Source: a virus
Reading direction: 5' to 3' (one strand)
DNA length: 64,000 bases
IMG/VR virus record: IMGVR_UViG_3300008952_000013
Coordinates: 1-64,000 of that record
Shown in pieces: positions 1 to 64,000 of this stretch. A model generated the notes under the pieces. It saw only the letters and a list, made by a program, of their open reading frames with translations, ran no database searches and had not been told where the DNA came from. Position 1 is the first letter of the stretch. Each line of letters begins with the position of its first letter. Made by a program: the position numbers and the translations under genes.

Positions 1-660
1 GGTTTTGGTTGTGTTAAAGGACTAGGGAATGTAGCCATACAAGAGATTGTTTCTAAACAACCATTTGATTCAAGAGATCATTTCATAGAGTTAGTAGAAA
101 GAAGAAAGGTCAATAAGACTAGACTAAAAGCATTGAAAAACGCTGGTGCGTTAATGCCATTTGGTAGTGAAGCACAGAATCAAACTACGTTTTCTGATGA
201 AATGAATGTGTTGGGTGTACCTATAGCTACAAATAACTCTTGGTTAATTGAGTTCCTTAAACCAATAGTTAAGTTCGTCAATAAAAAGACCAAAAAGTCT
301 TATGAATGCACAAATATAAAAGATGCAGACAATTTAAAGGATGGTGATTGGCTGTATGTATTGGGTGTTTTAGTAGATGTTAAAAATAAAAACTTTACTA
401 GCAAGAAGAATACAACCTGGTCTGCTTTTGGGTTTACAGGAACACTCTTAGATGAGACAGGATTTTTAGATATCATGTCTTTTAACTTTAGGGATAAAAG
501 ATTAAGGTCATCTAAAGTGGTTGGACTATTAGGCAAAAAAAAGACTTTTGGTAATAAGACACAGCTAGATGTAAATAGAGTGGAGTTTGTTTTTGATTAT
601 AGATCTTTAAGTCCAGGCATGAGAAAGAGAATTGATGAGGCTAAAGAAAATGTTTTATGA
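1..660 (+). CDS. dnaE: DNA polymerase III alpha subunit, C-terminal part (partial)
   Basis: The frame is open from base 1, so the 5' end lies outside the window. It reads a helix-hairpin-helix segment (GFGCVKGLGNVAIQEIV, then KVNKTRLKALKNAGAL) typical of the C-terminal DNA-binding part of DnaE, followed by a beta-rich stretch resembling the OB-fold domain. DnaE-type polymerases are the replicative enzymes of bacteria and of some larger phages, and genes for helicase, primase and SSB elsewhere in the window fit that role. About 219 residues are visible; the polymerase active site is not. The stop overlaps the start of the next gene. Confidence 0.88.
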   Translation, partial: GFGCVKGLGNVAIQEIVSKQPFDSRDHFIELVERRKVNKTRLKALKNAGALMPFGSEAQNQTTFSDEMNVLGVPIATNNSWLIEFLKPIVKFVNKKTKKSYECTNIKDADNLKDGDWLYVLGVLVDVKNKNFTSKKNTTWSAFGFTGTLLDETGFLDIMSFNFRDKRLRSSKVVGLLGKKKTFGNKTQLDVNRVEFVFDYRSLSPGMRKRIDEAKENVL

Positions 661-1282
661 GGAAGAAGAGAAAAAGGATAGACATCAAAAGAAAACTAGA
701 GAAGGAAATAGCATATTTGATTCTGTAGATGAAAGTTGGTCTTGTCCTTCTTGCAAAAGAAATAAAGATCAAATATTAAGAAGCAAAGGGGGAAAGAAAG
801 TTGGTGGATTACATAGGCATCATGATCATGCAGTAGAGTGGGATGAAAGAAATGAGACTGATAAAACATCTTTTCAAGAAACAATCATTTGTGATCAGTG
901 TAATCATGCAGAAGGTATGGTTAAGAAGATGTATCCAGGGGTTATTCCAGATGTTTTTTCCTTTAGTCCAGAACAAATAGGAAGATTTATATTGGCTAAA
1001 CCTAATAGAAAACACAGGGTTAGATTTATGGAAGCACTAGAGTTATTCTTTTCTTTAACAGATGTGTCATTAGATGACTTTAAGCAAGCTATGACTGAAC
1101 ATGAAGATATGGAAGGTATACATTCTCATGCATTATATAAAAATTTAGTTCGTAATGGTTACCCCCCATCTTTGTATTTAGAGAAAACATTATCTGGAGT
1201 AACAGTTAGTAATGATGAGATTAGAGTATCTGGTTCTTTAATACCAGAAGAAGAGGAAGAAACTTCAAATTTTAGGTATTAG
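650..1282 (+). CDS. HNH / endonuclease VII-like nuclease
   Basis: The protein has two Cys pairs (CPSC and CDQC) flanking an HRHHDH segment and ends the core with CNHAEG. This spacing is the zinc-bound beta-beta-alpha metal nuclease pattern of HNH and endonuclease VII-like enzymes. Such enzymes cut DNA as homing nucleases or resolve branched DNA during packaging. ATG 650 was chosen because GAGG lies 9 bases upstream and the gene then overlaps dnaE by 11 bases; TTG 632 and ATG 635 are in frame but less likely. The C-terminal half is acidic and not recognised. Confidence 0.7.
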   Translation: MFYEEEEKKDRHQKKTREGNSIFDSVDESWSCPSCKRNKDQILRSKGGKKVGGLHRHHDHAVEWDERNETDKTSFQETIICDQCNHAEGMVKKMYPGVIPDVFSFSPEQIGRFILAKPNRKHRVRFMEALELFFSLTDVSLDDFKQAMTEHEDMEGIHSHALYKNLVRNGYPPSLYLEKTLSGVTVSNDEIRVSGSLIPEEEEETSNFRY

Positions 1283-1295
1283 GTCAATTTTAATC

Positions 1296-1324
1296 TTGAC
1301 TTTAAAATAGCAATGTGCTATTAT
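1296..1324 (+). promoter_or_regulatory. Sigma70-type promoter, family member on + strand
   Basis: TTGACT, 17 bases, TATTAT, followed by CTATCAAAC. That downstream word is also shared by most of the promoters at 17.6-25.0 kb, so this is the + strand member of that family. It would drive the operon beginning at 1354. Confidence 0.75.
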
Positions 1325-1353
1325 TATGCTATCAAACCAATAGGAGACATGAG

Positions 1354-1695
1354 ATGTTAAAAACTAGCGAAAGTGAAGCTAAGATTCAAATAGGGGTGTC
1401 TAAGGCTTTTTCTAAAAAGCTTTATGAAGAGGGTGGTGAGGATCTTTTAGATCGTGTAAATAGGGAGTCTTTTAATTTATTAGTTGGTACTTCACCAAGC
1501 AACTATAGATTAAGGATGTTGAATGAAACAGGACTACATTATTTTTCAGGAAAGGATGCTTTGAGAATGGGAGATCCTATTTTAGCTAAAGCAAAAAGTT
1601 ATCAGGAGATATTATATCTAAGAGGGTATTCCATAGAGGATGCTACAAAGGTTACACAAAGAACATTTAAGTTGGATAAGGTTGGTAGAATCTAA
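1354..1695 (+). CDS. Hypothetical protein, 113 residues
   Basis: The ATG at 1354 follows an AGGAGA ribosome site and the family promoter at 1296, so an upstream GTG at 1315 inside the promoter is rejected. The product is charged and mainly helical by appearance, without cysteines, signal peptide or membrane segment. No family is recognised. It is the first gene of the operon carrying the Rad50 N-half, HNH proteins and SbcD, so a role near DNA replication or recombination is only a contextual guess. Confidence 0.7.
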   Translation: MLKTSESEAKIQIGVSKAFSKKLYEEGGEDLLDRVNRESFNLLVGTSPSNYRLRMLNETGLHYFSGKDALRMGDPILAKAKSYQEILYLRGYSIEDATKVTQRTFKLDKVGRI

Positions 1696-1696
1696 G

Positions 1697-2563
1697 ATGA
1701 ATAGAAAGATTACGTCTATTGGGATGAAAAATTTTCAAAGTTGGGAAGATGGAGAGGTTTTGTTTGAAAATTTTAATGTCTTAGAAGGCAAATCTAATTC
1801 AGGGAAGAGTGCTGTAGTAAGAGCTATATCTATGGTAATTAATGATGATTGGGATTCATCTTGGCTCAGAAAGGGTGAGTCTATTACTACAGCAGACTTA
1901 TCTTTTTCAGATGGATTAAGGATTGTTAGATCTAGGGGATCTGTTAATAACATTTTAGTTTATAGAGATAGTGTGTTAACAGATAACTTCAGTGATTTTG
2001 GTAAGAACTATCCAGAAGAGATGGACAAGATACTGAATACAGACGATTACAATATTGCGAATCAGTTTGATGGTCATTTTTTCATTAGTTTAAGTCCAAA
2101 CAAACGTGCTCAAATTTTAGGTAAGTTTTCTGACTTAGGAAGAATTGATTCCCTTTTGAGTGAGAACCAAAGAATACTAAGGCAATCAAATAGTAATGCT
2201 AAGTTTTTAGAAGAAAGTCAATTAGAGTTAGAGCATGAACTATTGATGGTTAAAGATATTGGTAAATCATTACCAAGTAGCAAAGAGTTAAAGGAGTTAA
2301 ATGAACTGATAGATGAGACAAAGGTCTTATCAGATAGGCTTGATAAAATAAACCAACTAATAGAGGTTGATAGTGTATTGTCTTTAAGTGATGGTTTATT
2401 TTTAGCAGAAAATCTTTATCAGGAGTGTCAGTTATTAGTTAGGCAATTAGCTGTATTAAAGTTCCAAAGAGATATCACTAATATTTCTGAAAATATAGCT
2501 ACCTTGCAAAATAAGATAGAGGGTCAGATATGCCCTATTTGCGATAGAGAGATAAATTTTTAG
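1697..2563 (+). CDS. SbcC/Rad50-like ATPase, N-terminal half with zinc hook
   Basis: MKNFQSWEDGEVLFENFNVL is followed by a Walker A motif, GKSNSGKSA, as in the N-terminal ATP-binding half of SMC/Rad50/SbcC proteins. A Q-loop region and a coiled coil follow, and the protein ends in CPIC, the CxxC zinc hook. It then stops after 289 residues, lacking the returning coil, signature motif and Walker B. These are encoded at 35649-36296 on the other strand, so the two products probably assemble into one ATPase working with SbcD (5165) on DNA ends. ATG 1697 starts one base after the previous stop; upstream codons lie inside that gene. Confidence 0.82.
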   Translation: MNRKITSIGMKNFQSWEDGEVLFENFNVLEGKSNSGKSAVVRAISMVINDDWDSSWLRKGESITTADLSFSDGLRIVRSRGSVNNILVYRDSVLTDNFSDFGKNYPEEMDKILNTDDYNIANQFDGHFFISLSPNKRAQILGKFSDLGRIDSLLSENQRILRQSNSNAKFLEESQLELEHELLMVKDIGKSLPSSKELKELNELIDETKVLSDRLDKINQLIEVDSVLSLSDGLFLAENLYQECQLLVRQLAVLKFQRDITNISENIATLQNKIEGQICPICDREINF

Positions 2564-2572
2564 GAGATATAG

Positions 2573-3400
2573 ATGCAAAATAAGCTTGTCAATTTGAAGG
2601 ATAATGAGATCCCTTCATTGTGGAGATTTGTTCTTCAACTAGAGGATAGGGTTGCTGAATTAGAGAATGGAAAAGGAAAAACACCTCTAGAAAATGAAGT
2701 AAGTGCTTTTGATGATTTGAAAAATTTTGAGAACCCTAATCAGGGTGGAAAAACCTTGATGGAAACATTTTTTGATAAAGCAGAAGAATCTTTAGAGGGT
2801 TCACCTGTAGATGATAATACATCAGGAGATGTTATTCAGGATATTGAGGAGAAAAGTATTAGCTCTAGGGAGTTAAACCCTATAGAGGATAGGTATTTTA
2901 TCCCTCATATTATTTCTAATAGCATATATAGGTTGCCTAGTGTAGATTACTTCATGGATAGCCACTTTAAATGCCTTAAACAAAGAAAGATTGAACATGA
3001 TCCCATATGTGATTTTTGTCATCTACAGGCTATGCATGTATCTCATAAATCATATCAAAATTTAAATAATGAAAGTTTTGAGGACTTATGGTCTTTGTGT
3101 GATTGGCACTTTAGAGAAGTAAGTGAAGTAGTAGAGGTAAATGGAAAACCACCACACCCCCCATTTTCACCAAAGTGGTTGGTTGTTTCACCTACAGGTC
3201 ATACTTTTCAGGTTATTTCATTAAAGAAATTTGCTGTATCTAACAAACTTCATGGTGGAACTTTAGGAAGATTGGCTGCAGGTAAACAACAGGATTATAA
3301 AGGGGGGTGGAAGTGTTATGGTTTTGCTAGTTATATCACCAACCTATATGCTCAACAACCTGGTAGTACTCCAATATTTGTTGATAGTGAGGGCATGTAG
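2573..3400 (+). CDS. HNH-type endonuclease with C-terminal homing-enzyme DNA-binding repeat
   Basis: Residues about 140-180 read CDFC, MHVSHKSYQNLNNE, then DLWSLCDWHF. This matches the HNH layout CxxC, HxxHH-like, DLxxLCxxCH, except that the last Cys is replaced by Trp. The C-terminal 60 residues (SPTGHTFQV, then GRLAAGKQQDYKGGWKC) resemble the short DNA-binding repeats that follow HNH domains in phage homing endonucleases. The N-terminal half is acidic and low in complexity. The last base of its stop is the first base of the next gene. Confidence 0.68.
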   Translation: MQNKLVNLKDNEIPSLWRFVLQLEDRVAELENGKGKTPLENEVSAFDDLKNFENPNQGGKTLMETFFDKAEESLEGSPVDDNTSGDVIQDIEEKSISSRELNPIEDRYFIPHIISNSIYRLPSVDYFMDSHFKCLKQRKIEHDPICDFCHLQAMHVSHKSYQNLNNESFEDLWSLCDWHFREVSEVVEVNGKPPHPPFSPKWLVVSPTGHTFQVISLKKFAVSNKLHGGTLGRLAAGKQQDYKGGWKCYGFASYITNLYAQQPGSTPIFVDSEGM

Positions 3401-3702
3401 TGGCTAGAAACATAACCATAGAGTATCCAGTGTCCTTGCCATATTATTTTATTTCTTTTGTAAGGGATAAGAAAAATAAAGATGTGGAGATTCTTTTTAG
3501 GGATAAATTAGGGTGGAAAGGAAAACTGATTTATTCCCAGGAAGAAAATGCCTTAACCTGGAGAAGCATGATTTTTTGGTGGTCAGTAATGAAAAGTAAA
3601 TTTAGAACTGCGCTATTGAATTGTCATAGTGTTGATGAAAAAAGGCAATGTATGTTAAAAGGATTTAAGAAAAGGTTTGGTATTGAAAGTGTCAATGATT
3701 AA
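3400..3702 (+). CDS. Hypothetical protein, 100 residues
   Basis: A GTG start overlaps the stop of the HNH gene by one base, which suggests translational coupling. The product is basic and rich in aromatic residues (RSMIFWWSVMKSKF) with no membrane-length hydrophobic run. It is not recognised. The tight coupling to the homing-type nuclease upstream suggests either a partner protein or simple operon packing. Confidence 0.6.
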   Translation: MARNITIEYPVSLPYYFISFVRDKKNKDVEILFRDKLGWKGKLIYSQEENALTWRSMIFWWSVMKSKFRTALLNCHSVDEKRQCMLKGFKKRFGIESVND

Positions 3703-3952
3703 GATAGAGGAATATAAAAAGATAGTTGAGACAATGTCTCAACTATCCACTGATCTTCTTTGTTTAGCTGAAAATGAAGATATTATTATAGCTAAGGTAA
3801 AACTTACTAAATTAGAAAGTTTGATTAGTTCTAGTCATCATGAGTTAAATAAGTTAACTTATCAGCTAGAAAAGTTTTATTTGGGCAATATTACCCATGA
3901 TCCCTTAAAGGATAATTTTAAAAAAGTAGATGAGATGTATGGTAGTACCTGA
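3695..3952 (+). CDS. Hypothetical helical protein, 85 residues
   Basis: The ATG at 3695 overlaps the preceding stop by 8 bases; an in-frame GTG at 3677 is also possible. The sequence is leucine- and glutamate-rich, predicted helical and likely a short coiled coil. No family is recognised. It ends 58 bases before the next gene. Confidence 0.6.
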   Translation: MIKIEEYKKIVETMSQLSTDLLCLAENEDIIIAKVKLTKLESLISSSHHELNKLTYQLEKFYLGNITHDPLKDNFKKVDEMYGST

Positions 3953-4010
3953 TCTCAAAACTAGCAATAGTTATTGCTAAATTAATAATGATGTAAGGAT
4001 GATATTAACT

Positions 4011-4913
4011 ATGATAGAAGAAAGATGGATAGATACTAAGACTTCAGTAGGAAGAGAAGCTAGGGAAATTAAAGATGATCTTCCCTCAATGGTGATGAGT
4101 GGTTGGTTCAACAAATATGAAGCCCAAAAGTTGCATGTAATGTTCAATAATGGAGACATAGCAGGTTTTTTACATGAGTGGAGAACACTATATAGAGAAG
4201 TGAAGCTTTATCCCAGGTGTAGTGTAGTTCTTTCTTATGATAGTGAAAGAGGTGAAAGAACTAGTGAAACCCTTGGTTTTCACCCTAAGTGGGATGCTAA
4301 GACCTATAAGCAAAGAGTTACAGTTAGAAAATGGGCAGTTTATACTTATGGTGTTGATTTAGATAAGGTTGAACTTAGGAAAACTTCTTCATCATCTCAT
4401 AAAAACAGCAACCTTAGTTCAGGGGAATTGAGTGAGATCTATCAGCCCTTTGTAGATGAGAGAGAAATTGAAAGAAAACTGTGGGGAAAAGAGAAAAACC
4501 CTCAATCTTATAGCAAATTTGGTAGGAAAGTTTCAACACCTACGAACAAATTATATTGGAAAGTTTGTAGTTTATATAATTCAGAAGATCTTCCATATCA
4601 GCCAAATTGTAGGGTAGTAAGTTTTGACACTAATGATCTTTTAACAATGAGTAGTGATGAGTTGTTAGAAGAAATACCACATAAGACAATTTTAAATCAT
4701 TTTTTAGATAATGATGCTGTTAATTATCAACCCTTTGATGAATATCAAACATTAGAGATTGATAATTTCTGGAAGGAAGTAGATGAAGAAGAAAGTAAAG
4801 TCCTTAATTTCAATAGGGGATATAGAGTAGGTTGGGGTGATGTAAATGGTCAGTCCAAACTAGAATGTTTTCAAGAAGAAATATTAGAAAAAGAGGTGTA
4901 TTTTGGATATTAA
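4011..4913 (+). CDS. Hypothetical protein, about 300 residues
   Basis: The product is acidic and soluble by appearance, rich in Trp and Tyr, with no motif that I recognise. Two in-frame ATGs are possible: 3999, which sits against the TAAGGAT ribosome site, and 4011, which has more realistic spacing. Its 3' end overlaps the next gene by 11 bases. It lies directly upstream of a small protein gene and sbcD. Confidence 0.65.
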   Translation: MIEERWIDTKTSVGREAREIKDDLPSMVMSGWFNKYEAQKLHVMFNNGDIAGFLHEWRTLYREVKLYPRCSVVLSYDSERGERTSETLGFHPKWDAKTYKQRVTVRKWAVYTYGVDLDKVELRKTSSSSHKNSNLSSGELSEIYQPFVDEREIERKLWGKEKNPQSYSKFGRKVSTPTNKLYWKVCSLYNSEDLPYQPNCRVVSFDTNDLLTMSSDELLEEIPHKTILNHFLDNDAVNYQPFDEYQTLEIDNFWKEVDEEESKVLNFNRGYRVGWGDVNGQSKLECFQEEILEKEVYFGY

Positions 4914-5160
4914 AGTAGAAGTTAAGGTTTATAACCCAGGATGTAATGTAAGTGTTACAGTTAAGGATCTCCCTGAGAATATGACAGGATATCTGAAAGA
5001 AGATGGTTCTGTTGTACCAGAGGTACAGATAGATGGTGTATTTTTTCAAGTAATGGAATCTATTGTTAAGGATGTAGTGGAAATAATTAACAATCGTGAG
5101 TTGAATAAAAACTCTAATGTAAAATTAGTAAAAGAAGGGTTTGAAGCTAGTTTAGATTAA
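4903..5160 (+). CDS. Hypothetical protein, 85 residues
   Basis: A TTG start lies inside the end of the previous gene, with AGAGGTG spaced correctly upstream. The product has alternating hydrophobic and polar residues in its first half, suggesting a small beta domain, and a helical C-terminus. It is not recognised. It lies 4 bases before sbcD. Confidence 0.6.
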   Translation: MDIKVEVKVYNPGCNVSVTVKDLPENMTGYLKEDGSVVPEVQIDGVFFQVMESIVKDVVEIINNRELNKNSNVKLVKEGFEASLD

Positions 5161-5164
5161 TCAC

Positions 5165-6064
5165 ATGAAGATACTTTTCTTTACAGACACACACATCACT
5201 TCTACTACACCAAGTGGTAGGAGTGATGATTATGTAAGTAAAATTTCTTCTAAATTAGAAGAAATATCAGGACGAAGTTCTGAAGTAGATCTCATCTTAA
5301 ATGCAGGAGATATTTTCCATAGAGCAAAACCTAATCTTCAAGAAATTTCTATTTTAGTAAATTTTAGCATGGGTCTTAAGTGTCCAATGTATACATGTGC
5401 AGGGAATCATGATTTGATTGGATATAACTATGAGAGATTGTCTGACACAGGAATAGGGTTAAGCTCAAGATTCCTAAATAAAATAAATTTAATAACACCA
5501 AAAGACAATTATGTCGAATTAGATAGTGGTGTTCATCTACATCATATTGGCATGAGTTCTGGCTCAGTGGCTAAGGAATTTATGGTTCAAAGAAGAGAAG
5601 GAGCTAATATAGGATTGGTTCATGACATGTTAGTTGAAGAGCCACTTTTTGAAGATCACATTTTATTAAAGGACTTCAAGACTAACTTAGATATAGTCTT
5701 TAGTGGTCATTATCACATGGGTTATAGATCTCAGAAAATAAATGGTAGAGGGTTTGTTAATCCAGGTTCCATGATGAGGATGACTAGAAAGAAAGAAGAC
5801 ATGGAAAGGATACCTAAGTACGTTATCTTAGAAGTTTCACCTAAGCAGTGGAAGATTTTAGAAGAGGTTACATTCCAAGTGTATGAAGCAAATGTATTTA
5901 TTGAGAACATCGAAGATGAAATACAACCATTCTTTGATTCAATAGATACATCACAAGCAATTGGTATTTCAGCTATTGAGTTTTTAGAGCAACGTGCTGA
6001 AGAGATGTTGAGTGAAACAGCTAAAGTTAAGTTTAAAGAACTAAGGAGAACAGTAGAACTTTGA
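5165..6064 (+). CDS. sbcD: SbcD/Mre11-like exonuclease subunit
   Basis: The metallophosphoesterase motifs are all present in order: DTH (D8, H10), GDIFH (D49), GNHD (80-83), LVHD and GHYH. This is the two-metal active site of Mre11/SbcD nucleases, which process double-strand ends and hairpins with SbcC/Rad50. The 299 residues are slightly shorter than cellular SbcD but normal for phage versions. Its ATPase partner is encoded in two pieces, at 1697 and at 35649 on the opposite strand. Confidence 0.88.
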   Translation: MKILFFTDTHITSTTPSGRSDDYVSKISSKLEEISGRSSEVDLILNAGDIFHRAKPNLQEISILVNFSMGLKCPMYTCAGNHDLIGYNYERLSDTGIGLSSRFLNKINLITPKDNYVELDSGVHLHHIGMSSGSVAKEFMVQRREGANIGLVHDMLVEEPLFEDHILLKDFKTNLDIVFSGHYHMGYRSQKINGRGFVNPGSMMRMTRKKEDMERIPKYVILEVSPKQWKILEEVTFQVYEANVFIENIEDEIQPFFDSIDTSQAIGISAIEFLEQRAEEMLSETAKVKFKELRRTVEL

Positions 6065-6450
6065 AAGTAGTAAAAGACCTCAATAAGTTGTGGTTATTGA
6101 ATTTGAATACCAATATGTATACATGTTATGATCATGATAAATTTGGCAATAGAATTCTTATAGGTGAATATTCTAAAAAGGATGTTAAAAGAGAGGAAAG
6201 ATCTTCTTTTGAAGATGCTAAAAAGTCTCTGAATGGTCATTCATATAAGGGTGTTACCCTTCACAAGAGGTCTTATGAAAATGGAGCCAAAAATTTTTGG
6301 CATTCAAAATTGCATTTACCTACTAAAAATGGAAAAAGAAAAAGTGTTCATGTAGGTACTTTTAGAACATCTGAAGAAGCAGCTATTGCTTGGAATAATG
6401 CTGTTATAGAAGCAGGTCTTGAATCTGTTAAAGGTCTTAATAAGGTTTAG
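6061..6450 (+). CDS. AP2-domain DNA-binding protein
   Basis: Residues about 60-120 read SYKGVTLHKRSY, FWHSKLHLP, then VHVGTFRTSEEAAIAWNNA, which is the AP2/ERF fold signature (YKGV, W, LGTF-like, EEAAxAY). In phages AP2 domains usually accompany homing endonucleases; here no nuclease domain is visible in the 129 residues, so it may be a free DNA-binding module or an enzyme remnant. A TTG start overlaps the sbcD stop by 4 bases. Confidence 0.65.
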   Translation: MKVVKDLNKLWLLNLNTNMYTCYDHDKFGNRILIGEYSKKDVKREERSSFEDAKKSLNGHSYKGVTLHKRSYENGAKNFWHSKLHLPTKNGKRKSVHVGTFRTSEEAAIAWNNAVIEAGLESVKGLNKV

Positions 6451-6461
6451 GAGTATGGTAT

Positions 6462-6818
6462 ATGAGCATATATGATCAATTCATGTCTGACATGAATGAT
6501 ATTGCTGCATTACTAAAAGCTAGGGAAAATAAATATAAGGGCAAAGGTCTTTATAGGGATGGCACTAAGATGTCTTCTAATTTACCCAATAGCTATCGTT
6601 TATCAACAGATAAGAATAAGAGTTGTAAAAACTGCTCTTCTTATTCTACAGATAATCAACAAAGGTGCTCTAAGTGGAATGCTGTTGTTAGAGCAGAATA
6701 TATCTGCAGAGATTGGCGTAGTTCTAGGCTTAATAAGCCTAAAGAGAATGAACCAAAGAAGCCATCTATTGGTGGAAATTCTCCAGATTTAACTAATGAT
6801 ACATCTATGACAACATAG
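6462..6818 (+). CDS. Four-cysteine small phage protein
   Basis: A conserved-looking cluster, CKNCSSY, RCSKWNAVVRAEYICRDW, has four cysteines spaced as in small phage proteins resembling high-potential iron-sulphur or zinc-binding domains. The metal cannot be told from sequence. The N-terminal helix and the Pro/Ser/Asn-rich C-terminal tail look peripheral. The ATG is preceded by AGGAG. Confidence 0.6.
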   Translation: MSIYDQFMSDMNDIAALLKARENKYKGKGLYRDGTKMSSNLPNSYRLSTDKNKSCKNCSSYSTDNQQRCSKWNAVVRAEYICRDWRSSRLNKPKENEPKKPSIGGNSPDLTNDTSMTT

Positions 6819-6832
6819 ATGGGGGTAGCATT

Positions 6833-7075
6833 ATGGGTATAGTGGGTTCTGTAGTAGCATTTGTGACAGCGCAAAAACTGGCACAAGAAGAGGCAAGGAA
6901 GAAGAAGTCAGCTAGGAAAAAACCTAGTAAGGGTCTTAGGATACCAGTAGCTCCACCTACTGAAAGACATTCTGCCAAGAAAGGTACTGGTTATAATAGG
7001 AAGAAATCTAAGCAAGAAGCATCTAGAGAAATAGATGTTGGAATAAAAGAGGCAATGGATCTTGAAAAACTCTAA
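6833..7075 (+). CDS. Small basic protein with N-terminal hydrophobic segment
   Basis: The first 15 residues (MGIVGSVVAFVTAQK) are hydrophobic, then the chain is very rich in Lys and Arg. It could be a membrane-anchored or DNA-binding protein. No family is recognised. It belongs to a run of short basic proteins at 6833-7337. Confidence 0.55.
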   Translation: MGIVGSVVAFVTAQKLAQEEARKKKSARKKPSKGLRIPVAPPTERHSAKKGTGYNRKKSKQEASREIDVGIKEAMDLEKL

Positions 7076-7187
7076 GAAAAAGAAACCTTTTTATAGCTTT
7101 ACTTCTAGAAAGAAAAAGGACAAGCCCAAGATTAAGGAAGAGCATAATCCCAAGGATTGTAGTAAAAAGTGTAAGTGTGAGAAGTAG
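7062..7187 (+). CDS. Tiny Lys/Cys-rich protein, 41 residues
   Basis: A TTG start with AAAGAGG 9 bases upstream opens a 41-codon frame that overlaps the previous gene by 14 bases. The product begins KNSKKKKPFYSF and ends CSKKCKCEK, with three cysteines. The composition matches its basic neighbours, which is the main support for it being real. Confidence 0.45.
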   Translation: MKNSKKKKPFYSFTSRKKKDKPKIKEEHNPKDCSKKCKCEK

Positions 7188-7211
7188 TTGCCAGTAAGCA
7201 AGGAGCTTTTA

Positions 7212-7337
7212 ATGCCAGTACATAAGGTTAAAGGTGGGTATAAATGGGGTAGCAAAGGGAAGGTATATAGGAGAAAAGGTGATGCTGTTAAGCAAGGTAA
7301 GGCTATTCAAGCCAGCAGGAGAAAGAAAAAGAAATGA
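7212..7337 (+). CDS. Small conserved phage-type basic protein, 41 residues
   Basis: The frame reads MPVHKVKGGYKWGSKGKVYR and ends in ASRRKKKK. Proteins starting MPVxKVKGGYxWGxxGKVY of about this length recur in many phage genomes as I recall them; their function is unknown to me. AAGGAG precedes the ATG by 6 bases, and the stop overlaps the next start as ATGA. Confidence 0.65.
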   Translation: MPVHKVKGGYKWGSKGKVYRRKGDAVKQGKAIQASRRKKKK

Positions 7338-7768
7338 ATCAAAAACTTAAGGATCTAGGGTTCCAAGAAGTTAAGGTTGGATCATCTAAGGATTACATAA
7401 GTATAGATCAATATGGCTCCATTTCTTTTTCAGGAAGATTGCGTAGAGAACTCAGTATTAAAAAGACTGAAAGTGCCTCTATTTATTTCAACCCTGATGG
7501 TGGACAGTTAGCTATACATATTGGTAGGTTTGATAGAAAGAAAAATAGTGATATGTTAATCCTTAACATAGAGCCTGATTTAACCATCAGGGCCAAAGAG
7601 GAGTTGATAGCTATAGAAGATGAATATGCAGGATACCATTTATTACCTCAAGGGGCTTCAACACATAGCCTAGAAGACGTTGAAATAGAAAATGTGAGCT
7701 TACCCCCTGATCCCCACTCAAGAATGGTTCTAGTGGGTCTTAAGAAAGATAAAACGCCATTCAGGTGA
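7334..7768 (+). CDS. Hypothetical protein, 144 residues
   Basis: It starts in an ATGA overlap with the preceding gene. The sequence contains ISIDQYGSISFSGRLRREL and a mostly beta-type pattern. No catalytic motif is seen and I do not recognise a family. Confidence 0.65.
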   Translation: MNQKLKDLGFQEVKVGSSKDYISIDQYGSISFSGRLRRELSIKKTESASIYFNPDGGQLAIHIGRFDRKKNSDMLILNIEPDLTIRAKEELIAIEDEYAGYHLLPQGASTHSLEDVEIENVSLPPDPHSRMVLVGLKKDKTPFR

Positions 7769-7771
7769 TCT

Positions 7772-7861
7772 ATGTTAAAAAGATTTATAGCGTTCATATT
7801 GTGCTGTGCTATATGGTGTATGCTTTTTTTTTATTGTTTATCAAACTTTGGAATGCATTAA
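7772..7861 (+). CDS. Small membrane peptide, 29 residues
   Basis: The reading frame MLKRFIAFILCCAIWCMLFF begins 3 bases after the previous stop, with AGGTG as a ribosome site. It is one transmembrane helix with a positive N-terminus. Its shortness makes it uncertain, but the placement at the operon end and the clean start favour a real gene. Confidence 0.4.
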   Translation: MLKRFIAFILCCAIWCMLFFYCLSNFGMH

Positions 7862-7872
7862 CCCCATTTAAT

Positions 7873-7901
7873 TTGCAATAACTACATAAGTATGATATAA
7901 T
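7873..7901 (+). promoter_or_regulatory. Sigma70-type promoter with extended -10
   Basis: TTGCAA, 17 bases, TATAAT, with TG one base before the -10. It sits 28 bases before the start of the 7929 gene and opens the 7.9-11.3 kb operon. Confidence 0.7.
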
Positions 7902-7928
7902 TATGATAGGTTGAAAAAAGGAGTCAAC

Positions 7929-8681
7929 ATGGCAAGGAAGAGAAGAAAGAACAGAAAGAGAATGGTCAAGTCTAGTACTTCAAAAACCATTAGTGTTGAT
8001 AGGTATACTGATCTTGAAGATTGTGAGTTATATATTGTAGATAGATTAACTTCTATAGACTGTGATCTCACCAAAGGGGTTATTAAGTTTTTACAACCAG
8101 AAGATTCAGAAGAGTTTGATTGCTCAATTAATATGAGTCAGGTTGATAGTGCTAGAAAACTTTTGCAAATGATATTTTTCTTAGCAAACAATGAAGCATT
8201 TACCAAGAAGCACATTTTTGATTTGATTCATGTGGCATCTCTAGATTCTTACAGCAAGGAAAGAGATAAGGTCTTAAATGATCTCTATCGTGGTTTTAGG
8301 CATGTTGTTCTCTCTAAAGACAATATAATGAAAAACCATTATTTTTGGTGGATTGAGAAACATGCTGATGATTTGAAAGAGAGTTTTTTTGATGGCAAAA
8401 CTCCTGAAGAAATAGAGGAGTTAAGTGATGAAGGTCTTGATCCATCTGATGAAAGTAAATGTGGTGAAAGATATTTTTCATTTGTGGGGAGAAGTTGGGT
8501 TAGTTATTTAAATCGTCTTCCAAGTCACCTAATGAAAAATGATTCTGATATGGCTATGGTTTTTCAAGCTCAAGGAGATCCTCAAGAGGCAGAATCTGTT
8601 GAGGCTAATATTTATTTTGATAACATCTATTTTGATTATTCAGATGAAGACTTTAAGTCTTTAAAAAAGGAGTCAGCATGA
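7929..8681 (+). CDS. Hypothetical protein, paralogue of the 10069 product
   Basis: The ATG follows AAAAAAGGAGTC, the ribosome site used throughout this operon; an upstream TTG at 7911 lies before that site and is rejected. The basic N-terminus (ARKRRKNRKRM) is followed by a segment around residues 60-95 (SARKLLQMIFFLANNEAF, then IFDLIHVAS) that resembles part of the 10069 protein. The function is not known to me. It probably arose with that protein from one ancestral gene. Confidence 0.65.
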   Translation: MARKRRKNRKRMVKSSTSKTISVDRYTDLEDCELYIVDRLTSIDCDLTKGVIKFLQPEDSEEFDCSINMSQVDSARKLLQMIFFLANNEAFTKKHIFDLIHVASLDSYSKERDKVLNDLYRGFRHVVLSKDNIMKNHYFWWIEKHADDLKESFFDGKTPEEIEELSDEGLDPSDESKCGERYFSFVGRSWVSYLNRLPSHLMKNDSDMAMVFQAQGDPQEAESVEANIYFDNIYFDYSDEDFKSLKKESA

Positions 8682-9370
8682 CAGATAAATGGGATGTTAA
8701 AAGCTATCAAAAGAATAGGGAACTTGGCGTAATGCCAAACACCATCATGGATAGTAGGCTAACTAATGTGTTGGATGATTATCTTGAAGACAGAGAAAAA
8801 CAAGTTGCCATAACAACTAACATGGAACTGTCTGTATTGGATAGGGAAGATTACTTCTTGGGTAGGAAGAACTATAGGTTGTCACATAAATTTCCCTATA
8901 AAAGGGTTGATATATCTTATGATACTTATACTCCTTGGGAAGATGATAAGTCTATTTATGAGCTTAAAAACTCTACAGAATATCGTGACGAAGACACAGA
9001 AACATTCTTCATTAAAAGCACAATGACCAATAAGATTCTTGTACAAAGATTAATGATTCTTGTAATTGAAGATGTGTTTTTTCTTGATGAAGAAGTTGAG
9101 GATTGCTTCAAGTATTTTACAGAAGCTAAGGTGACCTATAATTTTAAGTATTCCAATAGAAATAATTTTGAACTTAAGTATGATAGGGAATATGATAAGT
9201 TAGCTGAAGGGTATTTTGATTTTGATTCCTATTGGAGCAATAGAGATGAGATAGATTGTGACCATAATAGTTTTGAAATTGAGACTTTAACTGATAGTTC
9301 TTTTGAGTCAAAAGTTCAGCATTATGATTGGAATTGGAAATTAAATAAAGATGTTAGGAGTTTGTTTTAG
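8678..9370 (+). CDS. Hypothetical acidic protein, 230 residues
   Basis: It starts in an ATGA overlap and has the AAAAAAGGAGTC ribosome site upstream. The product is rich in Asp, Glu and Tyr, especially in the last 90 residues. No domain is recognised. Its acidity matches the other proteins of this operon. Confidence 0.65.
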   Translation: MTDKWDVKSYQKNRELGVMPNTIMDSRLTNVLDDYLEDREKQVAITTNMELSVLDREDYFLGRKNYRLSHKFPYKRVDISYDTYTPWEDDKSIYELKNSTEYRDEDTETFFIKSTMTNKILVQRLMILVIEDVFFLDEEVEDCFKYFTEAKVTYNFKYSNRNNFELKYDREYDKLAEGYFDFDSYWSNRDEIDCDHNSFEIETLTDSSFESKVQHYDWNWKLNKDVRSLF

Positions 9371-9408
9371 GGAGTTAACTTAAACAAATGAAAAAAAAAG
9401 GAGTCAAA

Positions 9409-9813
9409 GTGTCTCTCATAGGGATAAAACATCAACCACCAACCCCAAACCCTAATGGTGTAATCAATGAAGAATTCATCCCTTATTTAAAAAGGGGGTT
9501 TAATCTAAATGAGGATGAAATTAAAGACTATAAAAGGTTGAGGAAAAGATCTTTAAAGATTTACAACATCATTAAGAAAACAGGGGCGTGTAACGCACCA
9601 GATTCATATGGTAATTATGAAAGTTTTTTCTTTAGAGATGATGGAACTGAAATAGATTTCTTCTTGGGGAAAGAAGAAATATTACAGCAGATCATAGATT
9701 TTGAAGAAAAATTGGGTCTTTATAAGAAGATTTATGGAACAACTGATCCACCTTGTCATAGTGACTTGGAGTCTGTTCATTATGGTGAGAAGGATATAAC
9801 GTTTTTTTGTTAA
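9409..9813 (+). CDS. Hypothetical protein, 134 residues
   Basis: GTG 9409 was chosen because AAAAAAAAAGGAGTCAAA ends directly before it; the in-frame ATG at 9388 would place this ribosome site inside the gene. The product begins SLIGIKHQPPTPNPNG; the SSB at 36592 also starts MSLIGIK, which is probably coincidence. No family is recognised. Confidence 0.6.
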   Translation: MSLIGIKHQPPTPNPNGVINEEFIPYLKRGFNLNEDEIKDYKRLRKRSLKIYNIIKKTGACNAPDSYGNYESFFFRDDGTEIDFFLGKEEILQQIIDFEEKLGLYKKIYGTTDPPCHSDLESVHYGEKDITFFC

Positions 9814-9826
9814 AAAAGGAGTCTAA

Positions 9827-10084
9827 ATGGGATACTGGAGTGAAGTTCAGATAGAGTTAGATGAAAAGGAATCAGAAAAAGAAGAAGCTATTAGTATGGG
9901 TTATGATGAAGACTATCTTTTTTCTTTGTTTGGGGATAATTGGGTTGAGTATGTAGATTTTTTTTATGAGTCAGATGAATATGATTATTCAATTTTTGAA
10001 GATAAGGCTACAGAATTAGAGAAAAAAGGCATAGCCCATTGGCAATTGGAAGAAAAAAAGGAGTCCATATGTCTGAGCAATTGA
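9827..10084 (+). CDS. Small very acidic protein, 85 residues
   Basis: The ATG follows AAAAAAGGAGTCTAA. More than a third of residues are Asp or Glu, with Tyr and Phe between them. Small acidic phage proteins sometimes mimic DNA or bind host enzymes, but nothing specific is recognised here. Its 3' end overlaps the next gene by 16 bases. Confidence 0.6.
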   Translation: MGYWSEVQIELDEKESEKEEAISMGYDEDYLFSLFGDNWVEYVDFFYESDEYDYSIFEDKATELEKKGIAHWQLEEKKESICLSN

Positions 10085-10551
10085 ACATTGAAGGTCTAAT
10101 AGTATCAGAGGAAACCACAGTTTCTGAAGAGATTGAGGGAGAGGTTACTGAAGAAGAACCAACGTTTTTGGATATGACCATCAGTCCAGAAACTGAATCT
10201 CTAATGGAAGAGATGAGATCTGGACATTCAGTTTATGATCACTCTACCAAGAAGGTTTATTTTAAGAAGCTACCATCTATTCCACCTATTGGAATTAGTG
10301 AGTTTGATTCAAAAAAGAAGTTAGTTGATTGGATCTTTTTTCTAACAGGTAAGAAGCAATGTACAGTAAGAACTATTGATGATCTAGTCACTATTGCCAA
10401 CTCTATCCACACTCTAAAGGTAGAGCACTGTCCTACTAAATTGCCAGTTGATTTGATGGCAAGAACAGAGGATATAAACACAACCTATAGCCATGATAGC
10501 TGGAGAGATGAAGAAGAAGATGATACTCCATGCAATCAAGGTTCTAACTAA
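10069..10551 (+). CDS. Hypothetical protein, paralogue of the 7929 product
   Basis: The ATG at 10069 follows AAAAAAAGGAGTCCAT. The acidic N-terminus is followed by FDSKKKLVDWIFFLTGKKQ and RTIDDLVTIANS, which align with VDSARKLLQMIFFLANNEA and IFDLIHVAS of the 7929 product. The C-terminus is again acidic. The function is unknown. Confidence 0.65.
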   Translation: MSEQLNIEGLIVSEETTVSEEIEGEVTEEEPTFLDMTISPETESLMEEMRSGHSVYDHSTKKVYFKKLPSIPPIGISEFDSKKKLVDWIFFLTGKKQCTVRTIDDLVTIANSIHTLKVEHCPTKLPVDLMARTEDINTTYSHDSWRDEEEDDTPCNQGSN

Positions 10552-11331
10552 ATGACTAAACTTAAACTTAGTGATTTGTTGTCTAAGGCTCCAATAAAAA
10601 ATCCAACAGTTGGATTAGAGGGAGCATTATTGAATGAGTTATTTGATGCATTTGAGGATGGTAGAGTTTTTTCCTCTAAAAATGCGTTAAGTGTAGTGAA
10701 GAAGTATATGGATAAAAGATTGGATTATCTTGATCCATTTTATGATTTTAAAATGATGGGCAAAGTTAGTGAAAGATCTCAACAAACAAAATTGGGAAAA
10801 CTAATGGCAAAATTGTCCAATAAGGATGTTTTTTCTACTAATGGTATTAAATATACATTGATTAGTAGAAAGATTAATAATGGGAATAAATATAGGTTTA
10901 TTCCACACAGAGTAAAAAAGGAGTCTTTAATGAAAATTAAAGCAGTTACAGACCAAGAAGCTTTAGAGCAGTATGAAGAAGCAGCCACTCAACAACCAGA
11001 AGAAGGGTTTACACCTGAAGTTATATCTGCATCACCTGAAAAGGTTATGTTTAGTAGCTTTCAGTATGACTTTGCTACTGGAACTATTCTTGTAGAAGAA
11101 GGAGAAGATATAGCCCTTCCTATACACATAGCTCTTAACAGGGAGATTTCACATACAGAGGATATTGAAGGTAGAAAAGATGGCTCTGATGTGAGATGCG
11201 TAGATGTTTCATATATAACAGGTGCTACCACCAAAGATCAAGCTATCCAGACCATTATTTTGAAATTCACAAAAACTGGAAAACCTGGACAGTATTTTGA
11301 TAGTGATGGTTGGCTACATTCAAAAAGTTAA
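10552..11331 (+). CDS. Hypothetical protein with an internal start signal
   Basis: The gene abuts the previous stop and has only a weak ribosome site. At codon 127 (ATG 10930) there is a full AAAAAAGGAGTC site in frame, so a second 133-residue product may be made from the same gene. The N-terminal part is basic and the C-terminal part acidic, as if two genes had been fused. No family is recognised. A strong terminator follows. Confidence 0.65.
   Translation: MTKLKLSDLLSKAPIKNPTVGLEGALLNELFDAFEDGRVFSSKNALSVVKKYMDKRLDYLDPFYDFKMMGKVSERSQQTKLGKLMAKLSNKDVFSTNGIKYTLISRKINNGNKYRFIPHRVKKESLMKIKAVTDQEALEQYEEAATQQPEEGFTPEVISASPEKVMFSSFQYDFATGTILVEEGEDIALPIHIALNREISHTEDIEGRKDGSDVRCVDVSYITGATTKDQAIQTIILKFTKTGKPGQYFDSDGWLHSKS
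10915..10932 (+). promoter_or_regulatory. Internal in-frame ribosome site and ATG
   Basis: AAAAAAGGAGTC followed by TTTA and ATG 10930, in frame with the 10552 gene. The same 12-base word precedes at least five other genes of this operon, so an internal translation start is likely. Confidence 0.5.
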
Positions 11332-11356
11332 ATTCTGAAACGTCAGTATAACTGGA

Positions 11357-11395
11357 AGAGTCCTAAGAGCGTTAAGGAACTTAGGACTCTTTTTC
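11357..11395 (+). terminator. Rho-independent terminator
   Basis: A perfect 11-base-pair stem, AGAGTCCTAAG with CTTAGGACTCT, and a 12-base loop are followed by TTTTTC. It closes the 7929-11331 operon. Confidence 0.88.
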
Positions 11396-11484
11396 ATTTA
11401 AAACCAATTGAAACTTCTTATAAACCTAGAAGAAAGGAAAGAACTTTAGAGTTAGTAAAATTTAGATATTTGGGGTATAAGATA

Positions 11485-11766
11485 ATGATGGAACACATAC
11501 TTAAAATAGATGATGATAAAATAATAATTAGTCCAGGAAAATTTGAGGGAGAAAAATATTATGTGCCATACTATTATGATTTATATCTAGATGGAGCTTA
11601 TGATGAAATAACAGATGATGAAGAAATACTTTTTAAAATAGATGAAGATGATAAGGAAATGTTCCCTGAACTTTTACATGTAGACTCATTATATTTATTT
11701 CAAGATGATCAAGGTTTTATCTATTGTAGTGTCTCAGATGAGGAAGGGTTGACAATTGATATATAG
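11485..11766 (+). CDS. Hypothetical acidic protein, 93 residues
   Basis: The product is rich in Asp, Glu, Tyr and Ile (DDEEILFKIDEDDKEMF). Starts at ATG 11485, ATG 11488 or TTG 11470 are possible and none has a strong ribosome site. The frame stays open upstream to 11332 without a standard start, across the terminator. Function unknown. Confidence 0.5.
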   Translation: MMEHILKIDDDKIIISPGKFEGEKYYVPYYYDLYLDGAYDEITDDEEILFKIDEDDKEMFPELLHVDSLYLFQDDQGFIYCSVSDEEGLTIDI

Positions 11767-11778
11767 TGATGCTATCAT
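11749..11778 (+). promoter_or_regulatory. Sigma70-type promoter
   Basis: TTGACA, 18 bases, TATCAT, with TGC directly before the -10 (extended -10). It overlaps the end of the previous gene and lies 28 bases before ATG 11807. Confidence 0.65.
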
Positions 11779-11806
11779 AATACTATTGTTCAAAAAAAAG
11801 GAGTCG

Positions 11807-12028
11807 ATGGGGATGGAGATTATGAGTGAATCTGGTAGAGTGCAGAAGAGTTTTTGGTTAACCCAAGTTAGTAATCAGTATCTTAAGAGTGCCTCTAAGA
11901 AACTAGGCATTTCTCAGACAGGTTTTATCAACATGATGTTGAGTAGACTTAAGGAAAAAGAAGATAACAATCAGCCAATTATCACTATTAGAGAAGAAGC
12001 AGATCTTCCAGATTTGGTGAGCAAATAA
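11807..12028 (+). CDS. Ribbon-helix-helix type regulator
   Basis: ATG 11807 follows AAAAAAAAGGAGTCG; the frame is open upstream but lies within the promoter. The short basic beta strand RVQKSFWLT is followed by NQYLKSASKKLGISQTGFINMMLSRL, the strand-helix-helix arrangement of Arc/MetJ-like DNA-binding proteins. At 73 residues it is the usual size. A second protein of this kind is encoded at 13778. It probably represses nearby promoters, which is inferred from fold only. Confidence 0.55.
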   Translation: MGMEIMSESGRVQKSFWLTQVSNQYLKSASKKLGISQTGFINMMLSRLKEKEDNNQPIITIREEADLPDLVSK

Positions 12029-12029
12029 G

Positions 12030-12923
12030 GTGTTAAACAATAAGTTAAGTGGGTTCTTTCACCCTGACCAAAAGCTTGATGGATTCTTAGATAAAGAAGA
12101 AGTTAAGTTTGGTGGGTTTACTATTGAAGAGAGTAAAAAGTTTGTGGTTCATGAAAATTATACATCAGAGCTTGCACCAGAATACACTGAGTGCTTAGAT
12201 CCATTCATGAAGTATGAACCATGTTTGACATATAATCTAAAAAAAGACTCTGATGGCATTAAGGCAATTAATCAGTACACAGAAGAGAGATACCAACATG
12301 CCATCAGATTTGAGAAGTATGTATGGAAAGATCCTGAGAATCTGAAGTACAGGTGGATGATTAGCAGAATAGGAGAGATGGCTGTTGAAGAGGTAACTGG
12401 CAAGAGTGTATTAAATCTTAATCCAATGGTGGCTAGGTTCTCAGATCAAGAAGACTACAAAGAAATTGAGTGTGGTATTAAGTCTTTCTCATACAATGCC
12501 AGGTACTCTCACTTGCCATTGATTAATAACAAGACTAAAGAGCCAACTATACTTGTCTCTATCCTGCATAAAGAAGATTCATACTTGTGTTATGTGGTTG
12601 GTTATGCTACTCTGGAAGTATTGCTGGAACCAGAAAACTTAACCACTTCCAATATTAATAACAAAGAGATTCTTAAAAATAAGAAATCTTTCCATGCTTT
12701 TGATAAGTTGATTAGTCTTAACACACCTGAAAACTTAACCCTTCAGGATAAGATCAATAAACAAGAAGAATTCAACAACATCAAAGCAGATTACTTCAAG
12801 ATTATTAAGATACGTCAGGCTATCATTGAACAATATCAGAGGAGAATTGAAGATGAACAACCAAGACTTAATCACCATCCACAATCAAATTCAAACACAG
12901 AAGGACAAACTGCAACAGCTTAA
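12030..12923 (+). CDS. Hypothetical protein with restriction-like nuclease features
   Basis: A GTG start follows the previous stop by one base. In the middle the protein reads SRIGEMAVEEVTGKSV, then DQEDYKEIECGIKSF and a beta-rich segment, a layout like PD-(D/E)xK nuclease folds (helix with Glu, then a strand with acidic residue and Lys). The match is weak and may be wrong. The C-terminal 40 residues are polar and low in complexity. Confidence 0.5.
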   Translation: MLNNKLSGFFHPDQKLDGFLDKEEVKFGGFTIEESKKFVVHENYTSELAPEYTECLDPFMKYEPCLTYNLKKDSDGIKAINQYTEERYQHAIRFEKYVWKDPENLKYRWMISRIGEMAVEEVTGKSVLNLNPMVARFSDQEDYKEIECGIKSFSYNARYSHLPLINNKTKEPTILVSILHKEDSYLCYVVGYATLEVLLEPENLTTSNINNKEILKNKKSFHAFDKLISLNTPENLTLQDKINKQEEFNNIKADYFKIIKIRQAIIEQYQRRIEDEQPRLNHHPQSNSNTEGQTATA

Positions 12924-13074
12924 AGGTGCTAAACAACAGTTGATCCAGGAAATCAAAAAAGAGTTTCCTGAATTTGATGAAAACAATATCCCTGAAGAGT
13001 TCAAAATCTCTACTCAGATTAAAAGCAACCTAAACCAGATCAATAGTAAGCTCAATACCTTTAAGAAAGCATGA
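12853..13074 (+). CDS. Small coiled-coil protein, 73 residues
   Basis: ATG 12853 follows GAGGAGA and the gene overlaps the previous one by 71 bases in another frame. The product is almost entirely Gln/Lys/Leu-rich helix (IHNQIQTQKDKLQQLKGAKQ), a clear coiled coil. It overlaps the kinase gene by 4 bases. Function unknown. Confidence 0.6.
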   Translation: MNNQDLITIHNQIQTQKDKLQQLKGAKQQLIQEIKKEFPEFDENNIPEEFKISTQIKSNLNQINSKLNTFKKA

Positions 13075-13685
13075 TTGTTGCACTATCAGGTAAGCTGTCT
13101 AGTGGTAAAACACTTAGTGCCAGCTTACTCTACAATATGTTTAAAGAGTCTTCCTATAATCCCAAGTTGAAGTCTGTTGCCAAACCTGTCTACGAAATTG
13201 TCTCTACCCTAACTAATAAGAATATTAGTTATATACAAGATAATAAGACACAGATGTCGCAATATAGTAAAACCTATAGGGAACTCTTACAGCTTGTAGG
13301 GTTAAACTACAGAGAAGAACTATCTGAAGAAATATGGTTAGATATTCTATTCTCAGATAAATATAATTCTGATAATGATATCATTATAATAGATGACTTG
13401 AGGTTCCAAAATGAAGTAGATTACATCAAGAGAAAGGGTGAGTGTTTCTTAGTTAGATTGGAGAGATACTCAGATCCCATTAATACCAATCTTGTAGAAC
13501 AGATCGTTAAGGAATATGAACATAAAAAAAACATAGTGCAACACTCCAGTGAAACACAGTTGGATAATTTTAATGGTTGGAGCACTGTGATAAGCAATAA
13601 AGATGATATAGAGACACTGATAAAAAAACTGGAAAAAGAGGTCTACCAACCTGTGATAGAAAAGATGAGCACAATAAAGGAATAA
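13071..13685 (+). CDS. Deoxynucleoside monophosphate kinase
   Basis: A Walker A motif at the N-terminus (ALSGKLSSGKT), the IIIIDDLRFQNEVDYIK segment and a late HSSET/DNF segment match the phage T4 gp1-like dNMP kinase family. These enzymes phosphorylate dNMPs to dNDPs for phage DNA synthesis, which fits the dCMP deaminase at 27271. At 204 residues the length is normal. It starts in an ATGA overlap. Confidence 0.78.
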   Translation: MIVALSGKLSSGKTLSASLLYNMFKESSYNPKLKSVAKPVYEIVSTLTNKNISYIQDNKTQMSQYSKTYRELLQLVGLNYREELSEEIWLDILFSDKYNSDNDIIIIDDLRFQNEVDYIKRKGECFLVRLERYSDPINTNLVEQIVKEYEHKKNIVQHSSETQLDNFNGWSTVISNKDDIETLIKKLEKEVYQPVIEKMSTIKE

Positions 13686-13723
13686 AACTTTAACACTGTT
13701 TAATGTTATCTTGTATTATCTGT

Positions 13724-13753
13724 TTGAATAAGATACCAAATTCATAGTATAAT
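13724..13753 (+). promoter_or_regulatory. Probable sigma70-type promoter
   Basis: TTGAAT, 18 bases, TATAAT, located 25 bases before the 13778 start. It would transcribe the regulator and endolysin genes separately from the operon upstream. Confidence 0.6.
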
Positions 13754-13777
13754 AGCAGAAAATAATGGGGTAATATT

Positions 13778-13996
13778 TTGGCTAGAAAACAGACTTTTAA
13801 GAACAATGAGGTTAAGGTGTGGAAACAGTTTCCACTCAGAATTGATAATAGGCAACACCAATGGCTGAAGTCAATATCTGATGAAAAACAAATCTCAATT
13901 AACAAGATGATTAACGATGTTCTCAGTGAAGAGAGAGATCGCCAATTGTTTAACATCGAAGAATCCATTCCACTTTCAGGAGATGCTAATGAGTGA
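13778..13996 (+). CDS. Ribbon-helix-helix type regulator
   Basis: The product reads EVKVWKQFPLRIDNRQHQWLKSISDEKQISINKMINDVLSEE, a beta strand followed by two helices as in Arc/MetJ-like repressors, and is 72 residues long. The TTG start has TGGGG upstream. It overlaps the endolysin gene by 8 bases and lies behind its own promoter, so it may regulate that promoter. Confidence 0.6.
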   Translation: MARKQTFKNNEVKVWKQFPLRIDNRQHQWLKSISDEKQISINKMINDVLSEERDRQLFNIEESIPLSGDANE

Positions 13997-14585
13997 AGAG
14001 AATCAAGAAGTAACTGAAGAAGAGGACGCACCTAAGAAAAGAGGTAGACCTGCCAAAACTCAAGAACAAAAAGACCAAGAAGAGTTTGAAGGATACCTAC
14101 AACATGTATTTGATAATGAGGGTGGTCTGGCAGACGTAAAAGAGGATAGAGGTGGCTTAACTAAATATGGAGTCACTATCAAAACTCTTGGCAACTTCCT
14201 GGGTAGAGAAGCCACCAGAGATGAAGTAGTCGATATGACCCTAGAAACTGCTGCTGAAATCTATCAGAATATGTACTGGAAACCCTCAAGAGCAGGTCAA
14301 CTCCAAAAAGAACTTAGAATGACCTACTTTGATATGTGTATCAATCATGGTCAACGCAACGCTGTAACTATCCTACAGAAAGCTATCAATCGTAGAAATA
14401 AAGGTGGGATGCCCATCGTAGATGTTGATGGACTGATTGGTAAAAATACTATAAAATATGCGAAGAAGGTAGATGGTGACTCTCTCAGGGCAGAACGTAT
14501 GCTTTTTTTCGCTAATTTAGTGATCAAAAAGCCCAGGCAAATGCGTTTCTGGTTAGGATGGTATCGCAGATGCATTAGCACCTAA
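13989..14585 (+). CDS. Endolysin, GH108-type N-acetylmuramidase
   Basis: The motif DNEGGLADVKEDRGGLTKYGVTI, with the catalytic Glu in NEGG, is the hallmark of GH108 phage lysozymes, and the C-terminal half matches the accompanying peptidoglycan-binding domain (ILQKAINRR, VDVDGLIGKNTI). It degrades the cell wall at lysis. ATG 13989 has AGGAG upstream. The N-terminal 40 residues contain KKRGRPAKT, an AT-hook-like sequence not expected in an endolysin. No signal peptide is seen, so a holin is needed. Confidence 0.8.
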   Translation: MSEENQEVTEEEDAPKKRGRPAKTQEQKDQEEFEGYLQHVFDNEGGLADVKEDRGGLTKYGVTIKTLGNFLGREATRDEVVDMTLETAAEIYQNMYWKPSRAGQLQKELRMTYFDMCINHGQRNAVTILQKAINRRNKGGMPIVDVDGLIGKNTIKYAKKVDGDSLRAERMLFFANLVIKKPRQMRFWLGWYRRCIST

Positions 14586-14607
14586 AATCTAACCAAAATA
14601 TGCCCTA

Positions 14608-14638
14608 AAAACCCTGCAGAATCCTGTGGGGTTTTTTT
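14608..14638 (+). terminator. Rho-independent terminator after the endolysin gene
   Basis: AAAACCCTGCAG pairs with CTGTGGGGTTTT around an AATC loop and is followed by a run of T. It ends the + strand operon. Confidence 0.85.
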
Positions 14639-15433
14639 ATTGTCTAAAATCTGTCTGTTTGGGGGGTGAATTGACAGGATAATTATAAGGTTATGTAAGA
14701 TGGTTAATTGACAGTGGATAATTATATAGAATTGGATGTAGAACTCATGGATATTAAAAAAATAAAACGCTAAAAGCGTTTTATTTTTTTTTATCTCTTT
14801 CTCACCAAATCACAGTGAAATTATACCAACCTTGTCAAGGTAAAACAACCTTATTGCAGAATTTTTCTTAAAATTGTCCAAAAAAGGGGCAAAAAGGGCT
14901 AAAATGTCGTCATATGGTAAATTCCAATATCTGCAGGTTTTAGACATCTAAATGAACATAACAGAACAGAATGATCATATTTTGCTATGTTAAAGGCATT
15001 TTTGGTTCATAGTAGAACCTTAAAAGACAAAATTCACGAAAATATAGTCTAAAACCCTATTCAGAATGGTCACCAAATGAGAATTAGAGGGTCTAACCAC
15101 TCTAGAACGCCAAAAAAGCCCTTACAGAGCCTCTGAGGGGTCTTAAACAGCGTTTCAGGGGTCACAGAACATATAAAAACAGAATATCACCATCAGACAC
15201 CTGACTAGAATGCGATATTATGACCACCAGGTAGTATTATAGTGGGGAAAAGTGTCGCAAAACTGTCAGGTGTCATCAGAATATCCTACCATTAGGTAGG
15301 ATTATAGAACGTGTTAGAATTTTAACCCCCCAAAATCTAAAAAAGGGATATTTGCAGAATACCAAAAATATCAGAAAATAGCCCTTGGTACTGTTCCAGG
15401 TCAATAATGGTGTGCGCCTCTTTGCTTAGTGAT
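14639..15433. other. Non-coding interval between convergent operons
   Basis: No gene-like frame with a ribosome site is seen. It holds a bidirectional terminator (14756), two near-repeats TTGACA-GGATAATTATA and TTGACAGTGGATAATTATA at 14671 and 14709, and an inverted repeat GACACCTGAC (15196) / GTCAGGTGTC (15265). Two related words, GGTAGTATTATAG and GGTAGGATTATAG, lie at 15230 and 15295, the second within a hairpin CCTACC-ATTA-GGTAGG. A minus-strand TTGTTT-N17-TATAAT promoter-like site lies near 14830. Its role could be an origin, a small RNA or spacer DNA. Confidence 0.5.
14756..14793. terminator. Bidirectional terminator hairpin
   Basis: AATAAAACGC, loop TAAAA, GCGTTTTATT, flanked by A-rich and T-rich runs, so it can end transcription from either side. 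Confidence 0.75.
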
Positions 15434-15463
15434 ACAAAAGAGGGGAATTATCCCCCCTTTTGT
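15434..15463 (-). terminator. Terminator of the minus-strand early arm
   Basis: ACAAAAG-GGGG pairs with CCCC-CTTTTGT across AATTAT, 8 bases beyond the stop of the last minus-strand gene (15472). Confidence 0.7.
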
Positions 15464-15471
15464 AGTTTATT

Positions 15472-15864
15472 CTACAGAATCTCTTCTGAGATATCACCTT
15501 CAAGCAGATCATCAGATTCATCAAACAGGTCAAGTTGTTTTGCATCATCTGCAGAGTTACCATTTCTAGCCAAACTTAGAAGTTCAATCAGCTTATTGTT
15601 CATTTCATCTAGTTTAGCCTCAATACCCTCACTCCAACTCTTGTTGTTCTCCCTGGTTTCCTTGATCCTTTCTACTTTTTTCTTCATGGCTTTATCCATT
15701 GATTCTACCAACTGTTTAGCAGATTCTTTAGGATCAACAAACAACCTATGACCTTTATCAGTGGTCAAACATTCAATCTTTCCTGCATCAGCATATCTGA
15801 TTACACTGTTAGTGCTTTTGCCTGATATTTCAGCAACATCTGCTACAGTTCCAAACTCTCTCAT
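15472..15864 (-). CDS. MerR-like helix-turn-helix protein with coiled coil
   Basis: The N-terminal 45 residues (TVADVAEISGKSTNSVIRYADAG, then HRLFVDP) form a winged helix-turn-helix of the MerR/excisionase type, followed by a long coiled coil and an acidic tail. Such proteins bind DNA as regulators or partition-like adaptors. At 130 residues it lacks an effector domain. It overlaps its upstream neighbour by ATGA and is the last gene of the operon. Confidence 0.65.
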   Translation of the reverse strand: MREFGTVADVAEISGKSTNSVIRYADAGKIECLTTDKGHRLFVDPKESAKQLVESMDKAMKKKVERIKETRENNKSWSEGIEAKLDEMNNKLIELLSLARNGNSADDAKQLDLFDESDDLLEGDISEEIL

Positions 15865-16160
15865 CTTATATCTCCCCTTTTGTTAAACCAATCCAAAGCT
15901 TTAGTGGCTGAGTGATAAATGTGAGTTTCAGGATCTCTCCAACTGCACTCAATCCACTGTTGATAATGATCTTCTTCAGAGTCTATTAAATATTCTAGTG
16001 ACTCTTTCAAAGCTTTAACTCCTTCTTCATCAAACTTCTTAATTTCTTCAACTGTTGTTGGCATATCTAATCTCTCCCACATATTTTTCTCATGTGTTAA
16101 ATCACATTCCATACCATTAGGACATTCCCTATCTAATATGCAAGTTTCTAAACAGTTCAT
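15861..16160 (-). CDS. Hypothetical Cys-containing protein, 99 residues
   Basis: The N-terminus has four cysteines (CLETCILDRECPNGMEC) that could bind metal. The rest is acidic and helical with several Trp. It starts with GGGAT as ribosome site and overlaps the next gene as ATGA. No family recognised. Confidence 0.6.
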   Translation of the reverse strand: MNCLETCILDRECPNGMECDLTHEKNMWERLDMPTTVEEIKKFDEEGVKALKESLEYLIDSEEDHYQQWIECSWRDPETHIYHSATKALDWFNKRGDIR

Positions 16161-16162
16161 GT

Positions 16163-16411
16163 TTATCCCACATATAAAGCACCATGTTTTAGTGCCAACT
16201 CTATGTGAGTATTCTCTAACATATCTTCAGTAGATTTAAAGTTTTCTTCTGAGTCATCCATCATGTGATAGATCTCCCACTCATCATCATTTGAGTCATA
16301 CCAAATGATTTTGCTGGACACTCCACCAAACTTACCAAGAGAAATAGAACACTCCACTGATTCTCCATCAGCTAGTTTTTTTAGTTCATTTAAACTTTTA
16401 ATCCTATTCAT
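16163..16411 (-). CDS. Hypothetical protein, 82 residues
   Basis: A small acidic protein with a predicted beta-rich middle (SISLGKFGGVSSKIIWYDSND). It overlaps the upstream gene by 8 bases. Not recognised. Confidence 0.6.
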   Translation of the reverse strand: MNRIKSLNELKKLADGESVECSISLGKFGGVSSKIIWYDSNDDEWEIYHMMDDSEENFKSTEDMLENTHIELALKHGALYVG

Positions 16412-16601
16412 CCTCTACTCCATCATCGCTGAACCACTCTTTAACATCTGTTATGTTTGACATAACATACCTACAACAAAACCACATAATATCTTGACAA
16501 TCCCACTCTTCTGGAAAAACATCACCATGTTCTTCCAGAAGGGTATCAAGATCATCTCCAGCTAATTTGATACTCCCCAATTTAATGTATGGAAGTTTCA
16601 T
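16404..16601 (-). CDS. Hypothetical acidic protein, 65 residues
   Basis: ATG 16601 is chosen because it forms an ATGA overlap with the membrane-peptide gene upstream; a GTG at 16613 is possible. The product ends in an acidic tail and contains DCQDIMWFCCRY. Not recognised. Confidence 0.6.
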   Translation of the reverse strand: MKLPYIKLGSIKLAGDDLDTLLEEHGDVFPEEWDCQDIMWFCCRYVMSNITDVKEWFSDDGVEDE

Positions 16602-16744
16602 TGTTTTGTCCACTCCAATACTTTGATTAAAAGCTCTCTTGCCTTTTCAGGGTTGATTAACCAATACATATCAATAAAGAAACCAAACAGGAAAGCACTG
16701 ACAGTTGCAGATGCAACTATCAGTGTGTTAATGATTAACCTCAT
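16598..16744 (-). CDS. Small single-pass membrane protein, 48 residues
   Basis: The frame reads MRLIINTLIVASATVSAFLF and then GFFIDMYWLINPEKARELLIK: one transmembrane helix and an amphipathic tail. It joins both neighbours by ATGA overlaps (with ArdC upstream and the 16404 gene downstream), which strongly supports translation. Confidence 0.7.
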   Translation of the reverse strand: MRLIINTLIVASATVSAFLFGFFIDMYWLINPEKARELLIKVLEWTKQ

Positions 16745-17616
16745 GCTACTTTCTCCATTTTGTTTTTCTTCTGCAGATCATCACAGAAGTTAACAGCCTT
16801 TTGTGCATAGCTGGAAGCTGAAAAGATTAGTTTCTTATCTTGGGCTAAACGTTCTAACCATACCTTGAGATAAACTACATTTTCTTCTCTTGGTGTAGTT
16901 TGGATGTTGAAGTCTATTCCCATGAAAATACTTCCCAATTCAGCAACCAGTTCTTCAAAGGCATAAGTAGTTTCAGCACCCATGCGCTTCTCAAACTTTT
17001 TGTTCAGCCTGTTACAACGTTTTTCAGCACTAGTCCAGTGAACTACTTCATGAGAGAGGACATTGTAATAGCGTTCAGTGCTAACAAATTGGTCTAAATC
17101 AGGCATACCCACATAATCTTGAGAGGGCATGTAGTATGCTTGATCTTTGCCATGACGTATGTCTGCACCAGTGTTAGCAAAGTATTGGTCAATATGAGAT
17201 ATGGATTCATTATCCAGACCTTTAGTTTCTGGTGGAGTCCAATCACCTTCAACTTGGTCAAAGTTAAAGATAGAGTATTGTTTCACCATTGGGAAAAACT
17301 GTTGATGACCTTTGTCATCCAAGACAGGCTTTCCACCTTCCTTTTTAGGAATGTAATTGAAAAATATAATTGGTGTACCAGTGGAACCTTTATTCACTTG
17401 GCAGTCTAGAGATTTCCATTGCTTGTACGTTCCCCAAAAATTGCTCTCAAAATCATTAAATAGCAACATCAGGGAGTTAACCCCACGATAGGATTTTCCT
17501 GTTGTAGCATTCCTGTTACCCACTACATTCCAAGGCTTAGTCCAATCAGAACCTGCTGTTTCCAGCAGGTTGATTACGTTGTTGGTTGCTATGTCATATA
17601 CTGATAGTTCACTCAT
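16741..17616 (-). CDS. ardC: ArdC-like antirestriction protein
   Basis: The N-terminal 130 residues match the ssDNA-binding part of ArdC/TraC antirestriction proteins (WTKPWNVVGNRNATTGKSYRG, FFNYIPK). The C-terminal part is a zinc-metalloprotease-like domain with HEVVH and a downstream EELVAE glutamate. ArdC-type proteins protect incoming DNA from host restriction, which suits an early gene just behind a strong promoter. The AGGAG ribosome site and the 291-residue length are typical. Confidence 0.85.
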   Translation of the reverse strand: MSELSVYDIATNNVINLLETAGSDWTKPWNVVGNRNATTGKSYRGVNSLMLLFNDFESNFWGTYKQWKSLDCQVNKGSTGTPIIFFNYIPKKEGGKPVLDDKGHQQFFPMVKQYSIFNFDQVEGDWTPPETKGLDNESISHIDQYFANTGADIRHGKDQAYYMPSQDYVGMPDLDQFVSTERYYNVLSHEVVHWTSAEKRCNRLNKKFEKRMGAETTYAFEELVAELGSIFMGIDFNIQTTPREENVVYLKVWLERLAQDKKLIFSASSYAQKAVNFCDDLQKKNKMEKVA

Positions 17617-17642
17617 GTTTTTCTCCTGTTTGTTATAGTGGT

Positions 17643-17671
17643 ATTATACCATACTTATAGGGTATGTGCAA
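17643..17671 (-). promoter_or_regulatory. Early family promoter for ardC
   Basis: Minus strand TTGCAC, 17 bases ending TATGG, TATAAT, then ACCACTATAACAAACAGGAG. It shares the TATGGTATAAT core and the downstream word with the other family promoters. Confidence 0.85.
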
Positions 17672-17673
17672 CC

Positions 17674-18432
17674 CTAAAGGAAAGAATTGAAGCCACCACC
17701 TGCATTATCAGTTTTGGCAAACAGTTCCTTTTGGTCTTCTTCTTTTGGATTATCCTTAACTTCTACCAAAGTAGTTAATGCTATGCGTTGCAGTTCTTCC
17801 AACATGCGTTGTTGAGTTTTATGCATAGCTATCATCTGTTCCATCATCTGACCATGATTATGGTGAGCTATAGTAGACAAATGATTAATAGTTAAAGTTA
17901 AGGATTCTTCAAGACCATTAGAGATAGCATCTGCTAAAGATGATTCATCAATAGTAGCTTCTATATCAGCATGGGAAATGTCAACCTCAATACTACTGGA
18001 ATCTAGTTCTGGTTGTAGGTCTATATCTTGAATAGCTCCTTCAACACTTTGGACAGATTCATTAATGCTTGCTAGTTCAGTCTTGACATCTCTAATCTCA
18101 AATTCAAGACTTTGTAATCCTCTAGAACCATTCTTCTCAGCAGACTCTTTACTCTTCTCTACCAACAGATTGGTATCAGAAGTATTAACGTTAATAGAAT
18201 TTAGCTTCTCAGTAACTTGTCTGCACATAACAGCAATTTGATCTACACTACTTAGAACCATTGTTTGATTCTTAGAAACTTGATCTTTTAGATTGTCCTC
18301 AATACCTTCAAGATGAACAATCATTTTGGCAGATTGATTGTAAGTAGGACTAGTCACTAAAGATTCTAAAGAATCTCCAATACCTAATAAGGTTGATCTT
18401 AACTCTTCTACTGTCTTGGTTGAATCACTCAT
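17674..18432 (-). CDS. Hypothetical long coiled-coil protein, 252 residues
   Basis: Nearly the whole chain is heptad-like helix (LESLVTSPTYNQSAK, EIRDVKTELASINESVQ), with a His-rich patch IAHHNHGQMMEQM and a Gly/Phe C-terminus. No enzyme motif is seen. It has its own promoter (18482) and an AGGAG ribosome site, so it is probably made early and in quantity. Function unknown. Confidence 0.65.
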   Translation of the reverse strand: MSDSTKTVEELRSTLLGIGDSLESLVTSPTYNQSAKMIVHLEGIEDNLKDQVSKNQTMVLSSVDQIAVMCRQVTEKLNSINVNTSDTNLLVEKSKESAEKNGSRGLQSLEFEIRDVKTELASINESVQSVEGAIQDIDLQPELDSSSIEVDISHADIEATIDESSLADAISNGLEESLTLTINHLSTIAHHNHGQMMEQMIAMHKTQQRMLEELQRIALTTLVEVKDNPKEEDQKELFAKTDNAGGGFNSFL

Positions 18433-18481
18433 TGTTAAATCTCCTGATTGGTTAAGGGTTAATGAACTTGAAACTATTGGA

Positions 18482-18510
18482 ATTATACCATAATACTATA
18501 ACAATGACAA
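18482..18510 (-). promoter_or_regulatory. Early family promoter for the 17674 gene
   Basis: Minus strand TTGTCA, 17 bases ending ATTATGG, TATAAT. The start codon is 50 bases further on. Confidence 0.82.
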
Positions 18511-18512
18511 GG

Positions 18513-18731
18513 TTAATTTCCCTTACCATAGGTAGAACCTAAATCCTCTATTGTTAGAATATTATCAACGTTACTATGTATTTCTTCACCATTCATTTGG
18601 TGAGCATAAAATGAACCATCATCATAGATTGCATTAACAAAGTATTTCCCTGATTCATTTACTACAGTTACCCAATGTCCTAATTTTAATGCAAAACTAT
18701 AGCTTACTACTTTTCTAGGTTTGGTACTCAT
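18513..18731 (-). CDS. Small protein, paralogue of the 21867 product
   Basis: LKLGHWVTVVNESGKYFVNA, then DDGSFYAHQMNGEEIHSNV aligns along its length with LRLGDWVLVNGERGHYRVNK and DDGFFYADSVDGEEINTTV of the 21867 gene. Both look like small SH3-like or beta-barrel domains. The function is unknown. It is the last gene of an operon starting at the 19161 promoter. Confidence 0.65.
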   Translation of the reverse strand: MSTKPRKVVSYSFALKLGHWVTVVNESGKYFVNAIYDDGSFYAHQMNGEEIHSNVDNILTIEDLGSTYGKGN

Positions 18732-18922
18732 AGAATGTCTTTCACCTCAAACTCAGTACCATAGTAATCCCAATCAATTTGTTGTACACCATCAGAACTT
18801 ACTCCATATTCATTAGCTATCTTCTCTACCATTTCTTGAGCTTCCCTGGGGCTAGAGGCTTCAACCTCTAGCTCCCCATGAAATTTCTCTTCCATATGGC
18901 AATGGACTGTATATTTAGGCAT
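18728..18922 (-). CDS. Small protein of DpnD/PcfM-like appearance, 64 residues
   Basis: ATG 18922 follows AGGAG by 9 bases. The product (PKYTVHCHMEEKFHGELEVE, then REAQEMVEKIANEYG) has the strand-strand-helix pattern of small phage proteins of the DpnD type, whose function is unknown. It overlaps the gene upstream by 8 bases and the one downstream by 4. Confidence 0.55.
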   Translation of the reverse strand: MPKYTVHCHMEEKFHGELEVEASSPREAQEMVEKIANEYGVSSDGVQQIDWDYYGTEFEVKDIL

Positions 18923-19136
18923 CTCTAATACTCCTGTCAATCTTATCTAAAACTAACATGGTTATGACCTCACCCATTCTGCTATCAGGTTGGTCTTCTT
19001 CAAAGGTTCCACATAGAGCACAGATAGTTCTATCTGTTTTCTTGTGGATGTAGTTGTGTTCACACTCACAATCCCAATAGTCATCAGTGGTTTGAAATGT
19101 AAGGTTGTCACTAGTAATCACGTCAATGCTTGGCAT
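18915..19136 (-). CDS. Zinc-ribbon small protein, 73 residues
   Basis: DCECEHNYIHKK then CALCGTFEEDQPDSR gives two Cys pairs typical of a zinc ribbon found in short phage proteins ending EDQPDSR, as I recall them. The role is unknown. It is the first gene behind the 19161 promoter. Confidence 0.7.
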   Translation of the reverse strand: MPSIDVITSDNLTFQTTDDYWDCECEHNYIHKKTDRTICALCGTFEEDQPDSRMGEVITMLVLDKIDRSIRDA

Positions 19137-19160
19137 GTCTAACTCCTAAATGATAGAGGA

Positions 19161-19189
19161 ATTATATCATAATGATAGTGTGTTGTCAA
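19161..19189 (-). promoter_or_regulatory. Early family promoter for 19136-18513 operon
   Basis: Minus strand TTGACA, 17 bases, TATAAT, then TCCTCTATCA. Perfect -35 and -10 hexamers. Confidence 0.88.
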
Positions 19190-19237
19190 CCCCTAAAATC
19201 AAAAAAGTGCTATTTATTTTAAGGTGTCTCTAGGCAC

Positions 19238-19268
19238 AAAAAAGGCTCTAGGTCTTATCCTAGAGCCT
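19238..19268 (-). terminator. Terminator downstream of the Gp88-like gene
   Basis: AGGCTCTAGG and CCTAGAGCCT pair around TCTTAT and are followed on the minus strand by TTTTTTG. Confidence 0.85.
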
Positions 19269-19269
19269 A

Positions 19270-19325
19270 ATGTGGCAGCACACTTTGCTTGGGGTATGTC
19301 AAGCAAAATGTGTATGCACTAGCCT
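19270..19325. repeat. Fold-back element A of the intergenic family
   Basis: GGCAG-CAC-ACTTTGCTTGGGGTATG is shared in part with element C at 21707. It contains two nested inverted repeats, ACACTTTGCTTG with CAAGCAAAATGTGT, and CACTAGCC with GGCTAGTG. Confidence 0.5.
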
Positions 19326-19329
19326 GGGG

Positions 19330-20133
19330 CTAGTGTTCAAGAAATATGACGTTCTTTTTAGTGGTATAACATAGCCCACAGGATGCACAATTTTTGGCTT
19401 TTTTGGGTTGATATTCCCCCATCCAAAATCTCTTGGATTTTTTGGTTTGTTGTGGGCAAATAAAGGCTTGATTATTTTTTATTTGATCTTCTGCTGAGTG
19501 GTGACTGATTCCAATAGCTGTCATTTCTTCAGCGTTAGAACCTGATTGACGTATCCAAAATCTATCAGAATATTTTTCTCTGAGTTCAATTATAGCTTGA
19601 CCTATTTCTGCGTATTCTTTAGTTGTAGATGTGGGTAGATATGCAGTATAACCAAATACATTTATAGGGAATTGATCCAATGCCTTAGCCCATTGTTCAA
19701 CATATTCTAAGCTGTAAAAATCACCTAGAACATGGGGGCGCACTACAAAAGGGCGCATCCTATTTTCTACTGTTAAAGTTTGGAGTTCCCACATCATAGA
19801 CTCCAGAAGTTCTGCCCCATGTTCTATCCTGTGAGCAAAACCCATTCCATTACCATAACACTTGCGCCACATTAAACAATCAGTTGGACAGGTTTCTCTT
19901 TCTGTTAATGTGGTACTATAGAATTTTTGACCAATCCATTTTCTAGCAGTTATTATGCTTTGTTTTTCCTTTTTGTTTAGTTTCTTATACTTTCCAGTGT
20001 AGTCAGTACAGCCACCTAATTTGGTATTATCTCCTGCAGGTCTAAATATTCTGACATCACCTGGATTTCTAATGGTGCTTGGATGTATGGTCAATCCTTC
20101 AATTACGTTGGGGTTGGTTGCTGTTAGTTGCAT
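19330..20133 (-). CDS. Gp88-like phage protein, Cys-rich
   Basis: RETCPTDCLMWRKCYGNGMG near residue 80 and CASCGLCYTT at the C-terminus match the Gp88 family of phage proteins, whose clustered cysteines suggest an iron-sulphur or zinc site. The biochemical role is not established to my knowledge. At 267 residues it is full length. It is behind its own promoter at 20161, with AGGAAAG as ribosome site. Confidence 0.7.
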   Translation of the reverse strand: MQLTATNPNVIEGLTIHPSTIRNPGDVRIFRPAGDNTKLGGCTDYTGKYKKLNKKEKQSIITARKWIGQKFYSTTLTERETCPTDCLMWRKCYGNGMGFAHRIEHGAELLESMMWELQTLTVENRMRPFVVRPHVLGDFYSLEYVEQWAKALDQFPINVFGYTAYLPTSTTKEYAEIGQAIIELREKYSDRFWIRQSGSNAEEMTAIGISHHSAEDQIKNNQAFICPQQTKKSKRFWMGEYQPKKAKNCASCGLCYTTKKNVIFLEH

Positions 20134-20160
20134 GTTTTCTTTCCTTTGTTTGATAGCACA

Positions 20161-20189
20161 ATTATACCATTATACTATAAGCATGTCAA
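20161..20189 (-). promoter_or_regulatory. Early family promoter for the Gp88-like gene
   Basis: Minus strand TTGACA, TGCTTATAGTATAATGG (17), TATAAT, then CTATCAAACAAAGG. This is close to the family consensus. Confidence 0.88.
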
Positions 20190-20240
20190 GAAAAAAGACC
20201 CCCTAAAATGCATTAATAGCAAATTAATTTGGGGTGTCTT

Positions 20241-20310
20241 TATTGGCGCAAACCCATTGCCTACCTTACTAGGTAGGCAATACCCTGCGCCACCCTGCTA
20301 GGTGTATATA
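20241..20310. repeat. Fold-back element B of the intergenic family
   Basis: TATTGGCGCA and TGCGCCA form an outer stem around ATTGCCTACC / GGTAGGCAAT, followed by CCCTGCTAGG. It shares the TATTGGC, GCGCCA and CCCTGCTAGG words with elements D (23767) and E (25197). Confidence 0.6.
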
Positions 20311-20314
20311 CGCA

Positions 20315-20352
20315 TAAAAAATGCCTGTCCTGGTCGTCATCAGGACAGGCAT
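20315..20352 (-). terminator. Terminator downstream of the 20464 gene
   Basis: ATGCCTGTCCTG and CAGGACAGGCAT pair across 8 bases, with TTTTTAT next on the minus strand. A second inverted repeat, TCCAGCTAGT / ACTAGCTGGA, lies at 20369-20434. Confidence 0.8.
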
Positions 20353-20463
20353 CATACACGAAGACAATGTCCAGCTAGTGAAAACATGTTGGGGTGTAAC
20401 AAGCCCCAATTTCCCCCCCAATACTAGCTGGACTATCAAACAGGATGAGGGGGGGAAAAATCG

Positions 20464-20769
20464 TTATACTAGCTCACCACTAACAAATCTCACAGAATGA
20501 GAATATGCGTCTTTAAATTTCCCAAAACTTTTAACTATTCCTTTCTTATAGTGTGGGTTCTTATCAGAAGGTTGACACACTGTTAAAAAGCATCCTGGGT
20601 GAATTTTATATATGGTGAACCAGTTAGAAATCTTAGAAATTACATTTCTATAGCATGGGTTTTCAGTTGTGCTTGTACCATCAAAACCCTCTTTATAAGT
20701 GGGTTGAGAACCAGAAGCAATAATCTCTATATCATCAGAAATTCCTAGAGTGGCTAGTGTAGCTAACAT
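20464..20769 (-). CDS. Hypothetical protein, 101 residues
   Basis: ATG 20769 lies 2 bases past the previous stop with GAGGTG upstream; a longer frame would overlap that gene. The product contains four cysteines and a beta-like C-terminus. Not recognised. Confidence 0.55.
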   Translation of the reverse strand: MLATLATLGISDDIEIIASGSQPTYKEGFDGTSTTENPCYRNVISKISNWFTIYKIHPGCFLTVCQPSDKNPHYKKGIVKSFGKFKDAYSHSVRFVSGELV

Positions 20770-20771
20770 TA

Positions 20772-20993
20772 TTACATACACCTCAAAGTACAGTAGTTTA
20801 GTTGAATTAAATGTTTGGCATTTTGGGGAAATGGTTGTTTCATTAACCAAACAATACCATCATCTATTAGGTATTGGAAGGCAGAAATATATTCTGCCTC
20901 TGTTATTTCATTAGAATCAACACCATCAAATACTAATTCATCAACCCCATCTACATAGTATTCTATAGTCTTAACAGCTTCTAAAATTGTCAT
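20772..20993 (-). CDS. Hypothetical protein, 73 residues
   Basis: The start overlaps the previous stop by one base and has GGGGAG upstream. The product is acidic in its first half (YVDGVDELVFDGVDSNEITE). Not recognised. Confidence 0.55.
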   Translation of the reverse strand: MTILEAVKTIEYYVDGVDELVFDGVDSNEITEAEYISAFQYLIDDGIVWLMKQPFPQNAKHLIQLNYCTLRCM

Positions 20994-21304
20994 TATAGCA
21001 TCTCCCCACTACTGTAATCTTCATCAGTACCCCAACCAGCAGAGGCTAGAGCATCACCATCTTCCATGTAGTTGTCTGGTGAGTAATTAGATTCTAAATG
21101 GTCATCTTGTTGTTCATCTCTCCACACTACCAACTTATGTCTAATCTTAGCTAGAACTAACTCTACCATGTACTCTTCTAATGGTTCATCCTCATAGGCT
21201 ATATTGTTAAAACCTCTGATTATATCAGTACATATATCTGCAGTGCGTTTGGCCCAATCTTCAATCTTAGGTGTTTCCAAAATTCTTGCTGATTTGTGCA
21301 TCAT
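20993..21304 (-). CDS. Hypothetical acidic protein, 103 residues
   Basis: The ATG has AGGAG upstream at good spacing. The N-terminal half is helical, the C-terminus acidic and Gly/Ser-rich (WGTDEDYSSGEML). Not recognised. It is second in the operon from the 21600 promoter. Confidence 0.6.
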   Translation of the reverse strand: MMHKSARILETPKIEDWAKRTADICTDIIRGFNNIAYEDEPLEEYMVELVLAKIRHKLVVWRDEQQDDHLESNYSPDNYMEDGDALASAGWGTDEDYSSGEML

Positions 21305-21313
21305 AACTAACTC

Positions 21314-21571
21314 CTATTCAGATCTATGGATTCTAGGTAATTCATGTTCACTTACTGTATTTTCAGGGTATCTCTCTGGAAATAGGTCTTGGTGAAACCC
21401 TAAAATGCTTTCTTTAGATAGGCTCAATACACCATCACATCCATTCACTAGAATGTCTATGATCTCTCTATCTCCTAGAGTATCATACTCTCTCTCAGCT
21501 ATCTCTACACACATAGATTCTAATCTAATTCTTTCAGCAGAATTAGGTGCAAGGTTGTCTAATATACTCAT
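21314..21571 (-). CDS. Hypothetical protein, 85 residues
   Basis: ATG 21571 follows AGAGGAAATGAC; the frame is open further upstream but runs into the promoter. The product is acidic and helical. First gene of its operon. Not recognised. Confidence 0.6.
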   Translation of the reverse strand: MSILDNLAPNSAERIRLESMCVEIAEREYDTLGDREIIDILVNGCDGVLSLSKESILGFHQDLFPERYPENTVSEHELPRIHRSE

Positions 21572-21599
21572 GTCATTTCCTCTGTTTGATGATAGAGGA

Positions 21600-21628
21600 A
21601 TTATATCACATTGATAGTAGGATGTCAA
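21600..21628 (-). promoter_or_regulatory. Early family promoter for 21571-20464 operon
   Basis: Minus strand TTGACA, 17 bases, TATAAT, then TCCTCTATCATCAAACAGAGG. Confidence 0.87.
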
Positions 21629-21674
21629 CCCCTTTTTTCAAAAAAGTGGGTATTTTTTAGGGGTGTCTTTGGTC

Positions 21675-21860
21675 TGGAGTTATCCACCTGGTATGCTCCA
21701 GGTGGACAATGCGTCGGCAGACTTTGCTAGGGGTCAGATCCCTCAAACCCTGTGGTAGCAAGGGTTTGACCCCTAGCATGGTCTGCCAAGTGGGGCATGG
21801 GTGACATAAATCGTGCCAACCATATTGTCAACAAGGGTGTAAACACACCCTTGTTGACAA
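21675..21860. repeat. Fold-back element C, a stack of inverted repeats
   Basis: Four inverted repeats follow one another: CCACCTGG/CCAGGTGG (21683-21704), GGCAGAC..GCTAGGGGTCA with TGACCCCTAGC..GTCTGCC (21715-21786), an inner CAAACCCT/AAGGGTTTG, and a perfect 16-base stem at 21825-21840/21845-21860. The GGCAG..ACTTTGCTAGGGGT segment resembles element A; ACACCCTTGTTGACAAG resembles a stretch in element D. It fills the gap between the 21867 stop and the next promoter. Confidence 0.6.
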
Positions 21861-21866
21861 GTGCGT

Positions 21867-22130
21867 TTACACGCTTTGTGGTATTGGGTTCCTTGGTCTT
21901 GTTCTAGCTTTAGCATAGATATCATATACAGTGGTATTGATTTCCTCACCATCTACACTGTCAGCATAAAAGAAACCATCATCTAGGATTTTGTTTACCC
22001 TATAGTGTCCACGTTCACCATTAACCAATACCCAATCACCTAATCTTAAGCTGGTTTTATAGTTAGTTTTGTCTACATACCTGTAAACACTGCAGGGTCT
22101 TGGTTTGGTAGATTCAAAAAGTGATTGCAT
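21867..22130 (-). CDS. Small protein, paralogue of the 18513 product
   Basis: ATG 22130 follows AGGATAAAAAC. LRLGDWVLVNGERGHYRVNK with DDGFFYADSVDGEEI matches the 18513 protein along about 45 residues, so the two come from a duplication. Possibly a small beta-barrel. Function unknown. Confidence 0.6.
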   Translation of the reverse strand: MQSLFESTKPRPCSVYRYVDKTNYKTSLRLGDWVLVNGERGHYRVNKILDDGFFYADSVDGEEINTTVYDIYAKARTRPRNPIPQSV

Positions 22131-22176
22131 GTTTTTATCCTGTAGTTGTGGGGGGCAATTGCCCCCCATGTTGGGG

Positions 22177-22473
22177 TTAAGCCTTGACTATATCAGAGAT
22201 CTTGTACCATCCAGGTTTTGCACCATTTTCTCTTGTCAAGTAAACATAATCTATACCAAGAGGTTTTAGTATTTCTTGGTGGTTTTTGTCATATCCATCA
22301 CCATTTTTAGATCCTAGTAATACATCTGCAGAGATGTAAAAATTGCATTTGCTGAAGTATTCAGCACCAAATGATTCACACTGATCTCTGTCAAGGTAAA
22401 CATCTTTCCCCATTGATTCAAATGTGGGGTCAAAGTTTTCATTCTTGTATTGGTTCAATTGTTCTTGCAACAT
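22177..22473 (-). CDS. Hypothetical protein, 98 residues
   Basis: ATG 22473 matches the layout CAAACAAAGGATG..AACATG seen at sister genes; an ATG at 22482 is also possible. The product is mostly acidic with GAKPGWYKISDIVKA at its end. Not recognised. Confidence 0.55.
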   Translation of the reverse strand: MLQEQLNQYKNENFDPTFESMGKDVYLDRDQCESFGAEYFSKCNFYISADVLLGSKNGDGYDKNHQEILKPLGIDYVYLTRENGAKPGWYKISDIVKA

Positions 22474-22500
22474 GTTTTCCATCCTTTGTTTGATAGTGTT

Positions 22501-22529
22501 ATTATACCACAATGCTATAAGAAAATCAA
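22501..22529 (-). promoter_or_regulatory. Early family promoter for the 22177 gene
   Basis: Minus strand TTGATT, 17 bases ending TTGTGG, TATAAT, then AACACTATCAAACAAAGG. The -35 lies within the terminator stem at 22523-22549. Confidence 0.8.
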
Positions 22530-22549
22530 GGCTTATTTAGCCTTGATTT
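22523..22549 (-). terminator. Terminator overlapping the next promoter's -35
   Basis: AAATCAAGGC pairs with GCCTTGATTT and is followed on the minus strand by TCTTAT. It ends the 22533 gene and contains TTGATT, the -35 of the promoter at 22501. Confidence 0.7.
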
Positions 22550-22784
22550 TCATATCTTCCAATGTTAATTCACCATGAATGGGAGTATCTGAAAGGAAGT
22601 TTTCATCCATTTCCTTAAAGTTTTTGTATCTAGTTTGTACTAGATATTTACCATTAAATTTACCACTTTTGGTTATACCATGTTCTATAATAGTGACAGG
22701 TGATTCCCATCCCCAATTAACAGGGATTTTGCAATAAACTTCCTGGTCAGGGGTGAATCTAGGTTGGCTTAAAATTTTACTCAT
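22533..22784 (-). CDS. Hypothetical protein, 83 residues
   Basis: ATG 22784 follows AAAGGATGAAAAAC. The product has a basic N-terminus and repeated beta-like segments (FTPDQEVYCKIPVNWGWESP), perhaps a small barrel like 18513 and 21867, but similarity is not clear. Not recognised. Confidence 0.55.
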   Translation of the reverse strand: MSKILSQPRFTPDQEVYCKIPVNWGWESPVTIIEHGITKSGKFNGKYLVQTRYKNFKEMDENFLSDTPIHGELTLEDMKIKAK

Positions 22785-22811
22785 GTTTTTCATCCTTTGT
22801 TTGATAGTAGT

Positions 22812-22840
22812 ATTATACCATATTACTATAAGTGTGTCAA
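22812..22840 (-). promoter_or_regulatory. Early family promoter for the 22533 gene
   Basis: Minus strand TTGACA, 17 bases ending ATATGG, TATAAT, then ACTACTATCAAACAAAGG. TTGACA lies in the hairpin GTGTCAACCCT / AGGGTTGACAC (22834-22871). Confidence 0.88.
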
Positions 22841-22878
22841 CCCTAAAGTGTGTTTTATTTAGGGTTGACACCATTTAT

Positions 22879-23121
22879 TTATCCTTTACAGGTTATGCTA
22901 GGATAATCGTTAGTGTTCCAACTTTCTATAATTTCTCTATCCTCACACTGGCTGTCATACTTTCCCCAATACCAATCACTGAGAAAAAACTTTAAATTGT
23001 CCTCATCTTGCCAAGTGGAAGTCATTACGTTATCAACGTCTGTTTGTGTCATAGTTGGTTCTGGAAAGTTAATTTCCAGTTGCTTGTAGTTGCATGATCT
23101 AGTAACAAATTTTCTTCTCAT
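22879..23121 (-). CDS. Hypothetical protein, 80 residues
   Basis: The ATG follows AAAGGATGAAAAC. The product is basic at the N-terminus and then acidic with several Trp (FFLSDWYWGKYDSQCEDREI). Not recognised. It has its own promoter. Confidence 0.55.
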   Translation of the reverse strand: MRRKFVTRSCNYKQLEINFPEPTMTQTDVDNVMTSTWQDEDNLKFFLSDWYWGKYDSQCEDREIIESWNTNDYPSITCKG

Positions 23122-23147
23122 GTTTTCATCCTTTGTTTGATAGTATA

Positions 23148-23177
23148 ATTATATCATAATACTATAGTGTGTGTCAA
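23148..23177 (-). promoter_or_regulatory. Early family promoter for the 22879 gene
   Basis: Minus strand TTGACA, 18 bases, TATAAT, then TATACTATCAAACAAAGG. Confidence 0.85.
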
Positions 23178-23181
23178 GAAA

Positions 23182-23203
23182 AAAACGCCATTTCTGGCGT
23201 TTT
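23182..23203 (-). terminator. Terminator downstream of the 23210 gene
   Basis: AAAACGCCA and TGGCGTTTT pair around TTTC, followed by TTTTC on the minus strand, immediately before the next promoter. Confidence 0.8.
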
Positions 23204-23209
23204 ATTTTG

Positions 23210-23467
23210 TTATTCTTTATCCTCAACTACCTCTAAACTACAGCCATTATTGCCATCATTATAGATACAAGATGTCCAATCATTAAGGCAGTAATTGCCA
23301 TCATAATTATCAACGACGCAAACACAAGGCAATTCTAATCTACCATCACACCATATGGGAGTTTGGAAGTCTAGACCAGCATTGATAACATCTGAGTTGG
23401 TAATTACAAAGGCAGTTTCAAGGAATCTTCCTTGAATCTCATCTAAGTTTTTGGGTCTGTAGTACAT
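23210..23467 (-). CDS. Hypothetical Cys-rich protein, 85 residues
   Basis: The product has six cysteines in its second half (WCDGRLELPCVCVV, NYCLNDWTSC, GCSLEV), suggesting metal binding or disulphides, and an acidic tail. AAAGGAT precedes the ATG. Not recognised. Confidence 0.55.
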   Translation of the reverse strand: MYYRPKNLDEIQGRFLETAFVITNSDVINAGLDFQTPIWCDGRLELPCVCVVDNYDGNYCLNDWTSCIYNDGNNGCSLEVVEDKE

Positions 23468-23493
23468 GTTTCTATCCTTTATTTGATAGCATA

Positions 23494-23522
23494 ATTATAC
23501 CATAATACTATAACACTGCCAA
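23494..23522 (-). promoter_or_regulatory. Early family promoter for the 23210 gene
   Basis: Minus strand TTGGCA, 17 bases ending TTATGG, TATAAT, then TATGCTATCAAATAAAGG. Confidence 0.83.
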
Positions 23523-23569
23523 GGTTAAATTCACTTAGTGAGCAAATTTTTTTTTCAAAAAGTTTTGGG

Positions 23570-23900
23570 GTTGGATATGTTTACGTGTGTGTTGACATAG
23601 CTATGGTTCACAAACCATGCCAACCACAATTGTCATATCCAACTCCCCAAACGCCTATGGTCATTGGATATCACATGTCAACAAACCCTGTTGACAACCC
23701 CCTTAAATCTGTGTACACCCTGTTGTTGACAAGCGTCTACATTTGCATACACTGTCAACAAGGGTTTATTGGCACATGATATGCGCCAACGCCCTGCTAG
23801 GGGTATATTGGTGATTAGGGGTGGTACTATATGTAGTGGTATGCCACCCTGGGGGGATACCAGAAGTTGTGGTGTCCTGGCATAAGGTGGCATACCATAT
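23570..23900. repeat. Fold-back element D, a long structured intergenic stretch
   Basis: No convincing gene is seen in 457 bases. AAACCCTGTTGACA (23683) pairs with TGTCAACAAGGGTTT (23753), enclosing ACACCCTGTTGTTGACAAG, which also resembles element C. The family core TATTGGCACA..GCGCCAACGCCCTGCTAGGGGTATA lies at 23767-23807. A 12-base inverted repeat TGGTATGCCACC / GGTGGCATACCA lies at 23837 and 23886. Confidence 0.6.
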
Positions 23901-23924
23901 TAGAGGTTGTAGTAGGTGAGTTGT

Positions 23925-24053
23925 TTACTTGATGCCAAAGACGTACATCATAGCATCTACTGATTTGCAGACTTGGAACCAACCCCAACCCATAGCACAT
24001 CCCACTAATAGGCTTAGTACATAGGCTAGAAATTGATTGAGTGCTCTAGTCAT
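23925..24053 (-). CDS. Small membrane protein, 42 residues
   Basis: The start ATG 24053 overlaps the stop of the gene upstream by 8 bases; longer upstream starts lie within that gene. The product MTRALNQFLAYVLSLLVGCA, followed by MGWGWFQVC, is one transmembrane helix. Function unknown. Confidence 0.55.
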   Translation of the reverse strand: MTRALNQFLAYVLSLLVGCAMGWGWFQVCKSVDAMMYVFGIK

Positions 24054-24357
24054 TGTTAGTTTCCTTTTGAGTGGTTGCCATGTGTTCCTTCCATTGTGGG
24101 TCTTGATAGTGTTCTTTAAGGTATGGCTGTATGGCATCATATGTAGCACTAATAAAGTTCTTTAAATCCTGAATTTGGCTAGTTTCTAGCTTGTTATCAA
24201 CTACTAACTTAGCCAGAAGGTTTCCCCAAAATATATTCATGATAGTGCGCCAATAACTTCCAGGGTTATTGGCATTAGCATGAACGTGAACGTTACCTAT
24301 TTGTGGACGCAGACTTCCAAGTTTTTCTGATCTCATTTCCTTCAGATTTTCCATCAT
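24046..24357 (-). CDS. Hypothetical protein, 103 residues
   Basis: GGAG precedes the ATG by 5 bases. The product is helical with a His/Asn-rich patch (VHVHANANNPGSYW) and a polar C-terminus. It overlaps its upstream neighbour by 65 bases in another frame. Not recognised. Confidence 0.55.
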   Translation of the reverse strand: MMENLKEMRSEKLGSLRPQIGNVHVHANANNPGSYWRTIMNIFWGNLLAKLVVDNKLETSQIQDLKNFISATYDAIQPYLKEHYQDPQWKEHMATTQKETNND

Positions 24358-24514
24358 ATTTACTCCATTTCTTCATTCTTTCAGCTTTTTGTCTATCCAT
24401 ATGGCTAGAGAATTCTATGTGGTCATTAAGGCTACTATAATTAAAGTCTGCCTCTGCTTGGTTGTAGTTACCTGCGTTAAGTGTGCTTCTGAATGGGCTA
24501 TTGGTTGGTTTCAT
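24293..24514 (-). CDS. Hypothetical basic protein, 73 residues
   Basis: First gene behind the 24545 promoter, with AAAGGAAATG as ribosome site. The product is polar, with a basic second half (HMDRQKAERMKKWSKYDGKS). Not recognised. Confidence 0.55.
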   Translation of the reverse strand: MKPTNSPFRSTLNAGNYNQAEADFNYSSLNDHIEFSSHMDRQKAERMKKWSKYDGKSEGNEIRKTWKSASTNR

Positions 24515-24544
24515 GTCTAATCATTTCCTTTGTTTGATAGTGGT

Positions 24545-24573
24545 ATTATACCATTATACTATAACTATGTCAA
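24545..24573 (-). promoter_or_regulatory. Early family promoter for 24514-23925 operon
   Basis: Minus strand TTGACA, TAGTTATAGTATAATGG (17), TATAAT, then ACCACTATCAAACAAAGG. TTGACA lies in the hairpin ATGTCAACCCC / GGGGTTGACAT (24567-24603). Confidence 0.9.
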
Positions 24574-24617
24574 CCCCATATCCATTTTTTTAGGGGTTGA
24601 CATCATCTTTTTTTCAC

Positions 24618-24962
24618 TTAGGGGTTATCTGGTCTATCATATCCTAGAGCACCAAAAGCATCGTCTGTATTGCTTTCTGTTGTGGTGGTTTCCCAAGGCA
24701 TATCTTGAAACACTAGGTTATCATTCTCATCTAACATATCTCTATCCAACTGTTGACCAATCCAACTATAAGGACATCCACTCCTTGCTTTAGCTACACC
24801 ATAAGGCATAATGCCATAGTCAAGATAGTAGCTATATAGTTTGTTAAATAGATCTGGATGACTTGACAGTTCAGTGCGTTCAAGTAGGACAGCCATTGCG
24901 TCATGCTTGTATTCCATTACTATAGATCTAAGTGATTGGGGTTGATGGGTTGATTGATTCAT
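24618..24962 (-). CDS. Hypothetical protein, 114 residues
   Basis: First gene of the minus-strand early arm, behind the 24990 promoter. The product is helical, then ends in an acidic Thr-rich tail. No family is recognised. Its position suggests it is among the first proteins made after infection. Confidence 0.6.
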   Translation of the reverse strand: MNQSTHQPQSLRSIVMEYKHDAMAVLLERTELSSHPDLFNKLYSYYLDYGIMPYGVAKARSGCPYSWIGQQLDRDMLDENDNLVFQDMPWETTTTESNTDDAFGALGYDRPDNP

Positions 24963-24989
24963 GTTTTCTTTCCTTTAATTGATAGTGGT

Positions 24990-25018
24990 ATTATATCATA
25001 TCTATAGCATGGTGTCAA
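24990..25018 (-). promoter_or_regulatory. First early family promoter of the minus arm
   Basis: Minus strand TTGACA, 17 bases, TATAAT, then ACCACTATCAATTAAAGG. Confidence 0.86.
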
Positions 25019-25038
25019 GGTTAATGTGCAATTAATTT

Positions 25039-25240
25039 ACTGGCATGTCATGTCATGCCAAGTGGTACATCTTACTATGCCATAGCATGTCACACATGTT
25101 GGCACAATGTGACATGCCAATGTGCAACCCCCTGAAATTTTGGAATGCCATACTCTGCCAACTGGCTTTCACTCCAGAGATTCTCAGGGGGTTGTATATT
25201 GGCACACAATATGCGCCAACACCCTGCTTGGGGGTACTTT
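25039..25240. repeat. Fold-back element E upstream of the early arm
   Basis: Contains the palindrome-like TGGCATGTCATGTCATGCCA (25039), further TGGCA/TGCCA and CATGTCACA/TGTGACATG pairs, and the family core TATTGGCACA..GCGCCAACACCCTGCTTGGGGGTA at 25197-25236. No gene is seen. Confidence 0.55.
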
Positions 25241-25424
25241 TATAAGGTTGTTTCCTTAGTGTGGTCTGGACAAGCCCATAGGGGTGATATAGAAGTTATT
25301 TCTTTGTTCTTGGTGAATAAATAAGTGATGATATACTAGATGGATGGTTGGTCAATGAGGAAACACAACATTTATTATTAATTAACTAAAAATCTAGGCT
25401 TAGATTGACGTTAAATATATTAAT
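25241..25424. other. Divergent intergenic region, start of a GT-rich segment
   Basis: Possible + strand site TTGGTG, 16 bases, TATACT with TG before it (25310-25337). The word ATGATATACTAG recurs at 25912. From here to 26650 the + strand is notably rich in T and G compared with neighbours. Confidence 0.4.
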
Positions 25425-25637
25425 ATGTTGTTGGTCAATAGTGTGAGTGGTGGTTGGTTGTTTTCAGTTATGCATATGTTAATTAGCGACTATTTTATTG
25501 TTCTTTATTTCTTGTTTACAGAGCATATAGTTTTAATGAATAGGGAATTAGACTTAAAGATATACTTAGATTTATTAAGGTCATTTAATACATTGTTTGT
25601 AAAACTAATGAATGGAATATGCTATGTGGGTAAATAA
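25425..25637 (+). CDS. Possible small hydrophobic protein, 70 residues
   Basis: The frame reads MLLVNSVSGGWLFSVMHMLI and SDYFIVLYFLFTEHIVLM, one or two membrane segments. No ribosome site precedes the ATG and the AT/GT-rich region makes chance frames likely. It overlaps the next small membrane gene by 14 bases, which supports it slightly. Confidence 0.35.
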   Translation: MLLVNSVSGGWLFSVMHMLISDYFIVLYFLFTEHIVLMNRELDLKIYLDLLRSFNTLFVKLMNGICYVGK

Positions 25638-25779
25638 ATTTTGGGATTGTCTAATTGGAATTTATCGTTGTTTAAAAGTGGGTGTATTGCTAGGTTTAGG
25701 ATTTATGGTTGGTGTTGTTTTAATTCTTCTAATATTGTTAGTTGGATGGATATTATTTGCTTTATATTTGTTCTCTTGA
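25624..25779 (+). CDS. Small membrane protein, 51 residues
   Basis: The frame reads MWVNKFWDCLIGIYRCLKVG followed by a long hydrophobic stretch ending LFALYLFS. One long or two short transmembrane helices are expected. No strong ribosome site is seen; it may be coupled to the 25425 frame. Function unknown. Confidence 0.45.
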   Translation: MWVNKFWDCLIGIYRCLKVGVLLGLGFMVGVVLILLILLVGWILFALYLFS

Positions 25780-26044
25780 TGGGCTAGTTGTTGTATATAT
25801 ATTATTTACAGTTGTGATGACATTATTTATTGAGGATTGCTTAGCTATATCTATGGTGAGTGATGATATGGTGTTGACTTGAGGGTTGTTTAAGTTAGTA
25901 AGTGATTCGTTATGATATACTAGTAGGGATAGCATCTCCTATTGAAGATTAAAGTGATTGTAATAGATGTTGTAGTAATCATTTGTAGTTGTTTGGTTTT
26001 CTTTAGGTTAATGATAGTGATTAAGCATATAGGTGAATAAAGTT

Positions 26045-26473
26045 ATGGCTATTGGCAATGATAATAACAATGGTGCTAAGGCACATGTTGAGTATAAGGA
26101 TGAAGGAGATGCGTCACGAAACAATTTATCTGATGATAATAGTATCAAGTATGATATAGAGCCTATAGGATATTTTGATTTTTTAGTAAAGCATCGTAAT
26201 CGCATTGTTAAAGACTCTATATCTATAAGGTTCACTAACGATCAAGTAAAAGGTATCGTTGAGACATTAAGGAGATATGTACCTATTGACAGTGGTGTAG
26301 GTGTGATGCTAATGGTTGCAGTTGACGATAGTAAAAGCTCCATGCTATATCAAGATGGGGTAGCCATACAGGATTTTGTTATTAAGATAGATAGTGTTGT
26401 TCCAATAGAGGACAGTGAGTTAGTTAGTGGTGATCAGGATGCGTCAGGTCAATTGGTCTTTGATTGGTCTTAG
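26045..26473 (+). CDS. Hypothetical protein, 142 residues
   Basis: ATG 26045 has AGGTGA 9 bases upstream. The N-terminus is Asn/Asp-rich; the centre (SISIRFTNDQVKGIVETLRRYV) looks like a mixed alpha/beta domain; the C-terminus is acidic. No family is recognised. It is the only convincing medium-sized gene of the GT-rich segment. Confidence 0.6.
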   Translation: MAIGNDNNNGAKAHVEYKDEGDASRNNLSDDNSIKYDIEPIGYFDFLVKHRNRIVKDSISIRFTNDQVKGIVETLRRYVPIDSGVGVMLMVAVDDSKSSMLYQDGVAIQDFVIKIDSVVPIEDSELVSGDQDASGQLVFDWS

Positions 26474-26659
26474 TTTTTTTTTCTTTATTTTTATTTATTC
26501 TTGATGGTTGTATATGTATGTAGTTATAGTTTAATAGATTTGGAATTTTTTAAATTTTAAATTGAGATTTTGAAAATGGGTCTGCTGTGAAAATTATATT
26601 CGTTTTTGGGATTGTCAAAGTCTCCTTATTTTAGAAAAATGTAATTTGGCTCTTTTCTG

Positions 26660-26929
26660 ATGCCAGGAACTCTAAGAGATATGTTCAATAAAGATAATAT
26701 TGCTTTAACCAATAAAGTATCTAGGCTTATGGATGAGGTTAGAAAAGACATCACTAAGATTTGTAAGCTGGATAAGAGCCTCAAGGGAATGGCCTGGGAA
26801 GAGAAGATGTCTAAGCTACCATCAGATGCCTGGATGATAGAACAGATGATGTTCCAAATAGAAAACTACATGAAAAGACAGAGTGGTCTAGATAAATGGA
26901 AAACACCTCTAAATAAGGAGCAATTTTGA
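26660..26929 (+). CDS. Hypothetical protein, 89 residues
   Basis: The product is helical and charged with many Met and Lys. There is no clear ribosome site before the ATG. TTGTCA lies 49 bases upstream, without a good -10. It overlaps the next gene, where an AAGGAG site in its own 3' end serves a TTG start. Not recognised. Confidence 0.55.
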   Translation: MPGTLRDMFNKDNIALTNKVSRLMDEVRKDITKICKLDKSLKGMAWEEKMSKLPSDAWMIEQMMFQIENYMKRQSGLDKWKTPLNKEQF

Positions 26930-27189
26930 GACTTAGCAACTACAACATTGCCAAGACCCTGTTCAAGTACATTTGGTTTGTGAGAAGAAAGAAGTGGTTC
27001 TTAAGATTCCCATTTTTACCCATTCCACCTATTAGATGGATATTGTGGAGAATGGAAACAGCCTGGGGAATACAAGCAGATGACTTTAAATGGGGAGATT
27101 TACCTAAATTAAAGGTAATGTGTAGGGATGCTTGGTCTTTTGGTAGGTTTCTAACTATGTTTACCAATAATGAGAAACCCTTATTTTAA
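26926..27189 (+). CDS. Hypothetical basic aromatic-rich protein, 87 residues
   Basis: The TTG start has AAGGAG at correct spacing and overlaps the previous stop. The product is rich in Phe, Trp, Lys and Arg (YIWFVRRKKWFLRFPFLPIP) and might associate with membrane surfaces. Not recognised. Confidence 0.6.
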   Translation: MRLSNYNIAKTLFKYIWFVRRKKWFLRFPFLPIPPIRWILWRMETAWGIQADDFKWGDLPKLKVMCRDAWSFGRFLTMFTNNEKPLF

Positions 27190-27270
27190 AAAACAGGATT
27201 TGTCAAAACTGCTTTTAATTGCAAAAACTAAAAACTGCCTTTTTCTGGTCACAATGTTCTTGAATACACC

Positions 27271-27687
27271 ATGAATAGAAGATTAAATTGGGATGAGTAC
27301 GCCATAGAGTTAGCCAAAACAGCTTCCCTTAGAAGTGAAGACCCCTACATCCAAGTGGGAGCTTGCGCTCTAGGCTATAACAACAGAGTACTTGGTCTAG
27401 GCTATAATGGTCTAGCTCCAGGCAAGGAAGTAGAACCAAGCTTCTGGCAAGACAGAGACAAACGCAGACCCTACATGATCCATGCAGAAGCCAACTGTCT
27501 ATCTCTATTCAAATCTGGTGAGTGCAAACTCCTAGCAGTGACCCTAATGCCATGTTCTTCTTGTGCTACTCTCATCGCAGGATACCAAATACAGAGGGTA
27601 GTTTATCTGGAGCTATATAAAAGAGATGAAAAGGCTATAGAAATACTAGATTTTTATGGTATAATACATCAGCAGGTAACATTATAA
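27271..27687 (+). CDS. dCMP deaminase
   Basis: The zinc-binding motifs HAE (71-73) and PCSSC (C95, C98) define the cytidine/deoxycytidylate deaminase family, and the sequence EDPYIQVGACALGYNNRVLG is typical of dCMP deaminases. It would convert dCMP to dUMP for thymidylate synthesis. At 138 residues it is a common phage size. No clear ribosome site is seen upstream. Confidence 0.85.
   Translation: MNRRLNWDEYAIELAKTASLRSEDPYIQVGACALGYNNRVLGLGYNGLAPGKEVEPSFWQDRDKRRPYMIHAEANCLSLFKSGECKLLAVTLMPCSSCATLIAGYQIQRVVYLELYKRDEKAIEILDFYGIIHQQVTL
27660..27665 (+). promoter_or_regulatory. Possible extended -10 promoter
   Basis: TATGGTATAAT at the end of the dCMP deaminase gene, the same -10 context as the early family but without a good -35. 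It would serve the 27698 gene. Confidence 0.4.
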
Positions 27688-27697
27688 AAGGGGTCAC

Positions 27698-28273
27698 ATG
27701 AGAGCAGGTAAACTCTCTAGGTTGGAAGAAAGGTATTCCAGGGGATATAGGGGTGGATATAGAGATGGGTATGAGGCTGCAGTACAGGATTTTTTCTCAC
27801 AATTCAGTACACCTAAAAAGTGGAAAGATCAGAGAAGACAATTACTAGCCCACATACAAAACTTAGATAAGTGGTGGAAAGCAGAGATAATCAGTTCTAC
27901 AGGATATGATTTCCCACCCATCTTTGAGTTTTTAGAAGAGAAGAAAGCTACGTTAGAAGAAACTTATGGTTGCGTCTATTTTATCAACATAACCAACACC
28001 AACTTCCTCAAGGTGGGCTACACCTATAATTTCAAAACTAGGTTCAATCAAATACAAAATAATGTACCCTCTGACTTAATAGTTTTGGGGAAAGATTGGA
28101 CAAAACAACCAAAGAAGTTAGAGTCTGCTTACCACACTTTACTCAAACCCCATAGGCTAAAAAATGGTGAGTGGTTTGAAGTACCCAAACTAACGCAGAC
28201 CATCAACAAGTGGAGAAACCACCTTAAAGATGACTATCAGGTAGATGAGGATTTTGAAGAGGAGTTGGTATAA
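27698..28273 (+). CDS. GIY-YIG / T5orf172-type nuclease domain protein
   Basis: Residues about 92-165 (GCVYFINITNTNFLKVGYTY, RFNQIQNNVPSDLIVLG, LESAYHTLLKPHRLKNGEWF) match the T5orf172 branch of the GIY-YIG superfamily: VYFI and KVGYT for the GIY-YIG strands, the Arg helix and the late E..H and GEWF. These are found in phage and may nick DNA. The N-terminus has an unusual R/Y/G repeat (YSRGYRGGYRDGY). Confidence 0.72.
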   Translation: MRAGKLSRLEERYSRGYRGGYRDGYEAAVQDFFSQFSTPKKWKDQRRQLLAHIQNLDKWWKAEIISSTGYDFPPIFEFLEEKKATLEETYGCVYFINITNTNFLKVGYTYNFKTRFNQIQNNVPSDLIVLGKDWTKQPKKLESAYHTLLKPHRLKNGEWFEVPKLTQTINKWRNHLKDDYQVDEDFEEELV

Positions 28274-28563
28274 TGAATTTAGTAGAGAGCATAAAAGAAA
28301 AAGTTAACCTTCAAAGCATTATTGATACAGTAATAGATCAAGTCTCTGATGAGACAGTTCTATATCCAGACCTGGAGAGAGCATTAGTGGGTATAGTCTC
28401 CAGGTTTGGTCAACCAGACATCATGTGTTATGACTATGATAAAGTAATAGAGATCTATATGAATGATGGAATGACAGATGATGAAGCCAGGGAGCACTTT
28501 GACTTCAACACCATAGGGGCATGGTATGGTGAAACTACACCATGTTTCATAAGGAATTCTTAA
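28273..28563 (+). CDS. Conserved phage hypothetical protein, 96 residues
   Basis: The start overlaps the previous stop. The second half (YMNDGMTDDEAREHFDFNTIGAWYGETTPCFI) resembles a short protein type seen in many phages with DDEAxxxFDyNxxGAWxGExTP. The function is unknown. Its last 17 bases overlap the 3' end of the histidine kinase gene on the other strand. Confidence 0.65.
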   Translation: MNLVESIKEKVNLQSIIDTVIDQVSDETVLYPDLERALVGIVSRFGQPDIMCYDYDKVIEIYMNDGMTDDEAREHFDFNTIGAWYGETTPCFIRNS

Positions 28564-29989
28564 AGTTCTCTAACTGCTTATATACTTCTGCTACCAGTTC
28601 ATTTTTCTTAAATGGCTTACTAACATAGCCATTCATCCCTGCTGCTTCACACTGATCCCTTATATCTCCTATTACACTAGCAGAAACAGCCACTATAGGT
28701 ATATTATAAAGACTAGAAGCCTCTTCATGTTTGCGTATCTTCCTAGAAGCCTCAAATCCATCCATAACAGGCATTTGTATGTCCATCAGTATTAGATCAT
28801 AGAACTTCCCCTGAACCATGCTCAGGGCTTCTTCACCATCCTTAGCTGTATCTAGGACACTGCAAATATCAGCTAGACAACGTTTAGCTAATACCATATT
28901 AACTTCATCATCATCAACCACTAAAATTTTAAATTTAGCCATTTTTTCTACATCAAAAATTGGACATGTTTTCTTAAAGCAATTCTCTATACACAGTGAC
29001 AATTCAAACTGAAAGATTGAGCCTTTAGTACTACTCTTAGCAGTTATTTCTCCACCCAATTTCTGCACAAACCTCTGACTAATAGCCAACCCTAATCCAG
29101 TTCCACCATATTTACGTGTATTGCTTTCATCCACCTGGAAAAAGGGATCAAACAGTGTTTTAAGATACTCTTTATCAACACCTATACCAGTGTCCTTAAC
29201 TTTAAACTTCACCCCTAGCTCACCAACATTAGACACAGACAGAGTAACCATTCCTTTCTCAGTGAACTTGATGGCATTACCCAATAAGTTAGTTAGCACT
29301 TGATGAATCTTCTGTTCATCTCCAAACCTAACTACATCACGCAGATTATCTATCTCTAATGCAAACTTTAAATCTTTCTTTTCTGCTAGTGGCTTGAAGG
29401 AATCAACAACTTCCCTACACAAAGTAGCTAGATTGAAAGACTCACATTTTAAAGATACCTCATTAGACTCTACACTGGAGAAGGTTAGGATCTCATCTAT
29501 CACATGTAACAAACGATTTGAGGAGTGCACAGCACGTTGAATATCTTCAGCTTGAACATCTGTTACTTCATCTAAGTTAATAAGATCCAGAGATCCTATT
29601 ATCCCATTCATGGGAGTCCTAATCTCATGACTCATTCTGGATAGAAACTGAGTCTTATTATCACTCTCTTCTTCAGCAATCACCTGGGCTTTCTCTGCCA
29701 CAATAGTAGCGTTTTGAGCTATCACCTTATCAGCTAAAGCATCCTTTAGTTCTTGCTTCAACCCCTCTAGTTGGCCCTCAACATGATTGCCAACTTTCTC
29801 AACAGCAGTTTCTCTATGCTGAGTCAACATTTTTTTTAAAAAATTTCTTGTTTTAACACCCTCTTTTCTTTGCACATGAGCTAATAATTCTTTAATTATA
29901 AACACCACCCCTAATGCCCAAAAAAAACCCAATAAAAGTGAGTGCCATATTTCTAGATTAGAAACTGAAAATGTAAGAAAACCTGTCAT
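28547..29989 (-). CDS. Hybrid sensor histidine kinase with receiver domain
   Basis: One N-terminal transmembrane helix (residues about 13-35) and a coiled coil lead to a HisKA dimer helix with FLSRMSHEIRTPMNGIIG (His121). The ATPase domain has the N box (N238), DTGIG (266-270), FDPFF and GGTGLGLAIS. A receiver domain follows, with VVDDDE, phosphoacceptor D403 (LILMDIQMP), VAVSAS and K458 (SKPF). All catalytic residues are present, so it should be active. It has no periplasmic sensor. Hybrid kinases are bacterial signalling proteins and very rare in phages, so this is probably an acquired gene. It is transcribed with the 30026 membrane protein gene. Confidence 0.93.
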   Translation of the reverse strand: MTGFLTFSVSNLEIWHSLLLGFFWALGVVFIIKELLAHVQRKEGVKTRNFLKKMLTQHRETAVEKVGNHVEGQLEGLKQELKDALADKVIAQNATIVAEKAQVIAEEESDNKTQFLSRMSHEIRTPMNGIIGSLDLINLDEVTDVQAEDIQRAVHSSNRLLHVIDEILTFSSVESNEVSLKCESFNLATLCREVVDSFKPLAEKKDLKFALEIDNLRDVVRFGDEQKIHQVLTNLLGNAIKFTEKGMVTLSVSNVGELGVKFKVKDTGIGVDKEYLKTLFDPFFQVDESNTRKYGGTGLGLAISQRFVQKLGGEITAKSSTKGSIFQFELSLCIENCFKKTCPIFDVEKMAKFKILVVDDDEVNMVLAKRCLADICSVLDTAKDGEEALSMVQGKFYDLILMDIQMPVMDGFEASRKIRKHEEASSLYNIPIVAVSASVIGDIRDQCEAAGMNGYVSKPFKKNELVAEVYKQLENFKNSL

Positions 29990-30025
29990 CAATATTTAAT
30001 CCTCATCCTCTACTTTTACATATTT

Positions 30026-30439
30026 TCATCCATCACTGTTACCACTTCTGGTGTCAAAAGTGCTGGATACTGCTCCCCCTAGAATTCCTGTTAGGACTAG
30101 CAATATTCTTTCAAAAAAAGCCAGTTCTTTTTCTAGAGTGGTGACTTTAAATCCCCAAGATAGCACAGTTAAAAGAGCCATTGTTAAGATAAGTACAAAT
30201 ACTCCTAAAAATGTTTGTCTAACAATTGATATTTGACCAGAAAGTTTTTGACTTAAAGCTAATTCCTTATTACTTATATCTCTTTCTGCAAGAGCATTTT
30301 CAGTAATTTCCCTAAGTTCTTTAACCTCTTCCTCTAAAGCAAGTTCTCTTTTTTCTAATGCAGCTTCTTTTTGTTCAAGCTCAATAATAATATCATGATC
30401 AGACTTCTCCCCATAATTTCCATTAATTTCATTTGTCAT
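30026..30439 (-). CDS. Membrane protein with N-terminal coiled coil
   Basis: Residues 18-75 form a Glu/Lys-rich coiled coil, followed by two hydrophobic helices (FLGVFVLILTMALLTVLSWG and ERILLVLTGILGGAVSSTF). The gene lies 36 bases upstream of the histidine kinase, so it may be its signal input or partner. A terminator-like hairpin lies between its leader and its start codon. It has some resemblance in layout to the 46716 holin-like protein. Confidence 0.7.
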   Translation of the reverse strand: MTNEINGNYGEKSDHDIIIELEQKEAALEKRELALEEEVKELREITENALAERDISNKELALSQKLSGQISIVRQTFLGVFVLILTMALLTVLSWGFKVTTLEKELAFFERILLVLTGILGGAVSSTFDTRSGNSDG

Positions 30440-30453
30440 CAGAACCCTCTTAT

Positions 30454-30486
30454 AAAAAAAACCCCAAGGGTATCAGTCCTTGGGGT
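30454..30486 (-). terminator. Terminator or attenuator in the leader of the 30026-28547 operon
   Basis: ACCCCAAGG and CCTTGGGGT pair across 8 bases and are followed on the minus strand by TTTTTTTT. The AGAGGG ribosome site and ATG 30439 follow within 15 bases, so transcription of the operon must read through it. Confidence 0.8.
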
Positions 30487-30681
30487 CTGCAACGCATCTG
30501 CTATCTCCAACTATTCAAGGTACTCTCCTATTAAGGGTAGGTTAATACCTAGAATAATAAATGATTAATTCAATAGCTTTGTGTCAAGATCAAAGTTTTA
30601 AACTGTTACAGATGATATTAAGCATCTGATGTACTCTTAAATTAATCAGATATAATATATCATATTGAGGGTTGATTAAAC

Positions 30682-30715
30682 AAAAAAAAACCACCAAGAT
30701 AATCTTGGTGGTTTT
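30682..30715 (-). terminator. Terminator hairpin
   Basis: AAAACCACCAAGA and TCTTGGTGGTTTT form a 13-base-pair stem around TAA, with nine T following on the minus strand. It ends a short transcript of unknown start; TTGACG at 30756-30761 (minus) is a possible -35. Confidence 0.85.
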
Positions 30716-30732
30716 ACGATAGGAGACTTTTA

Positions 30733-30840
30733 ATGAATAAAAGTTTGTTATTCACCTTGCGTCAAAGAAAGCTATTTAGGTCTAGCAGGAAACCCTTGAG
30801 GTGTAACAATTCCTCTGGATTTCCTGTTCAACCCACATGA
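30733..30840 (+). CDS. Possible 35-residue basic protein
   Basis: TAGGAG lies 9 bases before the ATG, and the frame reads MNKSLLFTLRQRKLFRSSRK. The region otherwise looks like minus-strand small-RNA DNA with an inverted repeat CAGGAAA..TTTCCTG (30786-30826) inside this frame, so translation is doubtful. Confidence 0.25.
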   Translation: MNKSLLFTLRQRKLFRSSRKPLRCNNSSGFPVQPT

Positions 30841-30949
30841 ACTTTTCTTAAACTACTATGTCAAGAAGGAGTTAACTTGTTGACGTTCATTCTCCCTATG
30901 TCAAGAAGAATGATAATTGATTCTATCATGAGTAAAACAACAAGTCAAA

Positions 30950-31024
30950 CAAAAAAGCCACACCTTAAAACTCAGGAAGAGTTGGTAGGAGAAGGTATGG
31001 CTTTTTCAAGGAGTTGTTTATGTC
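30950..31024 (-). ncRNA. Predicted small RNA with own promoter and terminator
   Basis: On the minus strand, a TATGGTATAAT site (31031-31036, early-family core) lies about 7 bases upstream. The transcript would be about 75 bases and ends in AAAAGCCA-ACCTT / AAGGT-TGGCTTTT plus a T run. No frame with a ribosome site is present. Confidence 0.5.
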
Positions 31025-31056
31025 CATATCATTATACCATACCTATAACTCTAAGC

Positions 31057-31151
31057 AAAAAAAACCCCCATTGTGTTAAGCCCATCATCACTTGTTTTCA
31101 ACACAACAGGGGGAGAATGATCATTAGTTCAAGCTCATTCAAGCCTCATCC
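31057..31151 (-). ncRNA. Predicted small RNA with own promoter and terminator
   Basis: A minus-strand TATGGTATAAT (31158-31163) overlaps the end of the 31175 gene. The transcript of about 95 bases ends in a hairpin CCCCC-TTGTGTT / AACACAA-GGGGG (31065-31113) followed by eight T. The next small-RNA promoter begins inside its T run. Confidence 0.5.
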
Positions 31152-31174
31152 ATCTATATTATACCATATTACTA

Positions 31175-31564
31175 CTATGAAATAGCAAGTTGAAAAACTC
31201 CAGAAAACAATAAAGTGGCTAGACAATACCAGAAAGTATAGTTTTTATTTGTTTCTTGCTTTTCTAAATCAACGATCAATCTATATTTGTACAACTGATG
31301 ATTTTTATAGATGACTGAATAGATAGACTCTTCAACTATCTTAGGGCTTATGTTTTCTTTCCAACCATCCTCACTTAGTAATCCATTGTTCTGACATAAA
31401 GACCCCATCATTTTTCTACCTATCTTCCTAGCTTCTTTTTGATCCCAGGCATTTACAAAAACAATCAACTGATCTTCACCATTTAAATGATAAGAAATAG
31501 AGTGGTCTTTTTCTCCATATGTGGTAATAGAAATCATAAATAAAATCATTATTAGTTTTTTCAT
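31175..31564 (-). CDS. Hypothetical protein with signal-like N-terminus and C-terminal membrane helix
   Basis: The N-terminus MKKLIMILFMISITTYG looks like a secretion signal, and the C-terminus YTFWYCLATLLFSGVFQLAI like a membrane helix. The middle is soluble with one Cys. That topology would place about 85 residues in the periplasm or outside. There is no obvious ribosome site. Function unknown; it lies next to the signalling block. Confidence 0.6.
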   Translation of the reverse strand: MKKLIMILFMISITTYGEKDHSISYHLNGEDQLIVFVNAWDQKEARKIGRKMMGSLCQNNGLLSEDGWKENISPKIVEESIYSVIYKNHQLYKYRLIVDLEKQETNKNYTFWYCLATLLFSGVFQLAIS

Positions 31565-31760
31565 AATTAATTTTTGTTATTAACAGCAACAAAATTGATT
31601 GGCATTAAAGTCCAACTTAGTTTCTTGACATATAATTCGTCAGCTTGGCATATACTTATTGATTAATAGCGTGTTGGCATCCTACAACAAAATTTAGTAA
31701 CTAAGCAAGATTTGACAATCCAATTTATAAGATCATAGCATTAAGTGCTATCTCAGTAAA

Positions 31761-31875
31761 AAAAAGTGTTTGTAGGGTCAAACAGGGATTGCTCTCCAAA
31801 AGGAAAGTCTTACATCCCCTAACCTAATGGATGATGCCCCACCCATTTGTGCTTTATAGATTATGATTTCAGTAT
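31761..31875 (-). repeat. Structured array element, copy 1
   Basis: About 115 bases, highly similar to copies at 32142, 32938 and 33621. On the minus strand it contains AATGG..CCATT around GGGTGGGGCATCAT, the variable hairpin ACTTTCC-TTTT-GGAGAGC, and GTTTG-ACCCTA-CAAAC followed by a T-rich run. The left flank (31712-31760) also matches that of copy 3. Confidence 0.8.
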
Positions 31876-32141
31876 CCTAACTAGGTTTTCTATGCCCCCC
31901 ACTGGCAGTTGGCATTTCAGCTTCCACAAAAAACCAAACGTAACCCCACAGGTGTAGCTTTGACATTTTTAGCCTGACGAATTGACATTTACACAGGTCT
32001 GTAATATGGTCTTGGCATTAAAACCATCTTCTTCTTCTGATTGACATAAGAAACACATTGGTATTAAATCATACAATAAACCTAATAAATGTATTTGACA
32101 TTTAAACTTCTGTAATAAGAAGATATCAATATGACAAAAAG

Positions 32142-32256
32142 AAAAAGTGTTTGTAGGGTTAAACAAGAATAGCTTTTCAAAAGAAAAGGCTTACATTCTC
32201 TAACCTAATGGATGATGCCCCACCCATTTGTATTTTGTCAATTATGATTTCAGTAT
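32142..32256 (-). repeat. Structured array element, copy 2
   Basis: Same element; the variable hairpin here reads CCTTTTC-TTTT-GAAAAGC, so both arms differ from copy 1 yet still pair. The end-of-element hairpin is GTTTAACCCTACAAAC. The + strand end runs into TTGTCAAT, a repeat-like word. Confidence 0.8.
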
Positions 32257-32492
32257 TTTCATGCGAATAACGCAGTGGTTTGACATTACAAAGACATACA
32301 TTTCAATTGTGTACGAATATTGGCATTAACAATCACTAACCCCTATATCTGTTGTCATTAGTCGCACTTAGAACATTTGGCATTACTCTTCTACTGAGAA
32401 CGCCTTTGTGGTGATTTGGCATCTATGCTACGTTCAAACCCTTGGCATTTTCCTTTGTGTTTTATTGGCATTAACTTAATGGGAAATTGGCA

Positions 32493-32708
32493 TTATTCTT
32501 CATATGCTATGATTGCTCCCATGTTCCACCAGGTTTCATACCTATAGCTAAAGCCATATTGAGACAACACTTCTACTACTATCTCTAACATCCTATTACT
32601 ATTACCTGTAACAATCTTAAATGATGCCTCAGTTGTTAATAGTATATGGTCTTCCACCACATTATATACATTACTATGTCTCACACCATGTAAATTCAAA
32701 CATAACAT
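32493..32708 (-). CDS. Hypothetical protein inside the array, 71 residues
   Basis: The ATG has a very strong AAAAAAAGGAGTC site, the same as in the 7.9-11.8 kb operon. The product (EDHILLTTEASFKIVTGNSN, EIVVEVLSQYGFSYRYETWW) is a small alpha/beta protein without known motif. Its stop codon is part of an ATGCCAA repeat (AATAATGCCAA), just as at the end of tnpB. Confidence 0.6.
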   Translation of the reverse strand: MLCLNLHGVRHSNVYNVVEDHILLTTEASFKIVTGNSNRMLEIVVEVLSQYGFSYRYETWWNMGAIIAYEE

Positions 32709-32937
32709 GAGTTGACTCCTTTTTTTGTGTTTGGTGTAAATTTTCTAAATTAGTTCATATTTCATGTCTTGGCATTAAGGTAGTGTTCAACGTTTTGACA
32801 TTTAGCGCATCAGAAAAAGGATATGTATCAAGCCTTTAGATTGGCATTTAAAAAGCCTAAAGAAATTGGAGATTTGGTACGATTTGACAATCCAATTTAG
32901 AAGATCTTGGCAACTAAGTGCTCCCTTTAAAATAAAT

Positions 32938-33050
32938 AAAAAGTGTTTGTAGGGTCAAACAGGAATCGCTTTCAAAATGAAAGGCTTACATTCCCTAACC
33001 TAATGGATGATGCCCCACCCATTTGTGTTTTTGTCATTTATAATTGCATC
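32938..33050 (-). repeat. Structured array element, copy 3
   Basis: Same element; the variable hairpin is CCTTTC-ATTTT-GAAAGC. Its flank at 32882-32937 matches the flank of copy 1, including two repeat units and the sequences between them, so element and neighbouring units were duplicated together. Confidence 0.8.
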
Positions 33051-33069
33051 ATTGAGGGGATTACTCAAC

Positions 33070-33330
33070 TCATAGTCTTTGACATTTTTTTGAAGGCCAA
33101 TCAGCTATTGACATTGACTTTTTCGCTTCATCCTCACCAACTAGCTCCACTAAACTTTGAACAGCTAGATTTTGTTTAACTCTAAATTCTTTTGGTAGTT
33201 CATTAATTACTAACATAATTCTTTCTACTTCTGAAAGAGAAGCATAATAGATCCTATATTCATCTACCTTAAACATCCAACTTCTAAGGGATTCTTTCTT
33301 AGGGTTAAATACAGTTTCATTAATCTTCAA
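33070..33330 (-). CDS. Hypothetical protein inside the array, 86 residues
   Basis: A TTG start directly follows an ATGCCAA repeat, with AGGTAG upstream. The product is charged and helical (SWMFKVDEYRIYYASLSEVE, ELPKEFRVKQNL), and the last 30 residues are encoded across two repeat copies. No family is recognised. The start is less certain than the frame. Confidence 0.5.
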   Translation of the reverse strand: MKINETVFNPKKESLRSWMFKVDEYRIYYASLSEVERIMLVINELPKEFRVKQNLAVQSLVELVGEDEAKKSMSIADWPSKKCQRL

Positions 33331-33620
33331 TTGGCATTCTACCTATTAATGTGTTGGCATCTGGCTTAGTTTCTTGACATTTAACTTAAGTTGTTCAAGA
33401 GAATTGGCATTAACATTCAGCAATCTTTATCCTTGGCATTACACGTTATGGTGTACTAACATGGCACTAGGGATAAGTTTACGAACACTCCTGACATCGA
33501 CTTGGCATATACCCCCATTGGGCCAACACCTTTGTTGACATTATTAGTCAGCGCAGGAAAAACTCAGCAAAATGTGTTTGTCTTATTTGGCATCATACAA
33601 TCCCTTAAATGACAAAAAAG

Positions 33621-33736
33621 AAAAAGTGTTTGTAGGGTCAAACAAGAATAGCTCTTCAAAAGAAAAGTCTTACATCCTCTAACCTAATGGATGATGCCCC
33701 ACCCATTTGTATTTTTGTCATTTATGATTTCAGTAT
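33621..33736 (-). repeat. Structured array element, copy 4
   Basis: Same element; the variable hairpin is ACTTTTC-TTTT-GAAGAGC. It lies nearest to tnpB. On the minus strand it ends in ACTTTTTCTTTTTT, terminator-like. Confidence 0.8.
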
Positions 33737-34038
33737 GAGAAGATCCTGTATGATTGACATGTTTATACTGATTGACATTCTAGATTACTTTATTTGGCAA
33801 TTTATGCTTTGACATTATCAACCAATCCAAATTGACATTCAGCACTTAGTGATTTTGACATCTACGATAAACCATCACCAACGAATACTTGACATTGAAA
33901 CTATCCTTTTTCAATTACAATTGCCATCTAGAAGATCTTGGTTGACATTTTTCAAGTCATATTGGCATCATACTTCTTTGGCATTGTATCTACGTGTAGT
34001 GTTGTTGGCATCTGCTGTTCAAGCCAAACTCCTTGGCA

Positions 34039-35334
34039 TTAAGAAGCTTTTTTTATCTTTTCCTTTTGCTTCCACAATTGATAGTGTGGTCTAATGTGCT
34101 TCTGAAAGTCTTTCTTGTTGACGTTCTCTACACTCATCTCATTAGAACCAAACATCAATATGTTTATACTGGCATTTCTATCTCTATCATGATGAGCACT
34201 ACAAGATTCGCAATCCCATTCTCTTATCTCCAGGGTTAGTTCCTTATTGACTTCACCACAATTAGAGCATGTCTTAGAAGAAGGGTAGTATCTTTCTATA
34301 AAATGAACCATCTTATCTTTCTTCAAAGCTATTTGCTTCATCTTATCTACAAAACTAGCAAAGGATAGGTCATTTACTTTCTTACCCCACAGCATTTGCA
34401 TACCTTTGATGTTTAGATCCTCAAAGAAGATATAGTCATATTGGTCTGCTATTTGATTAGCCAGTTTCCACTGGAAATCATTTCTTTGATTACGAATTTT
34501 CCTATGTAATCTAGCTAGATTTTCCTTAGCTCTTTTACGATTTCCAGATCCTTTCTTCTTTCTTGATAGGCTTTTACTAGCTACCTGTATTTTCTTTAGG
34601 GTTTCCTTAAAGAAAAGTGGAGACTCAATATCTTTCAAATCAGATGAAGTTAAGAACTTTTTAAGACCAAAATCAAACCCCACAGCTTGTCTAGTAAAGC
34701 TAGTATCTATCTTCTCTACATAGTCTGTTACTATGCTCATATAGTAGTCGTCTAGAGTATCTCTTTTAATAGTAATAGTTTTAATATTACCTAACACTTC
34801 TCTAGATTTGAAATAGTAGTACTTCCTATAATAGCCATTTTTAGCCCTATAGTCGTTTTCCCTTTTCATATCTATTTCAATAGAGTTGTTAGAGTTCAAT
34901 CTCCAACCTTTGGGTAAGTTTTTTCCATCTGTAGAGTTCTTATTAGGTGGTCTTACACCCAGCATAAAGGAATTATACCTATCTCTACCCTTAAAGGTAG
35001 GAGTTCCAGTATCCTTAATACCTTTCTTCTGATCAGAATAGAATCTTTTGTACCCTACATCAATCTTTTTAAGTATTTGAGTCCTGGTAACTGAATTTAT
35101 CATGTTCCAGAAAGCATACTTACCATTAGGGTGGTCTTTCATCTTATTCATATGCCTACTCAACTGGTACATACTAAGATGTTTCTTCCCTTCTGGAAAG
35201 TGATTTTTAAATAACCTATACCTTCTTTTATGCACAGCTATGGCATGATTATAGTAGTGCCTACACATACCTATAATCCTATCAAGTTCCCTTAAGTGTG
35301 GGCTTCTATGCATCTTAAACTGGTATGTTTTCAT
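34039..35334 (-). CDS. tnpB: TnpB-family RNA-guided nuclease
   Basis: The 431-residue protein has the RuvC-type motifs of TnpB/Cas12 ancestors: AVGFDFGLKKF (D221), IFFEDLNIKGM (E305) and HHDRDRNASINIL (D383/D385). A zinc ribbon with C356, C359, C375 and C378 lies between the last two. All catalytic residues are present, so it is not an inactivated repressor type. TnpB proteins bind an RNA from the 3' end of their own gene and cut DNA next to a short motif. No TnpA or transposon ends were found. The stop codon overlaps the first ATGCCAA of the array, and the RRM gene lies 3 bases upstream. Confidence 0.9.
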   Translation of the reverse strand: MKTYQFKMHRSPHLRELDRIIGMCRHYYNHAIAVHKRRYRLFKNHFPEGKKHLSMYQLSRHMNKMKDHPNGKYAFWNMINSVTRTQILKKIDVGYKRFYSDQKKGIKDTGTPTFKGRDRYNSFMLGVRPPNKNSTDGKNLPKGWRLNSNNSIEIDMKRENDYRAKNGYYRKYYYFKSREVLGNIKTITIKRDTLDDYYMSIVTDYVEKIDTSFTRQAVGFDFGLKKFLTSSDLKDIESPLFFKETLKKIQVASKSLSRKKKGSGNRKRAKENLARLHRKIRNQRNDFQWKLANQIADQYDYIFFEDLNIKGMQMLWGKKVNDLSFASFVDKMKQIALKKDKMVHFIERYYPSSKTCSNCGEVNKELTLEIREWDCESCSAHHDRDRNASINILMFGSNEMSVENVNKKDFQKHIRPHYQLWKQKEKIKKAS

Positions 35335-35337
35335 ATC

Positions 35338-35646
35338 TTAACCCTTAAATGGCTTACTCCTAAGAGAAAATGAACCATCATATGGTACAGCTTGTTTTTT
35401 TCTTTCTTTAGGTCTAGCTTCTACTACTTTAAGAGGTCTACCAAAAAGTTCCCTTTGATCCATTTCAGACATAGCTATCTTAGCTTGTTCTTCATTAGGC
35501 ATTTCTACAAACCCAAATCCTCTAGATCTACCAGTTTCCCTATCTATTATTACCTTAGCTGAATCAACATCACCAAAAGGAATAAATATATCCTTTAGAC
35601 CACTATCGTCTATTGCCCAATCTAAATTTGCAACGTATATGTTCAT
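35338..35646 (-). CDS. RRM-domain RNA-binding protein
   Basis: Residues 3-8 (IYVANL, RNP2) and 40-49 (GRSRGFGFVEM, RNP1) define a single RNA recognition motif, followed by a basic tail. At 102 residues it resembles the glycine-poor end of bacterial RNA-binding proteins. It starts 2 bases after the Rad50 C-half and ends 3 bases before tnpB, without a ribosome site of its own, so it is probably translated with its neighbours. Its place suggests a role with the TnpB RNA, which is an inference. Confidence 0.85.
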   Translation of the reverse strand: MNIYVANLDWAIDDSGLKDIFIPFGDVDSAKVIIDRETGRSRGFGFVEMPNEEQAKIAMSEMDQRELFGRPLKVVEARPKERKKQAVPYDGSFSLRSKPFKG

Positions 35647-35648
35647 AA

Positions 35649-36296
35649 TTAAACTATTAGAGACTTTCCTCTTTGCTTATCAATTGTAATAACTTTATCT
35701 GCACTAAATTGCAGATTTTCTTTGTGACTAACTAAAACTATTTGCATATCTAACTTATCACACATTTGTCTTAAAAAGGCAGACGCTTGCTCTAAATACT
35801 CTTTAGATAAAAACTTTAAACTTTCATCTAATATAATAGTCTGTTGACCTTTAGCTAAATAAACAAAAACCACTTTAAACACTAAAGATATAATGTCATT
35901 CATTCCACCACCACAAGATTTCTGTGGGTCTAGAAGATTACCATCTTCAGTGATCAAGACATTAATAGCAGGTTGATTTCTATAGTTTTCTAATTGAATT
36001 TGAAACTTAATGTTCTTTTCAAATATTTTAGTTAACGCTTCAGTTAACAAGTTATTGAAAATATTGCATATCCCAACCCTATACTCTGCAGATACCTTGG
36101 AGAGGAATTCTCTAAGTTCATTATGTGTTTCTATATCTTCTTTATTAGTCTTACGTTTTTCATAATTATTATTAAGCTGGCTTTCTATTTCTTGTTGTTT
36201 ATATTTGTATTTTCCTATTAGTTCAACAAAATCTTTAACAGATTCTTTATGTTGTTCTAAGGCTATAATATCCCTTTTATTATTTCTATTAACCAT
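35649..36296 (-). CDS. SbcC/Rad50-like ATPase, C-terminal half
   Basis: A coiled coil of about 70 residues is followed by the ABC signature-like SCGGGMNDIISLVF, Walker B TIILDES and the H-loop LVSHKE. This is the returning half of Rad50/SbcC-type ATPases; Walker A and zinc hook are encoded at 1697-2563 on the + strand. The 215-residue chain cannot bind ATP properly alone. ATG 36296 has AGGTG upstream and overlaps the end of the membrane-protein gene. Confidence 0.82.
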   Translation of the reverse strand: MVNRNNKRDIIALEQHKESVKDFVELIGKYKYKQQEIESQLNNNYEKRKTNKEDIETHNELREFLSKVSAEYRVGICNIFNNLLTEALTKIFEKNIKFQIQLENYRNQPAINVLITEDGNLLDPQKSCGGGMNDIISLVFKVVFVYLAKGQQTIILDESLKFLSKEYLEQASAFLRQMCDKLDMQIVLVSHKENLQFSADKVITIDKQRGKSLIV

Positions 36297-36532
36297 TTAA
36301 ACACCTGTATAAATCCTAGTATCCCACAAAGTATTCCAAACAATACGCCAACACTCATAAAGGTGATAACTGCTATAGCACCCTTGCTGCTTGGCTTTTC
36401 TTCTTCTTCAAACATTCTATGTAGTAGGTTCTCTTCAGCTTTTTTCCTATCTCTTTCTTGTTTCAAGGTAAGTGCTTCAGAATCCTTTTGAAAGTTTTCT
36501 ATGTCTTGTCTAATTTGATTTATTTTATCCAT
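36263..36532 (-). CDS. Small membrane protein with coiled coil, 89 residues
   Basis: A charged helix of about 45 residues precedes a hydrophobic region (IAVITFMSVGVLFGILCGIL, FIQVFKWLIEIIKGIL) able to span the membrane once or twice. It overlaps the Rad50 C-half start by 34 bases. Function unknown. Confidence 0.6.
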   Translation of the reverse strand: MDKINQIRQDIENFQKDSEALTLKQERDRKKAEENLLHRMFEEEEKPSSKGAIAVITFMSVGVLFGILCGILGFIQVFKWLIEIIKGIL

Positions 36533-36541
36533 AGTGATTAA

Positions 36542-36566
36542 ATTGCCCCCTTATTAAGGGGGCAAT
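36542..36566 (-). terminator. Hairpin after the SSB gene
   Basis: ATTGCCCCCTT pairs with AAGGGGGCAAT around ATT. The minus-strand side has only a short T run, so termination may be partial. Confidence 0.55.
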
Positions 36567-36591
36567 CATATTGTACAACAATGGACAATGA

Positions 36592-37461
36592 TTAGAAGGG
36601 TGGAGCTTCATTATCTAGCTCTGTATCAGAGCCTTTCATTAGTTGTTCAATCTCTCCAGCAATTGCATCTCCACCTACTTCAACTTTTGTTTCTTCAGGT
36701 GAGAAGGTTGCAGTTCCAGTAGAAACTCTAGAGTGAACTTCATTACAAAGTGCAATAATCTCATCTCTATCTAGGATTTTATAGTAATCTTTTAAATCAA
36801 ACTTCTCTCCATGCTCCTTAATAGCTCCTACTTCTTCTTCTGTTAAGGGGGAGTTGGTTTGATTAGGTAGTATTTCAAACCTATTAGCACCAGATGCTTG
36901 CTTATGATATCGTAATAGAATGTCATAACCATTATCTGGACAAGTGGGATCGCCACGACTAAAGCCTTCATCTTCAGTATCAGGAACTAGCTTAAGCAAC
37001 TTATCCCAAGCTGATTTCTTAAAAGATGCTATACCTATAGAAGACATCATTTCTATCTTTTGTTCTTCACGATTAAAGGCTAACAAGTTAGCTTGAAACA
37101 CATTGCGTTGTGGTGTTGCGTTTGCTCCCCAGGAAGCAGGTGGTTCTTTAAAAGAAATAAAAGGTAGCTCATCATGATCTTGACCTTTCATTTGTAGATC
37201 ATAAACTTCATCTAAGGGGCAAGTTCTCATGGGTTCAGGAGTAAGCTTTATCTCATCAAATTCAGGGTAATCATAGTTAATACATGGCAACATTAATGTT
37301 TGGGTGTTACCATCCATTTTTTCTACTTGAATATAATGAATCATTCTTCTAATCGCACCACCAAATAATCTTAGTCTAGGAGTATCATCCCATTTCCAAA
37401 AATTTGGACGCTCAGTGTTTACTCTGTTAGAAGTTTGTGGTTTAATTCCAATTAAACTCAT
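36592..37461 (-). CDS. Single-stranded DNA-binding protein, gp32-like
   Basis: The 289-residue protein has a central domain with Cys and aromatic residues (GGAIRRMIHYIQVEKMDGNT, RTCPLDEVYD, DPTCPDNGYDILLRY) and ends in an acidic tail DTELDNEAPPF. That acidic tip with final aromatic is the protein-contact tail of SSB and T4 gp32-type proteins. It would coat ssDNA at the fork and recruit replication proteins. Its leader contains two hairpins and the 37585 element. Confidence 0.7.
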   Translation of the reverse strand: MSLIGIKPQTSNRVNTERPNFWKWDDTPRLRLFGGAIRRMIHYIQVEKMDGNTQTLMLPCINYDYPEFDEIKLTPEPMRTCPLDEVYDLQMKGQDHDELPFISFKEPPASWGANATPQRNVFQANLLAFNREEQKIEMMSSIGIASFKKSAWDKLLKLVPDTEDEGFSRGDPTCPDNGYDILLRYHKQASGANRFEILPNQTNSPLTEEEVGAIKEHGEKFDLKDYYKILDRDEIIALCNEVHSRVSTGTATFSPEETKVEVGGDAIAGEIEQLMKGSDTELDNEAPPF

Positions 37462-37497
37462 AGTTAAAGACCTCTATTCATTTTTAAAATTAATAAA

Positions 37498-37530
37498 TCT
37501 CTCTCTGCTTCCAAAAGAAGCAGAGAGAGA
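37498..37530 (-). other. Perfect 14-base-pair hairpin in the SSB leader
   Basis: TCTCTCTCTGCTTC and GAAGCAGAGAGAGA pair around CAAAA, 37 bases upstream of the SSB start. It may stabilise or control the mRNA, or be an attenuator (weak T-rich run follows). Confidence 0.65.
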
Positions 37531-37589
37531 ATTCAGTTTAGTGGGTTCTGACAACACTAAAACTAGATACTTGAGTAAGTATCTAACCT

Positions 37590-37628
37590 ATAGTACAACA
37601 TTTTTTAGAGCTTTTGTGCTGAAAACAT
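37590..37628 (-). promoter_or_regulatory. Conserved upstream element, copy 1
   Basis: Minus strand ATGTTTTCAGCACAAAAGCT and then CTAAAAAATGTTGTACTATA. It matches the element at 44867 at about 33 of 38 positions. Both lie between genes and point towards the next gene. Confidence 0.6.
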
Positions 37629-37646
37629 GAAAAAAATAAAAACAAT

Positions 37647-37677
37647 AAAAAAACCCCACCTTTTGGATGGGGTTTTT
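37647..37677 (-). terminator. Terminator downstream of the portal gene
   Basis: AAAAACCCC-A-CC pairs with GG-T-GGGGTTTTT around TTTT, with T-rich sequence on both sides in the respective directions. Confidence 0.8.
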
Positions 37678-37747
37678 GTTCAACTTTAACTAATCTAGTT
37701 GGGTTACCATAGCCATGATAAATCCCACAGCAAACAAATAAATTATA

Positions 37748-39403
37748 CTACATATCACCTATAGGTTCAATAGGCTCTTGATGCTTAACCCTTTCATTCA
37801 GTATTTCATTAATTTTTTGTTCTAGTTTGTTTTCAAAGGGGTCATCAATTCTTTCATCTATAATGTCATTAATCTTATTCTTGAATTCAAATTCTCTTTC
37901 CTCTAGTTTCTTCTTACTTAAATTCTTAGGGATATAAATATCATCTCTAGTTAATGTTGTATCTGAAGGGATGGAGTATGGTTGAGTTAATCCTTCTATC
38001 TCATTGTTCACTCCAGCCATTATACTATTCATCTCACTACCCTCTAGTTTATCTAATCCAGAAGGTATGCCTTGCTTAAGGGCAACTTTTAGTGGGATAT
38101 TTCCCCAAGATACAGGTTTAAGACCTAATCTTTTCTCCCTGACATAATTAATAGTGATAACACCTTCTGATAACATCTGTTTATCAATTTCCCACTGTTC
38201 ATCTTGATCTAGTTCAGGTTCTATACCCCAATCAACATAGATGTCTTTAAAACCAAAACCACCTTGGTGACCCATCATTGGATTGGGTTGTGACCATATT
38301 AACTCAGAATTAAAATGATAAGCGAAAGTGTTAAGTTGTGGAACTAAAGCGTCTTTTTCAAATTGAGCTTGTTGTCTTTCTGAATTTAGCTTTCCAGTAT
38401 TGGGAGTTACCATACCTAATACTAGTGGTTGCATATTGAAGACAGACATTATTTGTTCTAACATCCATTGGGAATATTGCTTAAAAGACATCTCATTTGG
38501 AGCTAAACCAACCTTATCTATCTTAACAGACCCCTCACCTTCTCCTGTGCTTATTAGGATGGGTCTGTGAGGCTTTCCTTTCAAATGTCTATCCCAATAC
38601 TTCTGATATTCTTCTAAACGCTCTAAGGAGACATTTTGAAACATTACAGCTAGTCTAGGAGTGGCATCATTAGCAAACAACTCTGAGTTATAGTTCTCCA
38701 CTCTTTGAGCATTGACCACTGTTTTACATAGCGTCTCTATTTTAGATGTTCCATATGGGGTTCCACTTCTAGGATTCATTATCATATAAAGAATTTCATC
38801 AATACTATACCAAACACCTTGAGAGTCGTTCTCCCCTTTCTCATAGTACGCTTTCTTGAAATTCTTAAAGGAACCAGTTTTATCAGTATTTAATACGAAG
38901 TCTGCACCATGTGCAGCGTATATTTCTTTGGGCTTACCTTTTTTATCTCTAACTACTTCAATAGCTCCAGCATCGTACATCAATAAGTCTCTATCAATTT
39001 TAGCCCTAATAGAATTAAATGACTCTCTAGATGAATTAGGGTTAGTTAACAATTCTGCTACTTGTTCTATATGTTTCATTTGATCATCTGTTATCTGGAT
39101 AGACGATGATACATCTGAATAAGCATATTCGATAGGTAGTATTTTAGGTGGAACTAAATTTAATCTAGTAGTAATTTTGTCTACACAGGCTCTTATCCAG
39201 GTATTTCGTTCATAGATGGTTCTCATCTCTTTGAACGTTAATCGACCAACAGTTTCTCTGTGCATTGAATCTATAGTAGATTCACTTAATAAAGATCTAC
39301 GCTTTCTTCTTTTAGCTAGATTGGGTTTTTTAGTGACCCTAGCCATTCTAGATGGTCTTATCAGATTGATTACAGAAGGAGCGTTCTTGCTAAAAGAAAT
39401 CAT
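37748..39403 (-). CDS. Portal protein
   Basis: The 551-residue sequence has the portal landmarks FKEMRTIYERNTWIRACVDK, the acidic-hydrophobic core, MNPRSGTPYGTSKIETLCKT, RPILISTGEG and QYSQWMLEQIMSVFNMQPLVL, followed by a long charged helical tail. It would form the ring at the packaging vertex through which DNA enters. It lies beside the terminase genes, as usual. The start overlaps the end of the 39400 gene by 4 bases. Confidence 0.88.
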   Translation of the reverse strand: MISFSKNAPSVINLIRPSRMARVTKKPNLAKRRKRRSLLSESTIDSMHRETVGRLTFKEMRTIYERNTWIRACVDKITTRLNLVPPKILPIEYAYSDVSSSIQITDDQMKHIEQVAELLTNPNSSRESFNSIRAKIDRDLLMYDAGAIEVVRDKKGKPKEIYAAHGADFVLNTDKTGSFKNFKKAYYEKGENDSQGVWYSIDEILYMIMNPRSGTPYGTSKIETLCKTVVNAQRVENYNSELFANDATPRLAVMFQNVSLERLEEYQKYWDRHLKGKPHRPILISTGEGEGSVKIDKVGLAPNEMSFKQYSQWMLEQIMSVFNMQPLVLGMVTPNTGKLNSERQQAQFEKDALVPQLNTFAYHFNSELIWSQPNPMMGHQGGFGFKDIYVDWGIEPELDQDEQWEIDKQMLSEGVITINYVREKRLGLKPVSWGNIPLKVALKQGIPSGLDKLEGSEMNSIMAGVNNEIEGLTQPYSIPSDTTLTRDDIYIPKNLSKKKLEEREFEFKNKINDIIDERIDDPFENKLEQKINEILNERVKHQEPIEPIGDM

Positions 39404-39648
39404 TCTTCTTCACCTATAGTTTCTTCATCTTGGACATTAGTAGGAATCATTATTTTATCATTCATGTAAGCAGAATAGAAGCTTATTCCTACAAATATAA
39501 TTGCAGATTGTAGTTTTCCTTCTAAAGTTTTTATGATTGATAAAATTAAACACGATATGAAACAGACAGCAGTAATAAATTTTAATAAAGTATCTAGGTC
39601 GAATTTACTCAAGATAGCCCATAAACCCACCATCGCTTGCTTTAGCAT
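39400..39648 (-). CDS. Small membrane protein, 82 residues
   Basis: Two hydrophobic helices (LLKFITAVCFISCLILSII and LQSAIIFVGISFYSAYM) and an acidic C-terminus. It overlaps the terminase nuclease gene by 44 bases and the portal gene by 4. Small two-helix proteins can be holins or other envelope proteins; the role here is unknown. Confidence 0.6.
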   Translation of the reverse strand: MLKQAMVGLWAILSKFDLDTLLKFITAVCFISCLILSIIKTLEGKLQSAIIFVGISFYSAYMNDKIMIPTNVQDEETIGEEE

Positions 39649-40633
39649 ATTGTTTTATATTTACAACCACACCAGCTATAGACTGTATTAAATCATGTGA
39701 CCCCCCTAAAGGATGATCATACTTATCCTCAATTCTTTCTAGCTGTCTAAGCTCTTTGTGTGGTAAGTTTTCTTTCCCCTCAGATGTATTGATGTAGAAT
39801 GGATATAAATGTATTCTCTGACCATAGATAGATTTGACCAATTCATCAAATGGTTCTGAGGTTTTATCTATAGATAGCACTTCAGAGTCTATACCAAATG
39901 TTTTCATAGACTGTATGAAATCAGCAGATTGATAGCCATCTAAAGTAACCCTTCTAATATTAAAACCTCTGTCCAACATATCAAAAAGTATTTGCCTAAT
40001 AGTAACTAGTTGAACAGGGTTTTCCTGATATCCTTTAAAGCTGGCTATTAAATCAAACACAATAATAGGTTCTTTTATTCTTCTTTTTCCACCAGTAACA
40101 TTTCTATATTCTGTTTCTTTCCAGCCTATAGCATGACCTACAGCTAAACCTAGTCTATCTCTTGTTAGACCTATATCAACATGAGCGTATCTAGATATTC
40201 CCCTAGATGGATTAGCAAAACCAGGAGAAAACAATGTAGTTGTTATTTCTCCATTAGGTTGTACATAAGGGTTTTTAACTATTGGGTGTTTAACGTCTTT
40301 TAGTCTTATAAAAGATTGATCAATAAACTTATGGTGTGGTATTGCTGGAGAAACAGCGTCTATAGGATTCGCCCCAAAGTCTCTATTAGCGTTAGAGGGA
40401 TTCCTAAAAAACTCATCGTAGAAGTTTTCAATATTTAATTCATCACGCATCTTCCATGTAGGAGCTTGTATAACTATAGAAGAATCTAGACGATGCATTT
40501 TTATATCATAGTCAAACTTCTCTTTTATGGATTCAGGTGTTAAACCAGATCTTCTAGAATCGTCAGTATCAAAAGTAAATATAGCATCTAAGTCTATATC
40601 TACATTTTGAGTATTTACTTTTTCAGTTGCCAT
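39605..40633 (-). CDS. Large terminase, nuclease half
   Basis: The product contains SSIVIQAPTWKM, then YAHVDIGLTRDRLGLAVGHA with the first metal-binding Asp, VTLDGYQSADFIQ and the late GGSHDLIQSIAG Asp, the RNase H-like nuclease of TerL proteins. It lacks the ATPase domain, which is encoded separately at 40839. It cuts the concatemer during packaging. A 71-residue gene lies between the halves and overlaps this one by 19 bases. Confidence 0.85.
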   Translation of the reverse strand: MATEKVNTQNVDIDLDAIFTFDTDDSRRSGLTPESIKEKFDYDIKMHRLDSSIVIQAPTWKMRDELNIENFYDEFFRNPSNANRDFGANPIDAVSPAIPHHKFIDQSFIRLKDVKHPIVKNPYVQPNGEITTTLFSPGFANPSRGISRYAHVDIGLTRDRLGLAVGHAIGWKETEYRNVTGGKRRIKEPIIVFDLIASFKGYQENPVQLVTIRQILFDMLDRGFNIRRVTLDGYQSADFIQSMKTFGIDSEVLSIDKTSEPFDELVKSIYGQRIHLYPFYINTSEGKENLPHKELRQLERIEDKYDHPLGGSHDLIQSIAGVVVNIKQYAKASDGGFMGYLE

Positions 40634-40830
40634 TTTCCACTACCAAAAAATCCTCTTTTTTCAATAGTTGGTTTTCCCTTTTTTTCCCAACGTTTCTTAG
40701 CTCTATCTAATTCATTCTTAGTAAATAAGAAATTAGCATGGCTATATTCTTTCATACCTTTAGTACTTTCTAGCAAATAATAAATGTTAGTTTCACCTAT
40801 ATTGAACTCTTCTTCATTAGAATAAATCAT
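40615..40830 (-). CDS. Small protein between the terminase halves, 71 residues
   Basis: The product contains FTKNELDRAKKRWEKKGKPT, a basic helical segment, and ends in KRGFFGSGKWQLKK. It does not resemble a homing endonuclease. It starts 8 bases after the ATPase half. The role is unknown; it might help join the two terminase pieces. Confidence 0.6.
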   Translation of the reverse strand: MIYSNEEEFNIGETNIYYLLESTKGMKEYSHANFLFTKNELDRAKKRWEKKGKPTIEKRGFFGSGKWQLKK

Positions 40831-40838
40831 TGTAACTC

Positions 40839-41645
40839 CTATTCAAATTCCCAAAAATTTTCTTTACTACCATCACTCACTATTCTACGCATATTTCTAA
40901 CAGCAAAAGACTCTGTAGATTTAGGAGAAGTGATTACAATTATCTTATAGTGTGATGGAAACCTTGTTCTACAAGACCCTAAAAGGGATGTGTAGATGTC
41001 ATCAGCCCTAGATTTGTCTTGGTTATCAACAAACCAATCAGCCTCATCTAGGATTCCTTGTTTAGTGTTATAGCCCAACCAAGCTTCAGATTTAGAGTGA
41101 CCACACATACCAACAATATTCTTAGGGAATAAAACCCTATCCTTAGTGTCAATATAGTATGGAACCCTATGACCTTCAATCTTGTTAACGTCCAATGGGT
41201 TATCTACTTGATAAAAGCACTTACTGTGTTTTAGCTTTTCAATAAAGTCTGTAAAAACAATATCTCTAGCTTGGGTTTGGTTAGTTGCCATGTTGAGGAA
41301 ATAAATGTGGGTTCCAACAGCCAATTTACTATACCTTTGTGGATCTCTTAACATAGCTGTTTGCCAGATGCCCCTGCATTGATAGATAGAGGAGTTAAAA
41401 CTCTTACCACTACCTTTTCCTAAAATCAACCAAGCTTCTCTTATTTCAGGGTTGTCAATATGTGTTAGTAGTTGAAGGTTGGCTTCTGATATATCTCTAG
41501 ATAAGTCCATATATTCTGTTGAGCATATAAACTCAGACATATCAACATACTCTTGCTCATACTCAGATCCTTCTTCACCACTAGATATTCTACGACTTAA
41601 TTCTTCTGAAAAATTAGAAAAAAGATCACTACTTTGGATTTGCAT
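40839..41645 (-). CDS. Large terminase, ATPase half
   Basis: Walker A LGKGSGKS (75-82), Walker B ILDEADW (D200, E201) and the coupling motif VITSPKST identify the TerL packaging ATPase. At 268 residues it ends right after the ATPase core; the nuclease domain is at 39605. Together they equal a normal TerL of about 600 residues. It overlaps the SNase-like gene by one base. Confidence 0.88.
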   Translation of the reverse strand: MQIQSSDLFSNFSEELSRRISSGEEGSEYEQEYVDMSEFICSTEYMDLSRDISEANLQLLTHIDNPEIREAWLILGKGSGKSFNSSIYQCRGIWQTAMLRDPQRYSKLAVGTHIYFLNMATNQTQARDIVFTDFIEKLKHSKCFYQVDNPLDVNKIEGHRVPYYIDTKDRVLFPKNIVGMCGHSKSEAWLGYNTKQGILDEADWFVDNQDKSRADDIYTSLLGSCRTRFPSHYKIIVITSPKSTESFAVRNMRRIVSDGSKENFWEFE

Positions 41646-42064
41646 TATCGCTTACCACCAAAATACTCTTCAGCATGTCCTTCTATTAACAGTATGTCAT
41701 TAGCACAATAATAATCACTATCTGATTCAAAATCTGTATGTCCAAAAGATCTAGGGAATTCCTCTGCTTTTGGATCAGACGTATATCCAGTAACATAGAT
41801 GTTACCTAAGTATCTTCCATACTTTCCTTTTTCAGTTGTTTTCACTAATACTTTTTTATTAGAACTGTTGATTAAATTATTTAATCTTTTTTTAGCCAAT
41901 AATCCTTTTTCTTTTTCCTTTAAGTCTTTAGTTCTAGTCTCTGGTGTATTAATCCCACTAAGCCTTATTCGTTCTTTTTTCCAAGCATTAAACCCAAGAT
42001 CTATTAGTAAATCTATAGTATCGCCATCTACCACTCTTAAGACTTTTGCTTTATATACATACAT
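41645..42064 (-). CDS. Staphylococcal nuclease-like protein
   Basis: VVDGDTIDLLIDLGF, RIRLSGINTPE and KGKYGRYLGNIYV, then ANDILLIEGHAEEYFGG, match the SNase/thermonuclease fold with its conserved Asp, Arg and Glu residues. It has no signal peptide, so acts inside the cell or in the virion. Its placement directly before the terminase genes suggests a role in DNA processing or packaging. Confidence 0.85.
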   Translation of the reverse strand: MYVYKAKVLRVVDGDTIDLLIDLGFNAWKKERIRLSGINTPETRTKDLKEKEKGLLAKKRLNNLINSSNKKVLVKTTEKGKYGRYLGNIYVTGYTSDPKAEEFPRSFGHTDFESDSDYYCANDILLIEGHAEEYFGGKR

Positions 42065-42786
42065 TATTGATTATTAGTTGCACCCTCAATTTCTTTTGCC
42101 AATTTAATTTTATATTCATCAGGTACATCTGCAGAAGAAATTATTGAAATAATGGTTTCTACCATTGCTCTAACATCAGCTAGTTTCACCAATGTTTGTA
42201 GTTTAGTTTCTAATTCCATTATATTAGTAATAGTAGTCGTTATTTGCTGAATTAATCTTTGCGATAATCTAACGTCTTTTTGTTCTGGATAATCCCCATG
42301 TTCTTGAACATTATATTGTAAATAAGTTCTTAATAAAGCCACTTCACCCCTTAAGTTAGACATTTGTTCATTGTCTACATGCTCATTCCATACATCTAAA
42401 AACTCAGAATCTTTAGGTAGTTTAGGGGTGAATCCTGTATTTGTTCTAACAAACTTATCACCATGTTTTTCTAAAAAATGTTGTTGAACCTCTTCATCAC
42501 TTCTACCATAAGGTGAGGCTAAAGATGATTGATCTACTTTTTCTTTTGTTCTATTAGCAGTAGCACCAACTTCTGGTTTTCTATTGCTGTGAAAAAAACA
42601 ATGGTTGTGTCTTTCACCTGTATTAACTTGCTTACCACTATCAGGGTCTGTTACCCACTTAAATGGTTTTGGTTTTTTACAGGACTTCCTGTCTTCTCCA
42701 CAGTTAGAACATGTTTGAGTTTTTTGTTCATTACCAAAATATTGACCACAATCACATTTTGCTTTTAAATAACCACAGTAATCCAT
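42064..42786 (-). CDS. Zinc-finger protein upstream of terminase, possible small terminase
   Basis: The N-terminal 45 residues have CKCDCG-like and CSNCGEDRKSC cysteines plus a C/H pair further on, resembling zinc fingers. The rest is helical (NLRGEVALLRTYLQYNVQEH, QQITTTITNIMELETKLQTL). Its location before TerL is that of a small terminase, but the zinc fingers are unusual and the assignment is weak. Confidence 0.4.
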   Translation of the reverse strand: MDYCGYLKAKCDCGQYFGNEQKTQTCSNCGEDRKSCKKPKPFKWVTDPDSGKQVNTGERHNHCFFHSNRKPEVGATANRTKEKVDQSSLASPYGRSDEEVQQHFLEKHGDKFVRTNTGFTPKLPKDSEFLDVWNEHVDNEQMSNLRGEVALLRTYLQYNVQEHGDYPEQKDVRLSQRLIQQITTTITNIMELETKLQTLVKLADVRAMVETIISIISSADVPDEYKIKLAKEIEGATNNQ

Positions 42787-43287
42787 TTAAAAAATCCTAT
42801 AGGTTGGATAGATAATAGGGTCTAAATTGAATATTTTAAGTTTTGGGTCATATTCAATTGGTATACCTTTCCATAAGTCTACATTATCTAAAGCAAGAGA
42901 TTTCTTATACTGTAATCTGAAATCTACATAATCCCTTATATCAACAGCAAAGCTTTTACTACTGGTTATTCTTTTTTTAGGGGCTAACATCATTGTTAGA
43001 AATAAATATGAGAAGCTTGCATTAATGGCAAAATGACTTAAGGACTCTACTTGATGAGGTTTTATTTTACTATTGGTGATCTTTTCTATAGAGGTATACT
43101 TACACTCTATAGCTTTGAAACCAATATCAAAGAACCAAAAATCACAAGGTTTTTCACTCATACTAAATTTTCTTACTTCACTAGGGTCAGCAGGTCTGTA
43201 CCAATAAAACAGTTGTTTTCTATTATATAGGTAATCTTTATAGTGTTTGAGGGTTGATGAAAACACTTTTTCTTGTCTATTTACCAT
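42787..43287 (-). CDS. RecU-like / PD-(D/E)xK resolvase-type nuclease
   Basis: ATG 43287 follows AGGAAGAAGAACA. The sequence PCDFWFFDIGFKAIECKYTS gives Asp, then E-x-K, the active site of PD-(D/E)xK enzymes; the layout NRQEKVF..YRPADPSE..CDF..ECK resembles RecU-type Holliday junction resolvases. It may trim branched DNA before packaging. It overlaps the intein-like gene by 7 bases. Confidence 0.6.
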   Translation of the reverse strand: MVNRQEKVFSSTLKHYKDYLYNRKQLFYWYRPADPSEVRKFSMSEKPCDFWFFDIGFKAIECKYTSIEKITNSKIKPHQVESLSHFAINASFSYLFLTMMLAPKKRITSSKSFAVDIRDYVDFRLQYKKSLALDNVDLWKGIPIEYDPKLKIFNLDPIIYPTYRIF

Positions 43288-44363
43288 TGTTCTTCTTCCT
43301 GGATAGATCCAGACCAAAAAGCCATTCCTCTTCTACGAACAAAAACCAATCCTTCTTTGGTAACAGGAGAATAAACATTACCTTTATATTCTTCTTTGAT
43401 ATGATGTTTTCTTTGGGCAGTACTAGCACCTTCTCCATGAATACTTAACTTATACATAATGTTCTTAGAGGTGATTGTTTGAACACCCTTTTTAGTTTGT
43501 ATAGTGGTAGTTTTTCCTCTTTGGTCTTTTATTATCAAATTAGTTCTTCTACTTAAAAAAGACATTATTGCTTGATAATCTTTAGCTAAATCCTCTGAGA
43601 CACCACAGAATAAACCAACACTATTGGTTTCTTTATTTTCCCAACCATCTCCTAATAAAGCACCCATCATGAATTGATTCAGTAACCTGGGGTGGTCATC
43701 GAATATATTGATTAGTCTTCTTTCTTTTTTAATTCTGTTTATTTTATTTAAGGCCCATCTATATAAGATACTATCATATATGGTGAAGTAATGTATTTTA
43801 TTGGTTTCTCTATCATAACTATACTGTTTCCATCTACCTGGAAATAATATATCCATTACCCTAGATATTTCACTTATGTTGTGATCTTTACATTGAGTAA
43901 TTATGATTGCAGCATCTTTTTTGGTTAGGTGACCATCTGTAGCCACTATGCCTAGCCAGTAATATAATGTTAGTTGGTTATAATCATAACTACCTATGGT
44001 AGTATCTTCACTATTGTTTTTTTGATTTAATTTTACCTTATGGTCTAATACTATATGTTTTCTCCAAACATGTGAATAAGGTATTCTCTCACATACTTTA
44101 CTCATTTCATCTACACCACCCATGTGTTGTTTTATGGTGGTTGTCCACATGAATTGGTTTGGAGTGAATCTTGGGCTTTCCCAATATCTTGTTTTGAAAT
44201 AGTGTATCTCACCACTGTAGGGTGTTTGAACTATATCTTTACTATTAGCCCATCTAGATTGACTAGTGCTAGGATTTTTAACCAAAATTTTTTCATTTTT
44301 TTCTATTCTAGAAATTGGCTTAAATCCTTTTCTAGTAAGTATTTCTGTATCATGGCAAAACAT
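43281..44363 (-). CDS. Free-standing intein-like LAGLIDADG homing endonuclease
   Basis: The frame starts MFCHDTEILTRKGFKPISRI, so the intein-type Cys1 is residue 3, followed by an intein block resembling FTPNQFMWT. Two LAGLIDADG-like helices follow (YYWLGIVATDGHL and QFMMGALLGDGWEN). The end YKGNVYSPVTKEGL, FVRRRGMAFWSGS resembles intein block F, but the final His-Asn is replaced by Ser-Gly. There is no N-terminal host protein beyond Met-Phe. It likely acts as a mobile nuclease without normal splicing. It overlaps both neighbours. Confidence 0.75.
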   Translation of the reverse strand: MFCHDTEILTRKGFKPISRIEKNEKILVKNPSTSQSRWANSKDIVQTPYSGEIHYFKTRYWESPRFTPNQFMWTTTIKQHMGGVDEMSKVCERIPYSHVWRKHIVLDHKVKLNQKNNSEDTTIGSYDYNQLTLYYWLGIVATDGHLTKKDAAIIITQCKDHNISEISRVMDILFPGRWKQYSYDRETNKIHYFTIYDSILYRWALNKINRIKKERRLINIFDDHPRLLNQFMMGALLGDGWENKETNSVGLFCGVSEDLAKDYQAIMSFLSRRTNLIIKDQRGKTTTIQTKKGVQTITSKNIMYKLSIHGEGASTAQRKHHIKEEYKGNVYSPVTKEGLVFVRRRGMAFWSGSIQEEEQW

Positions 44364-44787
44364 CTAAATTAATAAATTTCTTTAAGATTTCCTTTAGGTT
44401 GTTGAAATCTTTTTCTTCATATTTTTTAGTATTTGGGTTCCTACCATTCCAAATCCACCTTTTTATACCATATCCAGCAGATTTATTCACTTTAGTAAAT
44501 TGAAAAGAACAGAAGTCTGGTAGGTTTTTGATCGTTAAGTATAGCTCTGATTTTTTTTTAGTAGTTCTAATTATGAATAGTGGGAATTCATCTAAGCATA
44601 TGAAACATCTGAGGTTAGTATCTTCAGGATAGTCAAAGTTTAGTCGTTTAATATACTTATATATGTGCAGGTGAGATTCATTATTGATTTTTTTTTCTTT
44701 AACGCAAAAAACCTCTGGATCGAAAAATTTCATTATCAACTTGAATTCTTCTCTGCCATTCCAGATATTAACCTTATAATTATCCAT
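44350..44787 (-). CDS. Hypothetical protein, 145 residues
   Basis: A basic protein with many Phe and Tyr and three clustered Cys. It ends LDVLP, 14 bases into the intein-like gene. I looked for an extein relationship to the intein-like gene, but the two are in different frames. Not recognised. Confidence 0.6.
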   Translation of the reverse strand: MDNYKVNIWNGREEFKLIMKFFDPEVFCVKEKKINNESHLHIYKYIKRLNFDYPEDTNLRCFICLDEFPLFIIRTTKKKSELYLTIKNLPDFCSFQFTKVNKSAGYGIKRWIWNGRNPNTKKYEEKDFNNLKEILKKFINLDVLP

Positions 44788-44800
44788 ATAGTGTTATAAC

Positions 44801-44824
44801 AAAAACTAGCTTAAGCTAGTTTTT
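44801..44824. terminator. Palindromic bidirectional terminator
   Basis: Perfect palindrome AAAAACTAGC-TTAA-GCTAGTTTTT with T runs in both directions. Confidence 0.75.
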
Positions 44825-44865
44825 GTTTTCCTTATGTGACCTTTATAAAAAACCTTCTATTTATA

Positions 44866-44905
44866 TAATACAACATTTTCTGGAGCCTTTGTGCTGAAAA
44901 CATCA
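44866..44905 (-). promoter_or_regulatory. Conserved upstream element, copy 2
   Basis: Minus strand ATGTTTTCAGCACAAAGGCT and CCAGAAAATGTTGTATTATA, then TAAATAG. It repeats the element at 37590. Here TATAAATA, the core of T4-type late promoters, follows directly, though that may be chance. The + strand copy starts 3 bases before the 44908 stop. Confidence 0.55.
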
Positions 44906-44907
44906 AA

Positions 44908-45714
44908 TTAATTTTCTAGTTTAGAAAATTTATCATTTTCAACGTCATACACCATTGGAATATTTTCCTTATAGGCTTCACACTTCTCAAAATATCCACA
45001 CCACATACATCTTTTTTCAGTAGGTTCAGCTAATAGGTGAGTTCTATCTAGCTTATCAGCAGATTTCCTAGCAGAATCAATTAGTGTGTCTACATGTCTG
45101 CTGTTTCTTTGGGTTTGCATAAATGTTCCATGTCTTATTAAATACAGACCCATATAATCAGGCGTATACCCTAGTTGCTTTAAGAACCAATAATATGCAG
45201 TTAATTGAATAGAATTATCAACCTCTTCTTGGGATGGTGGAGTTTTTTGTGATTTCCAATCTATGAGATATATAGAGTCGTTTTTTTCAAACACACAGTC
45301 TATATATCCAGATAACCAGATATGGTCAACTAGAGGGAACCTACAATATTTCTCTACCATTATTGGTTGGCTTAAATCCCATCCTCTAAAAATATAATCA
45401 TTTTTCCAATCATCAAGTAGTTCACTTCCCATTTTATAGAAGTCAACTTTTTTCTTTAAGTGTTCAGTATCTGATAGAAAGATGTTTTGATAGTCTTTAT
45501 TCCATTTTTCTAAAATGAAACTTTCATTGTGTACTTGACCAAATTCAATAACATGAGCAATGGTTTCATGTAGGGTACTACCAAAAGAACCATATACAGA
45601 CCAGGGGTTTTGAAGCCTTTGTTCTGGAAGTTTCTGTATATACTTAAGGTGTGTTTTGACACCACATCCATCACTATTTAGATCCTTAATTGAACTTGCG
45701 CTTAGTCTTATCAT
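44908..45714 (-). CDS. Cas4/RecB-type PD-(D/E)xK nuclease with four-Cys cluster
   Basis: ATG 45714 begins MIRLSASSIKDL. The nuclease core reads FGSTLHETIAH, LSGYIDCVFEKNDSIYLIDWKSQK (Asp, then D-W-K) and QLTAYYWFLKQLGY. One Cys near residue 17 and CMWCGYFEKC at the end give the Cys-n-CxxCx5C iron-sulphur arrangement of Cas4 and AddB-type nucleases. It probably resects or trims DNA ends. In CRISPR systems Cas4 helps spacer capture; here that is only worth noting because of the TnpB array. Confidence 0.78.
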   Translation of the reverse strand: MIRLSASSIKDLNSDGCGVKTHLKYIQKLPEQRLQNPWSVYGSFGSTLHETIAHVIEFGQVHNESFILEKWNKDYQNIFLSDTEHLKKKVDFYKMGSELLDDWKNDYIFRGWDLSQPIMVEKYCRFPLVDHIWLSGYIDCVFEKNDSIYLIDWKSQKTPPSQEEVDNSIQLTAYYWFLKQLGYTPDYMGLYLIRHGTFMQTQRNSRHVDTLIDSARKSADKLDRTHLLAEPTEKRCMWCGYFEKCEAYKENIPMVYDVENDKFSKLEN

Positions 45715-45777
45715 AATTAACCTCAAATTTTTATTAGTATAACACAAAAATATTTTTTTTAAAATAGAAATTTTATC

Positions 45778-45806
45778 TTGCACTGGAATTATCAATGTGA
45801 TATCAT
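45778..45806 (+). promoter_or_regulatory. Promoter of the sigma factor gene
   Basis: TTGCAC, 17 bases ending TGTGA, TATCAT, then ATTCTCACC. The TGTGATATCATATT core is shared with sites at 53942 (+) and 61321 (-). Confidence 0.7.
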
Positions 45807-45838
45807 ATTCTCACCTTCAAAAAGGAAGATGATTAATT

Positions 45839-46621
45839 ATGAATGTTGAAACTATGATAGCAGCGTCCAAGGGTGATGTCTCCAGTATGGATGAAGTTTT
45901 TCTTTATTGCCAACCTTTAATTACCAAATTAGTTTGGAAACGCTATAGGGATAGCAATATTTATCGCAGCTACATTGATATTGAGGATGTTTGCCAAGAG
46001 GTGTGTTTAGGTGTTTTAAGTAGGATTAAGTATTTTGATGTTAATAAACTAGGGGAAGACTTAAATAAGTTTATTTTGTATATTATTTATAGTTCTCTAA
46101 GTTTATTTCTTGCCAGAGAAAACACAAGTGCTAAGAGCATCCCTATAGATAACTATATGTTCTTACCTAATGAAGAAGAGAAGAATGAATATTCACCTAA
46201 ATATTGGATAGATGATACTGTAGATAGTGATTTTTTTCATGATGAATTAAACTTAGAGGATGAGGTTGTCTTAGGAGATTTAAAAAACGAAATTATTAAA
46301 AAAGTTGTATTCTATAAAAGTAGAGATTGGGGAACCTATAGGGTTTTCCCTAGCAACAGGGTAAGTGTCGTTAACTATATGTCTTTATCTCAAGCTTTTT
46401 TAGATGGTCACACACATAGTGAAATAGGGGAAATGTTTTCTACAAATACAGACTTTACATCTAATTATTGGAGAGTATTTTCAACTAGGTTTGTAAAGGA
46501 TGTTTTATCCCCTATAACTTTAATGCTATTGGATACTGATTCTTACTATAGGAAATATTATAGTGAAATTAGTGAAAAAGCTAAGAAGTTTATTATAGGG
46601 GAAAAAGGGGAAGTTTTTTAA
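45839..46621 (+). CDS. Phage RNA polymerase sigma factor (sigma70 family)
   Basis: The first 105 residues read AASKGDVSSMDEVFLYCQPL, IDIEDVCQEVCLGVLSRIKYF and FILYIIYSSLSLFLAREN, the region 2 pattern (D-L-x-Q-E helix, core-binding and -10 recognition) of sigma70 factors. The C-terminal part has a possible region 4 (SLSQAFLDGHTHSEIGEMF). It would redirect host polymerase to phage genes, probably the structural operon that follows. AAGGAAG precedes the start and a strong terminator follows. Confidence 0.75.
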   Translation: MNVETMIAASKGDVSSMDEVFLYCQPLITKLVWKRYRDSNIYRSYIDIEDVCQEVCLGVLSRIKYFDVNKLGEDLNKFILYIIYSSLSLFLARENTSAKSIPIDNYMFLPNEEEKNEYSPKYWIDDTVDSDFFHDELNLEDEVVLGDLKNEIIKKVVFYKSRDWGTYRVFPSNRVSVVNYMSLSQAFLDGHTHSEIGEMFSTNTDFTSNYWRVFSTRFVKDVLSPITLMLLDTDSYYRKYYSEISEKAKKFIIGEKGEVF

Positions 46622-46638
46622 CTTTATTATTAAAATAG

Positions 46639-46672
46639 AAAAAGGGAGAGGCTAAAAGCCTCTCCCTTTTTT
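46639..46672 (+). terminator. Rho-independent terminator after the sigma gene
   Basis: AAAAAGGGAGAGGC and GCCTCTCCCTTTT pair around TAAAA, followed by a long T run. Confidence 0.9.
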
Positions 46673-46715
46673 TTTGTGCTAGTTTTATGATACCATTAGG
46701 AAAAATGGATCTATC

Positions 46716-47108
46716 ATGAACGAAGAAAGACAGGATTTATTAAGTGAATTAACAGATGATGTAGGTAGAACCCATGAAAGACATGAAGATAGATTGGATG
46801 CAGCTAAAGAAATAAATATAGGTCTATTAGAGGTCATTAAAGACAGACAGAAGAAAAAGTTTCAACTGTCATTAGCTCTTATTTCCATTAAGCTAATACT
46901 TGTAGGTATAATAGCTATGGGTATAATTACAAAAAACTCTTTAACAGAGGGTTGGAAAGAGGTAATCCTAGTAATTGTGGGTGGATATATTTCTAGTTTT
47001 GCGAAGCTAGTGGAATTTTGGTATAACAGTCCTGCTGATGACCAGGAATTAGTAAGATCTAGTCAAGACTTCTCCACTGGATTAAATGGAAATGGACACC
47101 ATAGGTAA
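46716..47108 (+). CDS. Holin-like membrane protein
   Basis: An N-terminal charged helix leads to two hydrophobic segments (SLALISIKLILVGIIAMGII and EVILVIVGGYISSFAKLVEFW) and a polar tail. Two-helix proteins of about 130 residues ending in a charged tail are typical of holins. The endolysin lies far away at 13989, so holin function is a plausible guess. It starts the head operon. Confidence 0.5.
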   Translation: MNEERQDLLSELTDDVGRTHERHEDRLDAAKEINIGLLEVIKDRQKKKFQLSLALISIKLILVGIIAMGIITKNSLTEGWKEVILVIVGGYISSFAKLVEFWYNSPADDQELVRSSQDFSTGLNGNGHHR

Positions 47109-47111
47109 CAT

Positions 47112-47885
47112 ATGCAAGGCATAACTGAATACAGTAAACAATTTGAAAATGATTATCCATTTTCATATCACACTCTTTTAGAGAATGAATTTTCTTTAGA
47201 GCTTAATGATATCATGGGTGATTATCAGGGGTTGTTTTTAGATAATTTAACTAAATTAGAAAATACATATAATACATTAAAAGACAATACTTTATATAGA
47301 TCTCCTGAAAATTATTATAATTTCTACAAACCAGTTAATCGTTGGATAGAAAAGTGTTTGTATAAATATTATATGATGTCTTTACAAATAGGTGGAAGAC
47401 AGGCGTTTGTAGATTTTAATCAAAACCCTGGTAATTTTAAGCCAGATGTTGGGGATATGAAAGAACTATCTATAGAGGCCAATTTAAATGCAGAAGGTAT
47501 TTATAGTGGTTATAAAACTTTGGTGTTAGAAAAATTAAAGCCATCGTTTGAAAAAGATCTTGAGTTTTCTAAGTTTGTAGAGGATGTGGGGTCTTATAAG
47601 GGGTTTGAAAAGGCTTTTAACCCTTTTAAAGCTTTTAGGCCAAATACACTACAATCTGTAGCAGAATTGGTTGTTTCTGGTGTTAGTAAGTTTATCAATA
47701 GGGGTAGGTTGAATATCTATAAAGCTACCAATAAAGTTTCTCTTTTCATTTATAAAACTAGAAATGATGAAAGGGTTTCCACTATTTGTAGACCTTGGCA
47801 TAATAGAGTTTTAAAACCAGATGCTATATCTGGAATAATACCTCAACATAAAAACTGTAGATGCACTATAGTTCCTTATTTCTGA
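47112..47885 (+). CDS. MuF-like minor head protein
   Basis: The C-terminal 40 residues (RNDERVSTICRPWHNRVLKP, GIIPQHKNCRCTIVPYF) carry the Cys..H..CRC signature of Mu gpF-like head morphogenesis proteins. The 257-residue length and the position between portal-type and capsid genes fit. The gene lies directly before the giant protein, as in phages where MuF proteins are linked to toxin domains. Confidence 0.75.
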   Translation: MQGITEYSKQFENDYPFSYHTLLENEFSLELNDIMGDYQGLFLDNLTKLENTYNTLKDNTLYRSPENYYNFYKPVNRWIEKCLYKYYMMSLQIGGRQAFVDFNQNPGNFKPDVGDMKELSIEANLNAEGIYSGYKTLVLEKLKPSFEKDLEFSKFVEDVGSYKGFEKAFNPFKAFRPNTLQSVAELVVSGVSKFINRGRLNIYKATNKVSLFIYKTRNDERVSTICRPWHNRVLKPDAISGIIPQHKNCRCTIVPYF

Positions 47886-47907
47886 AGACCCAATTAGGTT
47901 AGCCAGG

Positions 47908-50900
47908 ATGGTTGAACAATTAAGAAAAAAATTAAACACCTTACCTCTACTCATAGAAAAAAAGAGGGATGGAACTTGGGATCAAGCCATTTTTTCCTTA
48001 GAAGAGGTGGAGTTTTTTAAAGATGCCCCTAGTCATTGTCAAGATATAATAGACGACATTAATGAACTGAAAAAAAAGGGTTCATCTAAATCTAATGAAA
48101 CTGAAGAAGAGGCAGAAAGTACAAGTAGAATAGCCAGATACGCTAAGGCAAAGGAATTTTATAATCAAAATAAAGGAGAAGGGGATATAGGCTTTGATGA
48201 TATTTTAAGTAAATATGTTAAGTTCCATTTAGAGGGAGAATCAAACACTAAAGATAGGGATACTTTATTAAATACAAAAGTTGGTAAAAGGACAATTAAA
48301 GTAGAGGGTGGAGAGGATAGAACTGAAGAGATATATCTTTTAGAGAAATTTGATGGATATACAGAACGTGGAAATAAAGCGTCTCTTTATTATTCTGGTT
48401 TAGATGATACAGTTTCAGGAAGAGATAAAAGTGGAAATTTTAATGTAGTTAAGGGCGTTAAACTAGTTGATGTTGAACTTGCATCTAATACATACGCAGA
48501 GCAAGATTTTACTCTAAAAAAATGGGATAGTAGAGAAAGAAGTGATTTAAATAAGAAGTATAATGAATGTTTGAAACTGTTCCCTAGTTCTCATAGATTG
48601 TTGGCTAAAGAACAGTTAAGGTTTATGAGGGATTTGGTTTCTGGTGAAGGAAGTGAAAACCTAGTAACAGAAATATCCAATCAATTACAACAATTCGCAG
48701 TCTTGTTTGGTGAAGAAGGGGGAAAGATAACGCATCCAGATACTGGGCAAGTGGATATTGTAAGTACAGAAGAAGGATGGAGAAAACGTGGAGATTCTAT
48801 TCTATATGGTAAAAGTTTAAACAACAACTATAAAAAAACTTTGTTTGTAAGTTATTACTTGCCTGAAATGGAGTTTAAGAAGTCAGACTTTAAAGTTGAT
48901 TTAGAACAGGGTAATTTTTCAGAGATTATAAAACCCAAATCAAAATATGAAGATGAGCAATATAAAAATTACTTTAATTCTCTTTCAACTATCTCTCAAT
49001 ATGAGAACGTTTTAACGATGTTGAGAAATATGGTACTTGATCCAGGGTTTAAAGAACTTTTAGGTGACTCTGATATAGAGAGAGATCAGCTTTGGAGAAG
49101 GATTTTAGATGAAAGTGGGATAATAACTTCTGTTTTTGGTATAGAGGGGCATAATTATGTCAATGAAAAAGAAAGAACAGTAACAAAACAAACACTAATA
49201 GCTGAAAGAGAAAAAATTACAGGCTTAAAAGAACTGGAATTAATAGATAGGGAGATAGAACACCTTAAGAAAAACATCTTATTAGAAGAGTTTAAGATAA
49301 ACACTAAGTCACAGCAAACAAGAACAATAGAAGGGGTTGATATATCTTTATCTAACTTAAGTAGAGAACTAAAGATAGCAACAGAAAAAAGAAAAGAATT
49401 AATCAGTGACAAAAAAAATAAAATAACACATGACTTCAAGTTTTCATTTTCACCAGAAGAAAATGTTGATGTAGGTAAAAAACAAACTGTTTTAGGAGAA
49501 GAGTTTGGTGTTTTGAAGAAAACTTCTTTTAAAAACAATATAACTGAGGAAAGGAGTTTAATCTCAGGTGTTGAGTATATAGGGGCAACAGATGCAAAAT
49601 ATTATGAAGAATCTTATGTAGCAGTGCAGAAAATTGTAAGATCATTAGAGGAATCTTACTCTAAGGTGATAGGGTTTTTAAGTGATGAGGAGAACAAACA
49701 AATAGTAGAAGCATTGTTTCCTAAAGGTGAGGGTGAATCCTCACTAGATAATTTAAAGAAGAATTTAAATTATCATGCTAGTGATGCTGCTACAAAGTTT
49801 GGTGCTACTACAGCATTATTTCACAGAGATCAGCAAGCATTGATAAATAGACTTTTTCAGAATATGTTTAGCAACTCTATTGATAATCCTCAACATCTTC
49901 CTCTTTTATCTATCTTTGGTGGTATGGGTCAGGATTTAGAACAGTTTGAGGGTGGGTTTGCAACAGCTAAAGCTAAAGCTAAAACTTTAAGGATTCATTA
50001 TGGTGTGAGAACAGGAGATTATCCTTTAGGTAATAAGCAATATAGAGAAGCCATTCAAGAGTTCTATGAGAAATACCTTTTAAAGTCAGAGTTAGAAGGT
50101 TCAGATGATGCTGCTGAGAAATTGATGACAGAACGTGTTTTAACTGAGATACCTAATTCAAGATTAGTTTCAGGAGCAAGGATAAAAAATCCATTTGATA
50201 GTGAAGTTTCAGGTATTACAGATAATGATACAAATAAGCCATTTAGAGATTATATAAATAGTAGTGTTGTAGACTTAAGGAATTATCAGAAGTCACTTTG
50301 GGATAGAAGAGGGGTTTTGTGGGGAAATTTAACTGAAGTTAGGGATACTCTAGGGAAGATGTCTTTAATGGATTATTTGAAATATCAAGTAAAACAATCA
50401 ACTTCTGAATTAAGTGGAGATTGGTATGATGAAATTGAAGAAATAACATCTGAGATAAGGTCAATTGATCAAATAGCTGGAACTAGAGTAAAAAGAATAG
50501 TTGATAATAGACAAGAGAATTTTCATTCAGATTATGAGTTACAAGATGGAGTAATACATACTAGTAAGATAGATGGTTTAAGTTATGCACTACTTGACTA
50601 TAGAACAGAAGAAGATATATTTAGAAATATAGAGACAGGTGTAGAGACTATAGCCCCTTTGGGTTGGAGAGAAGATCCAAATTGGTCAGGTAAATTACCA
50701 TATCAGGAGTATGTTGAGGATAAGAAAATCCAAATTACACCTGAATGGACTTTATTACATAACTCTAAAGGTAGGGTTCCAGGGTTAAAGACAGGAGAAG
50801 AATGGGGTTCACCAGTTTACAGGACTAATCTTCAGTATTCTAGTGTTGGTGATATAGATAAAGCTATTGCTAATATGTTGGGTGGAGTAATAAGTGAGGA

Positions 50901-53229
50901 CTACATTTTTCATGATCCATCACCTACTGATGATTCTTCAATTAGGGCTTTAAGAGTGCATGGAATTAATGAGTCCATAGTTGAACATGAGGGTGTTCAA
51001 CATTTTGTTTTTGATTTTGGCAATAAACTTAATATCTTTGTAAAAAGAGATGGTGTTGAGATTGAAGAAAACTATAGAGAATATTTAAAAAATAAAGGGA
51101 TTTCAAATGAAGACATTTCTGGCCCTAATGGTAAACAATTTGATCCAACACATATAGATGGTTTTCTTAGTTCACATTATTCAATAGGTAATAGCATTGG
51201 GAAGAAGATAAGACCTTTTAAGAATTTTGATCAATCAGACAAAGCAGATAGTGTTGAGGGATTTTTTTCTTATAAAACACATGATTTTGATATTGACATA
51301 ACTGATGGTTTTTTAAGACAACTTATTAATGAGAATATTATTGATAAAATACATGATCAAAAAGACAGAAGCTTTTTAGAAGAATTAAAGGGAACAGAAG
51401 AGAAAAAGATTGTTGAAGTTCAAAAATGGTTTTTAAGTAAGAGTTTAAGGGAAAGAGATGCTTTAATATTTAGGTATAATGTGATAACCCTACCAGGGGA
51501 AAGGCAATATTTAGTGCCTAAAATAAGACCAAATCAGTCAAAGACTTTAAAGCATTTTTCTCTTGATTCTATAACAGAACCTATCGCAGCATTTATTAAC
51601 AACAAGTTTATTGAACAATTGACAGAAGGAACTATAGATTCTATTGCTAAAAGGATGAATAGTTTTGATGAAAAAAATAAAAGATCAATTAGTGACTTGG
51701 GTATATCTCCATTAGGTGATTTTAGGAGAAGTGTTGCTAGTTTTGTTCTTTGGGCTAAAGGAATAAAGAAAGATCTACCTAGAGTTAATATAGAAGATAA
51801 TTATTTGTTGAATATTTACGAAAAAATTAAAAATGGTGAGTATATACCTAGCAAATGGACAGAAAGTGTAGAAAAGCAAAATTTGTCTACTGGAATATCT
51901 AGAGATGAAATTAAGAATTTATTGGGAGATGAAAACAAAAATAATGAGAGAGCACTGGTATTTGTTCAATGGTGGAACTTTAAAAGATTAACTGATGGTC
52001 ATAATATTTTTGGATTTGATCATCATCACTTAATTCCTAAAATATACAATAGTAAACATTCTTTTGTGGGAAACTGGCGTAGTGATTATTCAGAAAATGA
52101 AGATGGATTAACAGAATTAGAAAAAAATTGGTCTGATTCATTAGGGAGCAATAATTCATTAAATTTAACTTATAGTGCGACAGGGAACACACATCAAACA
52201 ATTTTCCACTCTACAGATGTAAAAATGGGTGCTTACATTAAAGATAATGATGAGGACAAAGTTGATTTACCAGATTTATACATGACAACAACAAATATTG
52301 GTGGAAAAGTAGTTCCATACTATAATGAAAAAACAATGACACAAGCTAAATATGATGATTCTGAAATACCATCTATGGATAGTATTTCAGAAGAAGAGAT
52401 GGGTTGGGTAAAGATAAATTCCTATAGGTCTTTAAAATATAGTGATTTAAGTGAAGAAGAGGTAGTAAGGTTTAGTTCACAACTAGAAGTTGTTGCTGAT
52501 AAATATAAAAAAGAATTAAGAAAAGGTTTTGATGGGTTTGAATTGGAAATTGATACAGTTGATATTTTAAAAAAAATTGATGATAAACAAGGGATTTTGA
52601 TGCCAACAATATCTGAAACTGGTGAGGGTGATTTAATTTACGACTCTAAAAAAGATAAGAAGGTTAATGCAATGAGTCAAGAAGTTTTAGATGATCTCAA
52701 AAATCCTAGCAAAATTAGTGCTGGAATACATACTTTACTATCTCTTAGTACAGAGGAAAATGAGGTTGTTTTTTATTATAAGGATACTACTGGTCTAGTT
52801 AAAAACATTAAAACAGGAAAGAGTGTTGACAATAAGAATTTAAGAAAAGCTAAAGAAATAGGAAAGATAGACACTACAAAAGATAAGCCAGTTTTAACTC
52901 TCAAATTGGATTCAGGTATTTCTTTAATGAAGGATCGTGGGAATAAGTATAAAGATGGAAATAAGCTTGTTACAAAAGGAAACACATTAAGTTTTGATTA
53001 TTATTCAGCAGTATTCCCTAGAGAGAAAGATGAGAAAGACACCTCTTGGAGAGAACATAGTTTTTTTAAGGTTACATCTAGTAAAAGACCTATAACCCCA
53101 GGTAATAAAGTTAGTAGAAAAATGATTGTTCCAATTTCTACAACTCCTCAAAAAGTAGAGGGAATGTCTCAAACAATGAAAAATTGTACAGATATTATTA
53201 GAGTACATAGAGAGTTAGCTGGAACATAA
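47908..53229 (+). CDS. Giant protein (1773 residues) with HNH-like segment, possible virion toxin
   Basis: The protein is charged and mostly soluble in appearance, with coiled coils around residues 430-520 and no clear membrane helix. Near residue 1371 it reads FDHHHLIPKIYN and about 40 residues later NSLNLTYSATGNTHQ, which resembles the HNH-type nuclease pattern (DHHHL-P, then a distal N..H). Adjacency to the MuF gene and to a SUKH-like gene downstream suggests a polymorphic toxin packaged in the head. Alternatively it is a large internal virion protein. The N-terminal 1300 residues match nothing I know. Confidence 0.5.
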   Translation: MVEQLRKKLNTLPLLIEKKRDGTWDQAIFSLEEVEFFKDAPSHCQDIIDDINELKKKGSSKSNETEEEAESTSRIARYAKAKEFYNQNKGEGDIGFDDILSKYVKFHLEGESNTKDRDTLLNTKVGKRTIKVEGGEDRTEEIYLLEKFDGYTERGNKASLYYSGLDDTVSGRDKSGNFNVVKGVKLVDVELASNTYAEQDFTLKKWDSRERSDLNKKYNECLKLFPSSHRLLAKEQLRFMRDLVSGEGSENLVTEISNQLQQFAVLFGEEGGKITHPDTGQVDIVSTEEGWRKRGDSILYGKSLNNNYKKTLFVSYYLPEMEFKKSDFKVDLEQGNFSEIIKPKSKYEDEQYKNYFNSLSTISQYENVLTMLRNMVLDPGFKELLGDSDIERDQLWRRILDESGIITSVFGIEGHNYVNEKERTVTKQTLIAEREKITGLKELELIDREIEHLKKNILLEEFKINTKSQQTRTIEGVDISLSNLSRELKIATEKRKELISDKKNKITHDFKFSFSPEENVDVGKKQTVLGEEFGVLKKTSFKNNITEERSLISGVEYIGATDAKYYEESYVAVQKIVRSLEESYSKVIGFLSDEENKQIVEALFPKGEGESSLDNLKKNLNYHASDAATKFGATTALFHRDQQALINRLFQNMFSNSIDNPQHLPLLSIFGGMGQDLEQFEGGFATAKAKAKTLRIHYGVRTGDYPLGNKQYREAIQEFYEKYLLKSELEGSDDAAEKLMTERVLTEIPNSRLVSGARIKNPFDSEVSGITDNDTNKPFRDYINSSVVDLRNYQKSLWDRRGVLWGNLTEVRDTLGKMSLMDYLKYQVKQSTSELSGDWYDEIEEITSEIRSIDQIAGTRVKRIVDNRQENFHSDYELQDGVIHTSKIDGLSYALLDYRTEEDIFRNIETGVETIAPLGWREDPNWSGKLPYQEYVEDKKIQITPEWTLLHNSKGRVPGLKTGEEWGSPVYRTNLQYSSVGDIDKAIANMLGGVISEDYIFHDPSPTDDSSIRALRVHGINESIVEHEGVQHFVFDFGNKLNIFVKRDGVEIEENYREYLKNKGISNEDISGPNGKQFDPTHIDGFLSSHYSIGNSIGKKIRPFKNFDQSDKADSVEGFFSYKTHDFDIDITDGFLRQLINENIIDKIHDQKDRSFLEELKGTEEKKIVEVQKWFLSKSLRERDALIFRYNVITLPGERQYLVPKIRPNQSKTLKHFSLDSITEPIAAFINNKFIEQLTEGTIDSIAKRMNSFDEKNKRSISDLGISPLGDFRRSVASFVLWAKGIKKDLPRVNIEDNYLLNIYEKIKNGEYIPSKWTESVEKQNLSTGISRDEIKNLLGDENKNNERALVFVQWWNFKRLTDGHNIFGFDHHHLIPKIYNSKHSFVGNWRSDYSENEDGLTELEKNWSDSLGSNNSLNLTYSATGNTHQTIFHSTDVKMGAYIKDNDEDKVDLPDLYMTTTNIGGKVVPYYNEKTMTQAKYDDSEIPSMDSISEEEMGWVKINSYRSLKYSDLSEEEVVRFSSQLEVVADKYKKELRKGFDGFELEIDTVDILKKIDDKQGILMPTISETGEGDLIYDSKKDKKVNAMSQEVLDDLKNPSKISAGIHTLLSLSTEENEVVFYYKDTTGLVKNIKTGKSVDNKNLRKAKEIGKIDTTKDKPVLTLKLDSGISLMKDRGNKYKDGNKLVTKGNTLSFDYYSAVFPREKDEKDTSWREHSFFKVTSSKRPITPGNKVSRKMIVPISTTPQKVEGMSQTMKNCTDIIRVHRELAGT

Positions 53230-53234
53230 TAGTT

Positions 53235-53717
53235 ATGTTATATGACTTTTTATATAGAAACCCAAGCTTAGTTAATCATACAACTTATTTGGAAATAGAT
53301 GAAGTAAGTGATGATTTGTACTTCACTTTTGGTTTTAGGCTTCCTTATTATGTTAAAAATTTTTATGCCACTCAAAATGGTTTAATTACTAGTTATTTTA
53401 ATATTTATACGTTAAATGATTTAAAGGAGAAAACAGAATTGAATGGTTGGATAAACTCACCTGGAACTTCAAAGAGTTTGTGTTTAGGAGAGTTTAATAG
53501 TGGTTGTTATCTTTATGACTATAATGAAAAGTTAATTCAAAACTATGACTATTATCATGGCGTTTTAGGTGAGTATGTAGATGTATTTAGTTTGTTTAAC
53601 GATCTTTATGAATTGTATGGATTGAAAAACATTATGGAAGATAAAACACAGGGTGAAATACATAAAACAAATATTGAGTCTATTGATTTTAGTGGTGTAG
53701 AATTTGTTGTTGATTAG
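53235..53717 (+). CDS. SMI1/SUKH-like protein, possible immunity protein
   Basis: GFRLPYYVKNFYATQNGLIT, followed by IYTLNDLKE and later YVDVFSLFNDLYELYGL, is the pattern of SMI1/KNR4 (SUKH) proteins, which often neutralise neighbouring nuclease toxins. It lies 5 bases after the giant gene with the HNH-like segment. It could instead be an unrelated structural protein. No strong ribosome site is seen, which suggests coupling to the gene upstream. Confidence 0.4.
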   Translation: MLYDFLYRNPSLVNHTTYLEIDEVSDDLYFTFGFRLPYYVKNFYATQNGLITSYFNIYTLNDLKEKTELNGWINSPGTSKSLCLGEFNSGCYLYDYNEKLIQNYDYYHGVLGEYVDVFSLFNDLYELYGLKNIMEDKTQGEIHKTNIESIDFSGVEFVVD

Positions 53718-53725
53718 GAGTTGTT

Positions 53726-53926
53726 ATGGTTACTTTTCAATCTATAAGTCATTTAAGTCAGCATCAAATGTTGAAAGAGCTACAGGAAGCAAAACAAGTA
53801 ACTAGGGATGTTATTAGATTACAGATTGCTAACGAACAAAGAGAAAAACATAAACAAAATGTTATTGATAGGCAATCTTCATACAATAGGGCAAGATATG
53901 GCAGCACTTTAGATGTAAGAGCATAG
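53726..53926 (+). CDS. Small helical protein, 66 residues
   Basis: AGGAG precedes the ATG by 7 bases. The product is a Gln/Arg/Glu-rich helix (QMLKELQEAKQVTRDVIRLQ), probably a coiled coil. Function unknown. Last gene before the capsid promoter. Confidence 0.6.
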   Translation: MVTFQSISHLSQHQMLKELQEAKQVTRDVIRLQIANEQREKHKQNVIDRQSSYNRARYGSTLDVRA

Positions 53927-53941
53927 TTTTTATATCTAAAT

Positions 53942-53951
53942 GTGATATCAT
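53942..53951 (+). promoter_or_regulatory. TGTGATATCAT-type promoter core
   Basis: AAATGTGATATCATTTTT repeats the extended -10 of the sigma-gene promoter (45797) and of the helicase promoter (61321). No good -35 is seen. Confidence 0.45.
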
Positions 53952-53973
53952 TTTTATTAAAATAGAAAAAAAT

Positions 53974-54002
53974 TTGACGTATAGGTTGCTAACGTATATA
54001 AT
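53974..54002 (+). promoter_or_regulatory. Promoter of the capsid operon
   Basis: TTGACG, 17 bases, TATAAT, 33 bases before the protease gene. Confidence 0.78.
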
Positions 54003-54034
54003 TGAAAAGGAATAATCTAGAATTGAGGTTAGAA

Positions 54035-55498
54035 ATGGCTGATGTACTCCACCATTCAATACCTTTTAGCTTCCACATGGGTTTGGATGCTGCGTATGAC
54101 GACAGCAACTACCTAGAGAAAAGTGAGGATAGTGGAAGGCTTTTTCTAAAAGGTGTAGCGTCAGACACCTTGCCAGATAAGCAAAATCAAAGGTTCAGTA
54201 AGAAGTTTATTGAATCTATGGTAGAGTCTGCCAAGGGGATGACATGTTTTTATGAACATAATAGGGATCTAGATCACACTATTGGTGTCTGTAAAGATGC
54301 TATAGTTGAAAATGATTCTTTAAATGTCCTTATTGAGTTAGAGCAACCAGAGTCTAATGATTTAGTTAAGAAACTGGTTTCAAAATCTCAACAAGGCATA
54401 CGAATTGGTCTTAGTGTTTCTGGAGTTGTTACAAAAAGCACAGTAGAAAAGAAAGATAGTGCTAGTTCAGACATTAAGGCTATGAATGAGAATGAAGAAC
54501 TACCCATTCAAGTGCTTGAAGAGGGTAGACTAGACGAAATTAGTGCTGTAGGTCTTCCATCCAATCCAAGGGGTTGGGCTGCAGTTATAATGAAGTCATT
54601 TAAGGATGGGGTGAGCAAAAACATGACAGATTTGTCTGATGTACAACAATCAGATTTAGCAGAGCCACCACAAATTGTTCCTGATCCATTAGGTGCTGAA
54701 GAGAGTTCCTTGTTGAAGGCTGAAGAAGAGCCAGAGAAGCCAGCAGAACCTCAACCAGAACCTGCACAACCTGAACGCCAAGAGGAGAAAATCACGATGC
54801 ATTCAGAAATAGTAAATGGAATTGCTGAAGCTATTGGTGGTTCTATTAGGTCGCTAAATGATGCTTTAACAGCATTAAGGCAATCTGTTGAACAAAAGAA
54901 TCAAGAGCTTTCAACAGCAGTATTAAATTTAACTGAAAAAGTTGACTTTACTGAGAAGTCTCAACATGAAAAAAGCACTAATGCTCTTAGAAGCAATTCT
55001 GATAGATTAGAATCTAATCTAAGAACTCAGAATGAATCTAGCATTAGAGCAGCTTTCGATAAGCAGAATGATAATATTGCTAGAGCATTTGATCAAGTTA
55101 ATAGTGCTCTTGTTGAGATCACTAAAGCTTTTGATGGAGTAGTTGAGAGAATTGATGTTCTAGAAACAAAAGTTGATGCTGGTTCTGACGTTTTCAAGCA
55201 ACAAGTTAAAGAAGCAACCTCTGAGGCTATTGAATCCTTCCAGCAAAATCCTTCTCCTAGTGATGCAGTTCGTAAATCTGGTGGAAACCAAGATTTCAAC
55301 AATGTTGAAGAACGACAAACTGAAGAGCCAGAAGCTAGGGTTTTCAAGAATAATGATGGAGATTTAGTGGTGAAAGGTGGAAGTGTTAATCCAGCCACCT
55401 TAACTAAAACTGAAATATCTGCCCTAAATGATGATCAAAAACTTGATGCATTAAATGCAGTTGTTGGTCAAATGATGGGTATGTCAGGTCGCAGATAG
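54035..55498 (+). CDS. Prohead protease-scaffold fusion protein
   Basis: Residues 1-180 form a herpes/HK97-type prohead protease: RLFLKGVASDTLPDKQNQRF, FYEHNRDL (catalytic His) and IRIGLSVSGVV (catalytic Ser), ending LDEISAVGLPSNPRGW. The remaining 300 residues are Glu/Pro-rich and then a long coiled coil, typical of scaffold. The scaffold would be cleaved by the protease after capsid assembly. ATG 54035 has GAGGT upstream; an earlier TTG overlaps the promoter. Confidence 0.85.
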   Translation: MADVLHHSIPFSFHMGLDAAYDDSNYLEKSEDSGRLFLKGVASDTLPDKQNQRFSKKFIESMVESAKGMTCFYEHNRDLDHTIGVCKDAIVENDSLNVLIELEQPESNDLVKKLVSKSQQGIRIGLSVSGVVTKSTVEKKDSASSDIKAMNENEELPIQVLEEGRLDEISAVGLPSNPRGWAAVIMKSFKDGVSKNMTDLSDVQQSDLAEPPQIVPDPLGAEESSLLKAEEEPEKPAEPQPEPAQPERQEEKITMHSEIVNGIAEAIGGSIRSLNDALTALRQSVEQKNQELSTAVLNLTEKVDFTEKSQHEKSTNALRSNSDRLESNLRTQNESSIRAAFDKQNDNIARAFDQVNSALVEITKAFDGVVERIDVLETKVDAGSDVFKQQVKEATSEAIESFQQNPSPSDAVRKSGGNQDFNNVEERQTEEPEARVFKNNDGDLVVKGGSVNPATLTKTEISALNDDQKLDALNAVVGQMMGMSGRR

Positions 55499-55524
55499 CA
55501 TAGTCTTAAGAGAGGTATATAATA

Positions 55525-56787
55525 ATGAGTAATTTAGAAGGTGTCTTCACCAAAGGCCCAGATGAAGAAGCTATTGGTTCTGTTAGTGCTGATAATCAAC
55601 CTAATATAGTTGATAGTGTTGAGCATTTTGTTCCAGAACCACTGCTTAACACTTTTCATGGTTTAATGAGGGAAAAAACATTTGTACGTTCTATGTTTAG
55701 AACAGTCAATATGCCCTATACGACCATGAATATTCCAACTATTGCTTCAGGAACCAGGGTTTATCACCAACCTAATGAAGCAGCACAGGGTGAAGCAACT
55801 GGCGTAACGTCAGATAGCTATCAAATCACTGCTAGAAAACTTATGGCTCAAACCATGATTTCTAGAGAAGTGATGGAAGATGCAAATCAAAATATTCAGC
55901 GTGTAGTGACTGAAGATTTTGCTAGTGCATTAGCTGCTGCAGAAGAGCAAGCCTTTTTGTTGGGTCAAGAAGTTGGTACTTCAGCAATAGATCCTGATAC
56001 TTCAGGTGCTAGTGTTAATAGTGGAACTGTAGCTGCTGATATTAGAAGAGCCACCAACATTTGGAAAGAGACAGGGTTGATTGACTTCAATGGTGCTACA
56101 GATCAACAAATGACAAATAACCCTAATGTTATTTGTGATGGTTTGTTGACAGTTGCATTGAGAAGAGGTGGTAAGAATGTTATTGATGCTGCAGGTGACT
56201 CTTTTTATGGTTCTACTGCCTATGAATTAGTTAGAGATGCCATTTCAAAAATGGGTATTTTGGGTAGAAACAAAAGAGAATTAGTTTTAATTGTTAATTC
56301 AGTTGCTGCTAGTCAATTATTGATGAGTAGTGAGTTGATGACTCTAGAAAAGTATGGTAGAGATGCCACTATTTTGACAGGTGAAGTTGGTCAACTATTT
56401 GGATTGAAAATTATTGAATCACAATGGTTACCAGGTGGTGCAGCAGCTACTACACTTGGTGGAGGCCCATCAGGTTCTCCAGTAGCAGCAGAAGGTGCTA
56501 CTTATGAAGTCACTAAAGATGGTACTGGTGCATTAGGTACTCCTAGAGAGTATGGTCTTGGTGGTTATGCCATCTTGGTTCATATTCCAAGTGTAACTAT
56601 TGGTGATCGTAGAAAAGTCTCTATCAGAACAGAAGAAGAGATTGCTGTAGATGCTTTTAGAACAGTTCTAACATCTAGAGTTGGATTCTATTGTCAGCAA
56701 CAGTATGAGTATGGTGGAACAGCCCCACTTTGTCCAGTAGTTGCCATTGGTAACATGGATTCATCAATTGGACTAGAATCTCCTTAG
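55525..56787 (+). CDS. Major capsid protein, HK97 fold
   Basis: The 420-residue protein has SVEHFVPEPLLNTFHGLMRE, FVRSMFRTVNMPYTTMNIPT, MAQTMISREVMEDANQNIQR and a Gly-rich insertion, followed by KVSIRTEEEIAVDAFRTVLT, the layout of HK97-type major capsid proteins. It forms the icosahedral shell. It directly follows the protease-scaffold gene, as expected. Confidence 0.9.
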   Translation: MSNLEGVFTKGPDEEAIGSVSADNQPNIVDSVEHFVPEPLLNTFHGLMREKTFVRSMFRTVNMPYTTMNIPTIASGTRVYHQPNEAAQGEATGVTSDSYQITARKLMAQTMISREVMEDANQNIQRVVTEDFASALAAAEEQAFLLGQEVGTSAIDPDTSGASVNSGTVAADIRRATNIWKETGLIDFNGATDQQMTNNPNVICDGLLTVALRRGGKNVIDAAGDSFYGSTAYELVRDAISKMGILGRNKRELVLIVNSVAASQLLMSSELMTLEKYGRDATILTGEVGQLFGLKIIESQWLPGGAAATTLGGGPSGSPVAAEGATYEVTKDGTGALGTPREYGLGGYAILVHIPSVTIGDRRKVSIRTEEEIAVDAFRTVLTSRVGFYCQQQYEYGGTAPLCPVVAIGNMDSSIGLESP

Positions 56788-56796
56788 TAATCTACT

Positions 56797-57471
56797 ATGC
56801 CCTATTATGCTACAGAGTCTTCTGTTGTTGCTCTGAGTAATGGGCAAGTAACTGAAGAGTATATTCAGCCAGATTGGGTAGTGTGGAACGACTTTAAGGT
56901 TGACACACTACTCAATCTAGGTTTTAGTTTTAGGCTCTATAAAGATCAGTATTCCTTTATATTGTCAGACACAACTGTTAGGGAGATCTTTTTAAGATCT
57001 CCTTTAGTTGCTGATGATGTCTATGACTTTAAAATATTTGAAAATGATTCTGCTTACCCATCTACATCAGATACAGAAACATCTTCAGATGATTATTTAG
57101 TTAGAAGTTCTTTTGTAGAGAGAACTAGGGATAGTGTTTGGAAAAAGTACATCACAGTAGAGTACCATTGGGGTTTCCCTACAATACCTAAAGATGTTGA
57201 AGTCCTAGCTAACTTAACTCTCCTTAATTTCTGTTTACTATCTAAACAATCCTCTAGTAGTTCTGTAGCTTCAGAGAGAATAGGGGAATATCAGTTTAGT
57301 TCAACTAGTGTGGAAACTACCACTAGTTCTTTTTCAGATGAAATAGATGATTTGGTTGCTATGGTGAAAACAAAATACAGTACAGTCAATTTCACCTTTC
57401 CAGGCGTTCAAAATCCATCTCCAACGTTAATTAATTCATCCAGAACTGAAATCTTAAACGCACCAGTATAA
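56797..57471 (+). CDS. Head-tail connector / head completion protein
   Basis: Located after the capsid gene, this 224-residue protein has a helical C-terminal half and a Ser-rich part (SKQSSSSSVASERIGEYQFS) like gp6-type adaptor proteins that bind under the portal. The call rests mainly on position. It overlaps the next gene by one base. Confidence 0.5.
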   Translation: MPYYATESSVVALSNGQVTEEYIQPDWVVWNDFKVDTLLNLGFSFRLYKDQYSFILSDTTVREIFLRSPLVADDVYDFKIFENDSAYPSTSDTETSSDDYLVRSSFVERTRDSVWKKYITVEYHWGFPTIPKDVEVLANLTLLNFCLLSKQSSSSSVASERIGEYQFSSTSVETTTSSFSDEIDDLVAMVKTKYSTVNFTFPGVQNPSPTLINSSRTEILNAPV

Positions 57472-57872
57472 TGTCTTTTGAGAATTTGTTGATTCATAAG
57501 GCAAATGTTTATGAGTTCAACATTAACCCCTCAGATGTTGATGATTATAATATGCCTATAGTGAGTTTATTAGCAACAGAGTATGCTAATATTTCATGTA
57601 GGTTACAACACTACCATCATAAATCTTCAGGGTTGGTGCAACAAGAGGTTGAATTAATTGAAGAAAAACCTGCTCTTTTGTTCGTATCTGGTACTTCTTT
57701 TACTCCTACCCATAGTAATTATGTTTTTCATTTTTCCATTGATAGTAGTAATTTCTATATCGTTCAAGAAATGAAAGTATTGTATGCACAATCAATTATC
57801 CCTCATCATTATGAGCTATTAGTAGTTCCATTTAATGAAGAGATATCTGGAGACTATACAGCACCAGTATAA
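57471..57872 (+). CDS. Head-tail stopper-like protein, 133 residues
   Basis: The product looks beta-rich (ISCRLQHYHHKSSGLVQQEV, FHFSIDSSNFYIVQEM), as expected for SPP1 gp16-type stoppers. It sits in the expected order between adaptor and tail-terminator genes. It overlaps the next gene by one base. Confidence 0.5.
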   Translation: MSFENLLIHKANVYEFNINPSDVDDYNMPIVSLLATEYANISCRLQHYHHKSSGLVQQEVELIEEKPALLFVSGTSFTPTHSNYVFHFSIDSSNFYIVQEMKVLYAQSIIPHHYELLVVPFNEEISGDYTAPV

Positions 57873-58366
57873 TGGCTTTTCAAGATCCCATTAAAAATAT
57901 CATTAAGTATTTAACTACTAATGACAATACTTCTAGTTTAAGAACTGTTGTAGAGATAGGGGAAGACTCTGGACTATATAGAATTTATCATAATGCCATT
58001 AGATTTTGGGATATGAAAGATGATGAGTGTAAGGCGTTAACCTTAACTAAAATAAGGGATGGTGAGGGAAAGAATGCCTTAGATCAAACTGTAGAGATGG
58101 CTTTTGAGTTTATATGTTGGTCTAACAAGAACAAAGAAAGTGAATTAATGGACTTGTGGGTTGCTTTGGATGAGATTTTTCACAATCAACACAATACTAT
58201 TTATGAAAGCCTAACTGTAATACATTCTTTTAGATCACAAGAGCCAGTGTTTGATAATAGGTTTGCTTTAAACTTAAGTCCAGCTACTACTAGATTATCA
58301 TCTAGAACCAAACTAAGACTTCCTTCTGTATCTTCTACTTATACTTTCCTGGCAATGGAAAACTAA
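57872..58366 (+). CDS. Tail terminator-like protein, 164 residues
   Basis: The N-terminal half is helical with IKYLTTNDNTSSLRTVVEIG and the rest mixed, consistent with tail terminator/completion proteins that follow connectors in this order. Assignment by position. Its stop overlaps the end of the primase gene on the other strand. Confidence 0.45.
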   Translation: MAFQDPIKNIIKYLTTNDNTSSLRTVVEIGEDSGLYRIYHNAIRFWDMKDDECKALTLTKIRDGEGKNALDQTVEMAFEFICWSNKNKESELMDLWVALDEIFHNQHNTIYESLTVIHSFRSQEPVFDNRFALNLSPATTRLSSRTKLRLPSVSSTYTFLAMEN

Positions 58367-59322
58367 GCTAAATAGCTTTTAAGTTTTCTATCTCTTCTTT
58401 CCATCTCTTCTAGGTCATCAGTAAGAAAATTTAAGTTATTACTTTGTTGTTTTTGGGTAATACTTTCATGACTCACCCTAGAGTCATAGATGTTTTGTAT
58501 TTCCTCTTTAGATAAGTCTGATGGGTCTTTCCCCCACTTACAAGCCATAATATCTATATCAAAAAACTTATTTTTATTAATAGTTTTTTCAATTAGTTTT
58601 ATTCCACCCTCATCTCCATCCCCAAAAATAATTAATTTTTTAGCACCAAACTCCAATAGGGTTTTAACTTGGTTATCACTTAAGTCAGCACCCAAGAGTG
58701 CAGCACAGTTTTTGAAACCCTTCTGCCACATAGACATTACATCAAAAGCACCCTCTACAATAATGGTTTCTTTTTCAACTTGTTTTGAGAAGATGAAATT
58801 GGATTTAGGCATATTCTTAGGAAATATATATTTTCTTGAAGATAGTCCTGTATAGTCTCTAGCCTGAAAAGCTAAATTCCCTTTAGTTTCAATAGGAATT
58901 ATAATTCTTTGATTGTAGATGGAAGATTTTTTCCTACATATGTGAAGATTGAAGTCTACTATTGTTTCAATTTCAAGTCTATTAGTTAGGTAGTAGGGGC
59001 AATCTGATTCATTAAATATCTTTTCAAATTCCTGGGGGAAAAACTTAAAATTTTCTTCTTTAGGGGTTTCTAATTGACTTATGTCATCCAGTAGATCCTC
59101 TAGGCTATAGGTTATTTCAATATCTTCTAAACCATCAATGAGGTGACTGAGGTGACCTTTCTTATTGCACCCATGACAATACCAAAGTTTCTTTTTCTTA
59201 CTATATGAAGCAGATGGATTATCATCTAAATGGTCTGGACTAGGACAACTAATCCTTATTTCTTCATCAGTTTCGTTAAAAGTTATTATTCCAGCTTTTT
59301 CTAATATTTGTTTATGATTCAT
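58363..59322 (-). CDS. DnaG-type primase
   Basis: A CHC2-like zinc finger (C26, H31, C49, C52: CPSPDH and YCHGC) is followed by a TOPRIM domain with IIVEGAFDV (E190) and IIFGDGDEGG (D235, D237), then KDPSDLS. These are the primer-synthesis motifs of DnaG proteins. At 319 residues it is shorter than cellular DnaG and lacks the helicase-binding domain. It is in one operon with the DnaB-like helicase. Confidence 0.88.
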   Translation of the reverse strand: MNHKQILEKAGIITFNETDEEIRISCPSPDHLDDNPSASYSKKKKLWYCHGCNKKGHLSHLIDGLEDIEITYSLEDLLDDISQLETPKEENFKFFPQEFEKIFNESDCPYYLTNRLEIETIVDFNLHICRKKSSIYNQRIIIPIETKGNLAFQARDYTGLSSRKYIFPKNMPKSNFIFSKQVEKETIIVEGAFDVMSMWQKGFKNCAALLGADLSDNQVKTLLEFGAKKLIIFGDGDEGGIKLIEKTINKNKFFDIDIMACKWGKDPSDLSKEEIQNIYDSRVSHESITQKQQSNNLNFLTDDLEEMERRDRKLKSYLA

Positions 59323-59753
59323 AGTGAGGGTAGGAATTTTGATTTTTTTCTGTAATTTCTTCTTGAAACTATTCTTTTTCTATATTTCTTATGAAAATCT
59401 TTGTTTTCTTTGGTTACTATTCTATCTATGTTGTCTTTTTTTTCAGTTTCTTGAAAAAGAACAATAGAGGCAATACCTAAACTTGTTATTAACACAAAAA
59501 AAGTAGTTAGCATAAAAAACCAATCATCAGTGTTAAAGAAGTCAAAAAAGAATGAGAGATCAAGTTCTCCTAGAAGCATCGACCCTATTATTACTTTTGC
59601 ACCAATTACTTGATGCATGTATTTGTTAGCTTTAGGAGTGCTTTTTGCTTCTGGATGTTTCTCATCCCATTCTTTAGATTCTTCTTTGACTCTTTCATTT
59701 AGTTCTTTAATTGCACTAAATGTTCTAAAAAAGACAAGGATTAGTCTAAGCAT
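59319..59753 (-). CDS. Membrane protein between primase and helicase genes
   Basis: Two to three hydrophobic segments (VIGAKVIIGSMLLGELDLSF, WFFMLTTFFVLITSLGIASI) are flanked by charged helices. It overlaps helicase by 8 bases and primase by 4, so the three are co-translated. A membrane protein within the replication operon could anchor the replication complex; this is a guess. Confidence 0.65.
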   Translation of the reverse strand: MLRLILVFFRTFSAIKELNERVKEESKEWDEKHPEAKSTPKANKYMHQVIGAKVIIGSMLLGELDLSFFFDFFNTDDWFFMLTTFFVLITSLGIASIVLFQETEKKDNIDRIVTKENKDFHKKYRKRIVSRRNYRKKSKFLPSL

Positions 59754-61293
59754 TAATCATAGAAAAATCCCATTCATCACCTATTTCTGTATAGTTATCC
59801 AACTTCATTATTTCAGTATTCAAAGAAGCGAAGATAGGATTTTTTAAAGAATAGTCTGTATCAAAATCATCATCTTCTTCAGATTGAAATTCATTAACGT
59901 GCTCAAGAGAGTCTCCATCAACTTCAATCTTGGAATGACGAAGCTTAGTAAACCAAAACCTAACTCTTTTCTTAACTACATCATCAGTTGTTCTTTTCCA
60001 GTTTAATCCAATATCAATGTGATCTCTGATAGCAGTAGAATATTTATAGCTACCATCTTCTTGAGATTGAATAGGAACTATTAAAACAACATCTAGCGAC
60101 CTAGCTAGAGCTTTTAGTTCAGCATATAGGTTAGAGTATGAGTGCCAACTTTGTTCTCCAGATAGAACTTCATTCATTATACCTGGATAGTCAATAATTA
60201 ACACATCACAGCCACGTTTTTCCTTTAGTTGGCTAATTTGAGACTTAATTATCTCAACACTACAACCTGAAGCAATGTCTATGGGGAAAAAGGTGTTTCT
60301 TCTTCTAAGGATTTTGGAATTTTCAAAAAACTTTTCTTCAATTTCTTCCTTACTAAAGGAAGCAAGTTCATTTCCAAAAAGATTAATGATTTTCTTGGCA
60401 TCATTATAGCACTCAGGATCAACAGCTTCTAGTAAAACCATTTTTCTTAACCTTAAAGTGGTTTTAAGATCTAGATCACGCATTAATATCTTAGTGACAG
60501 GAATTTCACTCATCCTACTATGGAGTCTGGCTAATAATTCTTCTTCACTCATTTCTAAGCTAACATAAGCCACACTTAAATCTTCTTTATAGGCACTATA
60601 GCCCATGTTCATAGATACAATACTTTTACCACCTTGAGTTCCACTACCTAAACCTACTAGATTTGGTTTTCTAAACCCACCACCCATTTTTTCGTTTAGC
60701 TCTTTAATACCACAAGATATAATTTCTTCTTCATTAAAAGAAGTGCTATATCTTTCTAGAGCAATAGGGGAGAATTCAGAAATATCATAATTAATGATGT
60801 TGTTAGAATATATCTGATTCTTTAGTCCAGCTATTTGGTCTTCTAAAAAACTTAAAGATTCTTGTGGGCTTTTTTGGCTAGAAATAATACTACTAGCCTC
60901 ACGCATAGTTTTAATCAGAAAGTTTCTTAGATAGTTAGACTCAACTTGTTTTCTAACTAAGTTGTATTCTGCATCAAAAAGGTCAGATTCAAAATTCTGG
61001 ATGGATTGATAAATGTTGATTGACTCTTCAACATCTATGTCTCTTTTGATAATTTCTTGTTTTACAAGGTTGGCATCTGGCAAATGACCAGAGCTTTTGT
61101 AAAACTCAACAATGATGTTGAAGATGGTCTTATTGGGATTGTCAATAATCCATTCAGGATCAACTTCTCCTGAAATTCTTTTGACAAAATCTTTACTAGT
61201 TAAGTACCTAATAAGAGTAGGTTCTGTATCACAAACCTCTTTCTTAAAATCAACAAATTCATTATCATTGTTTACTTTGGATTTTCTAATCAT
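59746..61293 (-). CDS. DnaB-like replicative helicase
   Basis: The N-terminal helical domain is followed by a RecA-type core with Walker A GSGTQGGKS, SLEMSEEELLARLHSRM, Walker B VLIIDYPG and the PIQSQ sensor motif, typical of DnaB/phage helicases that unwind DNA ahead of the polymerase. The 515 residues are normal. The acidic C-terminus is extended. The promoter at 61321 lies upstream. Confidence 0.88.
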   Translation of the reverse strand: MIRKSKVNNDNEFVDFKKEVCDTEPTLIRYLTSKDFVKRISGEVDPEWIIDNPNKTIFNIIVEFYKSSGHLPDANLVKQEIIKRDIDVEESINIYQSIQNFESDLFDAEYNLVRKQVESNYLRNFLIKTMREASSIISSQKSPQESLSFLEDQIAGLKNQIYSNNIINYDISEFSPIALERYSTSFNEEEIISCGIKELNEKMGGGFRKPNLVGLGSGTQGGKSIVSMNMGYSAYKEDLSVAYVSLEMSEEELLARLHSRMSEIPVTKILMRDLDLKTTLRLRKMVLLEAVDPECYNDAKKIINLFGNELASFSKEEIEEKFFENSKILRRRNTFFPIDIASGCSVEIIKSQISQLKEKRGCDVLIIDYPGIMNEVLSGEQSWHSYSNLYAELKALARSLDVVLIVPIQSQEDGSYKYSTAIRDHIDIGLNWKRTTDDVVKKRVRFWFTKLRHSKIEVDGDSLEHVNEFQSEEDDDFDTDYSLKNPIFASLNTEIMKLDNYTEIGDEWDFSMINA

Positions 61294-61320
61294 AATTACC
61301 TCATTGGCTATGGTGAAAAT

Positions 61321-61349
61321 ATGATATCATATTTGTTTTTCTATTTCAA
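61321..61349 (-). promoter_or_regulatory. Promoter of the helicase-primase operon
   Basis: Minus strand TTGAAA, 17 bases ending TATGA, TATCAT, then ATTTTCACC. It shares ATGATATCATATT and the CACC end with the 45778 promoter. Confidence 0.65.
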
Positions 61350-61380
61350 GAGAAAAATGACTTTAATTATACCCCTGTGC

Positions 61381-61386
61381 TATAAT
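61381..61386 (+). promoter_or_regulatory. Extended -10 promoter for the 61415 gene
   Basis: TGTGCTATAATAATC with TGC before TATAAT; the -35 (TGACTT at 61358) is weak. Confidence 0.5.
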
Positions 61387-61414
61387 AATCAATTATTAGT
61401 GGGAGTATGTAGCA

Positions 61415-64000
61415 ATGCCAGAACTTTTAGCTAGGGATGACGCACAACAGCAAATACAATCTTATTATTTCATTGAGGTAATGAATGATTACCTGCAGGA
61501 TGTAGAAGCAGGTCAAGCTTATCTATTAAATGAAATTAGAAAAAATACAGGTAACATTAGACTAAGAGCAGATAACGTTACCATGAATACTCAACAAATT
61601 GAGTTGTTGTTGGGTGGACTGCATTCTCACACTGATTATAATGAACTAAAGGCTTCTGATTCTGACCCCTCTACTCCTAGCTATTTAATACAAGAATTAG
61701 ATGGAAGTGATAATCCCACAGGAAATGTAGTTTTAACCACAGACCCTTCTCAACTAGAGAGTGATCAATATGGGTTGATTTTACAAGATGTTCTATGGGA
61801 AGAAATACCAGGTGAAAATGGTGGAGATCCTACATATAAAGAAATAAGTTCATTTAGATATGCTAGAGATCAAATAGAAGCAATAAAGGCCATATATACA
61901 GCTAGTGTTAGTGATAATAAGACTTTAGTTGACGTTCATGAAGCATTAATTGATGTTTATAGTGCTGTATCAGGACAAGATGCAGGGAATACATCTGCTT
62001 TAGGTGGAGTGTCTAGCACAATTTCTTCATCAATGAGCAACACTACTATATCTTTAATTGGAACTACTCAAGAGTGGGATGATTGGAATGCATTAGAAGA
62101 TCCAGATCCAGAACTGGAACCAATTAAATATCCAGATCAAAACCTCTATGAGTTGATAGATACAGAGATTACTGCAGTCACAACTGCATTAACTGACACT
62201 ATAGAAGTTACACTTGAGGAAATAGATAAGGCACTAAGAACTGAAGGGTATTTGAAGGATATTGATAGTACATTAAGTGATCAATTAGATATAAAAGTTT
62301 CTAATTTAGAAACCTTATTGCTGAATGTATTAAGTGCACCTGGTGTTACTCTGGATGCATCTACAAATACATATCTAGATGACCAGGGTGTCACAGCTTC
62401 TTTTATAAATTTAGATGATGTTAAAACTGAGGTAAACACTGCTAGTGCCAATATTACTGGGGGAATAACAGATCAGACTACTACTTTAGGTAATAAAATA
62501 GATGCCTTATTTACAGATCCTTTAGATACTGACAAAAGATCACTGTATGACCTATATGAAACCATAACAAAAATACATTCAACTACATTAGCTGAATATG
62601 CTAGTTTGTTTGATGTTAAAACTTCAATAGATAGTCTTTTGGTTACTTCTGCAACTGGAGTGTCTATTTTTGACTTAGATGCGACTGTAACTAGTGAATT
62701 CACTAACTTAAAAAATGGGAAAACACTTTCAGATTTAGATACTTCTATAGGGAATGTTCAAGGCGCAATAGAGACTCTTCAGGGAACAGAGACATTCACT
62801 ATTGAAACATTAGAAGGTAAAGTTGGTAGTTTATTAGAAGTCACTACTGATGGAGCAAAAACTTCCATTTTTGATTTAAATTTTAATTTAGTTGACGATA
62901 CTAGTGGTCAATTTAGGCTCTTAAAAGATGATTTAACTAAAGCATATGTTAATGGGGAAGATAGATTAAATATTCCAGGATTAGGAGAGAAGATAAATCT
63001 TGCTTTATTGGGAACCATAGATGATGGAACTTCAGGTGTTAGTGGCACATCAGTTACTTCAGTTATTGAGAAAGAAATATCTTCTTTAGAGGATATGTTG
63101 ATTGGATCTACAGCTTTAGTGGGAGATACCTCTAATCTTTATGAAATAGAAAAAGATATAGAGAGAATTAGGGGTCTTGTTGGCAATGATGTAGAGGATA
63201 GCACTAAGAAAAATTTAAAAGATCTTCATACATCTTTAGAGAGTATTAAGGGATCTAGTGTTAACTATCAAAAGAATTTAAATGACATTTATGATAGGTT
63301 AGGTAATCTTTCTTTAGAAGTCAATAATGTAGCTGTTAATACAGATCAGCTTGAACAATTAATAGGTTGGGATTTCACTAGAGATCTATATACTCCTGAG
63401 TATATAGCGTATGTTGATGATATATATGTTGTAAATGCGCTAATTTATCCAGACCAGATTGATGCTTCAGGTGTTTCAGTAGAAGACTATAATAAAAATA
63501 ATTATCTAGCTTATTCTAGTTCTTATTGGCAAGATGCTCATGAGTCATTAGGTGGTGAGATCTTTTTATATGGTGGTAATGCAGGTAGGTCAGTTTCTGA
63601 CGTATCATCACCAGGGGATGAACACCCACTAACAGATGTGGTTGGTTTTTCCTCTATTTTTGATAGAATGTCTGAGAGTAAAACTACTCTTGACAGTATT
63701 AAAAACACACTAGAAAACTTAAATAAAGCTACTAGAGAAAGTAGTTTTTTTGATGGAAATGGTGATCTTACTGGAACTAAGAAAACAATACAAGATTATC
63801 TTGATTCTTTACACATTAACATTAATAAAGGACTAATAGATGGTCAAACAGATAGTGAATCAAGATTATGGCTTTTAAACGATGATTTAAATGAAGGGTT
63901 GTTTACAAACAGGGATTCACAACCTGGTGAAGAGCCTAAACTGGATAGAATAACTAATGAGTTGTTGAGGCTACAGGGAAATTATCCAGTTGATTGGGTA
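61415..64000 (+). CDS. Large repetitive structural protein, N-terminal part (partial)
   Basis: The frame is open from ATG 61415 (GGGAG 9 bases upstream) to the end of the window, 862 residues. It is rich in Thr, Ser, Asp and Leu with many repeats of the type DLDTSIGNVQGAIETL and LEVTTDGAKTSIFDL, giving long helical segments. Such sequences are seen in phage tail fibre, tail or virion proteins. There is no recognisable domain and the C-terminus is outside the window. Confidence 0.7.
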   Translation, partial: MPELLARDDAQQQIQSYYFIEVMNDYLQDVEAGQAYLLNEIRKNTGNIRLRADNVTMNTQQIELLLGGLHSHTDYNELKASDSDPSTPSYLIQELDGSDNPTGNVVLTTDPSQLESDQYGLILQDVLWEEIPGENGGDPTYKEISSFRYARDQIEAIKAIYTASVSDNKTLVDVHEALIDVYSAVSGQDAGNTSALGGVSSTISSSMSNTTISLIGTTQEWDDWNALEDPDPELEPIKYPDQNLYELIDTEITAVTTALTDTIEVTLEEIDKALRTEGYLKDIDSTLSDQLDIKVSNLETLLLNVLSAPGVTLDASTNTYLDDQGVTASFINLDDVKTEVNTASANITGGITDQTTTLGNKIDALFTDPLDTDKRSLYDLYETITKIHSTTLAEYASLFDVKTSIDSLLVTSATGVSIFDLDATVTSEFTNLKNGKTLSDLDTSIGNVQGAIETLQGTETFTIETLEGKVGSLLEVTTDGAKTSIFDLNFNLVDDTSGQFRLLKDDLTKAYVNGEDRLNIPGLGEKINLALLGTIDDGTSGVSGTSVTSVIEKEISSLEDMLIGSTALVGDTSNLYEIEKDIERIRGLVGNDVEDSTKKNLKDLHTSLESIKGSSVNYQKNLNDIYDRLGNLSLEVNNVAVNTDQLEQLIGWDFTRDLYTPEYIAYVDDIYVVNALIYPDQIDASGVSVEDYNKNNYLAYSSSYWQDAHESLGGEIFLYGGNAGRSVSDVSSPGDEHPLTDVVGFSSIFDRMSESKTTLDSIKNTLENLNKATRESSFFDGNGDLTGTKKTIQDYLDSLHININKGLIDGQTDSESRLWLLNDDLNEGLFTNRDSQPGEEPKLDRITNELLRLQGNYPVDWV

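Follow-up and report, generated by a model that had tools for sequence, protein, structure and literature searches.

What is the role of the many copies of a seven-base motif that lie directly 3' of a phage tnpB gene, and how are they related to the guide RNA of its TnpB? The window, i.e., the whole stretch of DNA analyzed here (64,000 nucleotides), comprises bases 1-64000 of an IMG/VR virus record of 133,564 bp, in which genes for portal, capsid, primase and DnaB-like helicase are present. On its minus strand, the genes for an SbcC-like ATPase, an RRM protein and TnpB and the heptamer array follow one another in this order (Table 1). We consider it likely that this phage possesses a TnpB nuclease with a split and multiplied guide RNA, which consists of a tracrRNA-like element (R) in four copies and about 45 crRNA-like units.

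Table 1. Positions of the features of the tnpB locus and its array in the window
Feature	Position	Strand	Description
RRM RNA-binding protein, 102 aa	35338..35646	-	RRM_1, E 1.6e-20; NF058537 Rbp_regulator above cut-off
tnpB, 431 aa	34039..35334	-	OrfB_IS605, Cas12f1-like_TNB, guided_TnpB; RuvC residues intact
Heptamer array, 45 [A/T]TG[C/T]CAA and unlike segments	31599..34039	-	Putative crRNA-like units: heptamer, then guide
First heptamer, ATGCCAA	34033..34039	-	Overlaps tnpB stop
R4, omegaRNA scaffold body (tracrRNA-like)	33634..33707	-	66.8 bits, E 1.6e-12; pseudoknot loop GGCAU 33694-33698
Orphan small ORF, 86 aa, in array	33070..33330	-	Matches no known family
R3, omegaRNA scaffold body	32951..33023	-	69.8 bits, E 3.5e-13; loop GGCAU 33010-33014
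Orphan small ORF, 71 aa, in array	32493..32708	-	Matches no known family
R2, omegaRNA scaffold body	32155..32228	-	64.1 bits, E 6.1e-12; loop GGCAU 32215-32219
R1, omegaRNA scaffold body	31774..31847	-	70.3 bits, E 2.7e-13; loop GGCAU 31834-31838

The tnpB product scored 221 bits with the NCBIfam model guided_TnpB (cut-off 100) and combines the OrfB_IS605 domain with zinc-ribbon/RuvC domains. Its RuvC motifs (i.e., GFDFG, FFEDLN and HDRDRN) retain D221, E305 and D385, and these D, E and D residues are invariant across the family alignment. The known structure closest to its AlphaFold model (mean pLDDT 83.7) is that of ISDra2 TnpB (8h1j; TM 0.86 by target), followed by other TnpB proteins, Fanzor2, LaTranC and Cas12f. 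This TnpB presumably cleaves DNA.

On the plus strand between 31599 and 34039, TTGRCAT occurs 41 times, or 45 times when the near form TTGRCAA is counted. Read in the direction of tnpB, these heptamers are 23 copies of ATGCCAA, 18 of ATGTCAA and four of TTGYCAA. The array of about 50 ATGYCAA copies given in the preliminary description thus stands with slightly fewer copies, and its statements that the first heptamer overlaps the tnpB stop codon (34039-34033) and that the intervening segments are unlike hold as well: the heptamers are separated by 37 segments of 8-62 nt (median 21), which proved unlike upon mutual comparison, and by six long stretches, of which four carry a repeat of ~120 nt (R) and two carry small ORFs. 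The opposite strand of the array region contains a single heptamer, and a first-order Markov null yielded a mean of 1.75 and a maximum of 7 heptamers in 1000 runs, compared to the 45 observed. Conservation extends over exactly seven columns; position -8 shows a weak A, and no column after -1 is conserved. Because single-mismatch variants occur at about background level at nearly every position, the heptamer is sharply kept. Given that heptamers are found in all three reading frames, an explanation of the array as a protein repeat was rejected.

In relatives of this TnpB (33-49% identity), the right end consists of a hairpin followed by GGGAGTATGTCAA, after which the guide begins. Guide-adjacent ends of the GGGAGTATGTCAA type occur in Helicobacter, gut Bacteroidota and Aeromonas phages, and also in the genomes of cyanobacteria, Poribacteria, Synergistaceae and others. 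Since the omegaRNAs of these relatives end in GGGAGTATGTCAA directly before the guide, the array repeat corresponds to scaffold positions -7 to -1. In the cryo-EM structure of ISDra2, nucleotides -6 to -2 pair with a loop further upstream to give a pseudoknot, onto which -1A is stacked, and the omegaRNA has been called a natural single guide (sgRNA) of tracr-like and crRNA-like parts (PMC10097598). In the TnpB family studied here, AUGUC (-7 to -3) is complementary to the scaffold loop GGCAU. This pairing holds in 257 of 270 cells from 54 members, compared to a mean of 246 and a maximum of 253 in 5000 shuffles, relatedness being uncorrected in this comparison; three low-scoring rows are probably wrong right ends picked by the regular expression. 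Loop and strand covary (i.e., GGCGU with ACGUC or GCGUC, GGCAA with UUGUC, and GGCUU with AGGUC), and the same paired change recurs across separate sources. The phage locus shares both the scaffold 3'-end motif and the pseudoknot of the TnpB family.

The scaffold itself was sought with a covariance model built from the aligned omegaRNA bodies of 26 relatives, from which the terminal hairpin and all window sequence were excluded. All four R copies matched this model on the minus strand at 64-70 bits (E about 1e-12), and nothing credible beyond them was found in the whole 133.6-kb record. In the relatives, the scaffold body lies at the 3' terminus of the respective tnpB gene. In the window, the model found no scaffold match at this place, and the tnpB 3' end appears to have lost its omegaRNA scaffold, so that the arrangement characteristic of TnpB, in which tnpB and scaffold overlap at the 3' end of the gene and one guide is served, is absent here. 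A small possible remnant hairpin, GAAGC...GCUUC, precedes the first heptamer. In the alignment, the R copies extend up to the start of the relatives' terminal hairpin, and a U-run follows. On the tnpB strand, the fold of R matches the family fold, while that on the opposite strand does not. Among the R copies, 26 base pairs are kept in 99% of cells and three pairs have changed on both sides; with only four sequences compared, these paired changes lend modest support to a kept fold. The loop GGCAU, which is complementary to the repeat, is present in all four copies. Type V systems may have a separate tracrRNA that pairs with the repeat, and R may act like one. Judged from these comparisons of sequence, R is homologous to the omegaRNA scaffold, and the omegaRNA appears to be split.

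The R repeat was absent from the preliminary description. In Rfam it found no credible match, and enrichment of 7-mers upstream of genes revealed no clear phage promoter that recurs at R. A long inverted repeat (33606-33629/33701-33724) closes R4.

R and the heptamer are both derived from the right end of an IS605-type element, and no member of PF01797, i.e., TnpA (Y1), was found in the record, as might be expected if the array were functionless debris of an old IS605 element whose partial right-end copies were repeated and are now decaying. This explanation is highly improbable, given that perfect heptamers stand amid unlike sequence, that the base pairs of R were kept via paired changes, that tnpB is intact and that the 45 end motifs occur without hairpin fragments. 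The preliminary description had also considered decoys for sigma factors or for TnpB. TTGRCAT is short and dense on one strand, and TTGAC resembles some TAMs. That the heptamers are DNA sites, whether decoy TAMs, -35-like sigma decoys or binding sites for replication or partition proteins, is nevertheless scarcely probable. Promoter-like sites are not enriched (20 vs. 24.0 in shuffles), with which the -35 decoy fares poorly; the spacing of the array is irregular; and neither the interleaved scaffold copies nor the exact 7-nt identity with the omegaRNA end is explained by DNA sites, TAM decoys included.

With a split guide RNA, the preferred reading, the terminal hairpin would mark the point at which the omegaRNA was divided into scaffold genes (R, 31774-33707) and guide units. 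R would be the omegaRNA scaffold minus its 3' hairpin, in the role of a tracrRNA, while each heptamer and the segment that follows it in the tnpB direction would be a crRNA whose entire repeat is the 7-nt pseudoknot strand. The heptamer AUGYC would pair with the R loop GGCAU and its two As would stack beside the guide; TnpB would hold the R-heptamer pair, and the segment would serve as the guide. The variable C/T of the heptamer faces G, so both G-C and G-U can pair, and the four heptamers that begin with T lose one pair. The array would be transcribed with the RRM and tnpB genes and its RNAs would be processed, and R and heptamer may pair in trans, or in cis if both lie on one long transcript. 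If each segment is a guide, one phage would have ~45 specificities. The earlier proposal of many TnpB guides in a minimal transcript is supported as far as the guides are concerned, by the identity of the heptamer with the omegaRNA end, the four interleaved scaffold bodies on the same strand and the pseudoknot strand; it needs revision in that the scaffold is separate and present in four copies.

The main difficulties for a split guide RNA are the missing terminal hairpin and the uneven lengths of the segments. A 3' hairpin is present in almost all tested omegaRNAs (PMC10278001). It is missing from R and from the heptamer units alike, and the 5-bp pairing would therefore have to suffice. The next heptamer lies 37-55 nt past each R, a gap that resembles the missing hairpin stretch of the relatives, and the sub-arrays have a few flanking pieces in common. 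Both observations would suit a guide RNA that acts only in cis, in which each R serves the first downstream heptamer (four working guides) and the other heptamers are spares, activated by recombination or deletion next to R. We regard this alternative as unlikely, because no conserved hairpin or spacing was found between R and the next heptamer, because heptamers distant from R are as sharply kept as near ones, and because the U-run at the end of R suits a separate RNA.

With lengths of 8-62 nt, several segments fall short of the 16-nt guide employed with ISDra2. Some of 8-13 nt could be long enough if the array guided binding or repression through short seeds as in TldR, for which guides down to 6 nt in length are active (PMC13418256). 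That the array works in this way is very unlikely, however, because TldRs are nuclease-dead through an inactivated RuvC site, whereas the RuvC D, E and D are intact here and family-invariant.

Targets of the segments were also sought. Matches of the segments to the phage's own genome and to related phages were not above the shuffled control, and searches of phage and plasmid collections at E<=10 yielded nothing credible, so that no credible target was identified among phages, plasmids, the own genome and related phages. In the search of whole records of related phages, one segment (32040-32019) matched positions 4055-4076 of contig L013, within a gene of unknown role, over 22 nt at 91% (E 0.0035 for this small record); this match was not counted, because by our estimate its E is about 0.1 over all that was searched. 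In our opinion, the most likely targets are phages that compete for the host or other mobile DNA within it.

Among the matches listed from a pattern scan of IMG/VR, no further array of this kind was found, and those of the densest clusters that were inspected turned out to be protein repeats, tandem repeats of identical units or irregular clusters (L128 and L133). A set of 159 TnpB loci contained at most 6 such motifs per kb, and 386 genomes from the phylum of a cyanobacterial relative yielded mainly tandem repeats or isolated matches. The literature searched contained no report of an array that has a pseudoknot strand as its repeat. The array is known from one lineage, represented by two near-identical contigs: a sister contig in IMG/VR, derived from a different metagenome (L001), shares the first 950 bp of the array and is identical over its 6.2 kb save five consecutive positions. 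The array was therefore assembled twice, which speaks against an assembly artefact. The 18-mer of the first guide, searched in IMG/VR, and a 22-mer of R were found in this sister contig only. In a related phage contig (L010; 72% portal identity), a histidine kinase gene lies directly after the ATPase gene, and RRM, TnpB and array are jointly absent at the syntenic site. The preliminary description had held that the same array in relatives lacking tnpB would count against guides; the relative without tnpB has no array.

The IS200/IS605 TnpB proteins with their omegaRNAs (e.g., ISDra2 and the IS605-type elements of Helicobacter pylori phages and cyanobacteria) share with this locus the protein family, the fold, the scaffold fold, the pseudoknot and the guide-adjacent ATGTCAA end. 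They normally have one guide, a scaffold overlapping the tnpB 3' end and a 3' hairpin, in contrast to the detached, hairpin-less scaffold in four copies, the ~45 guide units and the lack of TnpA here. An IS200/IS605 transposon would have TnpA and end hairpins; PF01797 is missing, and at the right end, which was examined, the hairpin is absent. The locus is TnpB by its protein and, on the reading preferred here, would work like a type V system that uses a tracrRNA. The nearest natural parallels are the TranC proteins and the RNase III-cut dual guide of TldR. A paper on TranC reportedly deals with omegaRNA splitting.

Type V Cas12f and the intermediates between TnpB and CRISPR (LaTranC, PDB 9jfo-9jfq) likewise combine a TnpB-like nuclease, a guide array and a separate tracr-like RNA, and the counterpart of the pseudoknot in Cas12f is repeat-antirepeat 1 (PMC10097598). 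In contrast to type V CRISPR arrays, with direct repeats of roughly at least 20 nt and regular spacers, the repeat here has 7 nt and is homologous to the omegaRNA end, the spacing is irregular and the scaffolds lie inside the array. The search of the record, which is possibly incomplete, revealed no member of PF01867 (Cas1), a gene that type V variants often lack. In the TldR of Oscillibacter, the guide RNA of a TnpB-family protein is likewise in two pieces, a dual-guide RNA cut by RNase III; there the cut falls inside an extended stem-loop in the RNA of one gene and the protein is nuclease-dead, whereas in the present locus the two pieces are encoded at separate places and have been multiplied (PMC13418256). 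In TIGR-Tas systems, too, phages carry short repeats and guides in an array next to one effector. Tas proteins contain a Nop domain and use 36-nt dual-spacer units (PMC12045711), in contrast to the TnpB effector and the single irregular segments here; no Nop-domain protein (PF01798) lies beside the array or elsewhere in the record.

The array described here bears on the question of how a single-guide TnpB gave rise to many-guide CRISPR-Cas12, and it looks made from within. Because its repeat is homologous to the omegaRNA end, the array would have grown from the guide RNA of TnpB itself. We tentatively propose, with a little less than even credence, that the omegaRNA was split at its terminal hairpin, that the 7-nt pseudoknot strand was multiplied as the repeat with tracr-like genes inside the array, and that this is an independent, hairpin-free route to a CRISPR-like system, used by a phage and possibly gaining guides. 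If this is true, 7 nt and a 5-bp pairing would be enough for a repeat, the terminal hairpin of almost all tested omegaRNAs would be dispensable, and a very compact multi-guide nuclease would be on offer. The idea of a split omegaRNA also becomes directly testable in a simple heterologous assay.

The RRM gene lies directly upstream of tnpB and is missing from the loci of related phages. It is part of the same insertion as tnpB, and its product may have a helper role.

The scaffold body R4, one of four putative omegaRNA bodies (R1-R4) in the heptamer array, is closed by a 24-nt inverted repeat (AAATGACAAAAA...TTTTTTGTCATTT), which could act as an RNase III-type release stem; inverted repeats of this type are weaker at R1, R2 and R3. 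Just 3' of R1 and R3 in the tnpB direction lies a 32-nt repeat (91%), possibly a promoter-like or processing element.

The phage-encoded RRM protein has few homologues among phages, and its gene, with tnpB directly downstream, shares one insertion with the latter. The histidine kinase gene is conserved in L010, a related phage contig without the RRM gene, tnpB or the array. The PD-(D/E)XK nuclease, whose Cas4 match was weak and under the cut-off, might be relevant if the array acquires guides. Copies of the heptamer ATGTCAA lie loosely clustered in two other viral contigs, L128 and L133.

Features in the window and, where named, in other contigs
Feature	Position	Strand	Remark
Histidine kinase with receiver domain, phage gene	28547-29992	-	
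32-nt repeat	31709-31740, 32881-32912		
R4 inverted repeat	33606-33629, 33701-33724		
RRM RNA-binding protein	35338-35646	-	
PD-(D/E)XK nuclease	44908-45795	-	PDDEXK_1, E 7e-18
ATGTCAA copies	L128:4889-5065		Loosely clustered, segments unlike
ATGTCAA copies	L133:9683-9767		Loosely clustered, segments unlike
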